From Janthinobacterium sp. (GTDB lineage Bacteria > Pseudomonadota > Gammaproteobacteria > Burkholderiales > Chitinibacteraceae): a stretch of 37,108 bases of DNA. Location: NCBI GenBank assembly GCA_025360045.1, contig JANYCY010000071.1, positions 1 to 37,108 of the forward strand, in the 5' to 3' direction. A model generated the notes under the pieces. It saw only the letters and a program-made list of their open reading frames with translations. It ran no database searches and had not been told where the DNA came from. Below are positions 1 to 37,108 of the stretch, piece after piece. Within the stretch, counting starts at the first letter, position 1, and each line of letters opens with the position of its first letter. A program made the position numbers and the translations under genes.

Positions 1-96
1 TACAGATGTGTGATTTCAACCTGATCCTTGCCGCTTTACCACGGCACTCCCTTCTACCCAAGTAAGACCATCTCCACGCATTTTTAATGCACTTGG

Positions 97-306
97 ATGG
101 CTTTGGCACGTCCTGTTTCGCATAAGACCGCCTGCGGCCACGAAACCCACTCTCATCGCACATTGCGCACTAAACATCACCCGGATTGCACTAATCTCCC
201 TGTGATTTTTTTTGCGTGTCGTCATGAGAGCATCCGCCAAGCTGCCGAGAACCTTGTTCTCGCAGCTTGGCCTTTAATTCTAGTGTCCGCTTCACGTGAG
301 CACTGA
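97..306 (+). CDS. Possible Ash/Icd-like small phage protein
   Basis: A 69-residue ORF starting at ATG 97; an in-frame stop at 85-87 excludes an earlier start. The N-terminal half is rich in His, Thr and Cys and is followed by a hydrophobic stretch (FFACRHES, then AAWPLILVSA). This pattern recalls the small Ash / Icd-like proteins found near primase genes in P4-type satellites, which would suit the primase at 1284. There is no clear ribosome binding site and the resemblance is by eye only. It may equally be a chance ORF, because the opposite strand is also open over 16-240. Confidence 0.33.
   Translation: MALARPVSHKTACGHETHSHRTLRTKHHPDCTNLPVIFFACRHESIRQAAENLVLAAWPLILVSASREH
237..270. repeat. 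Long imperfect hairpin
   Basis: Two 15-16 nt arms (237-252 and 256-270) are complementary except for one bulged C, separated by a loop of about 3 nt. No T-tract follows on the + strand, so this is not a typical terminator. It lies inside the doubtful ORF at 97-306. Confidence 0.55.
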
Positions 307-370
307 AAACCTGCCGCTATGCATTTAGAGGCATTCAAAAGGCCTTGTAGCCCCAACCAAAGGTGACTTC

Positions 371-661
371 ATGAACCCTGATCAAAAGAAACAACTCCTT
401 TTAGGTTTATTTAAGTGGGCATCAGTATTTTTACTACCATTTATATGGCCGCTATTAAGAGGAAAGTATAAAATCGGATTTATTTTACTAATAGCATCCT
501 CTTTTGGATTTTGGGTAATAGCGGCCACGTCATTTTTCGGCATTTATTACGCATTTTTTTATAAAGAAAAACGCTCAATTAATAGTAAAAATCATCGAGA
601 CAATTATGATGATAATATAAATATTTCTAGGAATTCAAAACGTAAAACCGTTAATTCTTAG
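371..661 (+). CDS. Small membrane protein, unknown function
   Basis: The product is 96 residues with two predicted membrane segments (about residues 14-30 and 34-58) and a hydrophilic Lys/Asn/Asp/Arg-rich tail from about 64. The start ATG 371 has a good ribosome binding site (AAAGGTG, about 6 nt upstream). The inner-membrane hairpin with a charged tail would face the cytoplasm if the positive-inside rule holds. No family is recognised. The codon use is strongly A/T-biased, like the rest of the accessory region and unlike the chromosomal genes after 13,400. Confidence 0.7.
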   Translation: MNPDQKKQLLLGLFKWASVFLLPFIWPLLRGKYKIGFILLIASSFGFWVIAATSFFGIYYAFFYKEKRSINSKNHRDNYDDNINISRNSKRKTVNS

Positions 662-672
662 CAATTAAACTC

Positions 673-732
673 GCAACCTACTTCGGTAGGTTGCACCCCT
701 ATGTTAACCAACAACATAGGCGTGCAACCTAC
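673..732 (+). promoter_or_regulatory. Leader with two mutually exclusive hairpins
   Basis: Arm A (673-681, GCAACCTAC) pairs with B (686-694, GTAGGTTGC) across a TTCG tetraloop. B is also the start of a 20-nt arm (686-705) that pairs, with a single mismatch, with 713-732 across a 7-nt loop; its 3' end repeats arm A. B can therefore pair up or down but not both. AGGAG (738-742) and the ATG at 751 lie just beyond. This is the layout of an attenuator or translational switch. The structure is seen in the sequence; the function is inferred. Confidence 0.6.
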
Positions 733-750
733 CAACCAGGAGTAGACAAT

Positions 751-924
751 ATGAACACATGCGAGGCAACAACACTACAAAAGAAGACAAAGGCAACAAT
801 TAGTAATGCCAAAGACTTTAATGCGTGGTGTAAAAAATTTGGCATTTTTGATGCTGCAACCCAAGCCCGTGATGCAGGTGTAGATGTGCTAACTTGCTTG
901 AACTGGCTAAAAAGTACTCATTAA
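751..924 (+). CDS. 57-residue unknown protein
   Basis: The ATG at 751 is chosen over the TTG at 691 because AGGAG sits 8 nt upstream of it and the TTG lies inside a strong hairpin. The product is 57 residues, soluble, with a helix-rich C-terminal half (residues about 22-55: DFNAWCKKFGIFDAATQA...VLTCLNWLK) that looks like a small helical domain, perhaps DNA- or protein-binding. No family is recognised. It is the only gene served by the switch-like leader at 673-732 and is followed by a terminator-like hairpin, so it is probably a single-gene unit. Confidence 0.65.
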   Translation: MNTCEATTLQKKTKATISNAKDFNAWCKKFGIFDAATQARDAGVDVLTCLNWLKSTH

Positions 925-930
925 AAACGA

Positions 931-969
931 TCCAGTGTTGTTCCCTAACAATAATGAAACAACACTGGA
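931..969 (+). terminator. Terminator-like hairpin after 57-aa gene
   Basis: Perfect 12-bp arms (931-942 and 958-969) with a 15-nt loop are followed by TTTT. They lie 6 nt after the stop codon at 924. Confidence 0.6.
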
Positions 970-1007
970 TTTTCCTAAGTAAGGCAATAAACTTTATTTA
1001 GGAAAAT
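969..1007. repeat. Second inverted repeat abutting the terminator
   Basis: ATTTTCCTAA (969-978) is perfectly complementary to TTAGGAAAAT (998-1007), with a 19-nt spacer. The left arm is the T-tract of the preceding hairpin, so the two structures overlap and may compete. The gene-free stretch 925-1283 otherwise holds the pseudoknot at 1118-1154 and a possible leader peptide at 1182-1247. Confidence 0.5.
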
Positions 1008-1117
1008 TAATTCTTCCTTTGCCCAATTGGGGACGCGACCTGAACGTCGGAAGAAACGTAGTAGGAGCTTTTTTGCTCAGTCATATCCAGTTTTATAATT
1101 ACCTTCATCACTTCAAT

Positions 1118-1154
1118 CCCAACGGGAACATCCTCCCGTTTCGGGCTGATGTTC
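1118..1154 (+). ncRNA. Pseudoknot-capable leader RNA upstream of primase
   Basis: AACGGG (1121-1126) pairs with CCCGTT (1135-1140). The loop between them (AACATC, 1127-1132) pairs with GATGTT (1148-1153), giving a classic H-type pseudoknot. A competing small hairpin is CCCG (1135-1138) with CGGG (1142-1145). Its position upstream of a P4-type primase is like that of the CI/C4 antisense immunity RNAs of P4 and P1. I cannot confirm homology with those from sequence alone. Confidence 0.45.
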
Positions 1155-1181
1155 TCTCTTAACTATTCAAGAGGAAACATC

Positions 1182-1247
1182 GTGATTTCAATTTATTTCC
1201 CTCCCGTTTTTATAAACATCTTATCCAACTTTGGTCTTGCTTATTGA
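1182..1247 (+). CDS. Possible 21-residue leader peptide
   Basis: GTG at 1182 is preceded by AAGAGGAAA with about 7 nt spacing, a good ribosome binding site. It opens a 21-codon hydrophobic ORF (MISIYFPPVFINILSNFGL...) ending in TGA at 1245-1247, 36 nt before the primase start. It lies between the pseudoknot and the primase, so it could couple translation or report ribosome passage. The short length means coding status is unproven. Confidence 0.35.
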   Translation: MISIYFPPVFINILSNFGLAY

Positions 1248-1283
1248 CCTATTAAATTTTTATTTAAATTTTAGGAGAAGCAA

Positions 1284-2354
1284 ATGGGTAACGATAGTTC
1301 AATAGAAATGTATAAAGAACGGATAAAAAACACCATATCCTTATCCAACGGGCATTGGTTATTTATTCTTGAACGCCTGGGCATTGATAAACAATATTTG
1401 TCTGGTTCTAATACAGCATGCCCTGTATGCAAAGGAACAGATCGTTTTCAATTTCATGATAAAAATGACAATGGTGATTGGTTTTGTCGTAAAGCTGGCG
1501 GCCACAGTCAAAGTGGCAACGGCTTTAATTTACTAATAGAATCATATGGCTGGAGCTTTCATGAAGCACTGGTTGAAGTTGAAAAAACAATTCAATGCAA
1601 TAGTTACCGCACTGAATTGAAAAGATCCATTTCTCATTCAACTCAATTAAAAGAGAAACAAGATGAGACTAAAAAGATCCAGAAGATCCAGGAGATCCTA
1701 AAGTCCTCTTTTCCGTTTGAGAAAAATGATCCCGTAGGCCGGTATTTAAAGGCCCGTGGCTATGAAGGAATTGCAGATAAGTGTGGTTTTCTTTTTCATC
1801 CATCTTTGGCTTATTGGGAAAAGCAAGGCACCCAGTTTGTTAAGTTGGGCACTTATCCAGCCATGATCGCCAAAGTAGTCAACACCCAAGGCGAAATCAT
1901 AAGTCTCCATAGATTATGGCTCACACCAGAAGGGAAAAAAGCGCCAGTTCCATGTCCAAAAAAATCAATGCCTCCGATCGGTGGTTCAATGAAAGGCTGC
2001 TCAATACAGCTTTTTAAACCCGATAGTGGTCCCTTAGTTCTTGCGACGGGCATTGAAACATCGCTAGGTGCAGCAGCATTAACACAGCGGCCAGCATGGG
2101 CAACCATGTCTGACGCAATGCTTGGATCAGTCGTACTCCCAAGTCATACCACCGAAGTATGGGTATTTGGCGATAGCGACTTCCCCTGCACAAATAGTAA
2201 TAACCCAGGGAAAGATGCAGCCATAAAAGCTGCTCAAACTTATCGTGACCAAGGTAAAAAAGTTCGTTTATTTTTACCGCAAACACCAGGTTTAGATTTC
2301 GATGACGTTTGGCAAACAGGGCAATATAGCCAGCAAAACAAAATTGCTGCGTAA
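1284..2354 (+). CDS. P4-type zinc-ribbon/Toprim DNA primase
   Basis: The product is 356 residues and primes replication of the element by making short RNA primers. Residues about 46-76 hold a zinc ribbon of the P4 alpha/TraC type (CPVC, then WFCRKAGGH). Residues about 245-345 are a Toprim_3 domain with the acidic ATGIETS motif and the GDSDF metal-binding motif. There is no C-terminal helicase domain as in the 777-residue P4 alpha protein, so it is a stand-alone primase. The start has AGGAGA about 7 nt upstream. Genes of this type occur on plasmids, ICEs and satellites. It is preceded by the structured leader at 1118-1247. Family confidence is high; its role in this element's replication is inferred. 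Confidence 0.88.
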   Translation: MGNDSSIEMYKERIKNTISLSNGHWLFILERLGIDKQYLSGSNTACPVCKGTDRFQFHDKNDNGDWFCRKAGGHSQSGNGFNLLIESYGWSFHEALVEVEKTIQCNSYRTELKRSISHSTQLKEKQDETKKIQKIQEILKSSFPFEKNDPVGRYLKARGYEGIADKCGFLFHPSLAYWEKQGTQFVKLGTYPAMIAKVVNTQGEIISLHRLWLTPEGKKAPVPCPKKSMPPIGGSMKGCSIQLFKPDSGPLVLATGIETSLGAAALTQRPAWATMSDAMLGSVVLPSHTTEVWVFGDSDFPCTNSNNPGKDAAIKAAQTYRDQGKKVRLFLPQTPGLDFDDVWQTGQYSQQNKIAA

Positions 2355-2423
2355 CTATTGCCAAGAATTGATTTCACACCTCCTTTATTCTCAACTCAAT
2401 ATGCTCTTACATAGAGGTAATAA

Positions 2424-2570
2424 ATGAACAATCAACCCAACCAAAGTCTCTCACAACGCCAACAGAGCCCACAGAAAAGTCATGATCATATGAGCTTAAT
2501 GAGTTATCTCGAGGAAGAGCGTCAGCGAGAGTTGCACAAAATTTACAGTAAACGCCCGGATAAACGTTAA
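2424..2570 (+). CDS. 48-residue hydrophilic protein
   Basis: ATG 2424 is preceded by AGAGGTAA, a good ribosome binding site. The 48 residues are Gln/Ser-rich at first (NQPNQSLSQRQQSPQKSHD), then a charged helix (SLMSYLEEERQRELHKIY). It lies 69 nt after the primase stop and 10 nt before the next ORF, which suggests one transcript. No family is recognised. Confidence 0.6.
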   Translation: MNNQPNQSLSQRQQSPQKSHDHMSLMSYLEEERQRELHKIYSKRPDKR

Positions 2571-2580
2571 GAGCAGATTA

Positions 2581-2772
2581 ATGACTCAAGCAATAACAAT
2601 TTATCTTTCATCACGTCCTTTATTCCCTGTTGAGGGAATAAAGGACGGATTTGGCGAAATTAGAATTGGATCTGTTTCTGGTTGGGATTTTTCTCGCCCA
2701 CTCACTAAAAATGAAATTGCAAAAATTGAGTATCCTGAAATAGTTTCAGTGGATATGAAAATTACACCATAA
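2581..2772 (+). CDS. 63-residue unknown protein
   Basis: This soluble 63-residue ORF follows the 48-residue gene after 10 nt. It has no membrane segment and no cysteines. Pro and Gly are scattered (LSSRPLFPVEGIKDGFGEI), consistent with a small beta-rich fold. The last six codons (VDMKITP) resemble the start of the gene at 2962 (MKITPAAV) in both DNA and protein, possibly an old duplication or coincidence. No function can be assigned. Confidence 0.55.
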   Translation: MTQAITIYLSSRPLFPVEGIKDGFGEIRIGSVSGWDFSRPLTKNEIAKIEYPEIVSVDMKITP

Positions 2773-2816
2773 TCATTTTTGACTAATTAATATTTCATCT
2801 TCCCAACAGGGTATAT

Positions 2817-2921
2817 TTGCCTGTTGGTGAATATGCCCTCTTCCATCAAGATGGTCAACACAGCACTCGGCCGCAAGCAAACAGTATTGCTGCGGCGCTA
2901 GATTCTGTATTATCAAGCTAA
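2817..2921 (+). CDS. Possible 34-residue ORF with TTG start, or gene remnant
   Basis: An open frame from 2787 to the TAA at 2919-2921 reads LPVGEYALFHQDGQHSTRPQ and then ANSIAAALDSVLSS. It has a natural amino acid composition in an otherwise gene-free gap. A TTG at 2817 has AGG about 6 nt upstream. It may be a short gene or the 3' remnant of a longer one. Coding status is uncertain. Confidence 0.28.
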   Translation: MPVGEYALFHQDGQHSTRPQANSIAAALDSVLSS

Positions 2922-2961
2922 TTTTCAGGCCTTCTTCCAAAATATTTAATCAGGGTATTTT

Positions 2962-3234
2962 ATGAAAATCACTCCAGCAGCAGTAACACACACAGGCGTC
3001 ACTACAGAAGCGATCAACGCTACTTTTGGCCCTACTGGTGCAAGTAAACATACAATCACAGTACCCCAAGGCACTAAATGTGAAAAACTAGCTGATGACC
3101 CAAGCCATTCTTGGGTTGTAAGTGATCTTAGTTTTATTGATAAGAAAAACAACGCATTTCTTTATTCTGATGCAGACATTTACGGGATCAAAATCTCAGT
3201 AGACCTCATTACCGATATTAAAGAAATTCGCTAA
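2962..3234 (+). CDS. 90-residue unknown protein
   Basis: ATG 2962 opens a 90-residue soluble ORF, the last rightward gene before a bidirectional terminator. It is Thr/Ala-rich at the N-terminus and has a single cysteine; the alternating hydrophobic pattern in the second half (SWVVSDLSFIDKKNNAFLY...) suggests beta strands. A weak AGGGTAT lies upstream. It has no membrane segment, and no family is recognised. Its position between primase and stb genes suggests a plasmid-type accessory protein only by association. Confidence 0.6.
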   Translation: MKITPAAVTHTGVTTEAINATFGPTGASKHTITVPQGTKCEKLADDPSHSWVVSDLSFIDKKNNAFLYSDADIYGIKISVDLITDIKEIR

Positions 3235-3266
3235 TAAGCTATTTAATTTAAATGGCCTAAGACAAT

Positions 3267-3306
3267 AAAAAACCCTCGACAGCACAAAGCTGATCGAGGG
3301 TTTTTT
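3267..3306. terminator. Bidirectional terminator
   Basis: Stem CCCTCGA (3273-3279) / TCGAGGG (3294-3300) is flanked by A6 on the left and T6 on the right. It therefore terminates both the rightward small genes and the leftward stbB-like gene. Confidence 0.9.
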
Positions 3307-3324
3307 ATCATATAAAAGATACTT

Positions 3325-4044
3325 TTATGCAGTAATTGCTTCAAATGCTTCATTCATATTTGCATTTGCGCTAATAGCCATCCCACGAATCGTGATCATC
3401 TTTTTGCAAAAATCTTTTTCATTTTCATCGGTACTGGCTCGTAATTTTGCGCGATAATCTGTCGTATCATTTACGATTTCATTTAATGTTTTTCCCGTTG
3501 ATCCAACACGCTGGAAAGCGGGGTTTTCATAGACAACACCACGGGATGGCGTCTGAAATGATTTAGTAATGAATTTATAACTTAATATTGTTTCAAACTC
3601 AGCGTCTGTATCGCTATCTATTTCCACACGATTAAATAATACGCGAATTTTTTTAGCAGGAACGCCCAGCTTATTCAGTAACCTGATTGTTTCGATGGTG
3701 TCTTTTTGCTGTTTATCTTCTGAAACTGTCGGCAGAATAAAAAGGTCAAACTCGCTATGAGAGTCAACGTTCTGAGCCATTAATTGCAAGAAAAGCTCTA
3801 CATTAGAAGAACCCACATCAACAACAGCAGATTCAAGCCCTAATAGCTCTCCATGCAAAACGTTAAATTGCCTGCCCCGTAACTGCTCAACTTCAATACT
3901 GTCAATTTGATCAGATGAATTAATGCTTTCAACTGAAAAATATTGAGCATTAGGCATACGAGGCATAAACATGTGCTGTGCCAGTGTTGATTTACCTACA
4001 TTGCCACTGTAATTCAAAATGCATAACTTGATATCTTTTTTCAT
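3325..4044 (-). CDS. stbB: StbB-like ParA/MinD-type ATPase
   Basis: The product is 239 residues from ATG 4044, preferred over TTG 4050 because AAGGA lies about 8 nt upstream of the ATG. A deviant Walker A (NYSGNVGKST) near residues 11-20 and the acidic VVDVGS segment near 115-120 match the StbB family of plasmid R388-type stb operons. StbB acts with StbA in plasmid segregation and influences conjugation. It follows the StbA-like gene by 11 nt and ends at a bidirectional terminator. Typical ParA proteins have a KGGxGK(T/S) motif, which is altered here in the StbB manner. The family call is by motif and gene order. Confidence 0.78.
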   Translation of the reverse strand: MKKDIKLCILNYSGNVGKSTLAQHMFMPRMPNAQYFSVESINSSDQIDSIEVEQLRGRQFNVLHGELLGLESAVVDVGSSNVELFLQLMAQNVDSHSEFDLFILPTVSEDKQQKDTIETIRLLNKLGVPAKKIRVLFNRVEIDSDTDAEFETILSYKFITKSFQTPSRGVVYENPAFQRVGSTGKTLNEIVNDTTDYRAKLRASTDENEKDFCKKMITIRGMAISANANMNEAFEAITA

Positions 4045-4055
4045 AAACAAATCCT

Positions 4056-4511
4056 TTATTTAGTTTTTTTACTTTGACGAAATTGTTTAATCATTTCGTC
4101 GTGATTAATTGGTTCTGGTGCAAATTCATAAGGCATGACTACATTGCCATTGCCAGGAACAACCACCTCCTCTTGCTTAATCTCAACACTGGGTTGAGCT
4201 GACGCATTAGATACAACTGTCTCAGCCACATGCGCCATGCTTGGGAGAACTGTCACCCCCCTACTCTCATGCCATGCTCGAGCAGCCTCTGCAATGGCTA
4301 CCGGCGCACGCTTTAAATGCCGACACCGAGAGAGATAAGTTGTAAATGTTCTCGCCGAAAAAAGAGGTATTTCTTCACGGATAAACTCAAATACTACTTT
4401 TGATGACTCCCCCGCCAGCAATCGCTTTTCAATCACGGGGTACATACTCTTGAACTTAGAGTACTGATCCTCCATTCCCGATTTGCCAACCCCAAAATTT
4501 GTGGATTTCAC
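4056..4511 (-). CDS. stbA: StbA/TraK-like DNA-binding protein
   Basis: A GTG start at 4511 is supported by GGAG about 7 nt upstream. The 151-residue product has an N-terminal helical domain of about 75 residues (KSMYPVIEKRLLAGESSKVV, then SARTFTTYLSR) typical of the TraK/StbA family that binds short direct repeats near oriT or the stb promoter. A Val/Glu/Pro-rich linker and a basic C-terminus (FRQSKKTK) follow. R388 StbA binds 9-bp repeats spaced by 2 bp; an 11-bp-period array lies directly upstream of this gene (4531-4629). It probably autoregulates the stbAB unit and directs segregation of the element. Confidence 0.75.
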   Translation of the reverse strand: MKSTNFGVGKSGMEDQYSKFKSMYPVIEKRLLAGESSKVVFEFIREEIPLFSARTFTTYLSRCRHLKRAPVAIAEAARAWHESRGVTVLPSMAHVAETVVSNASAQPSVEIKQEEVVVPGNGNVVMPYEFAPEPINHDEMIKQFRQSKKTK

Positions 4512-4530
4512 ACAAGCACTCCATTTTTAT

Positions 4531-4629
4531 TACTACGTATTTGATACGTAGAATCATACTACACGTATTTTTTTCTAGCGCAAGTTTCCAACAAATACTA
4601 CGTATTTACTACGTATTTACTACGCATAT
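4531..4629. repeat. 11-bp-period repeats, likely StbA operator/centromere
   Basis: Three head-to-tail 11-bp units start at 4597, 4608 and 4619 (TACTACGTATT twice, then TACTACGCATA). Further copies are at 4531 (TACTACGTATT), a one-base-longer version at about 4558-4570, and an inverted copy at 4545-4552. The period matches one helical turn and the repeat-plus-spacer length of R388 stb repeats. The array fills the region upstream of the StbA-like gene and must overlap its promoter. Confidence 0.75.
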
Positions 4630-4699
4630 ATTTTTAAAATTAACAGATGAGGCCTATCTACAGATGCAGTAGCCATGACTTTATAACTTTTTTTGTAAA

Positions 4700-4749
4700 A
4701 AACTAAGCGCAGCACGTTTAAAAAATTAAGTTTGTGCTGCGCTTAGTTT
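4700..4749 (-). terminator. Strong terminator overlapping 3' end of RNase H-like gene
   Basis: Perfect 16-bp arms (4700-4715 and 4734-4749) are separated by 18 nt. On the minus strand a T6 run follows. The arm at 4734-4749 is made of the last codons of the gene that stops at 4726. Confidence 0.85.
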
Positions 4750-5718
4750 AGAACTCTTTTGTTCAACCACAACAGGTGTAGGTGGCACTAATCGCTGAGC
4801 AAGGTTCACAACCCTTCTTTCAGCCTTTGATGATTCAGCTAATGCATTTGAGATAGGGTTAAAGCCCATCAAAGTCGCATTAACAATTCGTTTCGCAAAA
4901 TTTGTATTGCTCCAACCATCCAAAATCATTCGTAGTCGGTTTAATTCTGTGCCATTACACAAAGGAATCAATGGGTCCAGATTATTTAAAGCGGCAGGTG
5001 ACCTAGAAATCACTGTTTCTTGATTAACAGCTTTCCAATAAGTGCCGTACTCAGCAATGCGCATAGAGATCAACCGAAGGGGGACTGATTGCATTCGCTT
5101 GCATAATGCATCAGCTAATTCATTTAAACTTCTTTCAACCTTCACTACATATAAATAGTCAAAGCTTTCTAATAGGTAATTTCTTTTCTCTACAGTTTCA
5201 TTCAAACTCAAACTAAGCGTCTTTTCAGCCCCATCCTTTTTATAATAAGGCACCCCACCTGACATAAACTTCACAACGGCCAATGCATCAGTGTGAATGA
5301 TTAATTTTCTTATTCCCATATCAACAGCTAGAGCCATAACGCGCAATACTGAATTTATTTCAGCATCAACACTATTACTACCTGCAGCCAGATCTGAATA
5401 CATTACTAATATATTTTTATTAGAAGTGCAAATATACCCACCAATTTGTAACCGATCAGGAGCACCACCATCACACCATGCCAAATGAAAGGACTCTACT
5501 AATGGGTAGTTTGAGTTTTCTTTTGCAGCAACAACCACCGCATTATTTTTCACCGAGCGGAGCTTACCAAGTAGGTTTCTATGTAAAGGGCGACCAAATG
5601 GGCGGTTTGATTTTAATTTTGGCATTATCGTTACATCATCAAAATCAGGGGCAACTTCAGTTGAGCGTGGCGGCTTAATAGATGTTGCAATAAAAATACT
5701 TTTTTCTTGATTAATCAT
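4726..5718 (-). CDS. RNase H-fold (RVT_3-like) protein of mobile element
   Basis: The product is 330 residues. Residues about 76-212 form an RNase HI-like domain of the RVT_3 type: CDGG (D83), DAEINSVLRVMALAVDMGIR (E120), IIHTDALAVV (D144) and NELADALCKRM (D203). All four expected metal-binding acids are present, so cleavage of RNA in RNA:DNA hybrids, or another phosphodiester reaction, is plausible. The first 75 residues (basic, Pro-rich) and last 120 residues are unassigned. It is flanked by terminators on both sides and so forms its own unit between the transfer genes and stbAB. A role in processing primers, R-loops or transfer DNA is inference. Confidence 0.75.
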   Translation of the reverse strand: MINQEKSIFIATSIKPPRSTEVAPDFDDVTIMPKLKSNRPFGRPLHRNLLGKLRSVKNNAVVVAAKENSNYPLVESFHLAWCDGGAPDRLQIGGYICTSNKNILVMYSDLAAGSNSVDAEINSVLRVMALAVDMGIRKLIIHTDALAVVKFMSGGVPYYKKDGAEKTLSLSLNETVEKRNYLLESFDYLYVVKVERSLNELADALCKRMQSVPLRLISMRIAEYGTYWKAVNQETVISRSPAALNNLDPLIPLCNGTELNRLRMILDGWSNTNFAKRIVNATLMGFNPISNALAESSKAERRVVNLAQRLVPPTPVVVEQKSSKLSAAQT

Positions 5719-5860
5719 ATTCTTTCTCTTTCTTCACACAGATAAGAACACTATATCTAACTTAAAAAACACAACAAGACTAAAAATCATAATTTATTAA
5801 AAAATAGATAATTTATTAATAAATCACTAACCACAAAGGAATATAATAATTAGTCATTAA

Positions 5861-5884
5861 AGAAAAACAGCCGCATATAGCGGC
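5861..5884 (-). terminator. Terminator of the leftward transfer operon
   Basis: GCCGC/GCGGC stem (5870-5874, 5880-5884), followed on the minus strand by TGTTTTTCTTT. It lies 31 nt after the stop of the DUF4400 gene. Confidence 0.75.
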
Positions 5885-5914
5885 CTTTATACAGAATAGA
5901 AAAAGATTAAAAAT

Positions 5915-6550
5915 TTAATTACTAATTTGCAAATTAGACAACATCACAAACGATGAAAATGATGCAAATCCAAGCCACAAAGGGACCATTGAAGCTGAAA
6001 TATACGAGGGAATACACAAGTAAACCCCCAGCAAGCCAATCAATGCAATTATGCCATGTTCTCCTACATTAAATAATATAGGATTTGACAATTTAAAATT
6101 AAATTTCCTAATTAACTTATTTGCCCTTGAATCAAAAAAAACACCGACAAAAAATACTGACAATGGTATTGCCCATAAGCAAAAAACCAGCGAGCGCAAG
6201 ATGAACCGATACCCTAAAATTACGGATGTAGCGACCACTTTCGACATTAAGTTATTACTTTTCGAAATGCCCTCGCCCACGGTTTCTCTCGTATGGTCTA
6301 CTTCAGCATCAGAAACGATATAATCTCGCATTGCAGCGCGAACATATTCAGAAGTCATCACAATTTTATATGTAGAATCGACTTTTGTTGAAATCCATTC
6401 ACTAGAGCCGCTACCGACTTGAGATTTTAATTCTGAAATTTCATACTGAATTCCACGTATAGCGCCAACAGGGCTTTGGGTGAAAACTCCATAAAAAATC
6501 ACACCAATGATTATAACTAGCCAGATGCGAAAGTGAATTAAGAAAGACAT
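5915..6550 (-). CDS. DUF4400 integrating-conjugative-element membrane protein
   Basis: The product is 211 residues with an N-terminal membrane segment (about 7-24), a helical soluble region, and at least three C-terminal segments (about 116-140, 163-181, 185-205). The GYRFILRSLVF ... LSVFFVGVFFDSRANKLIRK signature matches DUF4400, which is encoded next to traD in SXT/R391- and PFGI-1-type ICEs (s043/PFL_4697 family). Its precise role is unknown; it is thought to work with the coupling protein or channel at the inner membrane. It overlaps the preceding gene by 13 nt, indicating translational coupling, and ends the operon. Confidence 0.75.
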   Translation of the reverse strand: MSFLIHFRIWLVIIIGVIFYGVFTQSPVGAIRGIQYEISELKSQVGSGSSEWISTKVDSTYKIVMTSEYVRAAMRDYIVSDAEVDHTRETVGEGISKSNNLMSKVVATSVILGYRFILRSLVFCLWAIPLSVFFVGVFFDSRANKLIRKFNFKLSNPILFNVGEHGIIALIGLLGVYLCIPSYISASMVPLWLGFASFSSFVMLSNLQISN

Positions 6551-7044
6551 TTTAATAATGCCTTTTTTATTGCAGAGTCACGATACAACGTAGCCATACC
6601 TGGGATATCAAGAATTCGGCTGCACATCATATGGACTACAATGTCATCAAACTGAGGAGTATGATCTTCCAAGAAATCTTCTAAAATAAAATCAGGAGAT
6701 TGCTTAACTAATGATCTAAACTCCGTATAGGGTTCAACAAACGGCCTCCAGTTTAATGACTTATTCCCAATGTGAAATGCCGCTTTACAATGAACAACCT
6801 CAGACGTGAGCTCTACTAAGCCCAGTAAAAAGATTCGCATACCCTCGATTGTTTGCGGTTGATTGGCAGCAGTGTATTTATCTGCTGCATTGGCCAGACA
6901 GCGAATAAATAATGGTTCGTCATTAAATTTACAACCAGGAAAATCACCTAATTCAAACTGCAGCCTATTAATTGCATGATCTGCAGCTGGCCAAAGTGTT
7001 TTAACTTTACGAATTACATTGTGATAATTTTGAGGTCTTTTCAT
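6538..7044 (-). CDS. Unknown protein between traD and DUF4400 gene
   Basis: The product is 168 residues, soluble and largely helical, with conserved-looking aromatic/acidic stretches (FELGDFPGC, LNWRPFVEPY, DFILEDFLEDHTPQFDD). There is no signal peptide or membrane segment. It starts 12 nt after the traD stop and overlaps the DUF4400 gene by 13 nt, so it is part of the transfer operon. Small proteins occupy this slot in other MOBH elements but I cannot match this one to a named family. It may be an accessory factor of the coupling protein. Confidence 0.65.
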   Translation of the reverse strand: MKRPQNYHNVIRKVKTLWPAADHAINRLQFELGDFPGCKFNDEPLFIRCLANAADKYTAANQPQTIEGMRIFLLGLVELTSEVVHCKAAFHIGNKSLNWRPFVEPYTEFRSLVKQSPDFILEDFLEDHTPQFDDIVVHMMCSRILDIPGMATLYRDSAIKKALLKCLS

Positions 7045-7056
7045 TGTCTTTATTTC

Positions 7057-8892
7057 TTAATTAGTGATAATCGGCAAACGACCTTTAACTATCGTGCCAC
7101 CCGCAATAACTGCAAAATATTGAAGATTCGGAAGAGCCCCTAAGCATTCAGATGGGATTCTATCCATATCTTGAAAACCTCTTGATTTGGACATCCCCCC
7201 ACCAAAATGAGCTAGGTTTTTTTCTGAGGATGTAGAAACATTCTGTGATTCGTTTTCAATTTCGATGGGACATATCCCAAATTTGCGGGTAACAAAGTCC
7301 CATGTATCTGTGTCAACGGTTCTTAGTACAATTAAATTGTTGGCATTACCCAACAACTGAGTGGCCTCCGCTTGCGTGCCCATTTTAGCGGTAAAATCAG
7401 CAACGGTTTGTGTCGCAAACGTGTTATTAAAACCTGCGCCACGCGTTTTATTTAAAATCTGGACGTACCCTTTATTAACAGTTTCAGAGGCTTCATCAAT
7501 AAATACACTAATTTTAATTGGGTCGGAATCATAGTTATACCTTACACCAGCTGCCGCCTTTAGGTCCTCGATGAGCGATGTGCCGATAACGGTTCCGATC
7601 ACATCATTACTCAGCATATCCAAGCCCACGTAAACACATGCTTTTTGCTTAATTATCCGGTTCCAATCCCAAATTTCTCGTGTGTCATGAATATCAGCAG
7701 CATCAGGTGAAAAGAGATCCCCGACCTCCCCTGAGGTCAGCATTTTCAAAATTGGAATAACTTCAATCATGATCTTAGAGTAGTGCTTCTGATCATGCCC
7801 AGCTGACGCGATCAAGGACTCCAAATCTGGATCTTCATAATCAGACATGTGCTCTGAAAACAGCTCGATCAGCTTTTCACCCCGATGGATGTTTTTTGTT
7901 TTCTTCCCTGCCAGGGTCTGTTCAAAGACAGAAATACCTAGATGTTCTTTCAGTAGTTTTTCTAACACACGGGCAACCAGCTCAATAGGCGGTTGCAAAG
8001 CATTTTTTGCAATTTTCTTAATTGTGGGGCGTTCACCTAACAACAGTAGGCCATTCACAATATCGTTCATGACCTGCCAGCCATATTTAGTACTGAACGA
8101 CGAGCCACTACCTATCGTTTCAATCACAGACGTCAAACGGCTAGCAATCTCAGATTTACTGTTCCAGTTTTTTAGCGGGTCCATTCTGGCGGATAGTTCA
8201 GGGTGAGCCAGATGGATATATACAAACGGCTTCCCCTTTCTTAAACATTCTTTCCGTAGGCGCTCAGCCCAATCCTGATCGCCCTTAGGATCCATACAGA
8301 TCACTACATCATCACGATGAATTGCCTGAGTTGTTACCGTTTCATAAAGCCGAGTCTTGCCCGATCCCGTTGTGCCAATAACCAGCGTGTGTCCGGCCTG
8401 GGCGATAATTGGAAATTTTACAGAGACTTCTTCAGTCTCAACGCCGTGGATCCATGGTGCACCAATTGGGTTGCTATCAATAATACCGTTGGATTTTCTA
8501 AGTTTCTTATACCAACCAGGCACTTCTAAATGCTCTGGCTTGCTACGCATTAGGTCATACAGCCGCTGAGAATGCTCTGTATGCCACTCAAATCCATAGC
8601 CTAACCATATTGCATCAGGGACCTTCAAGCACCAATCTTGCAGCTGCTCTGACTTGACTGTGGGTAACTCTTTAACTTGCAAAGTATATTTTTTTTCCCA
8701 GCTATCCCATGACTGCTTCAGCCTTAAGCCGCTAAAAGAAAGTGCTAAAGCCGCATAAATAGAAGCCGTTCCAAGTGGTAGACCTGCTGCATTTGCAGCA
8801 ATGAGCGTACCAATCCCTGTTGTTGACCAAGCAAGTGCCGCAGTAGCCTCGTAAGTCGGCCTCCACGGGGTTTCATAGTTATTCAGAGCCAT
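7057..8892 (-). CDS. traD: TraD-type conjugative coupling ATPase
   Basis: This 611-residue type IV coupling protein of the VirD4/TraD class (SXT/ICE kind) couples relaxosome DNA to a secretion channel by ATP hydrolysis at the inner membrane. Two hydrophobic N-terminal segments (about 20-55) anchor it. Walker A is GTTGSGKT (about 173-180), DPKGDQDW follows at about 205, and Walker B is SVFIDEASE near 460; a late segment (GFNNTFATQTVAD) corresponds to the ATPase core. The ATG at 8892 is chosen over TTG at 8907. It overlaps the TraI-like stop by 14 nt. All ATPase motifs look intact. Confidence 0.9.
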   Translation of the reverse strand: MALNNYETPWRPTYEATAALAWSTTGIGTLIAANAAGLPLGTASIYAALALSFSGLRLKQSWDSWEKKYTLQVKELPTVKSEQLQDWCLKVPDAIWLGYGFEWHTEHSQRLYDLMRSKPEHLEVPGWYKKLRKSNGIIDSNPIGAPWIHGVETEEVSVKFPIIAQAGHTLVIGTTGSGKTRLYETVTTQAIHRDDVVICMDPKGDQDWAERLRKECLRKGKPFVYIHLAHPELSARMDPLKNWNSKSEIASRLTSVIETIGSGSSFSTKYGWQVMNDIVNGLLLLGERPTIKKIAKNALQPPIELVARVLEKLLKEHLGISVFEQTLAGKKTKNIHRGEKLIELFSEHMSDYEDPDLESLIASAGHDQKHYSKIMIEVIPILKMLTSGEVGDLFSPDAADIHDTREIWDWNRIIKQKACVYVGLDMLSNDVIGTVIGTSLIEDLKAAAGVRYNYDSDPIKISVFIDEASETVNKGYVQILNKTRGAGFNNTFATQTVADFTAKMGTQAEATQLLGNANNLIVLRTVDTDTWDFVTRKFGICPIEIENESQNVSTSSEKNLAHFGGGMSKSRGFQDMDRIPSECLGALPNLQYFAVIAGGTIVKGRLPIITN

Positions 8893-10468
8893 TGGTATGC
8901 TCAACAATAGATAATGTGCCTAAAATAGAAAGCATCACTGGCTTCGTCAGGGTATAAGCATCCAGTGACTTGCCATCGATTTTCACTTTCTTCTTGGTGG
9001 CTTTACCTGCCTCTGTTTTAAAAAAGCCTCCGACTTCTAACGATTGAGCAACACGCTTAGCGTCAATTCCATACTGGCCTAACAAATCAAGCGTAATTTG
9101 AATGTCATCGTCTATATGAATAAAATGCTTTTTTGTATCTTCATTTGACTGACGCAAGTCTTCAACAATGCTTTCCAGAACCAAAAGCCCAATTTGATCT
9201 AATTTTGTAACCAGATCCGCAAATGGAATCTCAACAAAGGACTCATCAGGATTATTTACCTCCCCTCGCTCCTCATTTTGGGTGTTGACATTAAATAAAT
9301 CAATTTGTGCTTCTGGCACTAAAGCTGCCCCGCCTTTACGAGAAACACTCGGTATGGAAACTGGATCTGGAGCACTAAAGGATGAGTCCAAAGGTAATAA
9401 ACTAGCAGGATCTCTCACTTTGATAGATTTAATCAATACACCATTAAATTCCACCATTTCATATGGAGAATGCTCACCTGTTGACGTACTAAAAAAACCG
9501 CACTTCAACAACGTATCAACAATCGTTGTTTTGCTACGTGGAATATCCACAAACCCATTAATCAATGCACATTCAATTAATTCATCAATGCATTCGATAT
9601 TAATAAATAAAATTTTATCTTTCTTTAATATACCCAACCCGAGGTCAACACTCCATCGATTCCTTTCAATAAGGAATCGAATGTTGTCAATAATCTTTGG
9701 TTCAAGATAAATATCCTGCCGTGATGTTGAAAAATTATGAGAAAGAGATTTGTCATGCTCAATTAATTTAGTGATGATTTTATTGAGAAGATTAGATAAG
9801 ACGGTTTGCTCACTACTTCCATAGAGCGAATTATTCAATGCAAATAAAATCTGCACATCCGCTTCAATAAGATAATTAAGGGAGTTTTTTAAAACGAGTT
9901 GTGAAAAAACGATAGGTGATAATTTTCGGGTATGAACAAAGGATGTCATTACACTGTGCGGCCAACTGGTAACAGCTGTGCCATGCTCCATCTCCCACTC
10001 TGCAAGTGGTCCCTTGTAGATATTCCAATCATGCAGGCCCGCTGCGCGTACCACCCTCCCATCAAGTAGCCAGCAAGCTCCTTGGTACAATCCTGCCAAA
10101 AATGCGGCATAACGCCATACAGGTTCTAGCTTACGTCTTTGAGCCATGGTTTCAGCTGCACAAAAAATAATTCCATCTGTGGCCTGCACACAGAAAAAAG
10201 CACTTTTCATGCAAAACTCTAACATCCCACCTGGATGTGCGAACTCAGCATTACTCGTTAATGGCTGCTGGCCAACATAAGAGGCAAGCTGCCGGATCGG
10301 CTGGGAAACCAACTCAGCACTGTTGGGCATACTGAGTAGAGACAAAATTTTTCTTTCGATCTCAGCGTACTGAAAATCTTGAGTCAACCTATTTACATTA
10401 AGCGTGTTTTTCAGAGGTTCATTACTTGCTTTGTCTATAGGCTTTTGTCGTGAAAATAGCTTAAACAT
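8879..10468 (-). CDS. traI: MOBH TraI_2-type relaxase homologue lacking HD motif
   Basis: The product is 529 residues, shorter than SXT TraI (about 716). Residues about 30-350 align by eye with the TraI_2 domain: HPGG at 78-81, then ML, E84 and F85 where the family has a histidine (HPGGLLxH). At 123-130 FLAGLYQG replaces the usual FLAALLHDIG, so the HD pair is Y128-Q129. The C-terminal part (about 420-529) resembles the TraI_2_C winged-helix domain (LLGQYGIDAKRVAQSLEVGG). Metal binding and hence nicking by this domain are doubtful. It is translationally coupled to traD. It could be a relaxosome scaffold or an inactive relic; the clean full-length frame argues for a function. Confidence 0.78.
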   Translation of the reverse strand: MFKLFSRQKPIDKASNEPLKNTLNVNRLTQDFQYAEIERKILSLLSMPNSAELVSQPIRQLASYVGQQPLTSNAEFAHPGGMLEFCMKSAFFCVQATDGIIFCAAETMAQRRKLEPVWRYAAFLAGLYQGACWLLDGRVVRAAGLHDWNIYKGPLAEWEMEHGTAVTSWPHSVMTSFVHTRKLSPIVFSQLVLKNSLNYLIEADVQILFALNNSLYGSSEQTVLSNLLNKIITKLIEHDKSLSHNFSTSRQDIYLEPKIIDNIRFLIERNRWSVDLGLGILKKDKILFINIECIDELIECALINGFVDIPRSKTTIVDTLLKCGFFSTSTGEHSPYEMVEFNGVLIKSIKVRDPASLLPLDSSFSAPDPVSIPSVSRKGGAALVPEAQIDLFNVNTQNEERGEVNNPDESFVEIPFADLVTKLDQIGLLVLESIVEDLRQSNEDTKKHFIHIDDDIQITLDLLGQYGIDAKRVAQSLEVGGFFKTEAGKATKKKVKIDGKSLDAYTLTKPVMLSILGTLSIVEHTNGSE

Positions 10469-10593
10469 AAGATGAGCGACTTATAAAATTTACCCTATGT
10501 ATCTAACCATAAAATAAGGAAAAAAAAAGCGTGTAAGTCTGCAAAAAAACGACACAATTAAGCAACAAAGACGAAGTGGCCTAGTCTGGCTTA

Positions 10594-11169
10594 TTAATTT
10601 TTCTTGTTTTTTTTGATACCTGTTAGACTTTTGCTTTTTGCCATCCATTTAGTCATTGACCCATTGCATATAGGGCATACATAGGTGCTCCTAAATCCAA
10701 ACGAGGGCAGGATATATAGCCGCCCGCAATTTTTCTTAGAACAAACAACCTCCATTACATGATTTGTATTTACGTGCGTAATTAGCACCCACAGTGTATT
10801 TATACAAACACGGGGCTCAATCCCGGCTATATTGCAAATACCTATGTATAAGCGCATGGTTGCATGCATTGATTCTGATAAATCAAAACCAGCAGACTCT
10901 AATCGGCGGTACTCTGATAAACAAAAAGAAAATTCAATAACGTGTTTTACCGATCTAAAAAAATACTCACCGGATGTCGTTTTAGGCCGTGGCCCCATTT
11001 TTTTATAATTTGGCGCTAAACGAATGCGCTGTTTAAAATGCATTGTTGGAAAAATAACTTCGAGAATTTCAGAACGCGCACCTAAGGCTGAGAATGAAGT
11101 AGCAAGATATTCAAGCCGGTGCTTTTCATCTATCACCTCAATCCAGGAATTTTTAGGCATTTTCTGCAT
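10594..11169 (-). CDS. FlhC-like transcriptional activator subunit (SetC/AcaC type)
   Basis: The product is 191 residues. A C-terminal zinc site is visible: C143, C148, C165 and C168 (VVCSKKNCG and VCPICNG), as in FlhC, whose four cysteines bind zinc, although the first pair here is C-x4-C rather than C-x2-C. A middle helical region (YRRLESAGFDLSESMHATMR) fits the family. FlhC-type proteins on SXT/R391 (SetC) and IncA/C plasmids (AcaC) form a hetero-hexamer with an FlhD-type partner to switch on transfer genes. It overlaps the FlhD-like gene by 17 nt and is followed by 124 nt that could hold the target promoter of traI. Confidence 0.72.
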   Translation of the reverse strand: MQKMPKNSWIEVIDEKHRLEYLATSFSALGARSEILEVIFPTMHFKQRIRLAPNYKKMGPRPKTTSGEYFFRSVKHVIEFSFCLSEYRRLESAGFDLSESMHATMRLYIGICNIAGIEPRVCINTLWVLITHVNTNHVMEVVCSKKNCGRLYILPSFGFRSTYVCPICNGSMTKWMAKSKSLTGIKKNKKN

Positions 11170-11452
11170 CTCTCATCTCATGAAATACAACCATATTTAC
11201 TCCATAGCCCTGTTGCAATGCAGAAATAGGTTTTAGTTTAAAAATGGGTGATGTCATGCGATCGGCAATAGCCTTTAGATCTTCCACATCACCATCGCGT
11301 AATAAATCAACATCTGCGGGATGAATTCCATACTCTGCCATTGCCAGAGCAGAATCACGTATCATTTCGTCTCGAATTTGCATTAAAATACGATAATTAA
11401 GATTTTTTCTTATTTTTTCGTGTCTCAAACTCACAGATGTAATTTCATTCAT
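11153..11452 (-). CDS. FlhD-like transcriptional activator subunit (SetD/AcaD type)
   Basis: The product is 99 residues, close to FlhD length. Residues about 16-66 (NLNYRILMQIRDEMIRDSAL...MAEYGIHPADVDLLRDGDVEDLKAIADRM) follow the FlhD pattern of a long helix, a Gly-Ile turn and a second helical pair. GGAG lies about 11 nt before ATG 11452. It starts 12 nt after the replication-like gene and overlaps the FlhC-like gene. It would act with the FlhC-like subunit as activator of the transfer operon; whether host FlhDC cross-talks is unknown. Confidence 0.68.
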   Translation of the reverse strand: MNEITSVSLRHEKIRKNLNYRILMQIRDEMIRDSALAMAEYGIHPADVDLLRDGDVEDLKAIADRMTSPIFKLKPISALQQGYGVNMVVFHEMRDAENA

Positions 11453-11464
11453 TTCTATAGCTCC

Positions 11465-12586
11465 CTAATTAGCTATCAAATTTTTATTAAGCAATAATTT
11501 CATATACGCAGGTAATGAATTAACCAAGTCGTCATTTAACGTTGGAACAGGTAAATTTTGGGTAACATACTGAAGGCCAGTCATTCGTGGAGGCGAGTTT
11601 AGATTCTCTCCTGCACCAGCATCATTTTTTACGCGATGCTCTGAAGATGAAAATGAAGCAAATGGTGCATCATCATCCTTCCAGAAATAATCTGGCACAT
11701 TCAATTTACCATTATTTGCGTTTTTGACTAGCGCATTGAAGTACGCAATAGGCTTGGCTATTTGTTTTATGCTTAATTTTTGAAGAAATATTCGAGCAAC
11801 GTCAGGTTGATACGTTTTTTGACATTGCCTCATCAATATTTCAATAGTCCGGCATTGACTATTAGGGAGCAGTTTTGCAATTAAATTTAGAAATTCAGCA
11901 CCAATTTTTCTAGTTTTAACTTTGGCGCTATCTGCTTCAAATACCTGGCTGGATGCATTTTCATTTGAAGTACCAGCGATTTGGTTCGAAGCATCAATAG
12001 GCTTAATAACCTGAGAAGCTGCACCAGTAGGGGTAGAGTTATCCACACCAAGCTGGTTATCGCCCTGTGGTTTGGTTTTAGAATTACCAACATCCTGTAC
12101 AGATAAGGGAACGGGAGTTTTTGCTGTTGTAGAGCGGACTTTTTTGGCTTGATTGCTAGCTTTGTAACCGGGAAAGAAACGACTTACTACGCGTTGAATC
12201 AACTCCGAATTACGCACCCAGATCATTAGATTACGCTTTCTGTCATAGTACGAGGCATACAGTTTGCCTTTAAAAGGTTCAGCTTCAGCAAAAAATGCGG
12301 TCGCACTTTCATAACGTGAGCCAACACTGTCAAATGAAGCCCTGACAGTTTTAGCAGACAGATGAAGCGCCTCACACATGCTCTGACCCTCTTTGTACAG
12401 GCGATGCTTTGGAGATGGTTCTAAAAATTTATAGAACGTTTTTTTCCCTTTCTTGCCCATAACCTCAAACCAGTGTTCCAGCTCTAAAATGAGCAGAATT
12501 AGGTTACCAGGGCGAGCATAGCCCTGATTAACGGCATGAGTAGAAAGGGCGACGCTAATGTCGCGAATGGAGGGGTTAGTGCTCAT
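11465..12586 (-). CDS. Putative winged-helix replication protein
   Basis: The product is 373 residues from ATG 12586 (GTG 12592 is also possible; a GAGGGGG lies upstream of both). Residues about 10-125 look like a DNA-binding winged-helix unit (GNLILLILELEHWFEVMGKK, then SAKTVRASFDSVGSRYE). A Thr/Ser/Asn-rich linker spans about 145-215. A second helical domain follows (about 220-290: AEFLNLIAKLLPN...IKQIAKPIAYFNALVKNA), reminiscent of DnaD/DnaT-like or ICE replication proteins. It heads the FlhDC-tra cluster and has inverted repeats upstream, as many Rep genes do. I cannot name the family; a regulator is the main alternative. Confidence 0.5.
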   Translation of the reverse strand: MSTNPSIRDISVALSTHAVNQGYARPGNLILLILELEHWFEVMGKKGKKTFYKFLEPSPKHRLYKEGQSMCEALHLSAKTVRASFDSVGSRYESATAFFAEAEPFKGKLYASYYDRKRNLMIWVRNSELIQRVVSRFFPGYKASNQAKKVRSTTAKTPVPLSVQDVGNSKTKPQGDNQLGVDNSTPTGAASQVIKPIDASNQIAGTSNENASSQVFEADSAKVKTRKIGAEFLNLIAKLLPNSQCRTIEILMRQCQKTYQPDVARIFLQKLSIKQIAKPIAYFNALVKNANNGKLNVPDYFWKDDDAPFASFSSSEHRVKNDAGAGENLNSPPRMTGLQYVTQNLPVPTLNDDLVNSLPAYMKLLLNKNLIAN

Positions 12587-12788
12587 TGACACACCCCCTC
12601 TTTTTGAAAAGAGGACGACTTTTTCGGCAAGCGAAAATCGTGCGCGATCGGCGGCGCAATACGTTGATTACATGAATTATTCACGCAAATATACCTTGCG
12701 GAAATTGCATCGCCGATGTACAATTTCCGCAGTTATTGGGAGTACCGGTGCGCAATCTCAGGGAAGAAATTAGGCGCACCCTGTTTTG
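12587..12788. repeat. Nested inverted repeats upstream of putative rep gene
   Basis: Four inverted repeats occur in about 185 nt. They are CCTCTTTT/AAAAGAGG (12597-12614); ATCGGCGGCGCAAT (12647-12660) with 12 of 14 matches to the complement of 12704-12717; an 11-bp perfect pair TGCGGAAATTG (12697-12707) / 12721-12731; and GGTGCGC/GCGCACC (12747-12753, 12774-12780). The right arm of the second and left arm of the third overlap, so they are mutually exclusive. This could be an operator, replication origin or recombination site. No gene is supported between 12587 and 13022. Confidence 0.55.
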
Positions 12789-12821
12789 AAAAAAAACCTC
12801 ATTTGCCGTGAGGTTTTTTTT
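12789..12821. terminator. Bidirectional terminator at right edge of accessory region
   Basis: Stem CCTCA/TGAGG is flanked by A8 and T8 with a 7-nt loop. From 12822 to 12988 I see no gene, only a short AAGCATG/CATGCTT pair near 12896-12930. Confidence 0.85.
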
Positions 12822-12988
12822 CGTCTGCACTTTGCGTTTTGCGAAGAAATCACCCTAAAGATAAAATTATCATTAGAATGCTACGCAAGCCAAAAAGCAT
12901 GGCCTTAGCTTCTAGGGCACATGCTTAACAGGTCGTGTTTTTTGGGATTTACTGCTGAGGAAAAATCATGAGGCTAACTAGATATTTA

Positions 12989-13015
12989 ACCTGGAACGTG
13001 CAACACGTTCCAGGT
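12989..13015 (-). terminator. Hairpin downstream of the tRNA-Thr cluster
   Basis: Perfect 12-bp arms (ACCTGGAACGTG, 12989-13000, and its complement 13004-13015) with a 3-nt loop lie 7 nt past the tRNA 3' end on the minus strand. The following T-tract is weak. Confidence 0.6.
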
Positions 13016-13022
13016 CAAAAAT

Positions 13023-13098
13023 TGGTGCCGACGGCAGGAATCGAACTCGCGACCCCCTGATTACAAGTCAGGTGCTCTACCAACTGAGCTACATCGGC
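13023..13098 (-). tRNA. tRNA-Thr (TGT), copy 3 of the transcript
   Basis: A 76-nt cloverleaf on the minus strand begins GCCGATG and ends CGTCGGC-A-CCA with CCA encoded. The anticodon stem is CCTGA/TCAGG with loop CTTGTAA, giving anticodon TGT (Thr). It is identical to the other two copies. As the copy nearest the accessory region, its 3' end is the likely integration target. Confidence 0.97.
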
Positions 13099-13146
13099 AT
13101 AAACTTTACAACACCTAAAAAAACTTAGGTTTGACTACTGTAGTAC

Positions 13147-13222
13147 TGGTGCCGACGGCAGGAATCGAACTCGCGACCCCCTGATTACAAGTCAGGTGCT
13201 CTACCAACTGAGCTACATCGGC
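13147..13222 (-). tRNA. tRNA-Thr (TGT), copy 2
   Basis: It is identical in sequence to the copies at 13023 and 13284, with the same CTTGTAA anticodon loop and encoded CCA. It is separated from its neighbours by 48-nt and 61-nt spacers that differ in sequence. Confidence 0.97.
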
Positions 13223-13283
13223 GTAAATGTTACAACTTAAATTGTGCTGCCAAGTAAGTAAAAACTTACCCTTAAATATTTTC

Positions 13284-13359
13284 TGGTGCCGACGGCAGGA
13301 ATCGAACTCGCGACCCCCTGATTACAAGTCAGGTGCTCTACCAACTGAGCTACATCGGC
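13284..13359 (-). tRNA. tRNA-Thr (TGT), copy 1 (promoter-proximal)
   Basis: This is the first gene of the leftward tRNA transcript and is identical to the other two copies. A sigma70-like promoter lies just upstream at 13370-13398. Confidence 0.97.
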
Positions 13360-13369
13360 AACGGCACGC

Positions 13370-13398
13370 AGAATAAGTCATCAGGCGCATTAAGGCAA
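13370..13398 (-). promoter_or_regulatory. Promoter of tRNA-Thr cluster
   Basis: On the minus strand: -35 TTGCCT (13393-13398), 17-nt spacer, -10 TATTCT (13370-13375), then a GC-rich GCGTGCCG discriminator typical of stringently controlled stable RNA promoters. Confidence 0.6.
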
Positions 13399-13411
13399 GC
13401 TTTAAGCCGAA

Positions 13412-14434
13412 CTATTTCGCTAAGTCCTTGGAAGTAAAGAAAGCATCAGAGAAGAATTCATCATTTGGCAAACCGCGTGAAACACAATGGGTGTAGGCCG
13501 CCTCCACCATCACGGGTGCGCCACAGGCATAAACTTGGTAGCCTGCAAGATTGGCAAAGTCATTCATCACCGCCTCATGCACCAGCCCCGTGCGGCCATT
13601 CCATGCATCTGCATCATTGGGCTCGGACAAAACGGGGATAAAAGTGAAGTTAGGATGAGTTTGCTGCCATTCAGACGGTAGCTCAGGCATATAAATATCC
13701 GCCAGCGTACGTGCGCCCCAGTACAAAACGATTTCGCGCTGAATGTCATTATTAAAGGCGTGTTCCAGAATGCCCTTGATCGGCGCAAAACCCGTGCCAG
13801 TTGCGATCAGTAAAATCGGCTTATCGCTATCTTCACGCAAGAAGAACGAGCCCAGCGGGCCGGTAAAGCGCATGATTTCGCGCTCTTTCATGGTGTTCCA
13901 TACGTAATCAGAAAACTCGCCGCCCGCGACATGACGAATATGCAGCTGCAGATATTCAGCATCGTGCGGCGCATTGGCAATCGAGAACGAGCGTTTTTTG
14001 CCGTTTTTGGTGTGGATATCAATATATTGCCCCGCCATAAAGGCCAGCTTTTCGCTACTTGGCAGTTTTAAAGACAACACGGCCACATCGTGCGAGACTT
14101 TATCGATGCTTTGCACACGGCATGGCAGGGTTTTAATTTGAATATCTTTGCTGGCCGTGACTTCTTTGCACTCAATAGTGATATCAGCATCGGTGCTGGC
14201 GCAGCAAAATAGTGCGTAGCCGTTCTCACGCTCCATTGCAGTTAGCGCGCTTTCAGCATGGTCGCCATGGGTCACTTCACCGGTAATCACTCGGCCTTTA
14301 CACGAGCCGCATGCGCCATTTTTACAGCCGTAAGCCATATTAAAGCCGCCACGCATGGCCGCATCTAGAATAGTTTCATCATCATTCATGGCGATTTGCT
14401 GGCCACTTGGTAGAATAGTAAGTTGCTTGCTCAT
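13412..14434 (-). CDS. AscD-like 2Fe-2S ferredoxin/NAD(P)H-flavin reductase
   Basis: The product is 340 residues, of the type often annotated CDP-6-deoxy-delta-3,4-glucoseen reductase. Residues 1-90 are a plant-type [2Fe-2S] ferredoxin with C37, C42, C45 and C77 or C78. The rest is an FNR-like module with an FAD-binding motif (RSFSIANAP, about 148) and an NAD-binding motif (ILLIATGTGFAPIKGILEH, about 206). It passes electrons from NAD(P)H via FAD to the cluster and then to an unknown acceptor. No deoxysugar genes are nearby, so the specific name is probably misleading. It starts 11 bp from the divergent SDR gene. Confidence 0.85.
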   Translation of the reverse strand: MSKQLTILPSGQQIAMNDDETILDAAMRGGFNMAYGCKNGACGSCKGRVITGEVTHGDHAESALTAMERENGYALFCCASTDADITIECKEVTASKDIQIKTLPCRVQSIDKVSHDVAVLSLKLPSSEKLAFMAGQYIDIHTKNGKKRSFSIANAPHDAEYLQLHIRHVAGGEFSDYVWNTMKEREIMRFTGPLGSFFLREDSDKPILLIATGTGFAPIKGILEHAFNNDIQREIVLYWGARTLADIYMPELPSEWQQTHPNFTFIPVLSEPNDADAWNGRTGLVHEAVMNDFANLAGYQVYACGAPVMVEAAYTHCVSRGLPNDEFFSDAFFTSKDLAK

Positions 14435-14445
14435 TGCGGTCCGCT

Positions 14446-15336
14446 ATGCGAAAAAATCGATTACTTATTATAGGGTGCGGCGATGTACTTATCCGCGCCC
14501 TGCCTTGGTTAACTCAACGTTTTAAAGTGTATGCCACTGCGCGTAGCACGGAGGCAGCTACCAAGCTGCGTGAGCTTGGCGTCATCCCTGTGCGATGCGA
14601 CTTAGATCAAGCCAGTAGCCTGCGCCGCTTATCTGGCCTTGCCCGCTGGGTCATTTATAGTGCGCCGCCAGCAGGCGATGGTGTGGATGATGTGCGCTGC
14701 AAGCGTTTTATCGCCAAGATGGAGCGCTACACAGGCTTTGATAAGTCAGCGATTCTAACACCTCGTCACCTTGCCTACATCAGCACCAGTGGCGTTTATG
14801 GTGATTGCAAGGGTGAATGGGTGGCTGAAACCCAGCCTCTGCACGCGCAATCGGCCAGAGCGATTCGCCGAGTGGCGGCAGAAAACAGCTTAAAAGCGTG
14901 GGCTAGATCGCAAAAAATAAAACTGGCAATCTTGCGAGCCCCAGGCATTTACGCAGGCGAGCGCTTACCCGTGCAGCGCATTATGCAAGCCACGCCAGCG
15001 TTAATCAGTAATGAGGACAGCTGGTCTAATCATATTCATGCCGATGATTTAGCAAAAGCGGTGAGTATTGCACTGTTTCGCGGCAAACCTTTACGAGCCA
15101 TCAATGTAGTGGACGATCAACCGCATAAAATGGGCGATTATTTTGATCAAGTGGCCGATTTTATTGGCCAGCCCCACCCACCGCGGATTAAACGCCAAGA
15201 TGCTTCGGCTGTGTTATCAGCGAGCTTAATGTCGTTTTTAAATGAATCACGGCGGCTACAAAATACCCGTTTAAAGAAAGAACTGAGGCTGCAATTAAAA
15301 TGGCCTACGACTGAGCAATTTCTAAAACAAAAATAA
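14446..15336 (+). CDS. NAD(P)-dependent SDR/epimerase-like protein
   Basis: The product is 296 residues from ATG 14446 (TTG 14434 would overlap the divergent start codon). An N-terminal Rossmann fold shows IIGCGDVLIRAL (about 7-18); the catalytic-type segment is AYISTSGVYGDCKG, with the YxxxK position not clear (extended atypical SDR). It resembles the YeeZ-type family of nucleoside-diphosphate-sugar epimerase-like proteins; substrate unknown. The stop codon lies within the 8-bp target duplication of the small mobile element at 15338. Confidence 0.75.
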   Translation: MRKNRLLIIGCGDVLIRALPWLTQRFKVYATARSTEAATKLRELGVIPVRCDLDQASSLRRLSGLARWVIYSAPPAGDGVDDVRCKRFIAKMERYTGFDKSAILTPRHLAYISTSGVYGDCKGEWVAETQPLHAQSARAIRRVAAENSLKAWARSQKIKLAILRAPGIYAGERLPVQRIMQATPALISNEDSWSNHIHADDLAKAVSIALFRGKPLRAINVVDDQPHKMGDYFDQVADFIGQPHPPRIKRQDASAVLSASLMSFLNESRRLQNTRLKKELRLQLKWPTTEQFLKQK

Positions 15337-15337
15337 A

Positions 15338-15515
15338 CCTGATTATGCCTCTTGCTCAATCATCTATGTGTAAATCGATTTTTTGAGAGTGGTGCTCGAT
15401 TTTTGAATTTGTAGGGCGGGTGAAACCCGCCGTTTTCATATTTCATTGCAAAGCTCGGTGGGTTTCACCCGCCCTACGATATTTATAATTCGTTTGAACA
15501 AGAGGCATAATCAGG
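15338..15515. mobile_element. MITE-like element with 17-bp TIRs and 8-bp TSD
   Basis: Terminal repeats CCTGATTATGCCTCTTG (15338-15354) and its exact complement (15499-15515) enclose 178 bp. The flanking 8-mers AAAATAAA (15330-15337 and 15516-15523) are identical, as expected for a target duplication, though they are AT-rich. An inner 22-bp inverted pair (15411-15432 and 15456-15477, one mismatch) is a GTAGGGCGGGTGAAACCC-type repeat. No ORF, so non-autonomous; it presumably moved by a transposase elsewhere. Confidence 0.78.
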
Positions 15516-15520
15516 AAAAT

Positions 15521-15550
15521 AAAAAGGGGCGATTTATTTCGCCCCTTTTT
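15521..15550. terminator. Bidirectional terminator
   Basis: A5GGGGCG / CGCCCCT5 with an 8-nt loop. It serves the convergent SDR and PilZ genes, and the mobile element sits between it and the SDR stop. Confidence 0.92.
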
Positions 15551-15568
15551 ATTTGAATATCAAAAAAA

Positions 15569-16324
15569 TTAACCGGTTAATGCTTTTCTTTCTGCTTCTA
15601 ATTGCGCCATTAATCTTTGGATATTAGCCTCAGTTTGCCTTGGCAAATTCGCGTACTGGCAGCCCATCATCCAGGCGAATTGCCCTGGGCGCTGCTCTAA
15701 TTGGCGTAAAGAGCGAACTTCAAAATTAAGCTTCATGATGCCTGCAGGGCCAAAATCAAATGACACTTCGTTATAGATATTGCCCCGTTCAATCAAAGGC
15801 TTAATCTCATTAGGAACCCAAGCACCAACGCCGCCTAGAGAAACATCATGGACATTCAGCCATTCACGCGAGCCATTGCTCAACAGCAATTGGCAGCGAT
15901 AAGGGCGTGCCACAGGCGTAGGCAGACGATAGTATTCTCGGCGTTGTAATTTAATTAAGTCAGCGGGAAAAGCAGCCGTTAATGCGGGGCTTCCTTGATA
16001 TTGGCAATTGCGTACAATACCCACAGCAAATTGGATTTTTACGCCGTCTGGTATAGCGAGCACTAAAGAGCGAGCAGAATTAAGCAGCACTTGATTAGAT
16101 TCGGCATTGCCGCCGACATCAAAAATAAAGGTTTTACCTTTAATATCGACTTCTAAAATACGAGATAAAATCAGCTCTCGACCTTCATTCACGTAGATGG
16201 TAATAAACGTGCCGCGCTGCGCCAAAGTGCGCAGCACAGCACCAATCTCCATCGGGGCAGTGATCCGATAAGCCTCAATATCTTCCCCATCCGAAATCGG
16301 ACTAACTTGCTCGCTTTCACCCAC
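15569..16324 (-). CDS. YcgR-like PilZ c-di-GMP receptor
   Basis: The product is 251 residues. Residues about 22-115 are a YcgR-type N-terminal domain; about 122-245 is a PilZ domain with RREYYR (128-133) and DVSLGG (160-165), matching the RxxxR and D/NxSxxG c-di-GMP-binding motifs. Such proteins brake flagellar rotation when c-di-GMP is high. GTG start 16324 is used, with GGCGAG upstream. It is the last gene of a leftward bioC-bioD-sco-pilZ cluster, 20 nt after sco, with no functional link to biotin obvious. Confidence 0.88.
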   Translation of the reverse strand: MGESEQVSPISDGEDIEAYRITAPMEIGAVLRTLAQRGTFITIYVNEGRELILSRILEVDIKGKTFIFDVGGNAESNQVLLNSARSLVLAIPDGVKIQFAVGIVRNCQYQGSPALTAAFPADLIKLQRREYYRLPTPVARPYRCQLLLSNGSREWLNVHDVSLGGVGAWVPNEIKPLIERGNIYNEVSFDFGPAGIMKLNFEVRSLRQLEQRPGQFAWMMGCQYANLPRQTEANIQRLMAQLEAERKALTG

Positions 16325-16344
16325 GGATATCTCGCCTTAATTAA

Positions 16345-16929
16345 TTATTCATTCAGCAAAAGTGTTAAATCATGTACGAAAACACTGGCTCCAGCCCCAT
16401 AGCTTACCATTACACGCGGCTTGCCGTTTTTATCTAGCAAATAACTGCCTGCGCTATGGTCAACCGTGTAATCACCACTCGCGCTTATTTGCTTTTGATA
16501 AATGATTTTATAACGCCCTGCCACCTCCGCCAATTGGGCGGATGTACCGCTTAGGCCTAAAAATCGTGAATCAAAAACTGGCACATATTGGCTTAATACT
16601 TGTTGAGTATCTCGCTCTGGATCAACCGAAACAAATAAAACTTGTACCTGATCGGCTTTCTTGCCCAATTGCTGCATTGCGTTTTTTAATTCAATCATCG
16701 TGGTCGGACAAACATCGGGGCAATGGGTATAGCCAAAAAAAATCACCACTACTTTATCTTTAAAATCAGCCAAAGAACGCGTTTTACCGGTGTGGTCACT
16801 TAAAGTAAATTCGCCCCCCAATGATCCGCCGCTAATATCCGCGCCTTGAAATACGGGCTTAGAGCAGGACGTCAACAAAACAAGGCTTAACACACACCAT
16901 AAAGCTCTTAGCATTCTATTTATACCCAT
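16345..16929 (-). CDS. SCO1/SenC copper chaperone lipoprotein
   Basis: The product is 194 residues. A signal peptide with lipobox LTSC (C22) indicates an inner-membrane-anchored lipoprotein. The thioredoxin-like domain carries CPDVCP (C70, C74) and H158 (YTVDHSAGSYLLD), the three copper ligands. It helps assemble the CuA centre of cytochrome c oxidase or handles periplasmic thiol redox. It begins 7 nt after bioD and is followed 20 nt later by the PilZ gene. Confidence 0.92.
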   Translation of the reverse strand: MGINRMLRALWCVLSLVLLTSCSKPVFQGADISGGSLGGEFTLSDHTGKTRSLADFKDKVVVIFFGYTHCPDVCPTTMIELKNAMQQLGKKADQVQVLFVSVDPERDTQQVLSQYVPVFDSRFLGLSGTSAQLAEVAGRYKIIYQKQISASGDYTVDHSAGSYLLDKNGKPRVMVSYGAGASVFVHDLTLLLNE

Positions 16930-16936
16930 AAAGCTT

Positions 16937-17647
16937 TCAATTGTTTATAGTTTGCTTTGCACTCGCTCTACAAGCAAGTACCTCTATTGATTTAGCTGCC
17001 AGCGCCAAATATTGAGCATCTACCGAATAAGCAATTTCGGCCAATAAGGGTGCAGGCAAATGGGTTTGCAGATATTGCACATTATCGGCATAGCGCGGCA
17101 TTTCTAAATCGACTTGATTAGCAATCCAACCAGCCAGTGGCAAGCCTGCCGCTAAAATCGCCTTGGCACTCAGCATGGCATGGTTTAAGCAGCCCAAACG
17201 CATACCCACCACCAAGATCACCGGTGCTTGCAAACGCTTGGCTAAATCAGCCATAGATGCGTCTTCTGACAAGGGCGCATACCAGCCACCCGCGCCTTCC
17301 ACCAGCACCACATCGGCCAGCACTTGCAATTGTTTTGCAGCGTTCACCATCAAATCTAAATCTAAAACCCGGCCCGCATCTTTGGCGACTAAATGCGGTG
17401 AAATTGGCGCTTCAAATAGATAGGGGCAGGCCAGATGGCTAGGTGCTGTGATATTCGATGCAGCAGCGTGTGCGGCCACATCGCTATTCCAAAGCTGGCC
17501 ATTGCGCCACTCGCAGCCCGCCGCTACCGGCTTCATGCCTACTGCCGATTGCCCTGCAGCAACAAAGCCACGCAATAGCTGGGCTGTAGCGATCGTTTTG
17601 CCGACATCGGTATCGGTGCCGGTCACAAAATACATTTGCCCGCTCAT
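16937..17647 (-). CDS. bioD: Dethiobiotin synthetase
   Basis: The product is 236 residues. It makes dethiobiotin from 7,8-diaminopelargonate, CO2 and ATP, the penultimate step of biotin synthesis. The P-loop GTDTDVGKT (10-18), KPVAAGCE (about 41-48) and VEGAGGWYAPL (about 116-126) are characteristic. The ATG overlaps the bioC stop (ATGA), showing translational coupling. bioA, bioB and bioF are not in the window. Confidence 0.95.
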   Translation of the reverse strand: MSGQMYFVTGTDTDVGKTIATAQLLRGFVAAGQSAVGMKPVAAGCEWRNGQLWNSDVAAHAAASNITAPSHLACPYLFEAPISPHLVAKDAGRVLDLDLMVNAAKQLQVLADVVLVEGAGGWYAPLSEDASMADLAKRLQAPVILVVGMRLGCLNHAMLSAKAILAAGLPLAGWIANQVDLEMPRYADNVQYLQTHLPAPLLAEIAYSVDAQYLALAAKSIEVLACRASAKQTINN

Positions 17648-18540
17648 GCTGACCTTGGCCTAAATTCAATAATCTGGCTGCCATCGGCATTCTTTTTGGC
17701 AGGTTTGGTCAAAGGCTTCCATGCATGACCGTAAACCACTTCATAGGTACACGGCAGCAAACCATCGCGCCTGAATGTTTCGTACTTAGCCACAATCTTT
17801 TGCCAAGCCGCTTTGCCGAACATGCCACGTGAGCGGCCTTGCGCTACATTGTGTGCGCCGATATCTTTTAAATCTTGCATGATGGCCTTGGCACTATCGT
17901 AAGTCATGGTGAGGTATTCCATATCCATTACCGGCGTACTCAAGCCATTTTTGACTAAGGCGTCACCCAAATCGTGCATATCAATAAAGCGATTCACATG
18001 CTCTTTGTCATCAACTGCAGCAAAAGATGCTCGCAGCTCTTTTAAGGTGTCTGGGCCGAGGGTAGAAAACATCAACAGGCCACCGGGCTTTAAAACACGC
18101 GTGAATTCTGCAAATGCGGCATCTGGCTCATTACACCATTGCAAGGTAAGGCTGGACCAAATCACATCGACCGATTCATCCGCCAGCGGCAGGGATTCGA
18201 TATCGGCACAAAGATAGGCCGCACCTTGGCCACGCAAGCTTGCCCAGAGCTTTTTTAAACCACCGCCCTCTTTGGCTCTAGCCACTTGCAACATGCCAGG
18301 CGCTAAATCTAGCTCGATCAGCTGAGCGTCTTTGTAGAGCGTTTGTAATTGCGGCGCGCAGTAACCCGTGCCGCAGCCTGCATCTAATACGGTGGCCGGA
18401 TTAACTTTGATGTAATCCAAGCGCTCAAACATGCGATCGGCCACTTCACGCTGTAAAACAGCCGCCGCGTCATAGCTTATTGCTGCTTTATCAAAAGCGG
18501 CACGCATGGCTGCTTTTTCGGTATGAAAGGATTTGCTCAT
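17644..18540 (-). CDS. bioC: Malonyl-ACP O-methyltransferase
   Basis: The product is 298 residues. It methylates malonyl-ACP to start pimeloyl synthesis for biotin. SAM motif VLDAGCGTGYCAPQL (about 51-65), DIESLPLADESVDVIWSSL (post-I region) and LKPGGLLMFSTLGPDTLKEL are typical of BioC. It heads the bioC-bioD-sco-pilZ cluster. A small palindrome (ATGCCCT/AGGGCAT) lies in the 87-nt gap to the dedA gene. Confidence 0.95.
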   Translation of the reverse strand: MSKSFHTEKAAMRAAFDKAAISYDAAAVLQREVADRMFERLDYIKVNPATVLDAGCGTGYCAPQLQTLYKDAQLIELDLAPGMLQVARAKEGGGLKKLWASLRGQGAAYLCADIESLPLADESVDVIWSSLTLQWCNEPDAAFAEFTRVLKPGGLLMFSTLGPDTLKELRASFAAVDDKEHVNRFIDMHDLGDALVKNGLSTPVMDMEYLTMTYDSAKAIMQDLKDIGAHNVAQGRSRGMFGKAAWQKIVAKYETFRRDGLLPCTYEVVYGHAWKPLTKPAKKNADGSQIIEFRPRSA

Positions 18541-18627
18541 TGGGGACGGTTAACCATTGTTGCTCCACTAGTATTGCCTCAAATGCCCTCAGGGCATCTG
18601 AGTCATGCTTGATCAAAAACGGCTGGC

Positions 18628-19269
18628 TTATGCCTCCGCCTTTGCAAATTTCATTTTAATAAATTCAATCACAACCGGCATGGCTGGAATTAGCACTAGT
18701 GCAATTGCAATTGAGCCAATATTTTTTGCAATAAAGGGAATGCCACCCAAGAAATAACCCGCATAAAGCAGGGAAACAACCCAAACCGCTGCACCAATCA
18801 AATTAAACATCAAAAAGCGCTGATAGCTCATCTCAGCCATGCCAGCCACAAAAGGTGCAAAGGTGCGCACAATCGGTACAAAACGCGCCAGAATAATCGT
18901 TTTACCCCCGTGCTTTTCATAAAAAGCATGCGTCTTTTGCAGATAATCTTGGCGAAAGATTTTAGAATCTTTATTAGCAAACAGCTTATGGCCAAAATAA
19001 CGGCCTATGGTGTAATTAACTGCATCACCCAATACAGCGGCACTAAACAATAGGCCCATCAGGAAATAAAGATTCATATGCCCGCCACCAGCCAGCATTC
19101 CTGCTACAAACAAGAGCGAATCACCCGGCAGAAATGGCATCACCACCACGCCTGTTTCAACAAAAATCACGGCAAATAATAATGCATATACCCAGCTGCC
19201 ATATTGAGCAATGATCTGGGCTAGATAGACATCTAAATGCAAAAAAACATCAACTGGATTAAATTCCAC
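18628..19269 (-). CDS. DedA-family membrane protein
   Basis: The product is about 213 residues, with several membrane helices and the conserved FLPGDSLLFVAG, GRYFG and FVPIVRTFAPFVAGMAEMSY segments of DedA proteins (undecaprenyl-phosphate/lipid flippase-like, envelope homeostasis). I choose GTG 19269 (VEFNPVDV) because GGGAG lies about 7 nt upstream; the ATG at 19287 abuts the T-tract of the secF terminator and has no ribosome binding site. The upstream terminator means its promoter must sit within about 20 nt or within secF, unless read-through occurs. Confidence 0.88.
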   Translation of the reverse strand: MEFNPVDVFLHLDVYLAQIIAQYGSWVYALLFAVIFVETGVVVMPFLPGDSLLFVAGMLAGGGHMNLYFLMGLLFSAAVLGDAVNYTIGRYFGHKLFANKDSKIFRQDYLQKTHAFYEKHGGKTIILARFVPIVRTFAPFVAGMAEMSYQRFLMFNLIGAAVWVVSLLYAGYFLGGIPFIAKNIGSIAIALVLIPAMPVVIEFIKMKFAKAEA

Positions 19270-19285
19270 GCTTTTTCTCCCAAAC

Positions 19286-19316
19286 ATAAAAACGCCGACG
19301 ATATGTCGTCGGCGTT
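19286..19316 (-). terminator. Terminator of yajC-secD-secF operon
   Basis: Perfect 11-bp arms AACGCCGACGA (19291-19301) / 19306-19316 with a 4-nt loop and T5 on the minus strand. The T-tract overlaps the first possible dedA ATG. Confidence 0.9.
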
Positions 19317-19339
19317 AGGCTTATTTACGATACAAATCG

Positions 19340-20278
19340 TTAAACAACCGCTTCTTCTTTAATTCTAACCGGCTTAACCATATTTTCTCGTGTTACACCA
19401 AACATCAGCAAGAGTGGGGACGCCACCAAGACCGATGAATAGATACCAAACACGATACCAATCGTCAGCGCCATCGCAAAGCCGTGCAGGGCAGCACCAC
19501 CGAATAGCAACATCGATAGCACCATAAACTCGGTCGAGCCGTGGGTAATGATGGTACGGCTGATCGTGGCTGTAATGGCGTTATCAATCACCTGTGGCAC
19601 TGTCTTGCCGCGCAGATTGGGCTTGCGGAAATTCTCGCGAATCCTGTCGAACACCACCACCGATTCATTCACGGAATAACCCAATACCGCCAAAATCCCC
19701 GCTAAAACAGTCAAGCTAAATTCCCACTGAAACAGTGCAAAAAAGCCCAAAATAATCACCACATCATGCATATTGGCAATCACGGCCGATACGGCAAAAC
19801 GCCATTCAAAGCGAATCGCTAGGTAGGCGATAATCCCCAAGCACACCAGCAAAATAGCCGTTGCACCATGGGTCACCAACTCGCTACCGACTGAAGGGCC
19901 GATAAACTCAACTTTGCGCAGCTCAACATCCGCACGCTCGGTTTTGAGTGTATTCAACACTTCATTCGATAACTGAGCACTGGTTTTAGTTTTGATATTA
20001 GGAATGCGCACCATTACATCGCGCGTAGTTCCTAAAGACTGCACCTGTGCTTCGCCGTAATGTAAGCCTTCTACCTTACTGCGAATTTGGTTGAGATCGA
20101 CCGACTGGCTATAACGCAGCTCTATAACGGTGCCACCGGTAAATTCCACGCCAAAATTCAGGCCCTTTATCACCAAAAACGCCACGGCCACCACAAAAGT
20201 CGCCAGCGAAATCGCCGTTGTGAGCTTGCCGTAGCTCATAAACGGGATATCACGCTTTACATGAAAAAATTCAATCAT
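19340..20278 (-). CDS. secF: Protein translocase subunit SecF
   Basis: The product is 312 residues with six membrane helices and a periplasmic domain between the first two. It works with SecD to drive late preprotein translocation with the proton motive force. FTGGTVIELRY (about 50-60) and ILAVLGYSVNESVVVFDRIRE (about 195-215) are SecF signatures. It lies 11 nt after secD and ends at the terminator at 19286-19316. Confidence 0.97.
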   Translation of the reverse strand: MIEFFHVKRDIPFMSYGKLTTAISLATFVVAVAFLVIKGLNFGVEFTGGTVIELRYSQSVDLNQIRSKVEGLHYGEAQVQSLGTTRDVMVRIPNIKTKTSAQLSNEVLNTLKTERADVELRKVEFIGPSVGSELVTHGATAILLVCLGIIAYLAIRFEWRFAVSAVIANMHDVVIILGFFALFQWEFSLTVLAGILAVLGYSVNESVVVFDRIRENFRKPNLRGKTVPQVIDNAITATISRTIITHGSTEFMVLSMLLFGGAALHGFAMALTIGIVFGIYSSVLVASPLLLMFGVTRENMVKPVRIKEEAVV

Positions 20279-20289
20279 TGCGTATACCC

Positions 20290-22101
20290 TTACACAGCCA
20301 GCGTCGAAACACGACGGCCGCCATAAATGAGGTTAATGATGCCGCGAGAAACAAAGACCGCGCTATACATCGACGTTAAGATCCCAATGCAATGCACCCA
20401 AGCAAAACCACGAACTGCACCCGAGCCAAAAATCAGCAGAGCAAGACCTGCGATCAAGGTGGTGACATTCGAATCCAAAATGGTGGCAAATGCATGGGCG
20501 TAGCCATTTTGAATGGCCGCTTGCGGGGTCATACCATTACGTATCTCTTCACGCACACGCTCATTGATCAGCACGTTGGCGTCAATCGCCATGCCCAGCG
20601 TTAAGGCAATCGCGGCGATACCAGGCAAGGTCAGTGTAACCCCTAGCAAGGAGAGTAGCGCCAGCAAGAACAATAAATTACCCGCCAGAGAAATCGTCGA
20701 GACCACACCAAATACACGATAGTAGATCATCATAAAGACCGAGATCGCGAGGAAACCATATAAGGTTGAATGGAAACCCTTGCTAATATTGTCCTTACCT
20801 AAACTTGGGCCAATGGTGCGCTCTTCAACGATATTCATTGGTGCAGCTAATGAGCCAGCGCGTAAAAGCAGCGCCGTATCATTGGCTTCGGCAACACCCA
20901 TCGAGCCAGAAATCTGCACACGACCGCCACCAATTTCGGAGCGAATCACAGGGGCCGTCACCACTTCGCCCTTGCCTTTTTCAACCAGCACCATCGCCAT
21001 GCGCTTACCAATACTTTCTTTGGTTAGCGTTTTAAAGATGGCAGCACCCGTGGAATCAAGGTTGATATGCACCGCTGCCGAGTTTTGATCATCAAAGCCC
21101 GCTTGCGCGTCATTGATATTATCGCCAGTCAGCTCAACTTCTTTTTTCAGCAAGATCGGACGATTTTGGCCATCATTGCCGCGCTCATTCAATAGCTCAT
21201 AGCCCGCAGGGACATTGCCATTGAGTGCATCGGCCATTTTGGCTTGATCGTCTTCCACCATGCGCACTTCCAGCGTGGCAGTACGGCCCAGAATATCTTT
21301 AGCCTTGGAGGTATCTTGCACACCGGGCAATTGCACCACGATACGCCCTTCCCCTTGCTGCTGAATCACTGGCTCTGCCACACCTAGCTCGTTCACACGA
21401 TTATGCAAGGTGGTGATATTTTGCTTCACGGCATCGTTTTTCAGCTGCTGCAATGCCGCGGCAGAATAAGAAATCACAATTTTATTGTCGGCAACATCAA
21501 TCTGGCGCTGTAGCAAGACTTTACGCAAAGCCTTAGCAGCCTCTGCCGTGGTCTCAGCGTCACGCAGCTGAACTTCAACGCTATCGCGAGTCGACACAAT
21601 TCGGCCGTAGCGAATTTTCTGTTCTTTTAATTCGCGGCGAACATCACCCGCTGTTTTTTCCAGCGCCTTGTCTACCGCGGCTTTCATATCCACTTCAAGC
21701 AAGAAGTGCACACCACCACGCAGATCCAAACCAAGCGACATCGGCTTAGCGCCAATTTTAGTCAGCCAAGATGGGGTATCAGAGATCAGGTTTAAAGCCA
21801 CGCTGTAATCGTCCCCCAGCTTGGCTTGTAATAAATCCTTGGCTTTAAGCTGAACTTCAGTGTCTTTAAAGCGAAACTTAACCGAGTTGCCATCAAAGAA
21901 AGCATCTTCGGTCTTAACACCGGCAGCCTTTAAGATAGCCTCAGCATTATGCTGTAGCTCAGTGTTCACCTTTACCGTGGCGCGAACGCTGGCAATTTGT
22001 ACTGCGGGGCTTTCACCAAAAAGATTCGGTAAGGTGTAGAGCGTTGCCAAAGCAACGGTCATCAAAATTAATACGTATTTCCAAATCGGGTAGCGATTCA
22101 T
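20290..22101 (-). CDS. secD: Protein translocase subunit SecD
   Basis: The product is 603 residues from ATG 22101 (MNRYPIWKY); the TTG further upstream is ignored. A first membrane helix is followed by a large periplasmic domain with GLDLRGGVHFLLEVD (about 120-135), and a C-terminal block of five helices carries GMAIDANVLINERVREE. It partners SecF and YajC. All signature motifs are intact and the length is normal for betaproteobacteria. Confidence 0.97.
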   Translation of the reverse strand: MNRYPIWKYVLILMTVALATLYTLPNLFGESPAVQIASVRATVKVNTELQHNAEAILKAAGVKTEDAFFDGNSVKFRFKDTEVQLKAKDLLQAKLGDDYSVALNLISDTPSWLTKIGAKPMSLGLDLRGGVHFLLEVDMKAAVDKALEKTAGDVRRELKEQKIRYGRIVSTRDSVEVQLRDAETTAEAAKALRKVLLQRQIDVADNKIVISYSAAALQQLKNDAVKQNITTLHNRVNELGVAEPVIQQQGEGRIVVQLPGVQDTSKAKDILGRTATLEVRMVEDDQAKMADALNGNVPAGYELLNERGNDGQNRPILLKKEVELTGDNINDAQAGFDDQNSAAVHINLDSTGAAIFKTLTKESIGKRMAMVLVEKGKGEVVTAPVIRSEIGGGRVQISGSMGVAEANDTALLLRAGSLAAPMNIVEERTIGPSLGKDNISKGFHSTLYGFLAISVFMMIYYRVFGVVSTISLAGNLLFLLALLSLLGVTLTLPGIAAIALTLGMAIDANVLINERVREEIRNGMTPQAAIQNGYAHAFATILDSNVTTLIAGLALLIFGSGAVRGFAWVHCIGILTSMYSAVFVSRGIINLIYGGRRVSTLAV

Positions 22102-22169
22102 GGCAGGACCCAGAATGCACAAAAGGCGGCGCAGTTGTTTAAAAACAATCTGCTACCGCCATCTTGGCT

Positions 22170-22496
22170 TTACTTGTTATTTTTAATAGTGCCTTTTTCC
22201 AGACGCGCCGCAATTGCAGAACGTTGGAACAGGATTTCTACGCCATCAGCCAAATCAAGAGTGACATATTGCTCATTCACCTTGGTGATACGACCAGCCA
22301 TACCACCGCTGGTAACCACTTCATCACCCTTAGCAAGGGCAGCGAGCATGGCTTGTTGTTCTTTAGCGCGTTTTTGTTGTGGGCGAATCAACATAAAGTA
22401 GAACAAAACAAAAATCACGATCATAGGAAGAAAAGACATAAAGTCCATTCCTGCCGCCGGTGCGGCACCTGAGGCAAATGCGGGTGCAATGAACAT
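22170..22496 (-). CDS. yajC: Preprotein translocase accessory protein YajC
   Basis: The product is 108 residues starting at ATG 22496 (MFIAPAF), which gives the usual YajC length; an upstream start would add an implausible 20-residue Arg-rich extension. One membrane helix (LPMIVIFVLFYFMLIRPQQK) is followed by the cytoplasmic domain (GDEVVTSGGMAGRI). It is first in yajC-secD-secF. The tgt gene that often precedes yajC is absent; a bacteriohemerythrin gene lies beyond 258 nt with no supported ORF. Confidence 0.95.
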   Translation of the reverse strand: MFIAPAFASGAAPAAGMDFMSFLPMIVIFVLFYFMLIRPQQKRAKEQQAMLAALAKGDEVVTSGGMAGRITKVNEQYVTLDLADGVEILFQRSAIAARLEKGTIKNNK

Positions 22497-22754
22497 AAAG
22501 GGTCGGTTCCGTGTCAATAATACAAAGCGGGCCATTCTAGCCGCTGAACCGTACAAAATCTACCCAGCTTTTTTGCCTTGAGTCATCAAAGTGCCTTAAA
22601 TGCGCCCTACCCTACAATCAGATTTGGCAGCGTGCCTAAGCCACAAAATAAATGGGAACTTTATTTATATCTATTTGTCGTGACTAAACGGGGGCGTAGA
22701 AATCAGCGTAGCGCCAAGCAATACATCACCAGCGACCTGCCACAAGCCGCTGAC

Positions 22755-23207
22755 CTACTTGGCCCAGAAGCGCTCTAGCCAACTCTTTTTATGCCATTGA
22801 GCCTGAGCACCCCGAGATAAAAAATGTTCGGTATAGCGCTTATCCCCTTCGATAATATGATGAGTCAGCCAATTTCTCAGGAAATGCATCAATTCAAAAG
22901 TAATCGCCTCGCCCCCCTCTAAGCGCGCTTGTAAGTCATTCATTTGTTTTATTAAATCTTCGTGATGTTGCTTATGTGCATCGTAATCGGGGTAACCCAA
23001 AATACGCATCAAGCTTTCTTCCACCGTAAAATGAGTCCGCGTGTAATCGGCCAAACGCCCCAAAATACGCGCTGATGCCTCACTACCATGATGCAAACGG
23101 ATAGCATCGTGCAGCTCATTTAATAAATCAATGAGCACCTTATGCTGCTCATCAATCTCCTGAATACCTACTGATAACTCATCATTCCATTCAAAAAACG
23201 CGGCCAT
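22755..23207 (-). CDS. Bacteriohemerythrin
   Basis: The product is 150 residues from ATG 23207, chosen because GGGAGATAGGGGC is an excellent ribosome binding site; the longer frame starts without one. Its four-helix bundle has the di-iron ligands: H in DEQHK, H-xxx-E in HFTVEES, HKQHHEDL and HHIIEGDKRY. It binds O2 reversibly, for oxygen storage, sensing or delivery. It is a monocistronic gene reading away from prmA, with a 299-nt gap (23208-23506) in which I see nothing beyond presumptive promoters. Confidence 0.9.
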   Translation of the reverse strand: MAAFFEWNDELSVGIQEIDEQHKVLIDLLNELHDAIRLHHGSEASARILGRLADYTRTHFTVEESLMRILGYPDYDAHKQHHEDLIKQMNDLQARLEGGEAITFELMHFLRNWLTHHIIEGDKRYTEHFLSRGAQAQWHKKSWLERFWAK

Positions 23208-23506
23208 GCCCCTATCTCCCTGACAGTAGTCAGAATATTGCCGCTTAAATGTCATTTAAATATTGAGGTATATCAATTTTTAAATAAGCCTAGGGAAAGC
23301 CTGAATAAGAAATAAAAAACCTGTTCGCCGCTCACTTGGTATTTTTATATGCGACTTATCCCTAAAACTTCGCCGCCTAACAAGATAGCCGCACTGAGTT
23401 CTACCCCCATCTAAAGCAGCATAATCACCACGCTCATGTAAAAACGTTCTCAAAAGAAGGCGAGAATGCGACAATACGGGGAAGAATCTCTATTAGGTAA
23501 GAAAAA

Positions 23507-24394
23507 ATGCCCTGGCAAGAACTACGCATCACCACTGAATCCACCCAAGCTGAACGCTTTTCTGACGCACTTTTTGATCTAGGCGCGTTGTCCGTGAGCG
23601 TTGAAGACGCGGCAGCTGGCACCGATGCAGAAAAGCCAATTTTTGGTGAGCCGGGTGAGCCTGTCGATCAAATGTGGGAAAACAGCGTAGTGCTTGCCCT
23701 ATTTGATGAAGATATAGACACCAACCTCATCGTGATCGCGGCCAGCAATACACTGAAACTCGCCGTTCCACCTTACGATGTGGTGCGTGTTGAAGAGCAA
23801 GATTGGGTGCGCCTCACTCAATCACAATTCAACCCGATTCCTATTTCTGACCGCCTATGGATTACCCCCACTTGGCATGAATGCCCTGATGCGGGCGCGA
23901 TCAGTATTCAGCTCGATCCGGGCCTGGCTTTTGGTACGGGCAGCCACCCAACCACCCGTCTTTGCCTAAAATGGCTGGATAGCAACTTAGCCGGCGGCGA
24001 AAAACTACTTGATTACGGCTGTGGCTCAGGAATTTTAGCCATTGCCGCCATTAAGCTGGGCGCGGCCTCAGCGGCTGGGGTAGATATCGATCCGCAAGCG
24101 ATGACGGCTTCCAGACAAAATGCCGAGCAAAACGCCGTTGAAGTCGCGTTTTACTTGCCAGATGCAGAGCCCACCGACACCTACGATGTGGTGATTGCCA
24201 ATATTCTGACCAATCCACTCAAAGCCTTAGCGCCTATGCTGGCGGCAAAAGTAAAACCCGCCGGCCGCATTGCTTTATCGGGCATTTTGGCCGAGCAAGC
24301 CGACGATGTGATCGCCATTTACAGCCAGTGGTTTGCCATGAACGCGCCGCAACAGGAAGACGGCTGGGTGTGTTTGTCAGGCATTCGTAAATAA
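23507..24394 (+). CDS. prmA: Ribosomal protein L11 methyltransferase
   Basis: The product is 295 residues. It methylates ribosomal protein L11 at lysines and the N-terminus using SAM. The N-terminal domain (WQELRITTESTQAERFSDAL) is followed by the methyltransferase domain with LLDYGCGSGILAIAA (about 166) and VVIANILTNPL (about 228). FGTGSHPTTRLCL is a PrmA hallmark. Its stop is directly followed by the ATG of the next gene (no spacer), so the two are co-translated. Confidence 0.96.
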   Translation: MPWQELRITTESTQAERFSDALFDLGALSVSVEDAAAGTDAEKPIFGEPGEPVDQMWENSVVLALFDEDIDTNLIVIAASNTLKLAVPPYDVVRVEEQDWVRLTQSQFNPIPISDRLWITPTWHECPDAGAISIQLDPGLAFGTGSHPTTRLCLKWLDSNLAGGEKLLDYGCGSGILAIAAIKLGAASAAGVDIDPQAMTASRQNAEQNAVEVAFYLPDAEPTDTYDVVIANILTNPLKALAPMLAAKVKPAGRIALSGILAEQADDVIAIYSQWFAMNAPQQEDGWVCLSGIRK

Positions 24395-25594
24395 ATGAAC
24401 GACATTACCCGTTGCCCAAACTGCCAAACCGCTTTTCGTGTAACGGAAGCGCAGCTGCAAGCCCACCGCGGAAAAGTTCGCTGTGGGCGCTGTGCCTTTG
24501 TTTTTAATGCCAATGAATGCTTAGAAATCGAGCAAAAAGTAGAAATCGTTAGCGAGGTCACAGCGCCCTCGCCAGTTCAAGTGACTGAAACGATTGAAGC
24601 GACTAAAGCAATCGAAGTGCGCGAGCCGATTCAGCCAAACGCCGCAAAAACAATGGCCGCTGAAATCATTGCTCCCCTTGTGCCAGAGCAGGATAAGCCA
24701 GCTCCACTCATGGCTCCTGCTATCGCAGAGCCGGTCGAGCCACCGACTTATCTCTCTGAGCCAAATGAGACCGCGGCCCTAGCTCCTTCTGCTCTCGCAG
24801 AAGCGATCAAAATACCAACTCATCATTCCACGTTGAATGAATTCACAGCGCTCGTCGTTCCTCCGTCCATCGCAGAAGCCATTGAACCACGTCCATCCCG
24901 CCCCAAGCGCATTGTGCTCGATAGCGATGAGCCCAAGGTGGACTTTGCCAGCATAGGTATGACAACGCTCAGCGAGCCCGAAGTTGAAACGGCAGCAGAA
25001 ATACCTCTAGCGCCGCCAAAGCCGCAAAGCCAAGCCGCATTTGAAACGCCTCAGGGCTATCACCCAATATTGACCGAAGACGACGATGCTTTGCTGGTCC
25101 CGCAGCCTGAGCACTCCAAATGGCAGGGCTTATTGATTGCGGTAAGCATCATCCTCATGTTGAGCTTTGCAGCTCAGCTGGCTTATCAGCAGCGTACCAA
25201 TATATCGATGGAATTCCCTTGGCTACGCCCCAAGATGATCACCGCCTGCCAGACGCTGGGTTGCAGCATGCCGCTCCCTAAAAATGCCGAGCTACTGCGC
25301 TCTGAATGGTCGGAGCTAAGCTATGTACCCGAGTTTCCAAGCATTATTCAGCTCAATGCAACCTTACGAAACTTAGCGCAATATGAGCAAGCCCTGCCGC
25401 TACTCGAAGTCACGCTCACTGATGACCAAGAACGTATCGTGCTCAAAAAAGTCTTTAAGCCCAGCGAATACCTCAGCGGCCACGATAAAAAGCGTTTGAA
25501 GTTTGATGCTCAAGATGATTTACGTGCCTTTTTGCAAATCGATCTGGGTGAGCTCCATTCCACGGCTTATTCCATCTATTGGTTTTATCCCTAA
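24395..25594 (+). CDS. Zinc-ribbon/DUF3426 membrane protein
   Basis: The product is 399 residues. The N-terminal MJ0042-type zinc ribbon (CPNCQTAF, then VRCGRCAFVF) is followed by a 170-residue low-complexity Pro/Glu/Ala linker, one membrane helix at about 242-264 and a DUF3426 periplasmic domain (about 290-399). Families with this architecture sit beside prmA in many betaproteobacteria. The function is unknown. Imperfect repeats of the (A/I)AEA/P(I/V)E(P/I) type occur in the linker. Its ATG directly follows the prmA stop. Confidence 0.85.
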   Translation: MNDITRCPNCQTAFRVTEAQLQAHRGKVRCGRCAFVFNANECLEIEQKVEIVSEVTAPSPVQVTETIEATKAIEVREPIQPNAAKTMAAEIIAPLVPEQDKPAPLMAPAIAEPVEPPTYLSEPNETAALAPSALAEAIKIPTHHSTLNEFTALVVPPSIAEAIEPRPSRPKRIVLDSDEPKVDFASIGMTTLSEPEVETAAEIPLAPPKPQSQAAFETPQGYHPILTEDDDALLVPQPEHSKWQGLLIAVSIILMLSFAAQLAYQQRTNISMEFPWLRPKMITACQTLGCSMPLPKNAELLRSEWSELSYVPEFPSIIQLNATLRNLAQYEQALPLLEVTLTDDQERIVLKKVFKPSEYLSGHDKKRLKFDAQDDLRAFLQIDLGELHSTAYSIYWFYP

Positions 25595-25683
25595 AAGCCA
25601 CCTTTGTCTTGAAAGGATGGCGTGGCTTTGCATTTAAAACTAATCTACTTACTTATTATCAGCGAACAAATACAGGATCGGTC

Positions 25684-26262
25684 ATGGCTACTATTTATCT
25701 AAACCATACTGAAATAAATGTTGGGGGCCACTTCCCCGTTGTTGGCGAGTATGCCCACAGCTTTCTTGTCGTCGATTCCAATATGATCGACGTGCCACTC
25801 TCCCGCTTTGCTGGTAAGCCCAAAGTCATTGCCGTGATCCCCAGCATTGATAGCGCAATCGGCCTAACCATCGCCCGCCAGCTTGAGCGCCTCTCTGTCG
25901 ATTGGCCAGACACCGTCATTTTAGTGATTTCTGTCGACACCCCTTACGCCCTAAGCCGCGTGATAGAGCAAGAACGCTTTCGCCGTGTTCAGCTGCTCTG
26001 CACGCTACGCGGCCGTGATTTCCATAAAGACTATGGCGTGATGATTACCGACATCCCACTCTCTGGCTTAATGGCCACCGCGCTGATTGGGCTCAATGCA
26101 TCAGATATCGTTGTCTACAGCGAGCTGGTTTCTGATCTGAGCTTTGAGCCTGATTATGGCGCGATGGTAGAGGATCTCTTCCCGCCTATTGAGGAAGAAG
26201 AGCTTGAGCTAGATGACGCGGAGCAGATTGAAAAATTAGAACGTTACGAGCCTAACGCCTAG
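25684..26262 (+). CDS. Tpx-like thioredoxin-fold protein lacking catalytic cysteines
   Basis: The product is 192 residues from ATG 25684 (AGGA about 7 nt upstream; the longer frame overlaps the previous gene). It aligns end to end with the true Tpx at 26500: VPLSRFAGKPKVIAVIPSID versus the equivalent [17 protein letters not shown]. The peroxidatic C60 of Tpx is G60 here and resolving C94 is I94, so thiol peroxidase activity is not expected. An added acidic tail (about 164-190, EEEELELDDAEQ) is absent from Tpx. A regulatory, chaperone or structural role is possible. Its only Cys is C106. Confidence 0.82.
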   Translation: MATIYLNHTEINVGGHFPVVGEYAHSFLVVDSNMIDVPLSRFAGKPKVIAVIPSIDSAIGLTIARQLERLSVDWPDTVILVISVDTPYALSRVIEQERFRRVQLLCTLRGRDFHKDYGVMITDIPLSGLMATALIGLNASDIVVYSELVSDLSFEPDYGAMVEDLFPPIEEEELELDDAEQIEKLERYEPNA

Positions 26263-26285
26263 CACTTTTGCTAGCCATCAATAAA

Positions 26286-26318
26286 AGCTGTCTGCTTGCA
26301 TCATCAATCAGACGGCTT
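26286..26318 (+). terminator. Terminator after Tpx-like gene
   Basis: Stem GCTGTCTG / CAGACGGC (one G-T pair) with a loop of about 16 nt is followed by TTTC. It separates the two Tpx paralogues. Confidence 0.65.
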
Positions 26319-26499
26319 TCTCCCCCCTTCCTCCCCTCAAATTTAAAGCCCTATTCTCCTTTGCTACGCCCAAAATCAGCCTCGCCATCACTTGTTCATA
26401 TTGCAGGCATATGCTCTTAATGCTTGCAATTGAGCACCGTCACAATAGATAATTCATATCGCAACTTCAAAATTAATAGCCACAAAACGGAGATTATTT

Positions 26500-26997
26500 A
26501 TGTCTGCAGTGACTCTTGGCGGCAACGCCATCGAAATCAAAGGTTCTTTCCCTAAAGTAGGCGATACGGCCCAAGACTTTAGCCTTGTTGCAAAAGATTT
26601 ATCTGACGCAACCCTAGCGACTTTTGCTGGCAAAAGAAAAATCCTGAATATTTTCCCAAGCGTAGATACTGGCGTGTGTGCTGCCTCAGTGCGTCGTTTT
26701 AACGAAACCGCTTCTAGCTTAGAAAACGCCGTTGTACTGTGTATCTCTGCTGATTTGCCGTTTGCACAAAGCCGCTTTTGCGGTGCCGAAGGCCTAGAAA
26801 ACGTGGTGAGCCTATCGACCATGCGTGGTCGTGAATTCTTAAGCCAGTACGGCGTTGAAATTGTTAGCGGTCCATTAGCGGGCGTATCCGCCCGTGCCGT
26901 TGTGGTGCTTGATGAAAACAATCACGTTCTGCATGCAGAATTGGTTTCTGAAATCAAAGAAGAGCCAAACTACACCGCTGCACTGGCTGCGCTGTAA
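26500..26997 (+). CDS. tpx: Thiol peroxidase (atypical 2-Cys peroxiredoxin)
   Basis: The product is 165 residues, full length for Tpx. It reduces lipid and hydrogen peroxides using thioredoxin. PSVDTGVC carries peroxidatic C60, and C94 (SRFCGAEG) is the resolving cysteine; both are present. GxTAxDFxLV and STMRGREFL motifs are intact. Its own promoter probably lies in the 237-nt upstream gap, and a strong terminator follows at 27047-27075. Confidence 0.96.
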
Positions 26998-27046
26998 TAT
27001 TTCAGCTTAAGCCAAAAGCGTTAAACTGCTTATTGGTCTAGCGTAG

Positions 27047-27075
27047 AAAAAGGGCAAAGCCGCTTTGCCCTTTTT
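27047..27075. terminator. Terminator after tpx
   Basis: Perfect 13-bp A5GGGCAAAG / CTTTGCCCT5 stem with a 3-nt loop; symmetric and so functional on both strands. Confidence 0.93.
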
Positions 27076-27124
27076 AAAGTCTGTGTTTTAATCAGCGCAT
27101 TTTTCTGCAACATCGTTTACTGCA

Positions 27125-27907
27125 ATGATCCCCAATTGGCCCCTCGATTTTTTCCAGCAACACGCTCCCTACGCACCACTTCTACCCTTTTTAACGCAAT
27201 TTAAAGGCTTTCCACAGCATAGCGACTGGGATGCCTCGGGCTTTAACGCCAAGAATCAGCAAGGCCAGCCTATTCGCTTTGTAGCGCCAGAAGTCATCAG
27301 CGATTATTACGAAGTGGCCATCGCCCAAAAAGGCCATGTCGCCACCCGTGCAAACAACTGGCACGATTGCTTTAATGCGCTGGTTTGGTGTGCCTTCCCG
27401 CAAAGCAAAGCCGCCATTACCGCACTGCATATGCGGCACTTCAGCCCCGATGGCCCACGTGGCACCGTTCGCGATGCCGCTACTTTATTCGATGAATGCG
27501 GGCTGATTCTGGCCTATTGTGACGATGCGCTTTTACAATTGCTGATTGATCATCGATGGCAAGAACTATTCCAATTACATGAAAGCGATTGGGGCGTAAA
27601 AATTAATGCAATTTGCTTTGGTCATGCCACCTATGAAAACTTGCTCGAGCCATTTTTAGGATTAACTGGTAAATGCTGGCCAATTAAAGTTGCTGCAGAT
27701 TTTTTTGAAAAAGAAATCACAGCACAGTGCACATGGCTCGATCACAAACTGGCCCATTGTTTAGACAGTGAGCAATTAAAAAAACCTCGGCAACTTCCCC
27801 CTATCCCCTACTTGGGAATCCCGCATTGGTGGCCAGTGCAAGACGAAGCATTTTATGCAAACACACAGTATTTTAGGCCAGCAAGACAAGCCATTATAAA
27901 AAAATAA
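27125..27907 (+). CDS. DUF3025 family protein
   Basis: The product is 260 residues, soluble. The segment RANNWHDCFNALVWCAFPQSK (about 78-98) and the following ALHMRHF are typical of DUF3025, common in betaproteobacteria. The Trp- and His-rich C-terminus (IPYLGIPHWWPVQDEAFYAN) is also conserved-looking. Biochemical function is unknown. It starts 49 nt after the tpx terminator and is followed by a long gene-free stretch with repeats. Confidence 0.8.
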   Translation: MIPNWPLDFFQQHAPYAPLLPFLTQFKGFPQHSDWDASGFNAKNQQGQPIRFVAPEVISDYYEVAIAQKGHVATRANNWHDCFNALVWCAFPQSKAAITALHMRHFSPDGPRGTVRDAATLFDECGLILAYCDDALLQLLIDHRWQELFQLHESDWGVKINAICFGHATYENLLEPFLGLTGKCWPIKVAADFFEKEITAQCTWLDHKLAHCLDSEQLKKPRQLPPIPYLGIPHWWPVQDEAFYANTQYFRPARQAIIKK

Positions 27908-28461
27908 ACCCTCACTTTTTAATCACGGCCCGTTTTTTTAACGCTAATAAAACGATTATTAAAGCGTCATCCCCGAATATTTTTTATCGGGGGCCCAGCG
28001 TAAATACGTTATTCCCGCCTATGCGGGAATAACGAAACTGAATTACAAAGTTCTCCTACTGTATTTTTAGCAACGTTTATCCGTTATTCGCCATTTTTAT
28101 TTAATTTTAATATTATTTCATTAAAATTTAATCAAACCTGACTAGAGTTTCATCTAGTCAGGTAAAACATCCATTTCTGTTAAATAATCTTTATTGTATT
28201 TTTCAAATACACTATTAGAGAACAATTAAATAGATCAGTCAAAGACAAATATGCAACATCTTTTGACCAATATTTATCGTGACGGCCTAGATCAAGGTAT
28301 GATCCGTGGCCGCTGGATAAGAAGCTATTTATAACAATATTAATTGAGACGCTTTAGAAAAATAAAGCTAAAACAGCTAAGTATTTCTCATTAATGGTTA
28401 TTCTGCACAAATGCCAGCCAAGCTTTTTTTTCAAAAAACAAAGCACCGGAAAATCCCCACA
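27908..28461. repeat. Gene-free stretch with three hairpins, one dRS3-like
   Basis: Three palindromes occur. CCCCGA/TCGGGG is at 27971-27992. A perfect 12-bp-arm palindrome at 28007-28034 has core ATTCCC-N8-GGGAAT (28011-28030), matching the neisserial dRS3 consensus. ACCTGACTAGA/TCTAGTCAGGT is at 28136-28163. A 28-codon ORF at 28251-28334 has no ribosome binding site and is not called. Confidence 0.65.
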
Positions 28462-29037
28462 ATGCGCCAATATTTTTTTGCCACGGCCCTCTCGCTCACA
28501 CTTTCTTTCGGGGCGCAAGCCAATACAATTGACTTTGATACAGGTAGCTTAGACGAGCTTGTTGGCTCATTTTATTCAGGATTAAAATTCTCTGAAGCCC
28601 GCTTTGCAGAAAATTATGGACTACCAAACTCTTCTGGGGCTATGGGTATTATCAGCAGCAATGGCTACCAATGGGATGCCAATAATCCAATCACTATTCA
28701 ATTTAAAAATGGCATATCCGATTTTAGCATTGGCGTTTTAGATTTAGGCGTAAATGGCTTTACTATTAACGCCTACGATGAAAACAAATATTTACTAGGC
28801 AGCGATACAAAGTATGGTACCGGAATTGGAACGGGCTTCTACGATATTGTATCTGTAGCTTATTCGGATATTGCGAGTATTGAGATGTTTCAAGTGGGCA
28901 ATGAATTCGGCGATGGCATTATTTTAGACAATATGAGCTATATCCCTGAGCCAATTCCGGAACCAGAAACTTATGCACTGATGGGCTTAGGCTTAGTCGC
29001 TTTGCTTTTCCACCGCCGAAATATACTTAAAAAATAA
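28462..29037 (+). CDS. PEP-CTERM sorting-domain exported protein
   Basis: The product is 191 residues from ATG 28462, which begins a clean signal peptide (MRQYFFATALSLTLSFGAQA, cleavage after about 20). The C-terminus shows the PEP-CTERM signal: PEPIPEPETYALMGLGLVAL, then LFHRRN. Such proteins are processed by an exosortase and go to the outer surface or exopolysaccharide. The middle is beta-rich, with no recognised catalytic motif. Starting at 28411 would add a basic 17-residue extension, less likely. No exosortase is in the window. Confidence 0.88.
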   Translation: MRQYFFATALSLTLSFGAQANTIDFDTGSLDELVGSFYSGLKFSEARFAENYGLPNSSGAMGIISSNGYQWDANNPITIQFKNGISDFSIGVLDLGVNGFTINAYDENKYLLGSDTKYGTGIGTGFYDIVSVAYSDIASIEMFQVGNEFGDGIILDNMSYIPEPIPEPETYALMGLGLVALLFHRRNILKK

Positions 29038-29050
29038 TCCAACACAAATA

Positions 29051-29083
29051 AAAAAAGCCAAGCAATCATTGCTTGGCTTTTTT
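29051..29083. terminator. Bidirectional terminator
   Basis: A6GCCAAGCAA / TTGCTTGGCT6 with a 3-nt loop, between the convergent PEP-CTERM and dsbC genes. Confidence 0.94.
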
Positions 29084-29097
29084 TGACTGCCGATGAA

Positions 29098-29826
29098 TTA
29101 CTTCGCAGCAAGCAATTGCTCGATCTGCTCCTTAGGAATCGCGCCGGATACAATTTGGCCTGATTTAAAGATCAGTGCCGGTGTGCCGCTAATACCTAAG
29201 CTTTCAGCCAGTTTCATATTCTTTTCAATTGGGTTTTCACAATCACCAGCACCTTCTACCATTTGATCTTTGAGCATGAAATTGCTCCAAGCGGCTTGCT
29301 TATCGGCGGCACACCAAATTACTTTTGATTTACGCTCGGCATCAGGGTGAATGCTTAAAGGCATCAAAAAAGTATAAATCGTGACATTGGTGACGCCATT
29401 TAAGCTTTCACGCTCTAAGCGCTTGCAATAAGGGCAATCTGGATCGGAAAACACGGCCAGTACACGCGAGCCATTGCCACGCACTTCTTTAAAGGCTTGT
29501 TCTAGCGGTAATTTACTGAAATCGGTTTTTTGTAATTCCGCCGCGCGTTGTTCGGTGAGACTGGCTTTTTTAGCCAAATCGATCATATCACCGGCTAAAA
29601 TATACTCACCTTTGGCATCGGTATACACAATTTGACGCTTACCAATCACCACTTCATAAATCCCTTTCATCGGCGTGGTATTGATTGAGGTAATTTCGCG
29701 CCCTGGTAATTGCTTGGCTAATTTTTGTTTTAGCTGTGCAGTAGAATTATCTGCCGAGGCCGAGCAAGCGGTTAATGCTAAAAAACCAGCCGCAATCAAG
29801 ATTTGAGTAACAGACTTCATTTTCAT
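29098..29826 (-). CDS. dsbC: DsbC-type disulfide isomerase
   Basis: The product is 242 residues. A signal sequence (residues about 1-25) contains LTAC, so it could be a lipoprotein or a conventionally cleaved periplasmic protein. A DsbC dimerisation domain (about 30-90) precedes the thioredoxin-fold domain with the active site CPYC (C131-C134) in SDPDCPYCKRLE and cis-Pro in SGTPALI. It rearranges wrong disulfides in the periplasm. An additional disulfide-type pair (C172, C197) is present as in DsbC. It starts 8 nt after the ubiH-like stop. Confidence 0.92.
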   Translation of the reverse strand: MKMKSVTQILIAAGFLALTACSASADNSTAQLKQKLAKQLPGREITSINTTPMKGIYEVVIGKRQIVYTDAKGEYILAGDMIDLAKKASLTEQRAAELQKTDFSKLPLEQAFKEVRGNGSRVLAVFSDPDCPYCKRLERESLNGVTNVTIYTFLMPLSIHPDAERKSKVIWCAADKQAAWSNFMLKDQMVEGAGDCENPIEKNMKLAESLGISGTPALIFKSGQIVSGAIPKEQIEQLLAAK

Positions 29827-29834
29827 ATAAACCT

Positions 29835-31010
29835 TTAGGCATCCATAGCATGACGAATTAATTGTCTTTTAAGCCATGGTAATTGATGAGTGGCCCCTAA
29901 GCCCAGATTACGCAAAGTTTTTAGCAGGGGATTCGTATTATTAAATAATTTTTGCAAGCCATGACACACGCCTTGCATGGTATAGACCGCTTCACGTCTA
30001 GCACGTTCATAACGACGTAAAAGCAAATAATCGCCGATTTGCTGTACCGGTGTATTGGCTAATAATGCCGCCAATTCAATGACATCGCCAAAGCCTAAGT
30101 TCACTCCCTGCCCTGCTAAGGGATGCACGGTATGCGCGGCGTCCCCTATCAGCACCACTTTATCCCTTACCGTTTCGGATAAATGATTGAGTCGCAAAGG
30201 AAATGCCGCAGGCGCGGTCATCAGTTGCAATACGCCTAAGCGAGTGCCACCTGCTGCCGCAACGTGTTCGCACAGCTCATCCGGCGAAAACGCCATTAGT
30301 TCTGCACGTTTTTCTTCATTGCAAGACCACACCATCGACATACGATTGCCTGCAAGGGGTAGCCAAGCCAAGATGCCATCGGGCATAAACCATTGGTGCG
30401 CCACGCCGAGATGCGGCTTGGTAATCTCAAAATTAGCCACCACACCAAACTGCTGATAAGGCATCACCTGCGGCTCAATTGCGAGCTGGCTACGCACCCA
30501 AGAATTTGCGCCATCGGCACCAACGACTAAACGGGCACGTAGCTGCTGACCATCGGCGAGCAGCAGTGTTGCGCCTGTTTGATCGGTAGTGAACTTTTGA
30601 GGGCTTGCGGGGGATAAGATATTGATCTGACTACAATCTTGCAAAGCACGCCATAGCGCAGTTTGCAATTCACGATTTTCTAGCATAAACGCCAGCTCAT
30701 CGACGCCCGCTTCTAGCGCATCAAATTGCAAAACGGTGCCCTGAGTATCGCCAAAAATTTTCATCGCCGATGTCGCTTGTAAGCGACTCGCATCCATGCG
30801 TTGCCACGCGCCAATACGCTGCAACATTTTTCGGCTAGCACGGCTAATGGCGTAAATACGCTGATCCCAAGAATCTTTTGGCCATTCCAATGCAGGTTGA
30901 CGGCCTTCAATCAATAAGACCGAAAGACTTGTTTCTTTTAGCGCCAAAGCTAAGGCGCTGCCCACTAAACCGCCACCAACGATGATGACATCTGCGTCAA
31001 AATTTTCCAT
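29835..31010 (-). CDS. UbiH/UbiF/VisC-family FAD monooxygenase
   Basis: The product is 391 residues. It is an FAD-dependent hydroxylase of the ubiquinone pathway. The N-terminal FAD-binding motif VIIVGGGLVGSALALAL (about 8-24), the DG motif ARLVVGADGANSWVR (about 160-175) and GDAAHTVHPLAGQGVNLGFGD (about 283-303) are all present. Which ring position it hydroxylates cannot be read from the sequence. It forms a two-gene unit with dsbC. Confidence 0.9.
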   Translation of the reverse strand: MENFDADVIIVGGGLVGSALALALKETSLSVLLIEGRQPALEWPKDSWDQRIYAISRASRKMLQRIGAWQRMDASRLQATSAMKIFGDTQGTVLQFDALEAGVDELAFMLENRELQTALWRALQDCSQINILSPASPQKFTTDQTGATLLLADGQQLRARLVVGADGANSWVRSQLAIEPQVMPYQQFGVVANFEITKPHLGVAHQWFMPDGILAWLPLAGNRMSMVWSCNEEKRAELMAFSPDELCEHVAAAGGTRLGVLQLMTAPAAFPLRLNHLSETVRDKVVLIGDAAHTVHPLAGQGVNLGFGDVIELAALLANTPVQQIGDYLLLRRYERARREAVYTMQGVCHGLQKLFNNTNPLLKTLRNLGLGATHQLPWLKRQLIRHAMDA

Positions 31011-31081
31011 GGGGGGAGTTTATCAGGCCGCTTTATGCTTTGGAAACCCAGAACAAGCCCTGCATCTCTTTAAGTGTCAAA

Positions 31082-31738
31082 CTACCTTCGCCCACCAAAC
31101 GCTTCTAGCAGCATATCTTCCTGCGGCAAAATCAGTTTTTCTGCAAATGCGCCTCGCTCCCATTCTTTCATTGCCGGATGAGCCAGCATCACATCGCGAT
31201 AAATAGCCGCATCTTCAGGTAAAGGGACGTTATAGCTATGCAAACGCCAAACCACAGGCGCATACATCGCGTCTGCTATAGAAAATGCGCCAAATAGATA
31301 AGGACCCGCTTCTGCTAGCTGACGGGCTTCACGCCAAATGCTACAAATACGCTCAATATCTTGCTTAGCGCTCAAGGTTAAATGTCCCCCTTGAGCACGT
31401 AATTTAATATTCATCGGCAATTCACAGCGCAAATGAGAAAACCCCGAATGCATTTCCGCCGAAATACAGCGAGCACGTGCTCTTGCCTTGGCGTTTGCTG
31501 GCCACATATGTGGGTATGTTTCTGCTAAATACTCCGCAATTGCCAAACTATCCCAGATATTAAATCCATCGTCGTAAAGACAGGGAAGCAAGCCACTTTC
31601 AATATATTCACGATATTCTTGCTCGCCTCCTAAGGGTGCATTCTGTTCCAAAAACTCAATATAAAAATGTTTAAGTAACATCCACGGGCGTAATGACCAT
31701 GAGGAATAATTTTTACTCGCAATATGCAATTGATACAT
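31082..31738 (-). CDS. Glutathione S-transferase family protein
   Basis: The product is 218 residues. The N-terminal thioredoxin-like domain (MYQLHIASKNYSSWSLRPWM, about 1-78, with IWDSLAIAEYLAE as the glutathione-binding Ser region) is followed by a helical C-terminal domain. The SxNYSSWSLRP start marks a GST subfamily common in proteobacteria. The substrate is unknown. It is separated by 71 nt from the ubiH-like start, transcribed in the same direction. Confidence 0.88.
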   Translation of the reverse strand: MYQLHIASKNYSSWSLRPWMLLKHFYIEFLEQNAPLGGEQEYREYIESGLLPCLYDDGFNIWDSLAIAEYLAETYPHMWPANAKARARARCISAEMHSGFSHLRCELPMNIKLRAQGGHLTLSAKQDIERICSIWREARQLAEAGPYLFGAFSIADAMYAPVVWRLHSYNVPLPEDAAIYRDVMLAHPAMKEWERGAFAEKLILPQEDMLLEAFGGRR

Positions 31739-31902
31739 CGCAACTCCTTTGTTCTGGCTGCATTAGAGGCAGCTCACTCAACCAGACTATGTCATTGCCC
31801 CGCCTATATCCAGAATGACTTACCTTAATAGATCAGAAATCCTTCTTGTAAGCCTATAGATCAGCAAGCTTGCACTCTACGCAGCAGCCGCTAAGCTAAT
31901 TT

Positions 31903-34176
31903 ATGCTGATTTCCTATTTACTCCTGATCACCAGCGCCATAGGCGGAGTGTGCTTATTACAAAGCCAGCCCGTCTTACCCCCTTTTTGGCCAGCGCTCTG
32001 TTTAGCGCTCTTGTGCTGGCTGCTAAGCCGTTGGCGGTTTAAACAAATACTAATGCTGCTGGTGACTTTAGCCCTAGGATTCTCATGGGCCAACTGGCAC
32101 GCACATCTTCGTATGGCGGATAGGCTAGATCCAGCCCTTGAGCAACAAGCCATCGAAATCAATGGCTTGATTACCGATTTGCCACAGACCACACGCTTTG
32201 GCACGCGCTTTTTATTTATCCCCGATCCGGCTCCTCAGCAACGCTTACCCGGCAAGATTCAATTGCAATGGTATGGCTTGCCCGATCGAGTTAAAGCGGG
32301 TGAGCGCTGGCATTTTTTAGTGAAGCTCAAACAAGTCCATGGCCAAAGCAACCCAGGTAGCTTTGATCTGGAAAGTTGGTTTTTACAACAAGGAATAGGC
32401 GCAACAGGCACGGTAAAATCAGGCGAACGGCTCACAGGGCAAGGCGCTTGGCTACATCAGATTCGTGCGCGTTTACGGACGCATATTCTGCAAGCCCTGC
32501 CCGATGCACCTTATCGCGGCGTGATGATTGCGCTCACGGTAGGCGATCAAGGCTCCATTCCACAAGAGCAGTGGCAACGCTTTGCTGCCACAGGCATTAC
32601 ACACTTGATCAGTATCTCTGGCTTGCATATTACTTTGCTAGCTGCCATTGCTGCAGCCATCAGCAGCTGGATTTGGCGGCGCATTCCCTATCTAGCAGCC
32701 CGCTTTGCCGCACAGCGTGCCGCACTAATTGCCGGAGTCATCACCGCTTTTGGCTATTGCCTCTTGGCGGGGATGGCCGTGCCAACGCAACGCACCCTGT
32801 TTATGCTGACGATTGCTGCGGCTTGCCTTTGGCGCGCCCAGCCCAGCGCCAACAGTGCCATTTGGGCTACGGCACTCTTCGTCACCGTGATGATTGATCC
32901 TTTTGCCGTTTTATCCATTGGCTTTTGGCTGTCTTATCTAACGGTGGGCGCCTTACTTTGGGCGGGCAGTAATCAACTTGGCGAGGGCAAAAAGTGGCAG
33001 ATGTGGATCAGCACGCAAGCGGCGGCCACCTTGGCTTCTGCACCGATTTTATTAGTAGTATTTGGCCAATTACCGCTGGTTTCTCCGCTGGCCAATGCCT
33101 TTGCGATTCCCATTGTAAGTATTTTCATTACGCCACTCGCCTTGGCTGGCTTACTTGATCCTAGCGGCTATTTACTCTATGGCGCTGAACGTTTATTTGC
33201 GGCGACAGATTATCTACTGCAATGGTGCAGCACTCTGCCCACCATTGCTTTCAATATGCCCAGCTCACTCACGCTATTGCCTGCGGCATTTGGCGTTCTG
33301 CTCTTACTATTACCGCGAGGCATGCCCGCAAGGCATTTAGGGCTGATCTGCTGCCTGCCGTTATTTATCCCCCACGCTCCCCCTATCCAGCAAGGCCAAT
33401 ACCGCGCCACCGTTTTAGATGTAGGCCAAGGCCTCGCTGTTTTAGTGCAAACCGCCCAGCACCAGCTGTTGTTCGATACCGGCCAGTTGCCCAATGGCGA
33501 TCGTGTTTTACTACCCGCCTTACGCAGCATGCAAATTCGCCAGCTAGATACGCTGATTTTGTCGCATAACGATCAAGATCATATTGGCGCAGCCGCTCCC
33601 TTACTCAGCAAAATACCCACGAAAATGATTTGGCATAGCCTGCCGGATCATCACCCGCTCTGGGCAGAGTACTCCAAGCAACCCAAACAGCCCTGCCAAG
33701 CGGGTAAAACATGGCTTTGGGATAAAGTACGCTTTACCTTTATTTGGCCCGATCCCCAATTTTTACCCAGCACAGACAACGCCCGTGGCTGTGTACTGCT
33801 GGTTGATAATGGCCAGCACAAATTACTCATCCCCGCCGATATTGGCATCCATGAAGAGGCCCATTTAATTGAGCAGGGCCTAGGGAAAATCGACATCCTG
33901 CTGGTGCCACATCACGGCAGTAAAAGCTCATCATCCCTACCCTTTGTTGAGCAAAGTGCACCGCAATACGCCATTTTTTCAGTGGGTTATTTAAATCACT
34001 TTGGCCACCCCAAGCCAGAAATCGTCGCCCGCTACAGCGCCATCCAAGCGCAAAACTTACGCACAGACCAGACAGGCGCATTAATTTTTGATGTGGGCCA
34101 AGAAATAAAACTCACCCGTTGGCGGCAAGCCCATCCGCATTATTGGTCTGCATCTGCCGCAGAAGCGGCAAAATAG
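31903..34176 (+). CDS. comEC: ComEC/Rec2 DNA-uptake channel protein
   Basis: The product is 757 residues. It forms the inner-membrane channel for single-stranded DNA in natural transformation. N-terminal helices are followed by an OB-like DUF4131 region, then the competence domain with many helices (about 200-470; HLISISGLHITLLA is the hallmark), then a metallo-beta-lactamase-like domain (about 500-745; LDVGQGLAVLV near 502, LSHNDQDHIGA near 552, LLVPHHGSKSS). Start ATG 31903 has no strong ribosome binding site. The frame is full length and intact, so transformation is plausible. Confidence 0.95.
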   Translation: MLISYLLLITSAIGGVCLLQSQPVLPPFWPALCLALLCWLLSRWRFKQILMLLVTLALGFSWANWHAHLRMADRLDPALEQQAIEINGLITDLPQTTRFGTRFLFIPDPAPQQRLPGKIQLQWYGLPDRVKAGERWHFLVKLKQVHGQSNPGSFDLESWFLQQGIGATGTVKSGERLTGQGAWLHQIRARLRTHILQALPDAPYRGVMIALTVGDQGSIPQEQWQRFAATGITHLISISGLHITLLAAIAAAISSWIWRRIPYLAARFAAQRAALIAGVITAFGYCLLAGMAVPTQRTLFMLTIAAACLWRAQPSANSAIWATALFVTVMIDPFAVLSIGFWLSYLTVGALLWAGSNQLGEGKKWQMWISTQAAATLASAPILLVVFGQLPLVSPLANAFAIPIVSIFITPLALAGLLDPSGYLLYGAERLFAATDYLLQWCSTLPTIAFNMPSSLTLLPAAFGVLLLLLPRGMPARHLGLICCLPLFIPHAPPIQQGQYRATVLDVGQGLAVLVQTAQHQLLFDTGQLPNGDRVLLPALRSMQIRQLDTLILSHNDQDHIGAAAPLLSKIPTKMIWHSLPDHHPLWAEYSKQPKQPCQAGKTWLWDKVRFTFIWPDPQFLPSTDNARGCVLLVDNGQHKLLIPADIGIHEEAHLIEQGLGKIDILLVPHHGSKSSSSLPFVEQSAPQYAIFSVGYLNHFGHPKPEIVARYSAIQAQNLRTDQTGALIFDVGQEIKLTRWRQAHPHYWSASAAEAAK

Positions 34177-34308
34177 AGCTATTCACGACAATCTTTCGTA
34201 TTTCACTTCCCTTATAAAGCCGCTCACCTCTGTCGACCCAGTAAGGTAATCACTATTGTTTGTTAACTTATATTCAGTTAACGTAAGCAATTTTACAGGG
34301 TTTATGCC

Positions 34309-35094
34309 ATGCCAATCCGACTCACTGGGCTTTACCGCTACCCGCTTAAATCCAGCCAAGGGCAACGCCTAGCGCAGAGCGAAGTACTCAGTAGTGGCCT
34401 GCCTTTTGATCGCATGTGGATGATTGCAAGACCCAATGGCCTGCTGGTCACTGGGCGTGATTTCCCCAAATTAGTGCTCTTATCAGCCGAACCAAGTCAT
34501 GAAGGCCTTACTCTGAACGCACCTGGCATGCCCTCGCTCTTTATTGCCACGGCTTTATTTAACAAAATTCACCCAGCCAGTGTTTGGAAAAGCGACTTTA
34601 CCGCCCGTCATGGCGCAAGCGATGCAGATGCTTGGTGCTCCGCCTATTTGGGCGAGCAAGTGGTCTTGCTTTGGGCGGGTTTCGTGCTTAATCGCCACAG
34701 CACCACCGATATTCCCATCGCCTTTGTCGATGGCCACCCCTTACTGCTGATTGGTGAAGCGTCCCTTGGGGATATCAGCGAGCGTGTTGGCCGCAGCCTA
34801 TCGATGCAACGCTTTCGCCCCAATTTAATTGTGCGTGGGGGGAGTGCCTTTGCAGAAGATGGCTGGAAGAAAATCCGCATTGGCGAAGTGATTTTTAATG
34901 TAATCAAGCCGTGTGATCGCTGCGTCTTTACCACCATAGACCCAGAAACGGCCGAAAAATCCAGAGATCAAGAGCCATTACGCACCTTAGCTAAATATCG
35001 TAAAACGCCTGAAGGCGTGATGTTTGGTCAAAATATTAACGTCGAAAAAGGAGGGGTCATTAGCGAAGGAATGGCAGTAGAAATACTAGAGTAA
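34309..35094 (+). CDS. MOSC-domain protein (YcbX-like)
   Basis: The product is 261 residues. A MOSC N-terminal beta-barrel (MPIRLTGLYRYPLKS...) is followed by the MOSC domain ending near 255, with the conserved cysteine segment KPCDRCVFTTIDPET (about 201-215). MOSC proteins carry molybdenum cofactor sulfur chemistry; YcbX-type members reduce N-hydroxylated compounds. The E. coli YcbX also has a C-terminal ferredoxin domain, absent here. A GTTAAC pair (about 34262-34280) lies in the upstream gap and may be an operator. Confidence 0.88.
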   Translation: MPIRLTGLYRYPLKSSQGQRLAQSEVLSSGLPFDRMWMIARPNGLLVTGRDFPKLVLLSAEPSHEGLTLNAPGMPSLFIATALFNKIHPASVWKSDFTARHGASDADAWCSAYLGEQVVLLWAGFVLNRHSTTDIPIAFVDGHPLLLIGEASLGDISERVGRSLSMQRFRPNLIVRGGSAFAEDGWKKIRIGEVIFNVIKPCDRCVFTTIDPETAEKSRDQEPLRTLAKYRKTPEGVMFGQNINVEKGGVISEGMAVEILE

Positions 35095-35126
35095 TTCCCC
35101 AATAAAAATATAATGGAGATCATAAA

Positions 35127-36443
35127 GTGGTAAAAAAACTATTTTGGCCCTTGGTTCTGCTTTCCCTATTTCTAGCTATTACGATCGGCTATTTCGCGCC
35201 AATTGCTGATAATGCCGCGGCAAGAGCAGCGGCAGTCATCAGCCCAGCCAGTGATGCATGGCGGGCCGCTTTACCTCTTGATCCAATAGCTGCAACTGAA
35301 GCCTATATGCAGCGAATCTCCCCAGCCAACAAAGCCCGTTCTGATGCCTATTTTGAAGGCGGCTATTGGCTACTACTTGCCAATACCCTATTAGGCCTTG
35401 CTGCGTGCTGGATTATTCTTCAATCGGGGATATTAATTCGCATTAGAGACAAAGCCGAGCAAATCACTCGCTTTAAGTTTCTACAAACCTTCGCCATTAG
35501 CAGCGGCTTTGTCTTCTTCTTAAGCTTATTATCATTTCCGCTCACGGTGTACCAAAGTTTTTTTCGGGAACATCAATACGGCTTGGCTAATCAGTCTTTT
35601 GCTGCCTGGCTCATCGAGCAAGCCATTGGCAATACCATTTCGATCATTAGCCTAGGCCTATTTTTTACCCTTATTTATCTATTTATTCAAAAAGCACCAC
35701 GCACTTGGTGGGCTTATGGCGCGGTGCTCAGCATTGGGTTGCTAGCGATTATGATGCTTTTAGGGCCAACATATATTGACCCTTTATTTAATAAATACCA
35801 GCCGCTGAGTGATCAAAAAGTAAAAGATTCTATCTTATCAATCGCGCGTGCAAATGGCGTACCGACCGATAATGTCTATCAATTTGATGCATCTAAACAA
35901 AGCAACCGCATTAGCGCCAATGTCAGCGGGATATTTGGCAGTGCGGCCATTCGTTTAAATGATAATTTATTACACCGCAGCAGCTTGCCCGAAATCGAGG
36001 CGGTCATGGGGCATGAAATTGGGCATTATGTGTTAAACCATGCCTATAAAATGCTGATCAACATCAGCTTAGTTTTACTATTTGGATTTATTTTTATTCA
36101 TAAAAGCATGGGTATTTCAATTAAACATTGGGGAGCACAGCATAAGATTAAATCTCAAAGCGACCCAATTAGCTTGCCCTTATTTAGTGCCTTTTTATCT
36201 ATTTATTTTTTCTTAATGACCCCCGTTCAAAACACCATTATTCGCACAGCAGAAGTAGAAGCCGATGCCTTTGGGATGAATGCTGCACGACAAGCCGATG
36301 GCATGGCCGAAGCCAATTTAAAGCTCACCGAATATCGGAAATCAAACCCAAGCGATTTAGAAGAGTTTTTCTTTTTTGATCACCCCAGCCCTAAAAAACG
36401 CATCTATGCCGCCATGCGCTGGAAAGCTGAGAATTTGAAATAA
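35127..36443 (+). CDS. Ste24-type M48 membrane metalloprotease
   Basis: The product is 438 residues with several membrane helices. The zinc motif HEIGH is at 296-300, and the third ligand lies in EVEADAFGM (about 375-383). The overall layout (N-terminal helices, DPLFNKYQPL, ending FFFFDHPSPKKRI) matches Ste24/CAAX prenyl protease 1-like M48A peptidases, in bacteria thought to serve membrane protein quality control. GTG start 35127 has GGAG about 12 nt upstream. It follows the MOSC gene by 32 nt. Confidence 0.92.
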   Translation: MVKKLFWPLVLLSLFLAITIGYFAPIADNAAARAAAVISPASDAWRAALPLDPIAATEAYMQRISPANKARSDAYFEGGYWLLLANTLLGLAACWIILQSGILIRIRDKAEQITRFKFLQTFAISSGFVFFLSLLSFPLTVYQSFFREHQYGLANQSFAAWLIEQAIGNTISIISLGLFFTLIYLFIQKAPRTWWAYGAVLSIGLLAIMMLLGPTYIDPLFNKYQPLSDQKVKDSILSIARANGVPTDNVYQFDASKQSNRISANVSGIFGSAAIRLNDNLLHRSSLPEIEAVMGHEIGHYVLNHAYKMLINISLVLLFGFIFIHKSMGISIKHWGAQHKIKSQSDPISLPLFSAFLSIYFFLMTPVQNTIIRTAEVEADAFGMNAARQADGMAEANLKLTEYRKSNPSDLEEFFFFDHPSPKKRIYAAMRWKAENLK

Positions 36444-36477
36444 ACAATAAAGCCGGCATTCGCCGGCTTTATTGTTT
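36442..36477. terminator. Terminator after Ste24-type gene
   Basis: Perfect 16-bp arms (36442-36457 and 36462-36477) around an ATTC loop, ending in ATTGTTT. The left arm starts inside the stop codon. Confidence 0.9.
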
Positions 36478-36550
36478 ACTGATGGAGCGATATGAATCCA
36501 GATTGCGGGACTTTAAAATACCAAAGACTCACAAAACAACTTAATTCAAC

Positions 36551-36611
36551 CCTGTTTTTCTCCGTGAAACTCCGTGTTCTCTGTGCCCTCTGTGGTCCAA
36601 GGGTGGGTTTT
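36551..36611. repeat. Degenerate CTCCGTG/CTCTGTG repeat
   Basis: A run of CTCCGTG, CTCCGTG, CTCTGTG and CTCTGTG units with 3-6 nt spacers, then CCAAGGGTGGGTTTT. This kind of intergenic motif recurs in many unrelated bacterial genomes. Coding function is unlikely. Confidence 0.5.
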
Positions 36612-36627
36612 CGCCGAGTAGCATCCC

Positions 36628-37092
36628 TTACTCTGCAGGAATCGGCCGCACTCGCGCAATCACCTGATTGCCACAACCTTTGTATTCAACCGACTGAAAC
36701 GACAACATCCTGGCCATAGAAATGCCCCGTCCATGCGGATCAAATGCGCGCTCGGGTGACATTTCTAAAAAGGGCTGCCATTCAAAACCCCTACCTTCAT
36801 CGGTAATGGTAAAAATAATGTCTGCTTCTTCCCGACAAAATGCCACTTTCACTTTGCGCTTTTCGTACTCAGGCAGGGTTAAGCGAGCCTCTACTTCATC
36901 TTGCCAGCAGCCATGCTGTAACAACCGCGTTTTTTCTGCATAGCTAATGGCTAAATTACCATGCTCTACCGCATTCACCAGTAATTCTGACAAACCTAAT
37001 GCAACACGCTGCGGCTCTGGGCAAGCATTTGATAGCAACAATGTAAGGTGGCGTGCTTCTTCCAAAGTTTGGAAATGAAACTCGCCCTTCAT
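36628..37092 (-). CDS. RsbW-like HATPase (anti-sigma/histidine-kinase-like ATPase)
   Basis: The product is about 154 residues from ATG 37092; no stop intervenes up to the window edge, so it could be the C-terminus of a longer protein. The GHKL fold shows an N-box ELLVNAVEHGN (about 38-48), a G1-type DEGRGFEW and a G2-type HGRGISMAR. Stand-alone domains of this kind phosphorylate STAS anti-anti-sigma factors or belong to phosphorelay output modules. The partner is probably to the right, outside the window. No ribosome binding site is clear. Confidence 0.82.
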   Translation of the reverse strand: MKGEFHFQTLEEARHLTLLLSNACPEPQRVALGLSELLVNAVEHGNLAISYAEKTRLLQHGCWQDEVEARLTLPEYEKRKVKVAFCREEADIIFTITDEGRGFEWQPFLEMSPERAFDPHGRGISMARMLSFQSVEYKGCGNQVIARVRPIPAE

Positions 37093-37108
37093 CAATAAAT
37101 GATAAGAG

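Follow-up and report, generated by a model that had tools for sequence, protein, structure and literature searches.

A MOBH relaxase homologue lacking its metal-binding motifs in Iodobacter islands and betaproteobacterial plasmids

Nicking is the act held to define a relaxase. The window analysed here, a whole stretch of 37,108 nucleotides, contains a gene that raises the question of what a relaxase homologue does once its known catalytic motifs are gone. The gene (8879..10468, minus strand) is an intact ORF of 529 aa, full length as originally predicted. Its product, hereafter TraI*, is a MOBH/TraI_2 homologue without the 3H, H and HD residues.

Loss of the metal-binding motifs in TraI*

TraI* matched the TraI_2 domain profile (PF07514) with 100.2 bits against a Pfam cut-off of 23.9, and is thus a TraI_2 domain homologue. 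Its score against the NCBIfam MobH model (129.2 bits) was below the equivalog cut-off of 200. According to a review, cleavage by TraI of the gonococcal genetic island depends on the 3H motif and on the HD motif alike (PMC12857230). In an alignment with HD-bearing relatives, the HHH...H...HD columns were occupied in TraI* by A74 E75 F76, F85 and Q129 G130. TraI* has thus lost each of the six residues that make up the 3H, H and HD motifs of MOBH relaxases. The original prediction, a MOBH homologue with a lost motif, was therefore real, and its reading of F85 in place of the following histidine was borne out. It had rightly described the HD pair as replaced but assigned the replacement to Y128-Q129; the pair aligns one residue later. 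The "HPGG" (78-81) that it took to be kept retains two family residues only, the glycines, as H78 lies in the column of the first HHHRGAGG glycine and is not a family histidine. It was silent on the loss of 3H.

HD dipeptides at 146-147 and 238-239 were present in all three Iodobacter copies of TraI*. However, HD was found at these columns in none of the 20 other HD-less rows; the shifted-motif reading was therefore dropped and the HD motif is regarded as lost. A search of the own genome (E up to 1) for an HD-bearing sister protein of the element uncovered no second TraI_2 match. Nine Iodobacter genomes likewise yielded no additional TraI with an HD motif (TraI_2 search, E up to 0.001), each carrying genome having a single TraI_2 match. 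Both checks had been proposed with the original prediction, which came through them.

The TraI_2_C-like end that had also been predicted was not recovered, as neither TraI* nor eight other rows of the same alignment (A1) matched TraI_2_C in Pfam (E up to 0.01). This domain was also unmatched in seven HD-bearing controls. C-terminal profiles of the HD-less and HD-bearing groups matched weakly (hhalign E 1.9e-5, probability 78), and the Iodobacter C-terminus alone did not match the HD-bearing C-termini (probability 0.5). A sequence search of solved structures with TraI* gave a single chance-level match (E 0.38), and an AlphaFold model built from a two-sequence alignment (mean pLDDT 31) was set aside as unusable. 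The dN/dS of TraI* was 0.06-0.21, leading us to drop the pseudogene reading, and was 0.025 for codons 37-150 between the own and G406 copies.

A clade of HD-less proteins

The search for relatives gave 40 matches, of which 28 loci were aligned together with L076, from a Hydrogenophaga-like genome, and the own locus (L077). In a tree computed without the catalytic columns, 17 HD-less rows formed one clade (support 100/99); L003, identical in the columns shown to a Hydrogenophaga plasmid protein, and a near-copy from G400 were left out. Relatives sharing the loss, for which the original prediction had suggested a search, do exist. The Iodobacter branch is long (2.27), its placement within the clade is weakly supported (85/57), and the sequence has an odd letter composition. 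The other carriers are mainly betaproteobacterial plasmids, in which FlhC, TraD and DUF4400 are the usual neighbours. These carriers replicate as plasmids, whereas tRNA-Thr is the integration site of the Iodobacter elements.

The fold residues P69, G80-G81, W118, W148 and W158 are retained in the HD-less rows. Among the polar residues of the TraI_2 domain, conservation reaches 80% of the 23 HD-less rows only at Q95, R111 and T315; the first two of these are the most frequent residues at their columns in HD-bearing rows as well. No substitute catalytic site stands out as conserved across the clade. The occurrence of a conserved altered version across plasmids and integrated elements suggests that something else makes the cut.

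Like the TraI proteins of IncA/C plasmids, SXT/R391 and the gonococcal genetic island, TraI* has a TraI_2 domain and an SXT-type TraD directly downstream. Unlike these MOBH relaxases, TraI* and its HD-less relatives are without the 3H and HD metal motifs, and FlhC is usually annotated directly upstream of the HD-less TraI (FlhC or FlhD in 9 of 12 fetched plasmids). The HD-less plasmid proteins are 585-723 aa long and the Iodobacter protein 529 aa, compared with 716-1178 aa for the seven HD-bearing plasmid proteins fetched. The HD-less TraI is likewise followed by TraD in pBN2, pAZI09 and Polaromonas JS666 plasmids 1 and 2. In pBN2 and an Azonexus plasmid, the TraI/TraD region continues into VirB11-B2-B3-B4.

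All six HD-less relatives scanned passed the NCBI MobH cut-off, and the product name "MobH family relaxase" was given on 11 of the 12 fetched HD-less plasmids. Automatic annotation can therefore apply the relaxase label to a protein without the known catalytic site. Three of the twelve plasmids were typed with a MOBP relaxase. Six were typed non-mobilizable, yet may use an unrecognised nickase. An HD-less MOBH clade was not described in the titles or abstract openings among the matches listed in a literature search, in which subscription literature was poorly covered.

The transfer operon

TraI* overlaps the gene of a TraD coupling protein of the SXT type (7057..8907, minus strand; TIGR03743, 605.6 bits, cut-off 366), which keeps GTTGSGKT and VFIDE and is motif-intact, as had been predicted. 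The two genes share 29 bases if TraD begins at its first TTG, and fewer with a later start. TraD is followed on the same strand by a conserved 168-aa ORF (6538..7044) with no convincing family match but a dN/dS of 0.04-0.06 (own vs G400 and G406), and by a DUF4400 membrane protein (5915..6550; PF14348, 48.6 bits), around which the gene order matches that of Azonexus and Paraburkholderia plasmids. On the other side of TraI*, also on the minus strand, lies an FlhC-family activator (10594..11169; PF05280, 35.4 bits, cut-off 27), in agreement with relatives in which FlhC adjoins mobH. A putative FlhD-like partner (11153..11452, minus strand; no convincing family match) is proposed from its position, and the matching position of a Rhodoferax plasmid carries an annotated FlhD.

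Integrated islands in sister genomes

In the sister genomes G400 and G406, TraI* lies inside integrative and conjugative elements (ICEs) of about 113 and 121 kb, respectively, with tRNA-Thr repeats at both ends. In the window, tRNA-Thr(TGT) (13023..13098, minus strand) marks the right attachment site of the island; in G400 and G406, the ICE has an identical copy at its left end. Family searches of the G400 ICE identified an integrase, VirB-type genes and pil genes, with VirB3 and PilO under their cut-offs, and did not establish VirB5 and VirB7. The G406 ICE has the att repeats and DNA matching the integrase/VirB/pil region of G400. Integrase, attachment repeats and mating apparatus thus occur together in the sister genomes. 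The apparatus is not the F-type T4SS of the SXT/R391-IncC family, as G400 has VirB-type genes with pil, and the own genome gave no TraH match. Both islands also carry T6SS-type cargo, named by inspection.

The T4SS DNA of G400 had no match in the own genome (G000), a TraC-family search gave matches in G400 and G406 but none in the own genome, and of one other 20-kb island part only pieces were found there. The contig begins within the island, and the secretion genes may be missing through an assembly gap. As the T4SS was not found there, the function of TraI* may be idle in the own genome.

Between the own genome and G400 and G406, dS was 0.06-0.28 for nine island genes and 0.54-1.42 for nine flanking genes. 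The island is far less diverged than its flank, and horizontal movement is therefore strongly suggested; the HD-less island probably moved between species. Between G400 and G406, the ranges for island (0.02-0.27) and flank (0.16-0.34) overlap and the contrast is weak. The case for movement therefore relies on the own-genome comparison, with one flank.

Which enzyme nicks the DNA?

We favour, with moderate confidence, the reading that TraI* is a non-catalytic relaxosome or coupling adaptor and that another enzyme nicks oriT. Its clade of MOBH proteins has lost the metal-binding motifs while fold residues, operon position and selection were kept. We infer that TraI* would be unable to nick, that it would recruit the complex to TraD, delivering either processed DNA or the enzyme that nicks it to TraD and the type IV secretion system, and that oriT would be cut by a different protein. 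A conserved lineage that keeps such a protein would separate delivery from cutting and make this split testable. A precedent is the transfer of SGI1 (MpsA/MpsB) by IncC plasmids. In that report, IncC TraI aids transfer of SGI1 without being essential for it or being the essential nickase: its loss cuts transfer by about five logs, the authors propose that it transports the relaxosome to the T4SS, and MpsA is an atypical relaxase (PMC6414798). There, however, TraI comes from a helper plasmid, whereas the HD-less TraI is in the element's own operon; in our alignment TraI of pRA1, related to the IncC copy, is HD-bearing.

The earlier suggestion that nicking needs another nuclease is plausible, the best candidate being correlated only. 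This leading but weak candidate is the tyrosine-recombinase family PF12835, and we consider it doubtful that it supplies the nicking enzyme of these elements. Any match to PF12835 was found in 10 of 12 HD-less and 1 of 7 HD-bearing plasmids (Fisher's exact test: p = 0.006), and matches over the cut-off in eight and none (p = 0.013), a comparison confounded by host lineage. Six of the ten positive plasmids were known before the test, however, and the remaining plasmids gave 4/5 vs 1/7 (p = 0.07). Both ICEs have matches; W01, W09 and the own genome have none, and those in plasmids W02 and W10 are under the cut-off. By eye, the R-K-H-R-H-Y catalytic-type residues of tyrosine recombinases are retained in a 13-row alignment, and MobK, TcpM and MpsA are known recombinase-like relaxases. 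These, however, are said to be without the core-binding domain (PMC8152469), while the PF12835 protein, whose transfer role is putative, carries a SAM-like domain at its N-terminus (residues 84-151 match PF12834). Proteins of this type occur on 172 plasmids, most commonly in Acinetobacter, Cupriavidus and Burkholderia, and in all four plasmids examined the gene is close to one judged by inspection to be ParM/StbA-like, a location that suggests a role in maintenance. It is possible, as a tentative scenario, that a MOBH lineage was demoted to permanent adaptor and a tyrosine-recombinase-type nickase recruited, so that nicking and delivery were split between two proteins.

Alternatively, the TraI*-TraD pair might have been repurposed, for instance for protein export or regulation, with no part in DNA transfer. 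The loss of the metal motifs, the link of the T4SS to type IV pilus genes and the T6SS-type cargo of G400 and G406 are in line with this, but the elements retain integrase, att sites and mating apparatus, and the island has apparently passed from one species to another, making such a change of task unlikely. Somewhat less likely still is that the HD-less protein remains a relaxase, cutting oriT through a different, so far unrecognised active site. The PF03432 relaxase is absent from six of the seven HD-less plasmids tested, as it is from the own genome, G400 and G406, an absence that counts for the adaptor reading as well; in eight of the 23 HD-less rows, E-x-H-R takes the place of HD-x-G; and the clade, unlike the HD-bearing rows, conserves T315 and D12. 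However, E-x-H-R is missing in the other 15 rows, Iodobacter included, T315 is close to the end of the TraI_2 domain and D12 beyond its limits, and within the domain the clade has no His, Asp, Glu, Lys, Cys or Tyr that reaches 80% conservation. Simple decay would fit the long Iodobacter branch, the unmatched T4SS DNA in the own genome and the mere pieces of the other island part. With a full-length ORF in three genomes, dN/dS values of 0.06-0.21 and the same loss throughout the clade, we regard it as very improbable; contradicted for the family, it could apply only to the recent state of this strain. The original view of a structural or repurposed relaxase rather than decay is thus supported, the island apparently having moved while HD-less.

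Other genes in the window

The names VirB5-like, ParM/StbA-like, VgrG/T6SS-type, bet/exo, RES toxin, StbA and FlhD-like are presumed ones, given on inspection rather than from a family match. A StbB family protein (3325..4050, minus strand; NF041292, 277.5 bits, cut-off 200) adjoins a protein in the StbA position (4056..4511, minus strand; no convincing family match), presumably its partner. Upstream of the stb genes, TACTACGTA repeats (4531..4626, no strand assigned), partly with an 11-base period, lie in a stretch largely conserved in G400; they were the only feature noted in a search for oriT and could not be linked to transfer. The minus strand also encodes an RNase H-like protein (4726..5718; PF13456, 34.5 bits, cut-off 21.6) and a replication-like protein (11465..12592) with a weak STY4528-family match (NF040582, 21.8 bits, under the cut-off of 130). 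On the plus strand, a Toprim/zinc-ribbon primase-like protein (1284..2354; PF23639, PF13362 and PF08273) has relatives in all five HD-less plasmids compared.

Motif loss and conservation in TraI*

The full-length ORF at 8879-10468 (minus strand) encodes a 529-aa protein, TraI*, which is a TraI_2 protein (PF07514, 100.2 bits) and scores 129.2 bits against the NCBI MobH model, below the cut-off of 200. In an alignment with relatives that bear the MOBH catalytic motif (HD-bearing), the 3H, H and HD motif positions of TraI* were occupied by A74 E75 F76, F85 and Q129 G130. The original prediction had put F85 at the H position, which this alignment confirmed, and had listed HPGG (78-81) as kept, of which H78 proved not to be a family histidine. 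The predicted loss of the HD pair also stood, although the HD columns lie one residue later than the proposed Y128-Q129. The TraD gene overlaps the TraI* gene and TraD keeps its Walker motifs, as had been read from the sequence. HD dipeptides are present at 146-147 and 238-239 in all three Iodobacter copies of TraI* (the source genome and its sisters G400 and G406). These were rejected as a shifted motif because HD is missing at those columns from all 20 other HD-less rows.

Pairwise comparisons of the three Iodobacter copies gave dN/dS values of 0.21, 0.11 and 0.06 for TraI*. When the source genome and G406 were compared part by part, the ratio was 0.025 in codons 37-150, where the catalytic site used to be; the two parts that follow had 0.12 and 0.11, and the ends of the gene 0.23 and 0.28. 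Conservation over 23 HD-less rows revealed no clade-wide substitute for the lost catalytic site, although one may exist. Residues of the TraI_2 domain conserved in at least 80% of these rows were mainly fold residues (e.g. P69, G80, G81, W118, W148 and W158). The polar ones were Q95, R111 and T315, and Q95 and R111 are the commonest residues in HD-bearing rows too. Outside the domain, the HD-less rows also conserve D12. The HD stretch is replaced by E-x-H-R in eight of the 23 rows, Iodobacter not being among them.

Phylogeny of HD-less proteins

An order-level survey of 399 genomes yielded, with the source genome excluded, 18 matches in 13 genomes (nine HD-less and nine HD-bearing proteins). 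From a class-level survey of 369 genomes, 28 further loci were taken into the alignment, 24 of them with all six motif residues. The other four were L099, which is truncated and has HHD at the last three motif positions, L101, which keeps the last three motif residues and lacks the 3H motif, and L103 and L105, which lack HD. In an IQ-TREE tree of 57 TraI_2 domains built without the catalytic columns, 17 HD-less rows formed one group (support 100/99) nested within HD-bearing rows, in a topology with several long branches, of which L018 and L020 meet. TraI* is thus placed by sequence as a member of a clade and no oddity, the Iodobacter proteins being a long branch of odd letter make-up whose place within the clade is not fixed. 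At least one additional HD loss outside the clade is likely, since L103 and L105 fall in the other main branch. L101 lies in that branch as well, and the three are probably separate losses. Three changes of state are required over the whole tree.

Plasmid relatives and their annotation

Nineteen of 1054 plasmid records, hand-picked among the first 26 rows, were fetched; 12 were HD-less (W01-W12) and seven HD-bearing (W13-W19). FlhC or FlhD was annotated just upstream of mobH in nine of the 12 HD-less records (Azonexus, pBN2, two Janthinobacterium, PBL-H3, JS666 plasmid 1, Rhodoferax, Azospira and Sulfuricystis) and, within the fetched stretch, in none of the seven HD-bearing ones. The Azonexus and Paraburkholderia plasmids share the order FlhC-MobH-TraD-orf-DUF4400, then VirB11-B2-B3, then a VirB4-size or VirB4 gene; in one Janthinobacterium plasmid, traL and traE take the downstream place of the VirB11-B2-B3 run. 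All six HD-less relatives scanned passed the NCBI MobH cut-off that the window protein fails. The product name was “MobH family relaxase” in 11 of the 12 HD-less plasmids and “TraI domain-containing protein” in the remaining one, and six of the 12 were typed non-mobilizable. MOB-suite gave type MOBH to HD-less W06, W07, W10, W11 and W12; therefore, its profile also accepts HD-less proteins.

Possible role and candidate nicking enzymes

Cleavage by GGI TraI needs both the 3H and HD motifs, as told in PMC12857230. The favoured interpretation is that the HD-less clade has retained a role in delivery while a different protein does the cutting. An HD-less TraI would then deliver without nicking, TraI* would contact TraD, and another, putative protein would make the cut. 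The nearest precedent is SGI1 and IncC TraI. MpsA is described as the proposed atypical relaxase of SGI1, and SGI1 transfer persists when IncC TraI is lost, though it drops by about five logs; the authors suggest a part for IncC TraI in delivering the relaxosome to the T4SS (PMC6414798).

The relaxase family PF03432 was absent from six of the seven HD-less plasmids scanned (W01-W07), the exception being a Hydrogenophaga plasmid, and from the source genome, G400 and G406. PLSDB typing assigned a MOBP relaxase to three of the 12 HD-less records (W05, W06 and W11). When the G400 element was compared with five HD-less plasmids, one of these in part, its TraI*, TraD and toprim primase had matches in all five, and its 376-aa tyrosine-recombinase-like protein in four. 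A lead for the nickase of HD-less elements is the tyrosine-recombinase-like protein of family PF12835, which is commoner in HD-less than in HD-bearing plasmids. Any match in whole records was found in 10/12 versus 1/7 (Fisher p = 0.006), and matches over the cut-off in 8/12 versus 0/7 (Fisher p = 0.013), in rows that are non-independent and confounded by host lineage and with six of the ten positive plasmids already known before the test. With only HD-less plasmids of previously unseen state, the comparison was 4/5 versus 1/7 (p = 0.07). However, relatives of this protein occur on 172 plasmids, counted irrespective of MOBH content, and its gene was near a ParM-like gene in all four plasmids examined. 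The candidate also has an N-terminal domain, whereas this (core-binding) domain is reported to be missing from MobK, TcpM and MpsA (PMC8152469).

The Iodobacter element

Of nine Iodobacter genomes, three carry the gene, and all three have it at the same tRNA-Thr site. The G400 and G406 islands (~113 and ~121 kb) are flanked by a perfect 77-78 base repeat spanning the tRNA. In G400, a tyrosine integrase just inside the left end is followed by VirB11, VirB2, VirB3-like (below its cut-off), VirB4-like, VirB6, VirB8, VirB9 and VirB10, then by a lytic transglycosylase, a secretin, a pilus ATPase and PilS. DNA matching this secretion/pilus region is present in G406 at ~97%, and the G400 VirB4-like protein matched its pBN2 counterpart with 417 bits. 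The 20-kb T4SS stretch of G400 had no match in the source genome, nor had PF12835; a TraC-family search was positive in G400 and G406 and negative in the source genome. A second 20-kb island stretch was found there only in pieces, on another contig. Either the island copy of the source genome is a remnant, or else the assembly is incomplete. The contig start (1-328) belongs to a ~430-490 base repeat family found at several places in the G400 and G406 islands, and the contig break probably falls inside this repeat.

When the source genome was compared with G400 or G406, nine island genes had dS values of 0.06-0.28, as against 0.54-1.42 for nine genes of the right flank. The lower values of the island suggest that it passed between species after their split. 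In the comparison of G400 with G406, island genes (dS 0.02-0.27) and flanking genes (0.16-0.34) had overlapping ranges. All three island copies seen are HD-less. The sequence beside the 3′ end of the tRNA-Thr array (13023-13359) was compared with the same site in eight other Iodobacter genomes; it varies among most of those without the island, and is a variable insertion site.

Upstream of the stb genes, repeats TACTACGTA (4531-4626), partly with an 11-base period, are largely conserved in G400 and are reminiscent of the R388 stb/oriT region. The DUF4400 and RNase H-like genes are separated in G406 by a gene judged VgrG-like by inspection and its neighbours (L026, 7479-13140); in G400 these two genes adjoin, and cargo instead separates the RNase H-like gene from the stb genes. 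The G400 ICE also encodes an AbiTii defence protein (PF18864; L045, 10778-11695), near which is a gene pair resembling, by inspection only, a RES toxin-antitoxin module. A second XerC/D-like recombinase of 394 aa with a KfrA_N partner (L044, 16268-18108) is encoded in the same ICE, with matches in four of the five HD-less plasmids compared.
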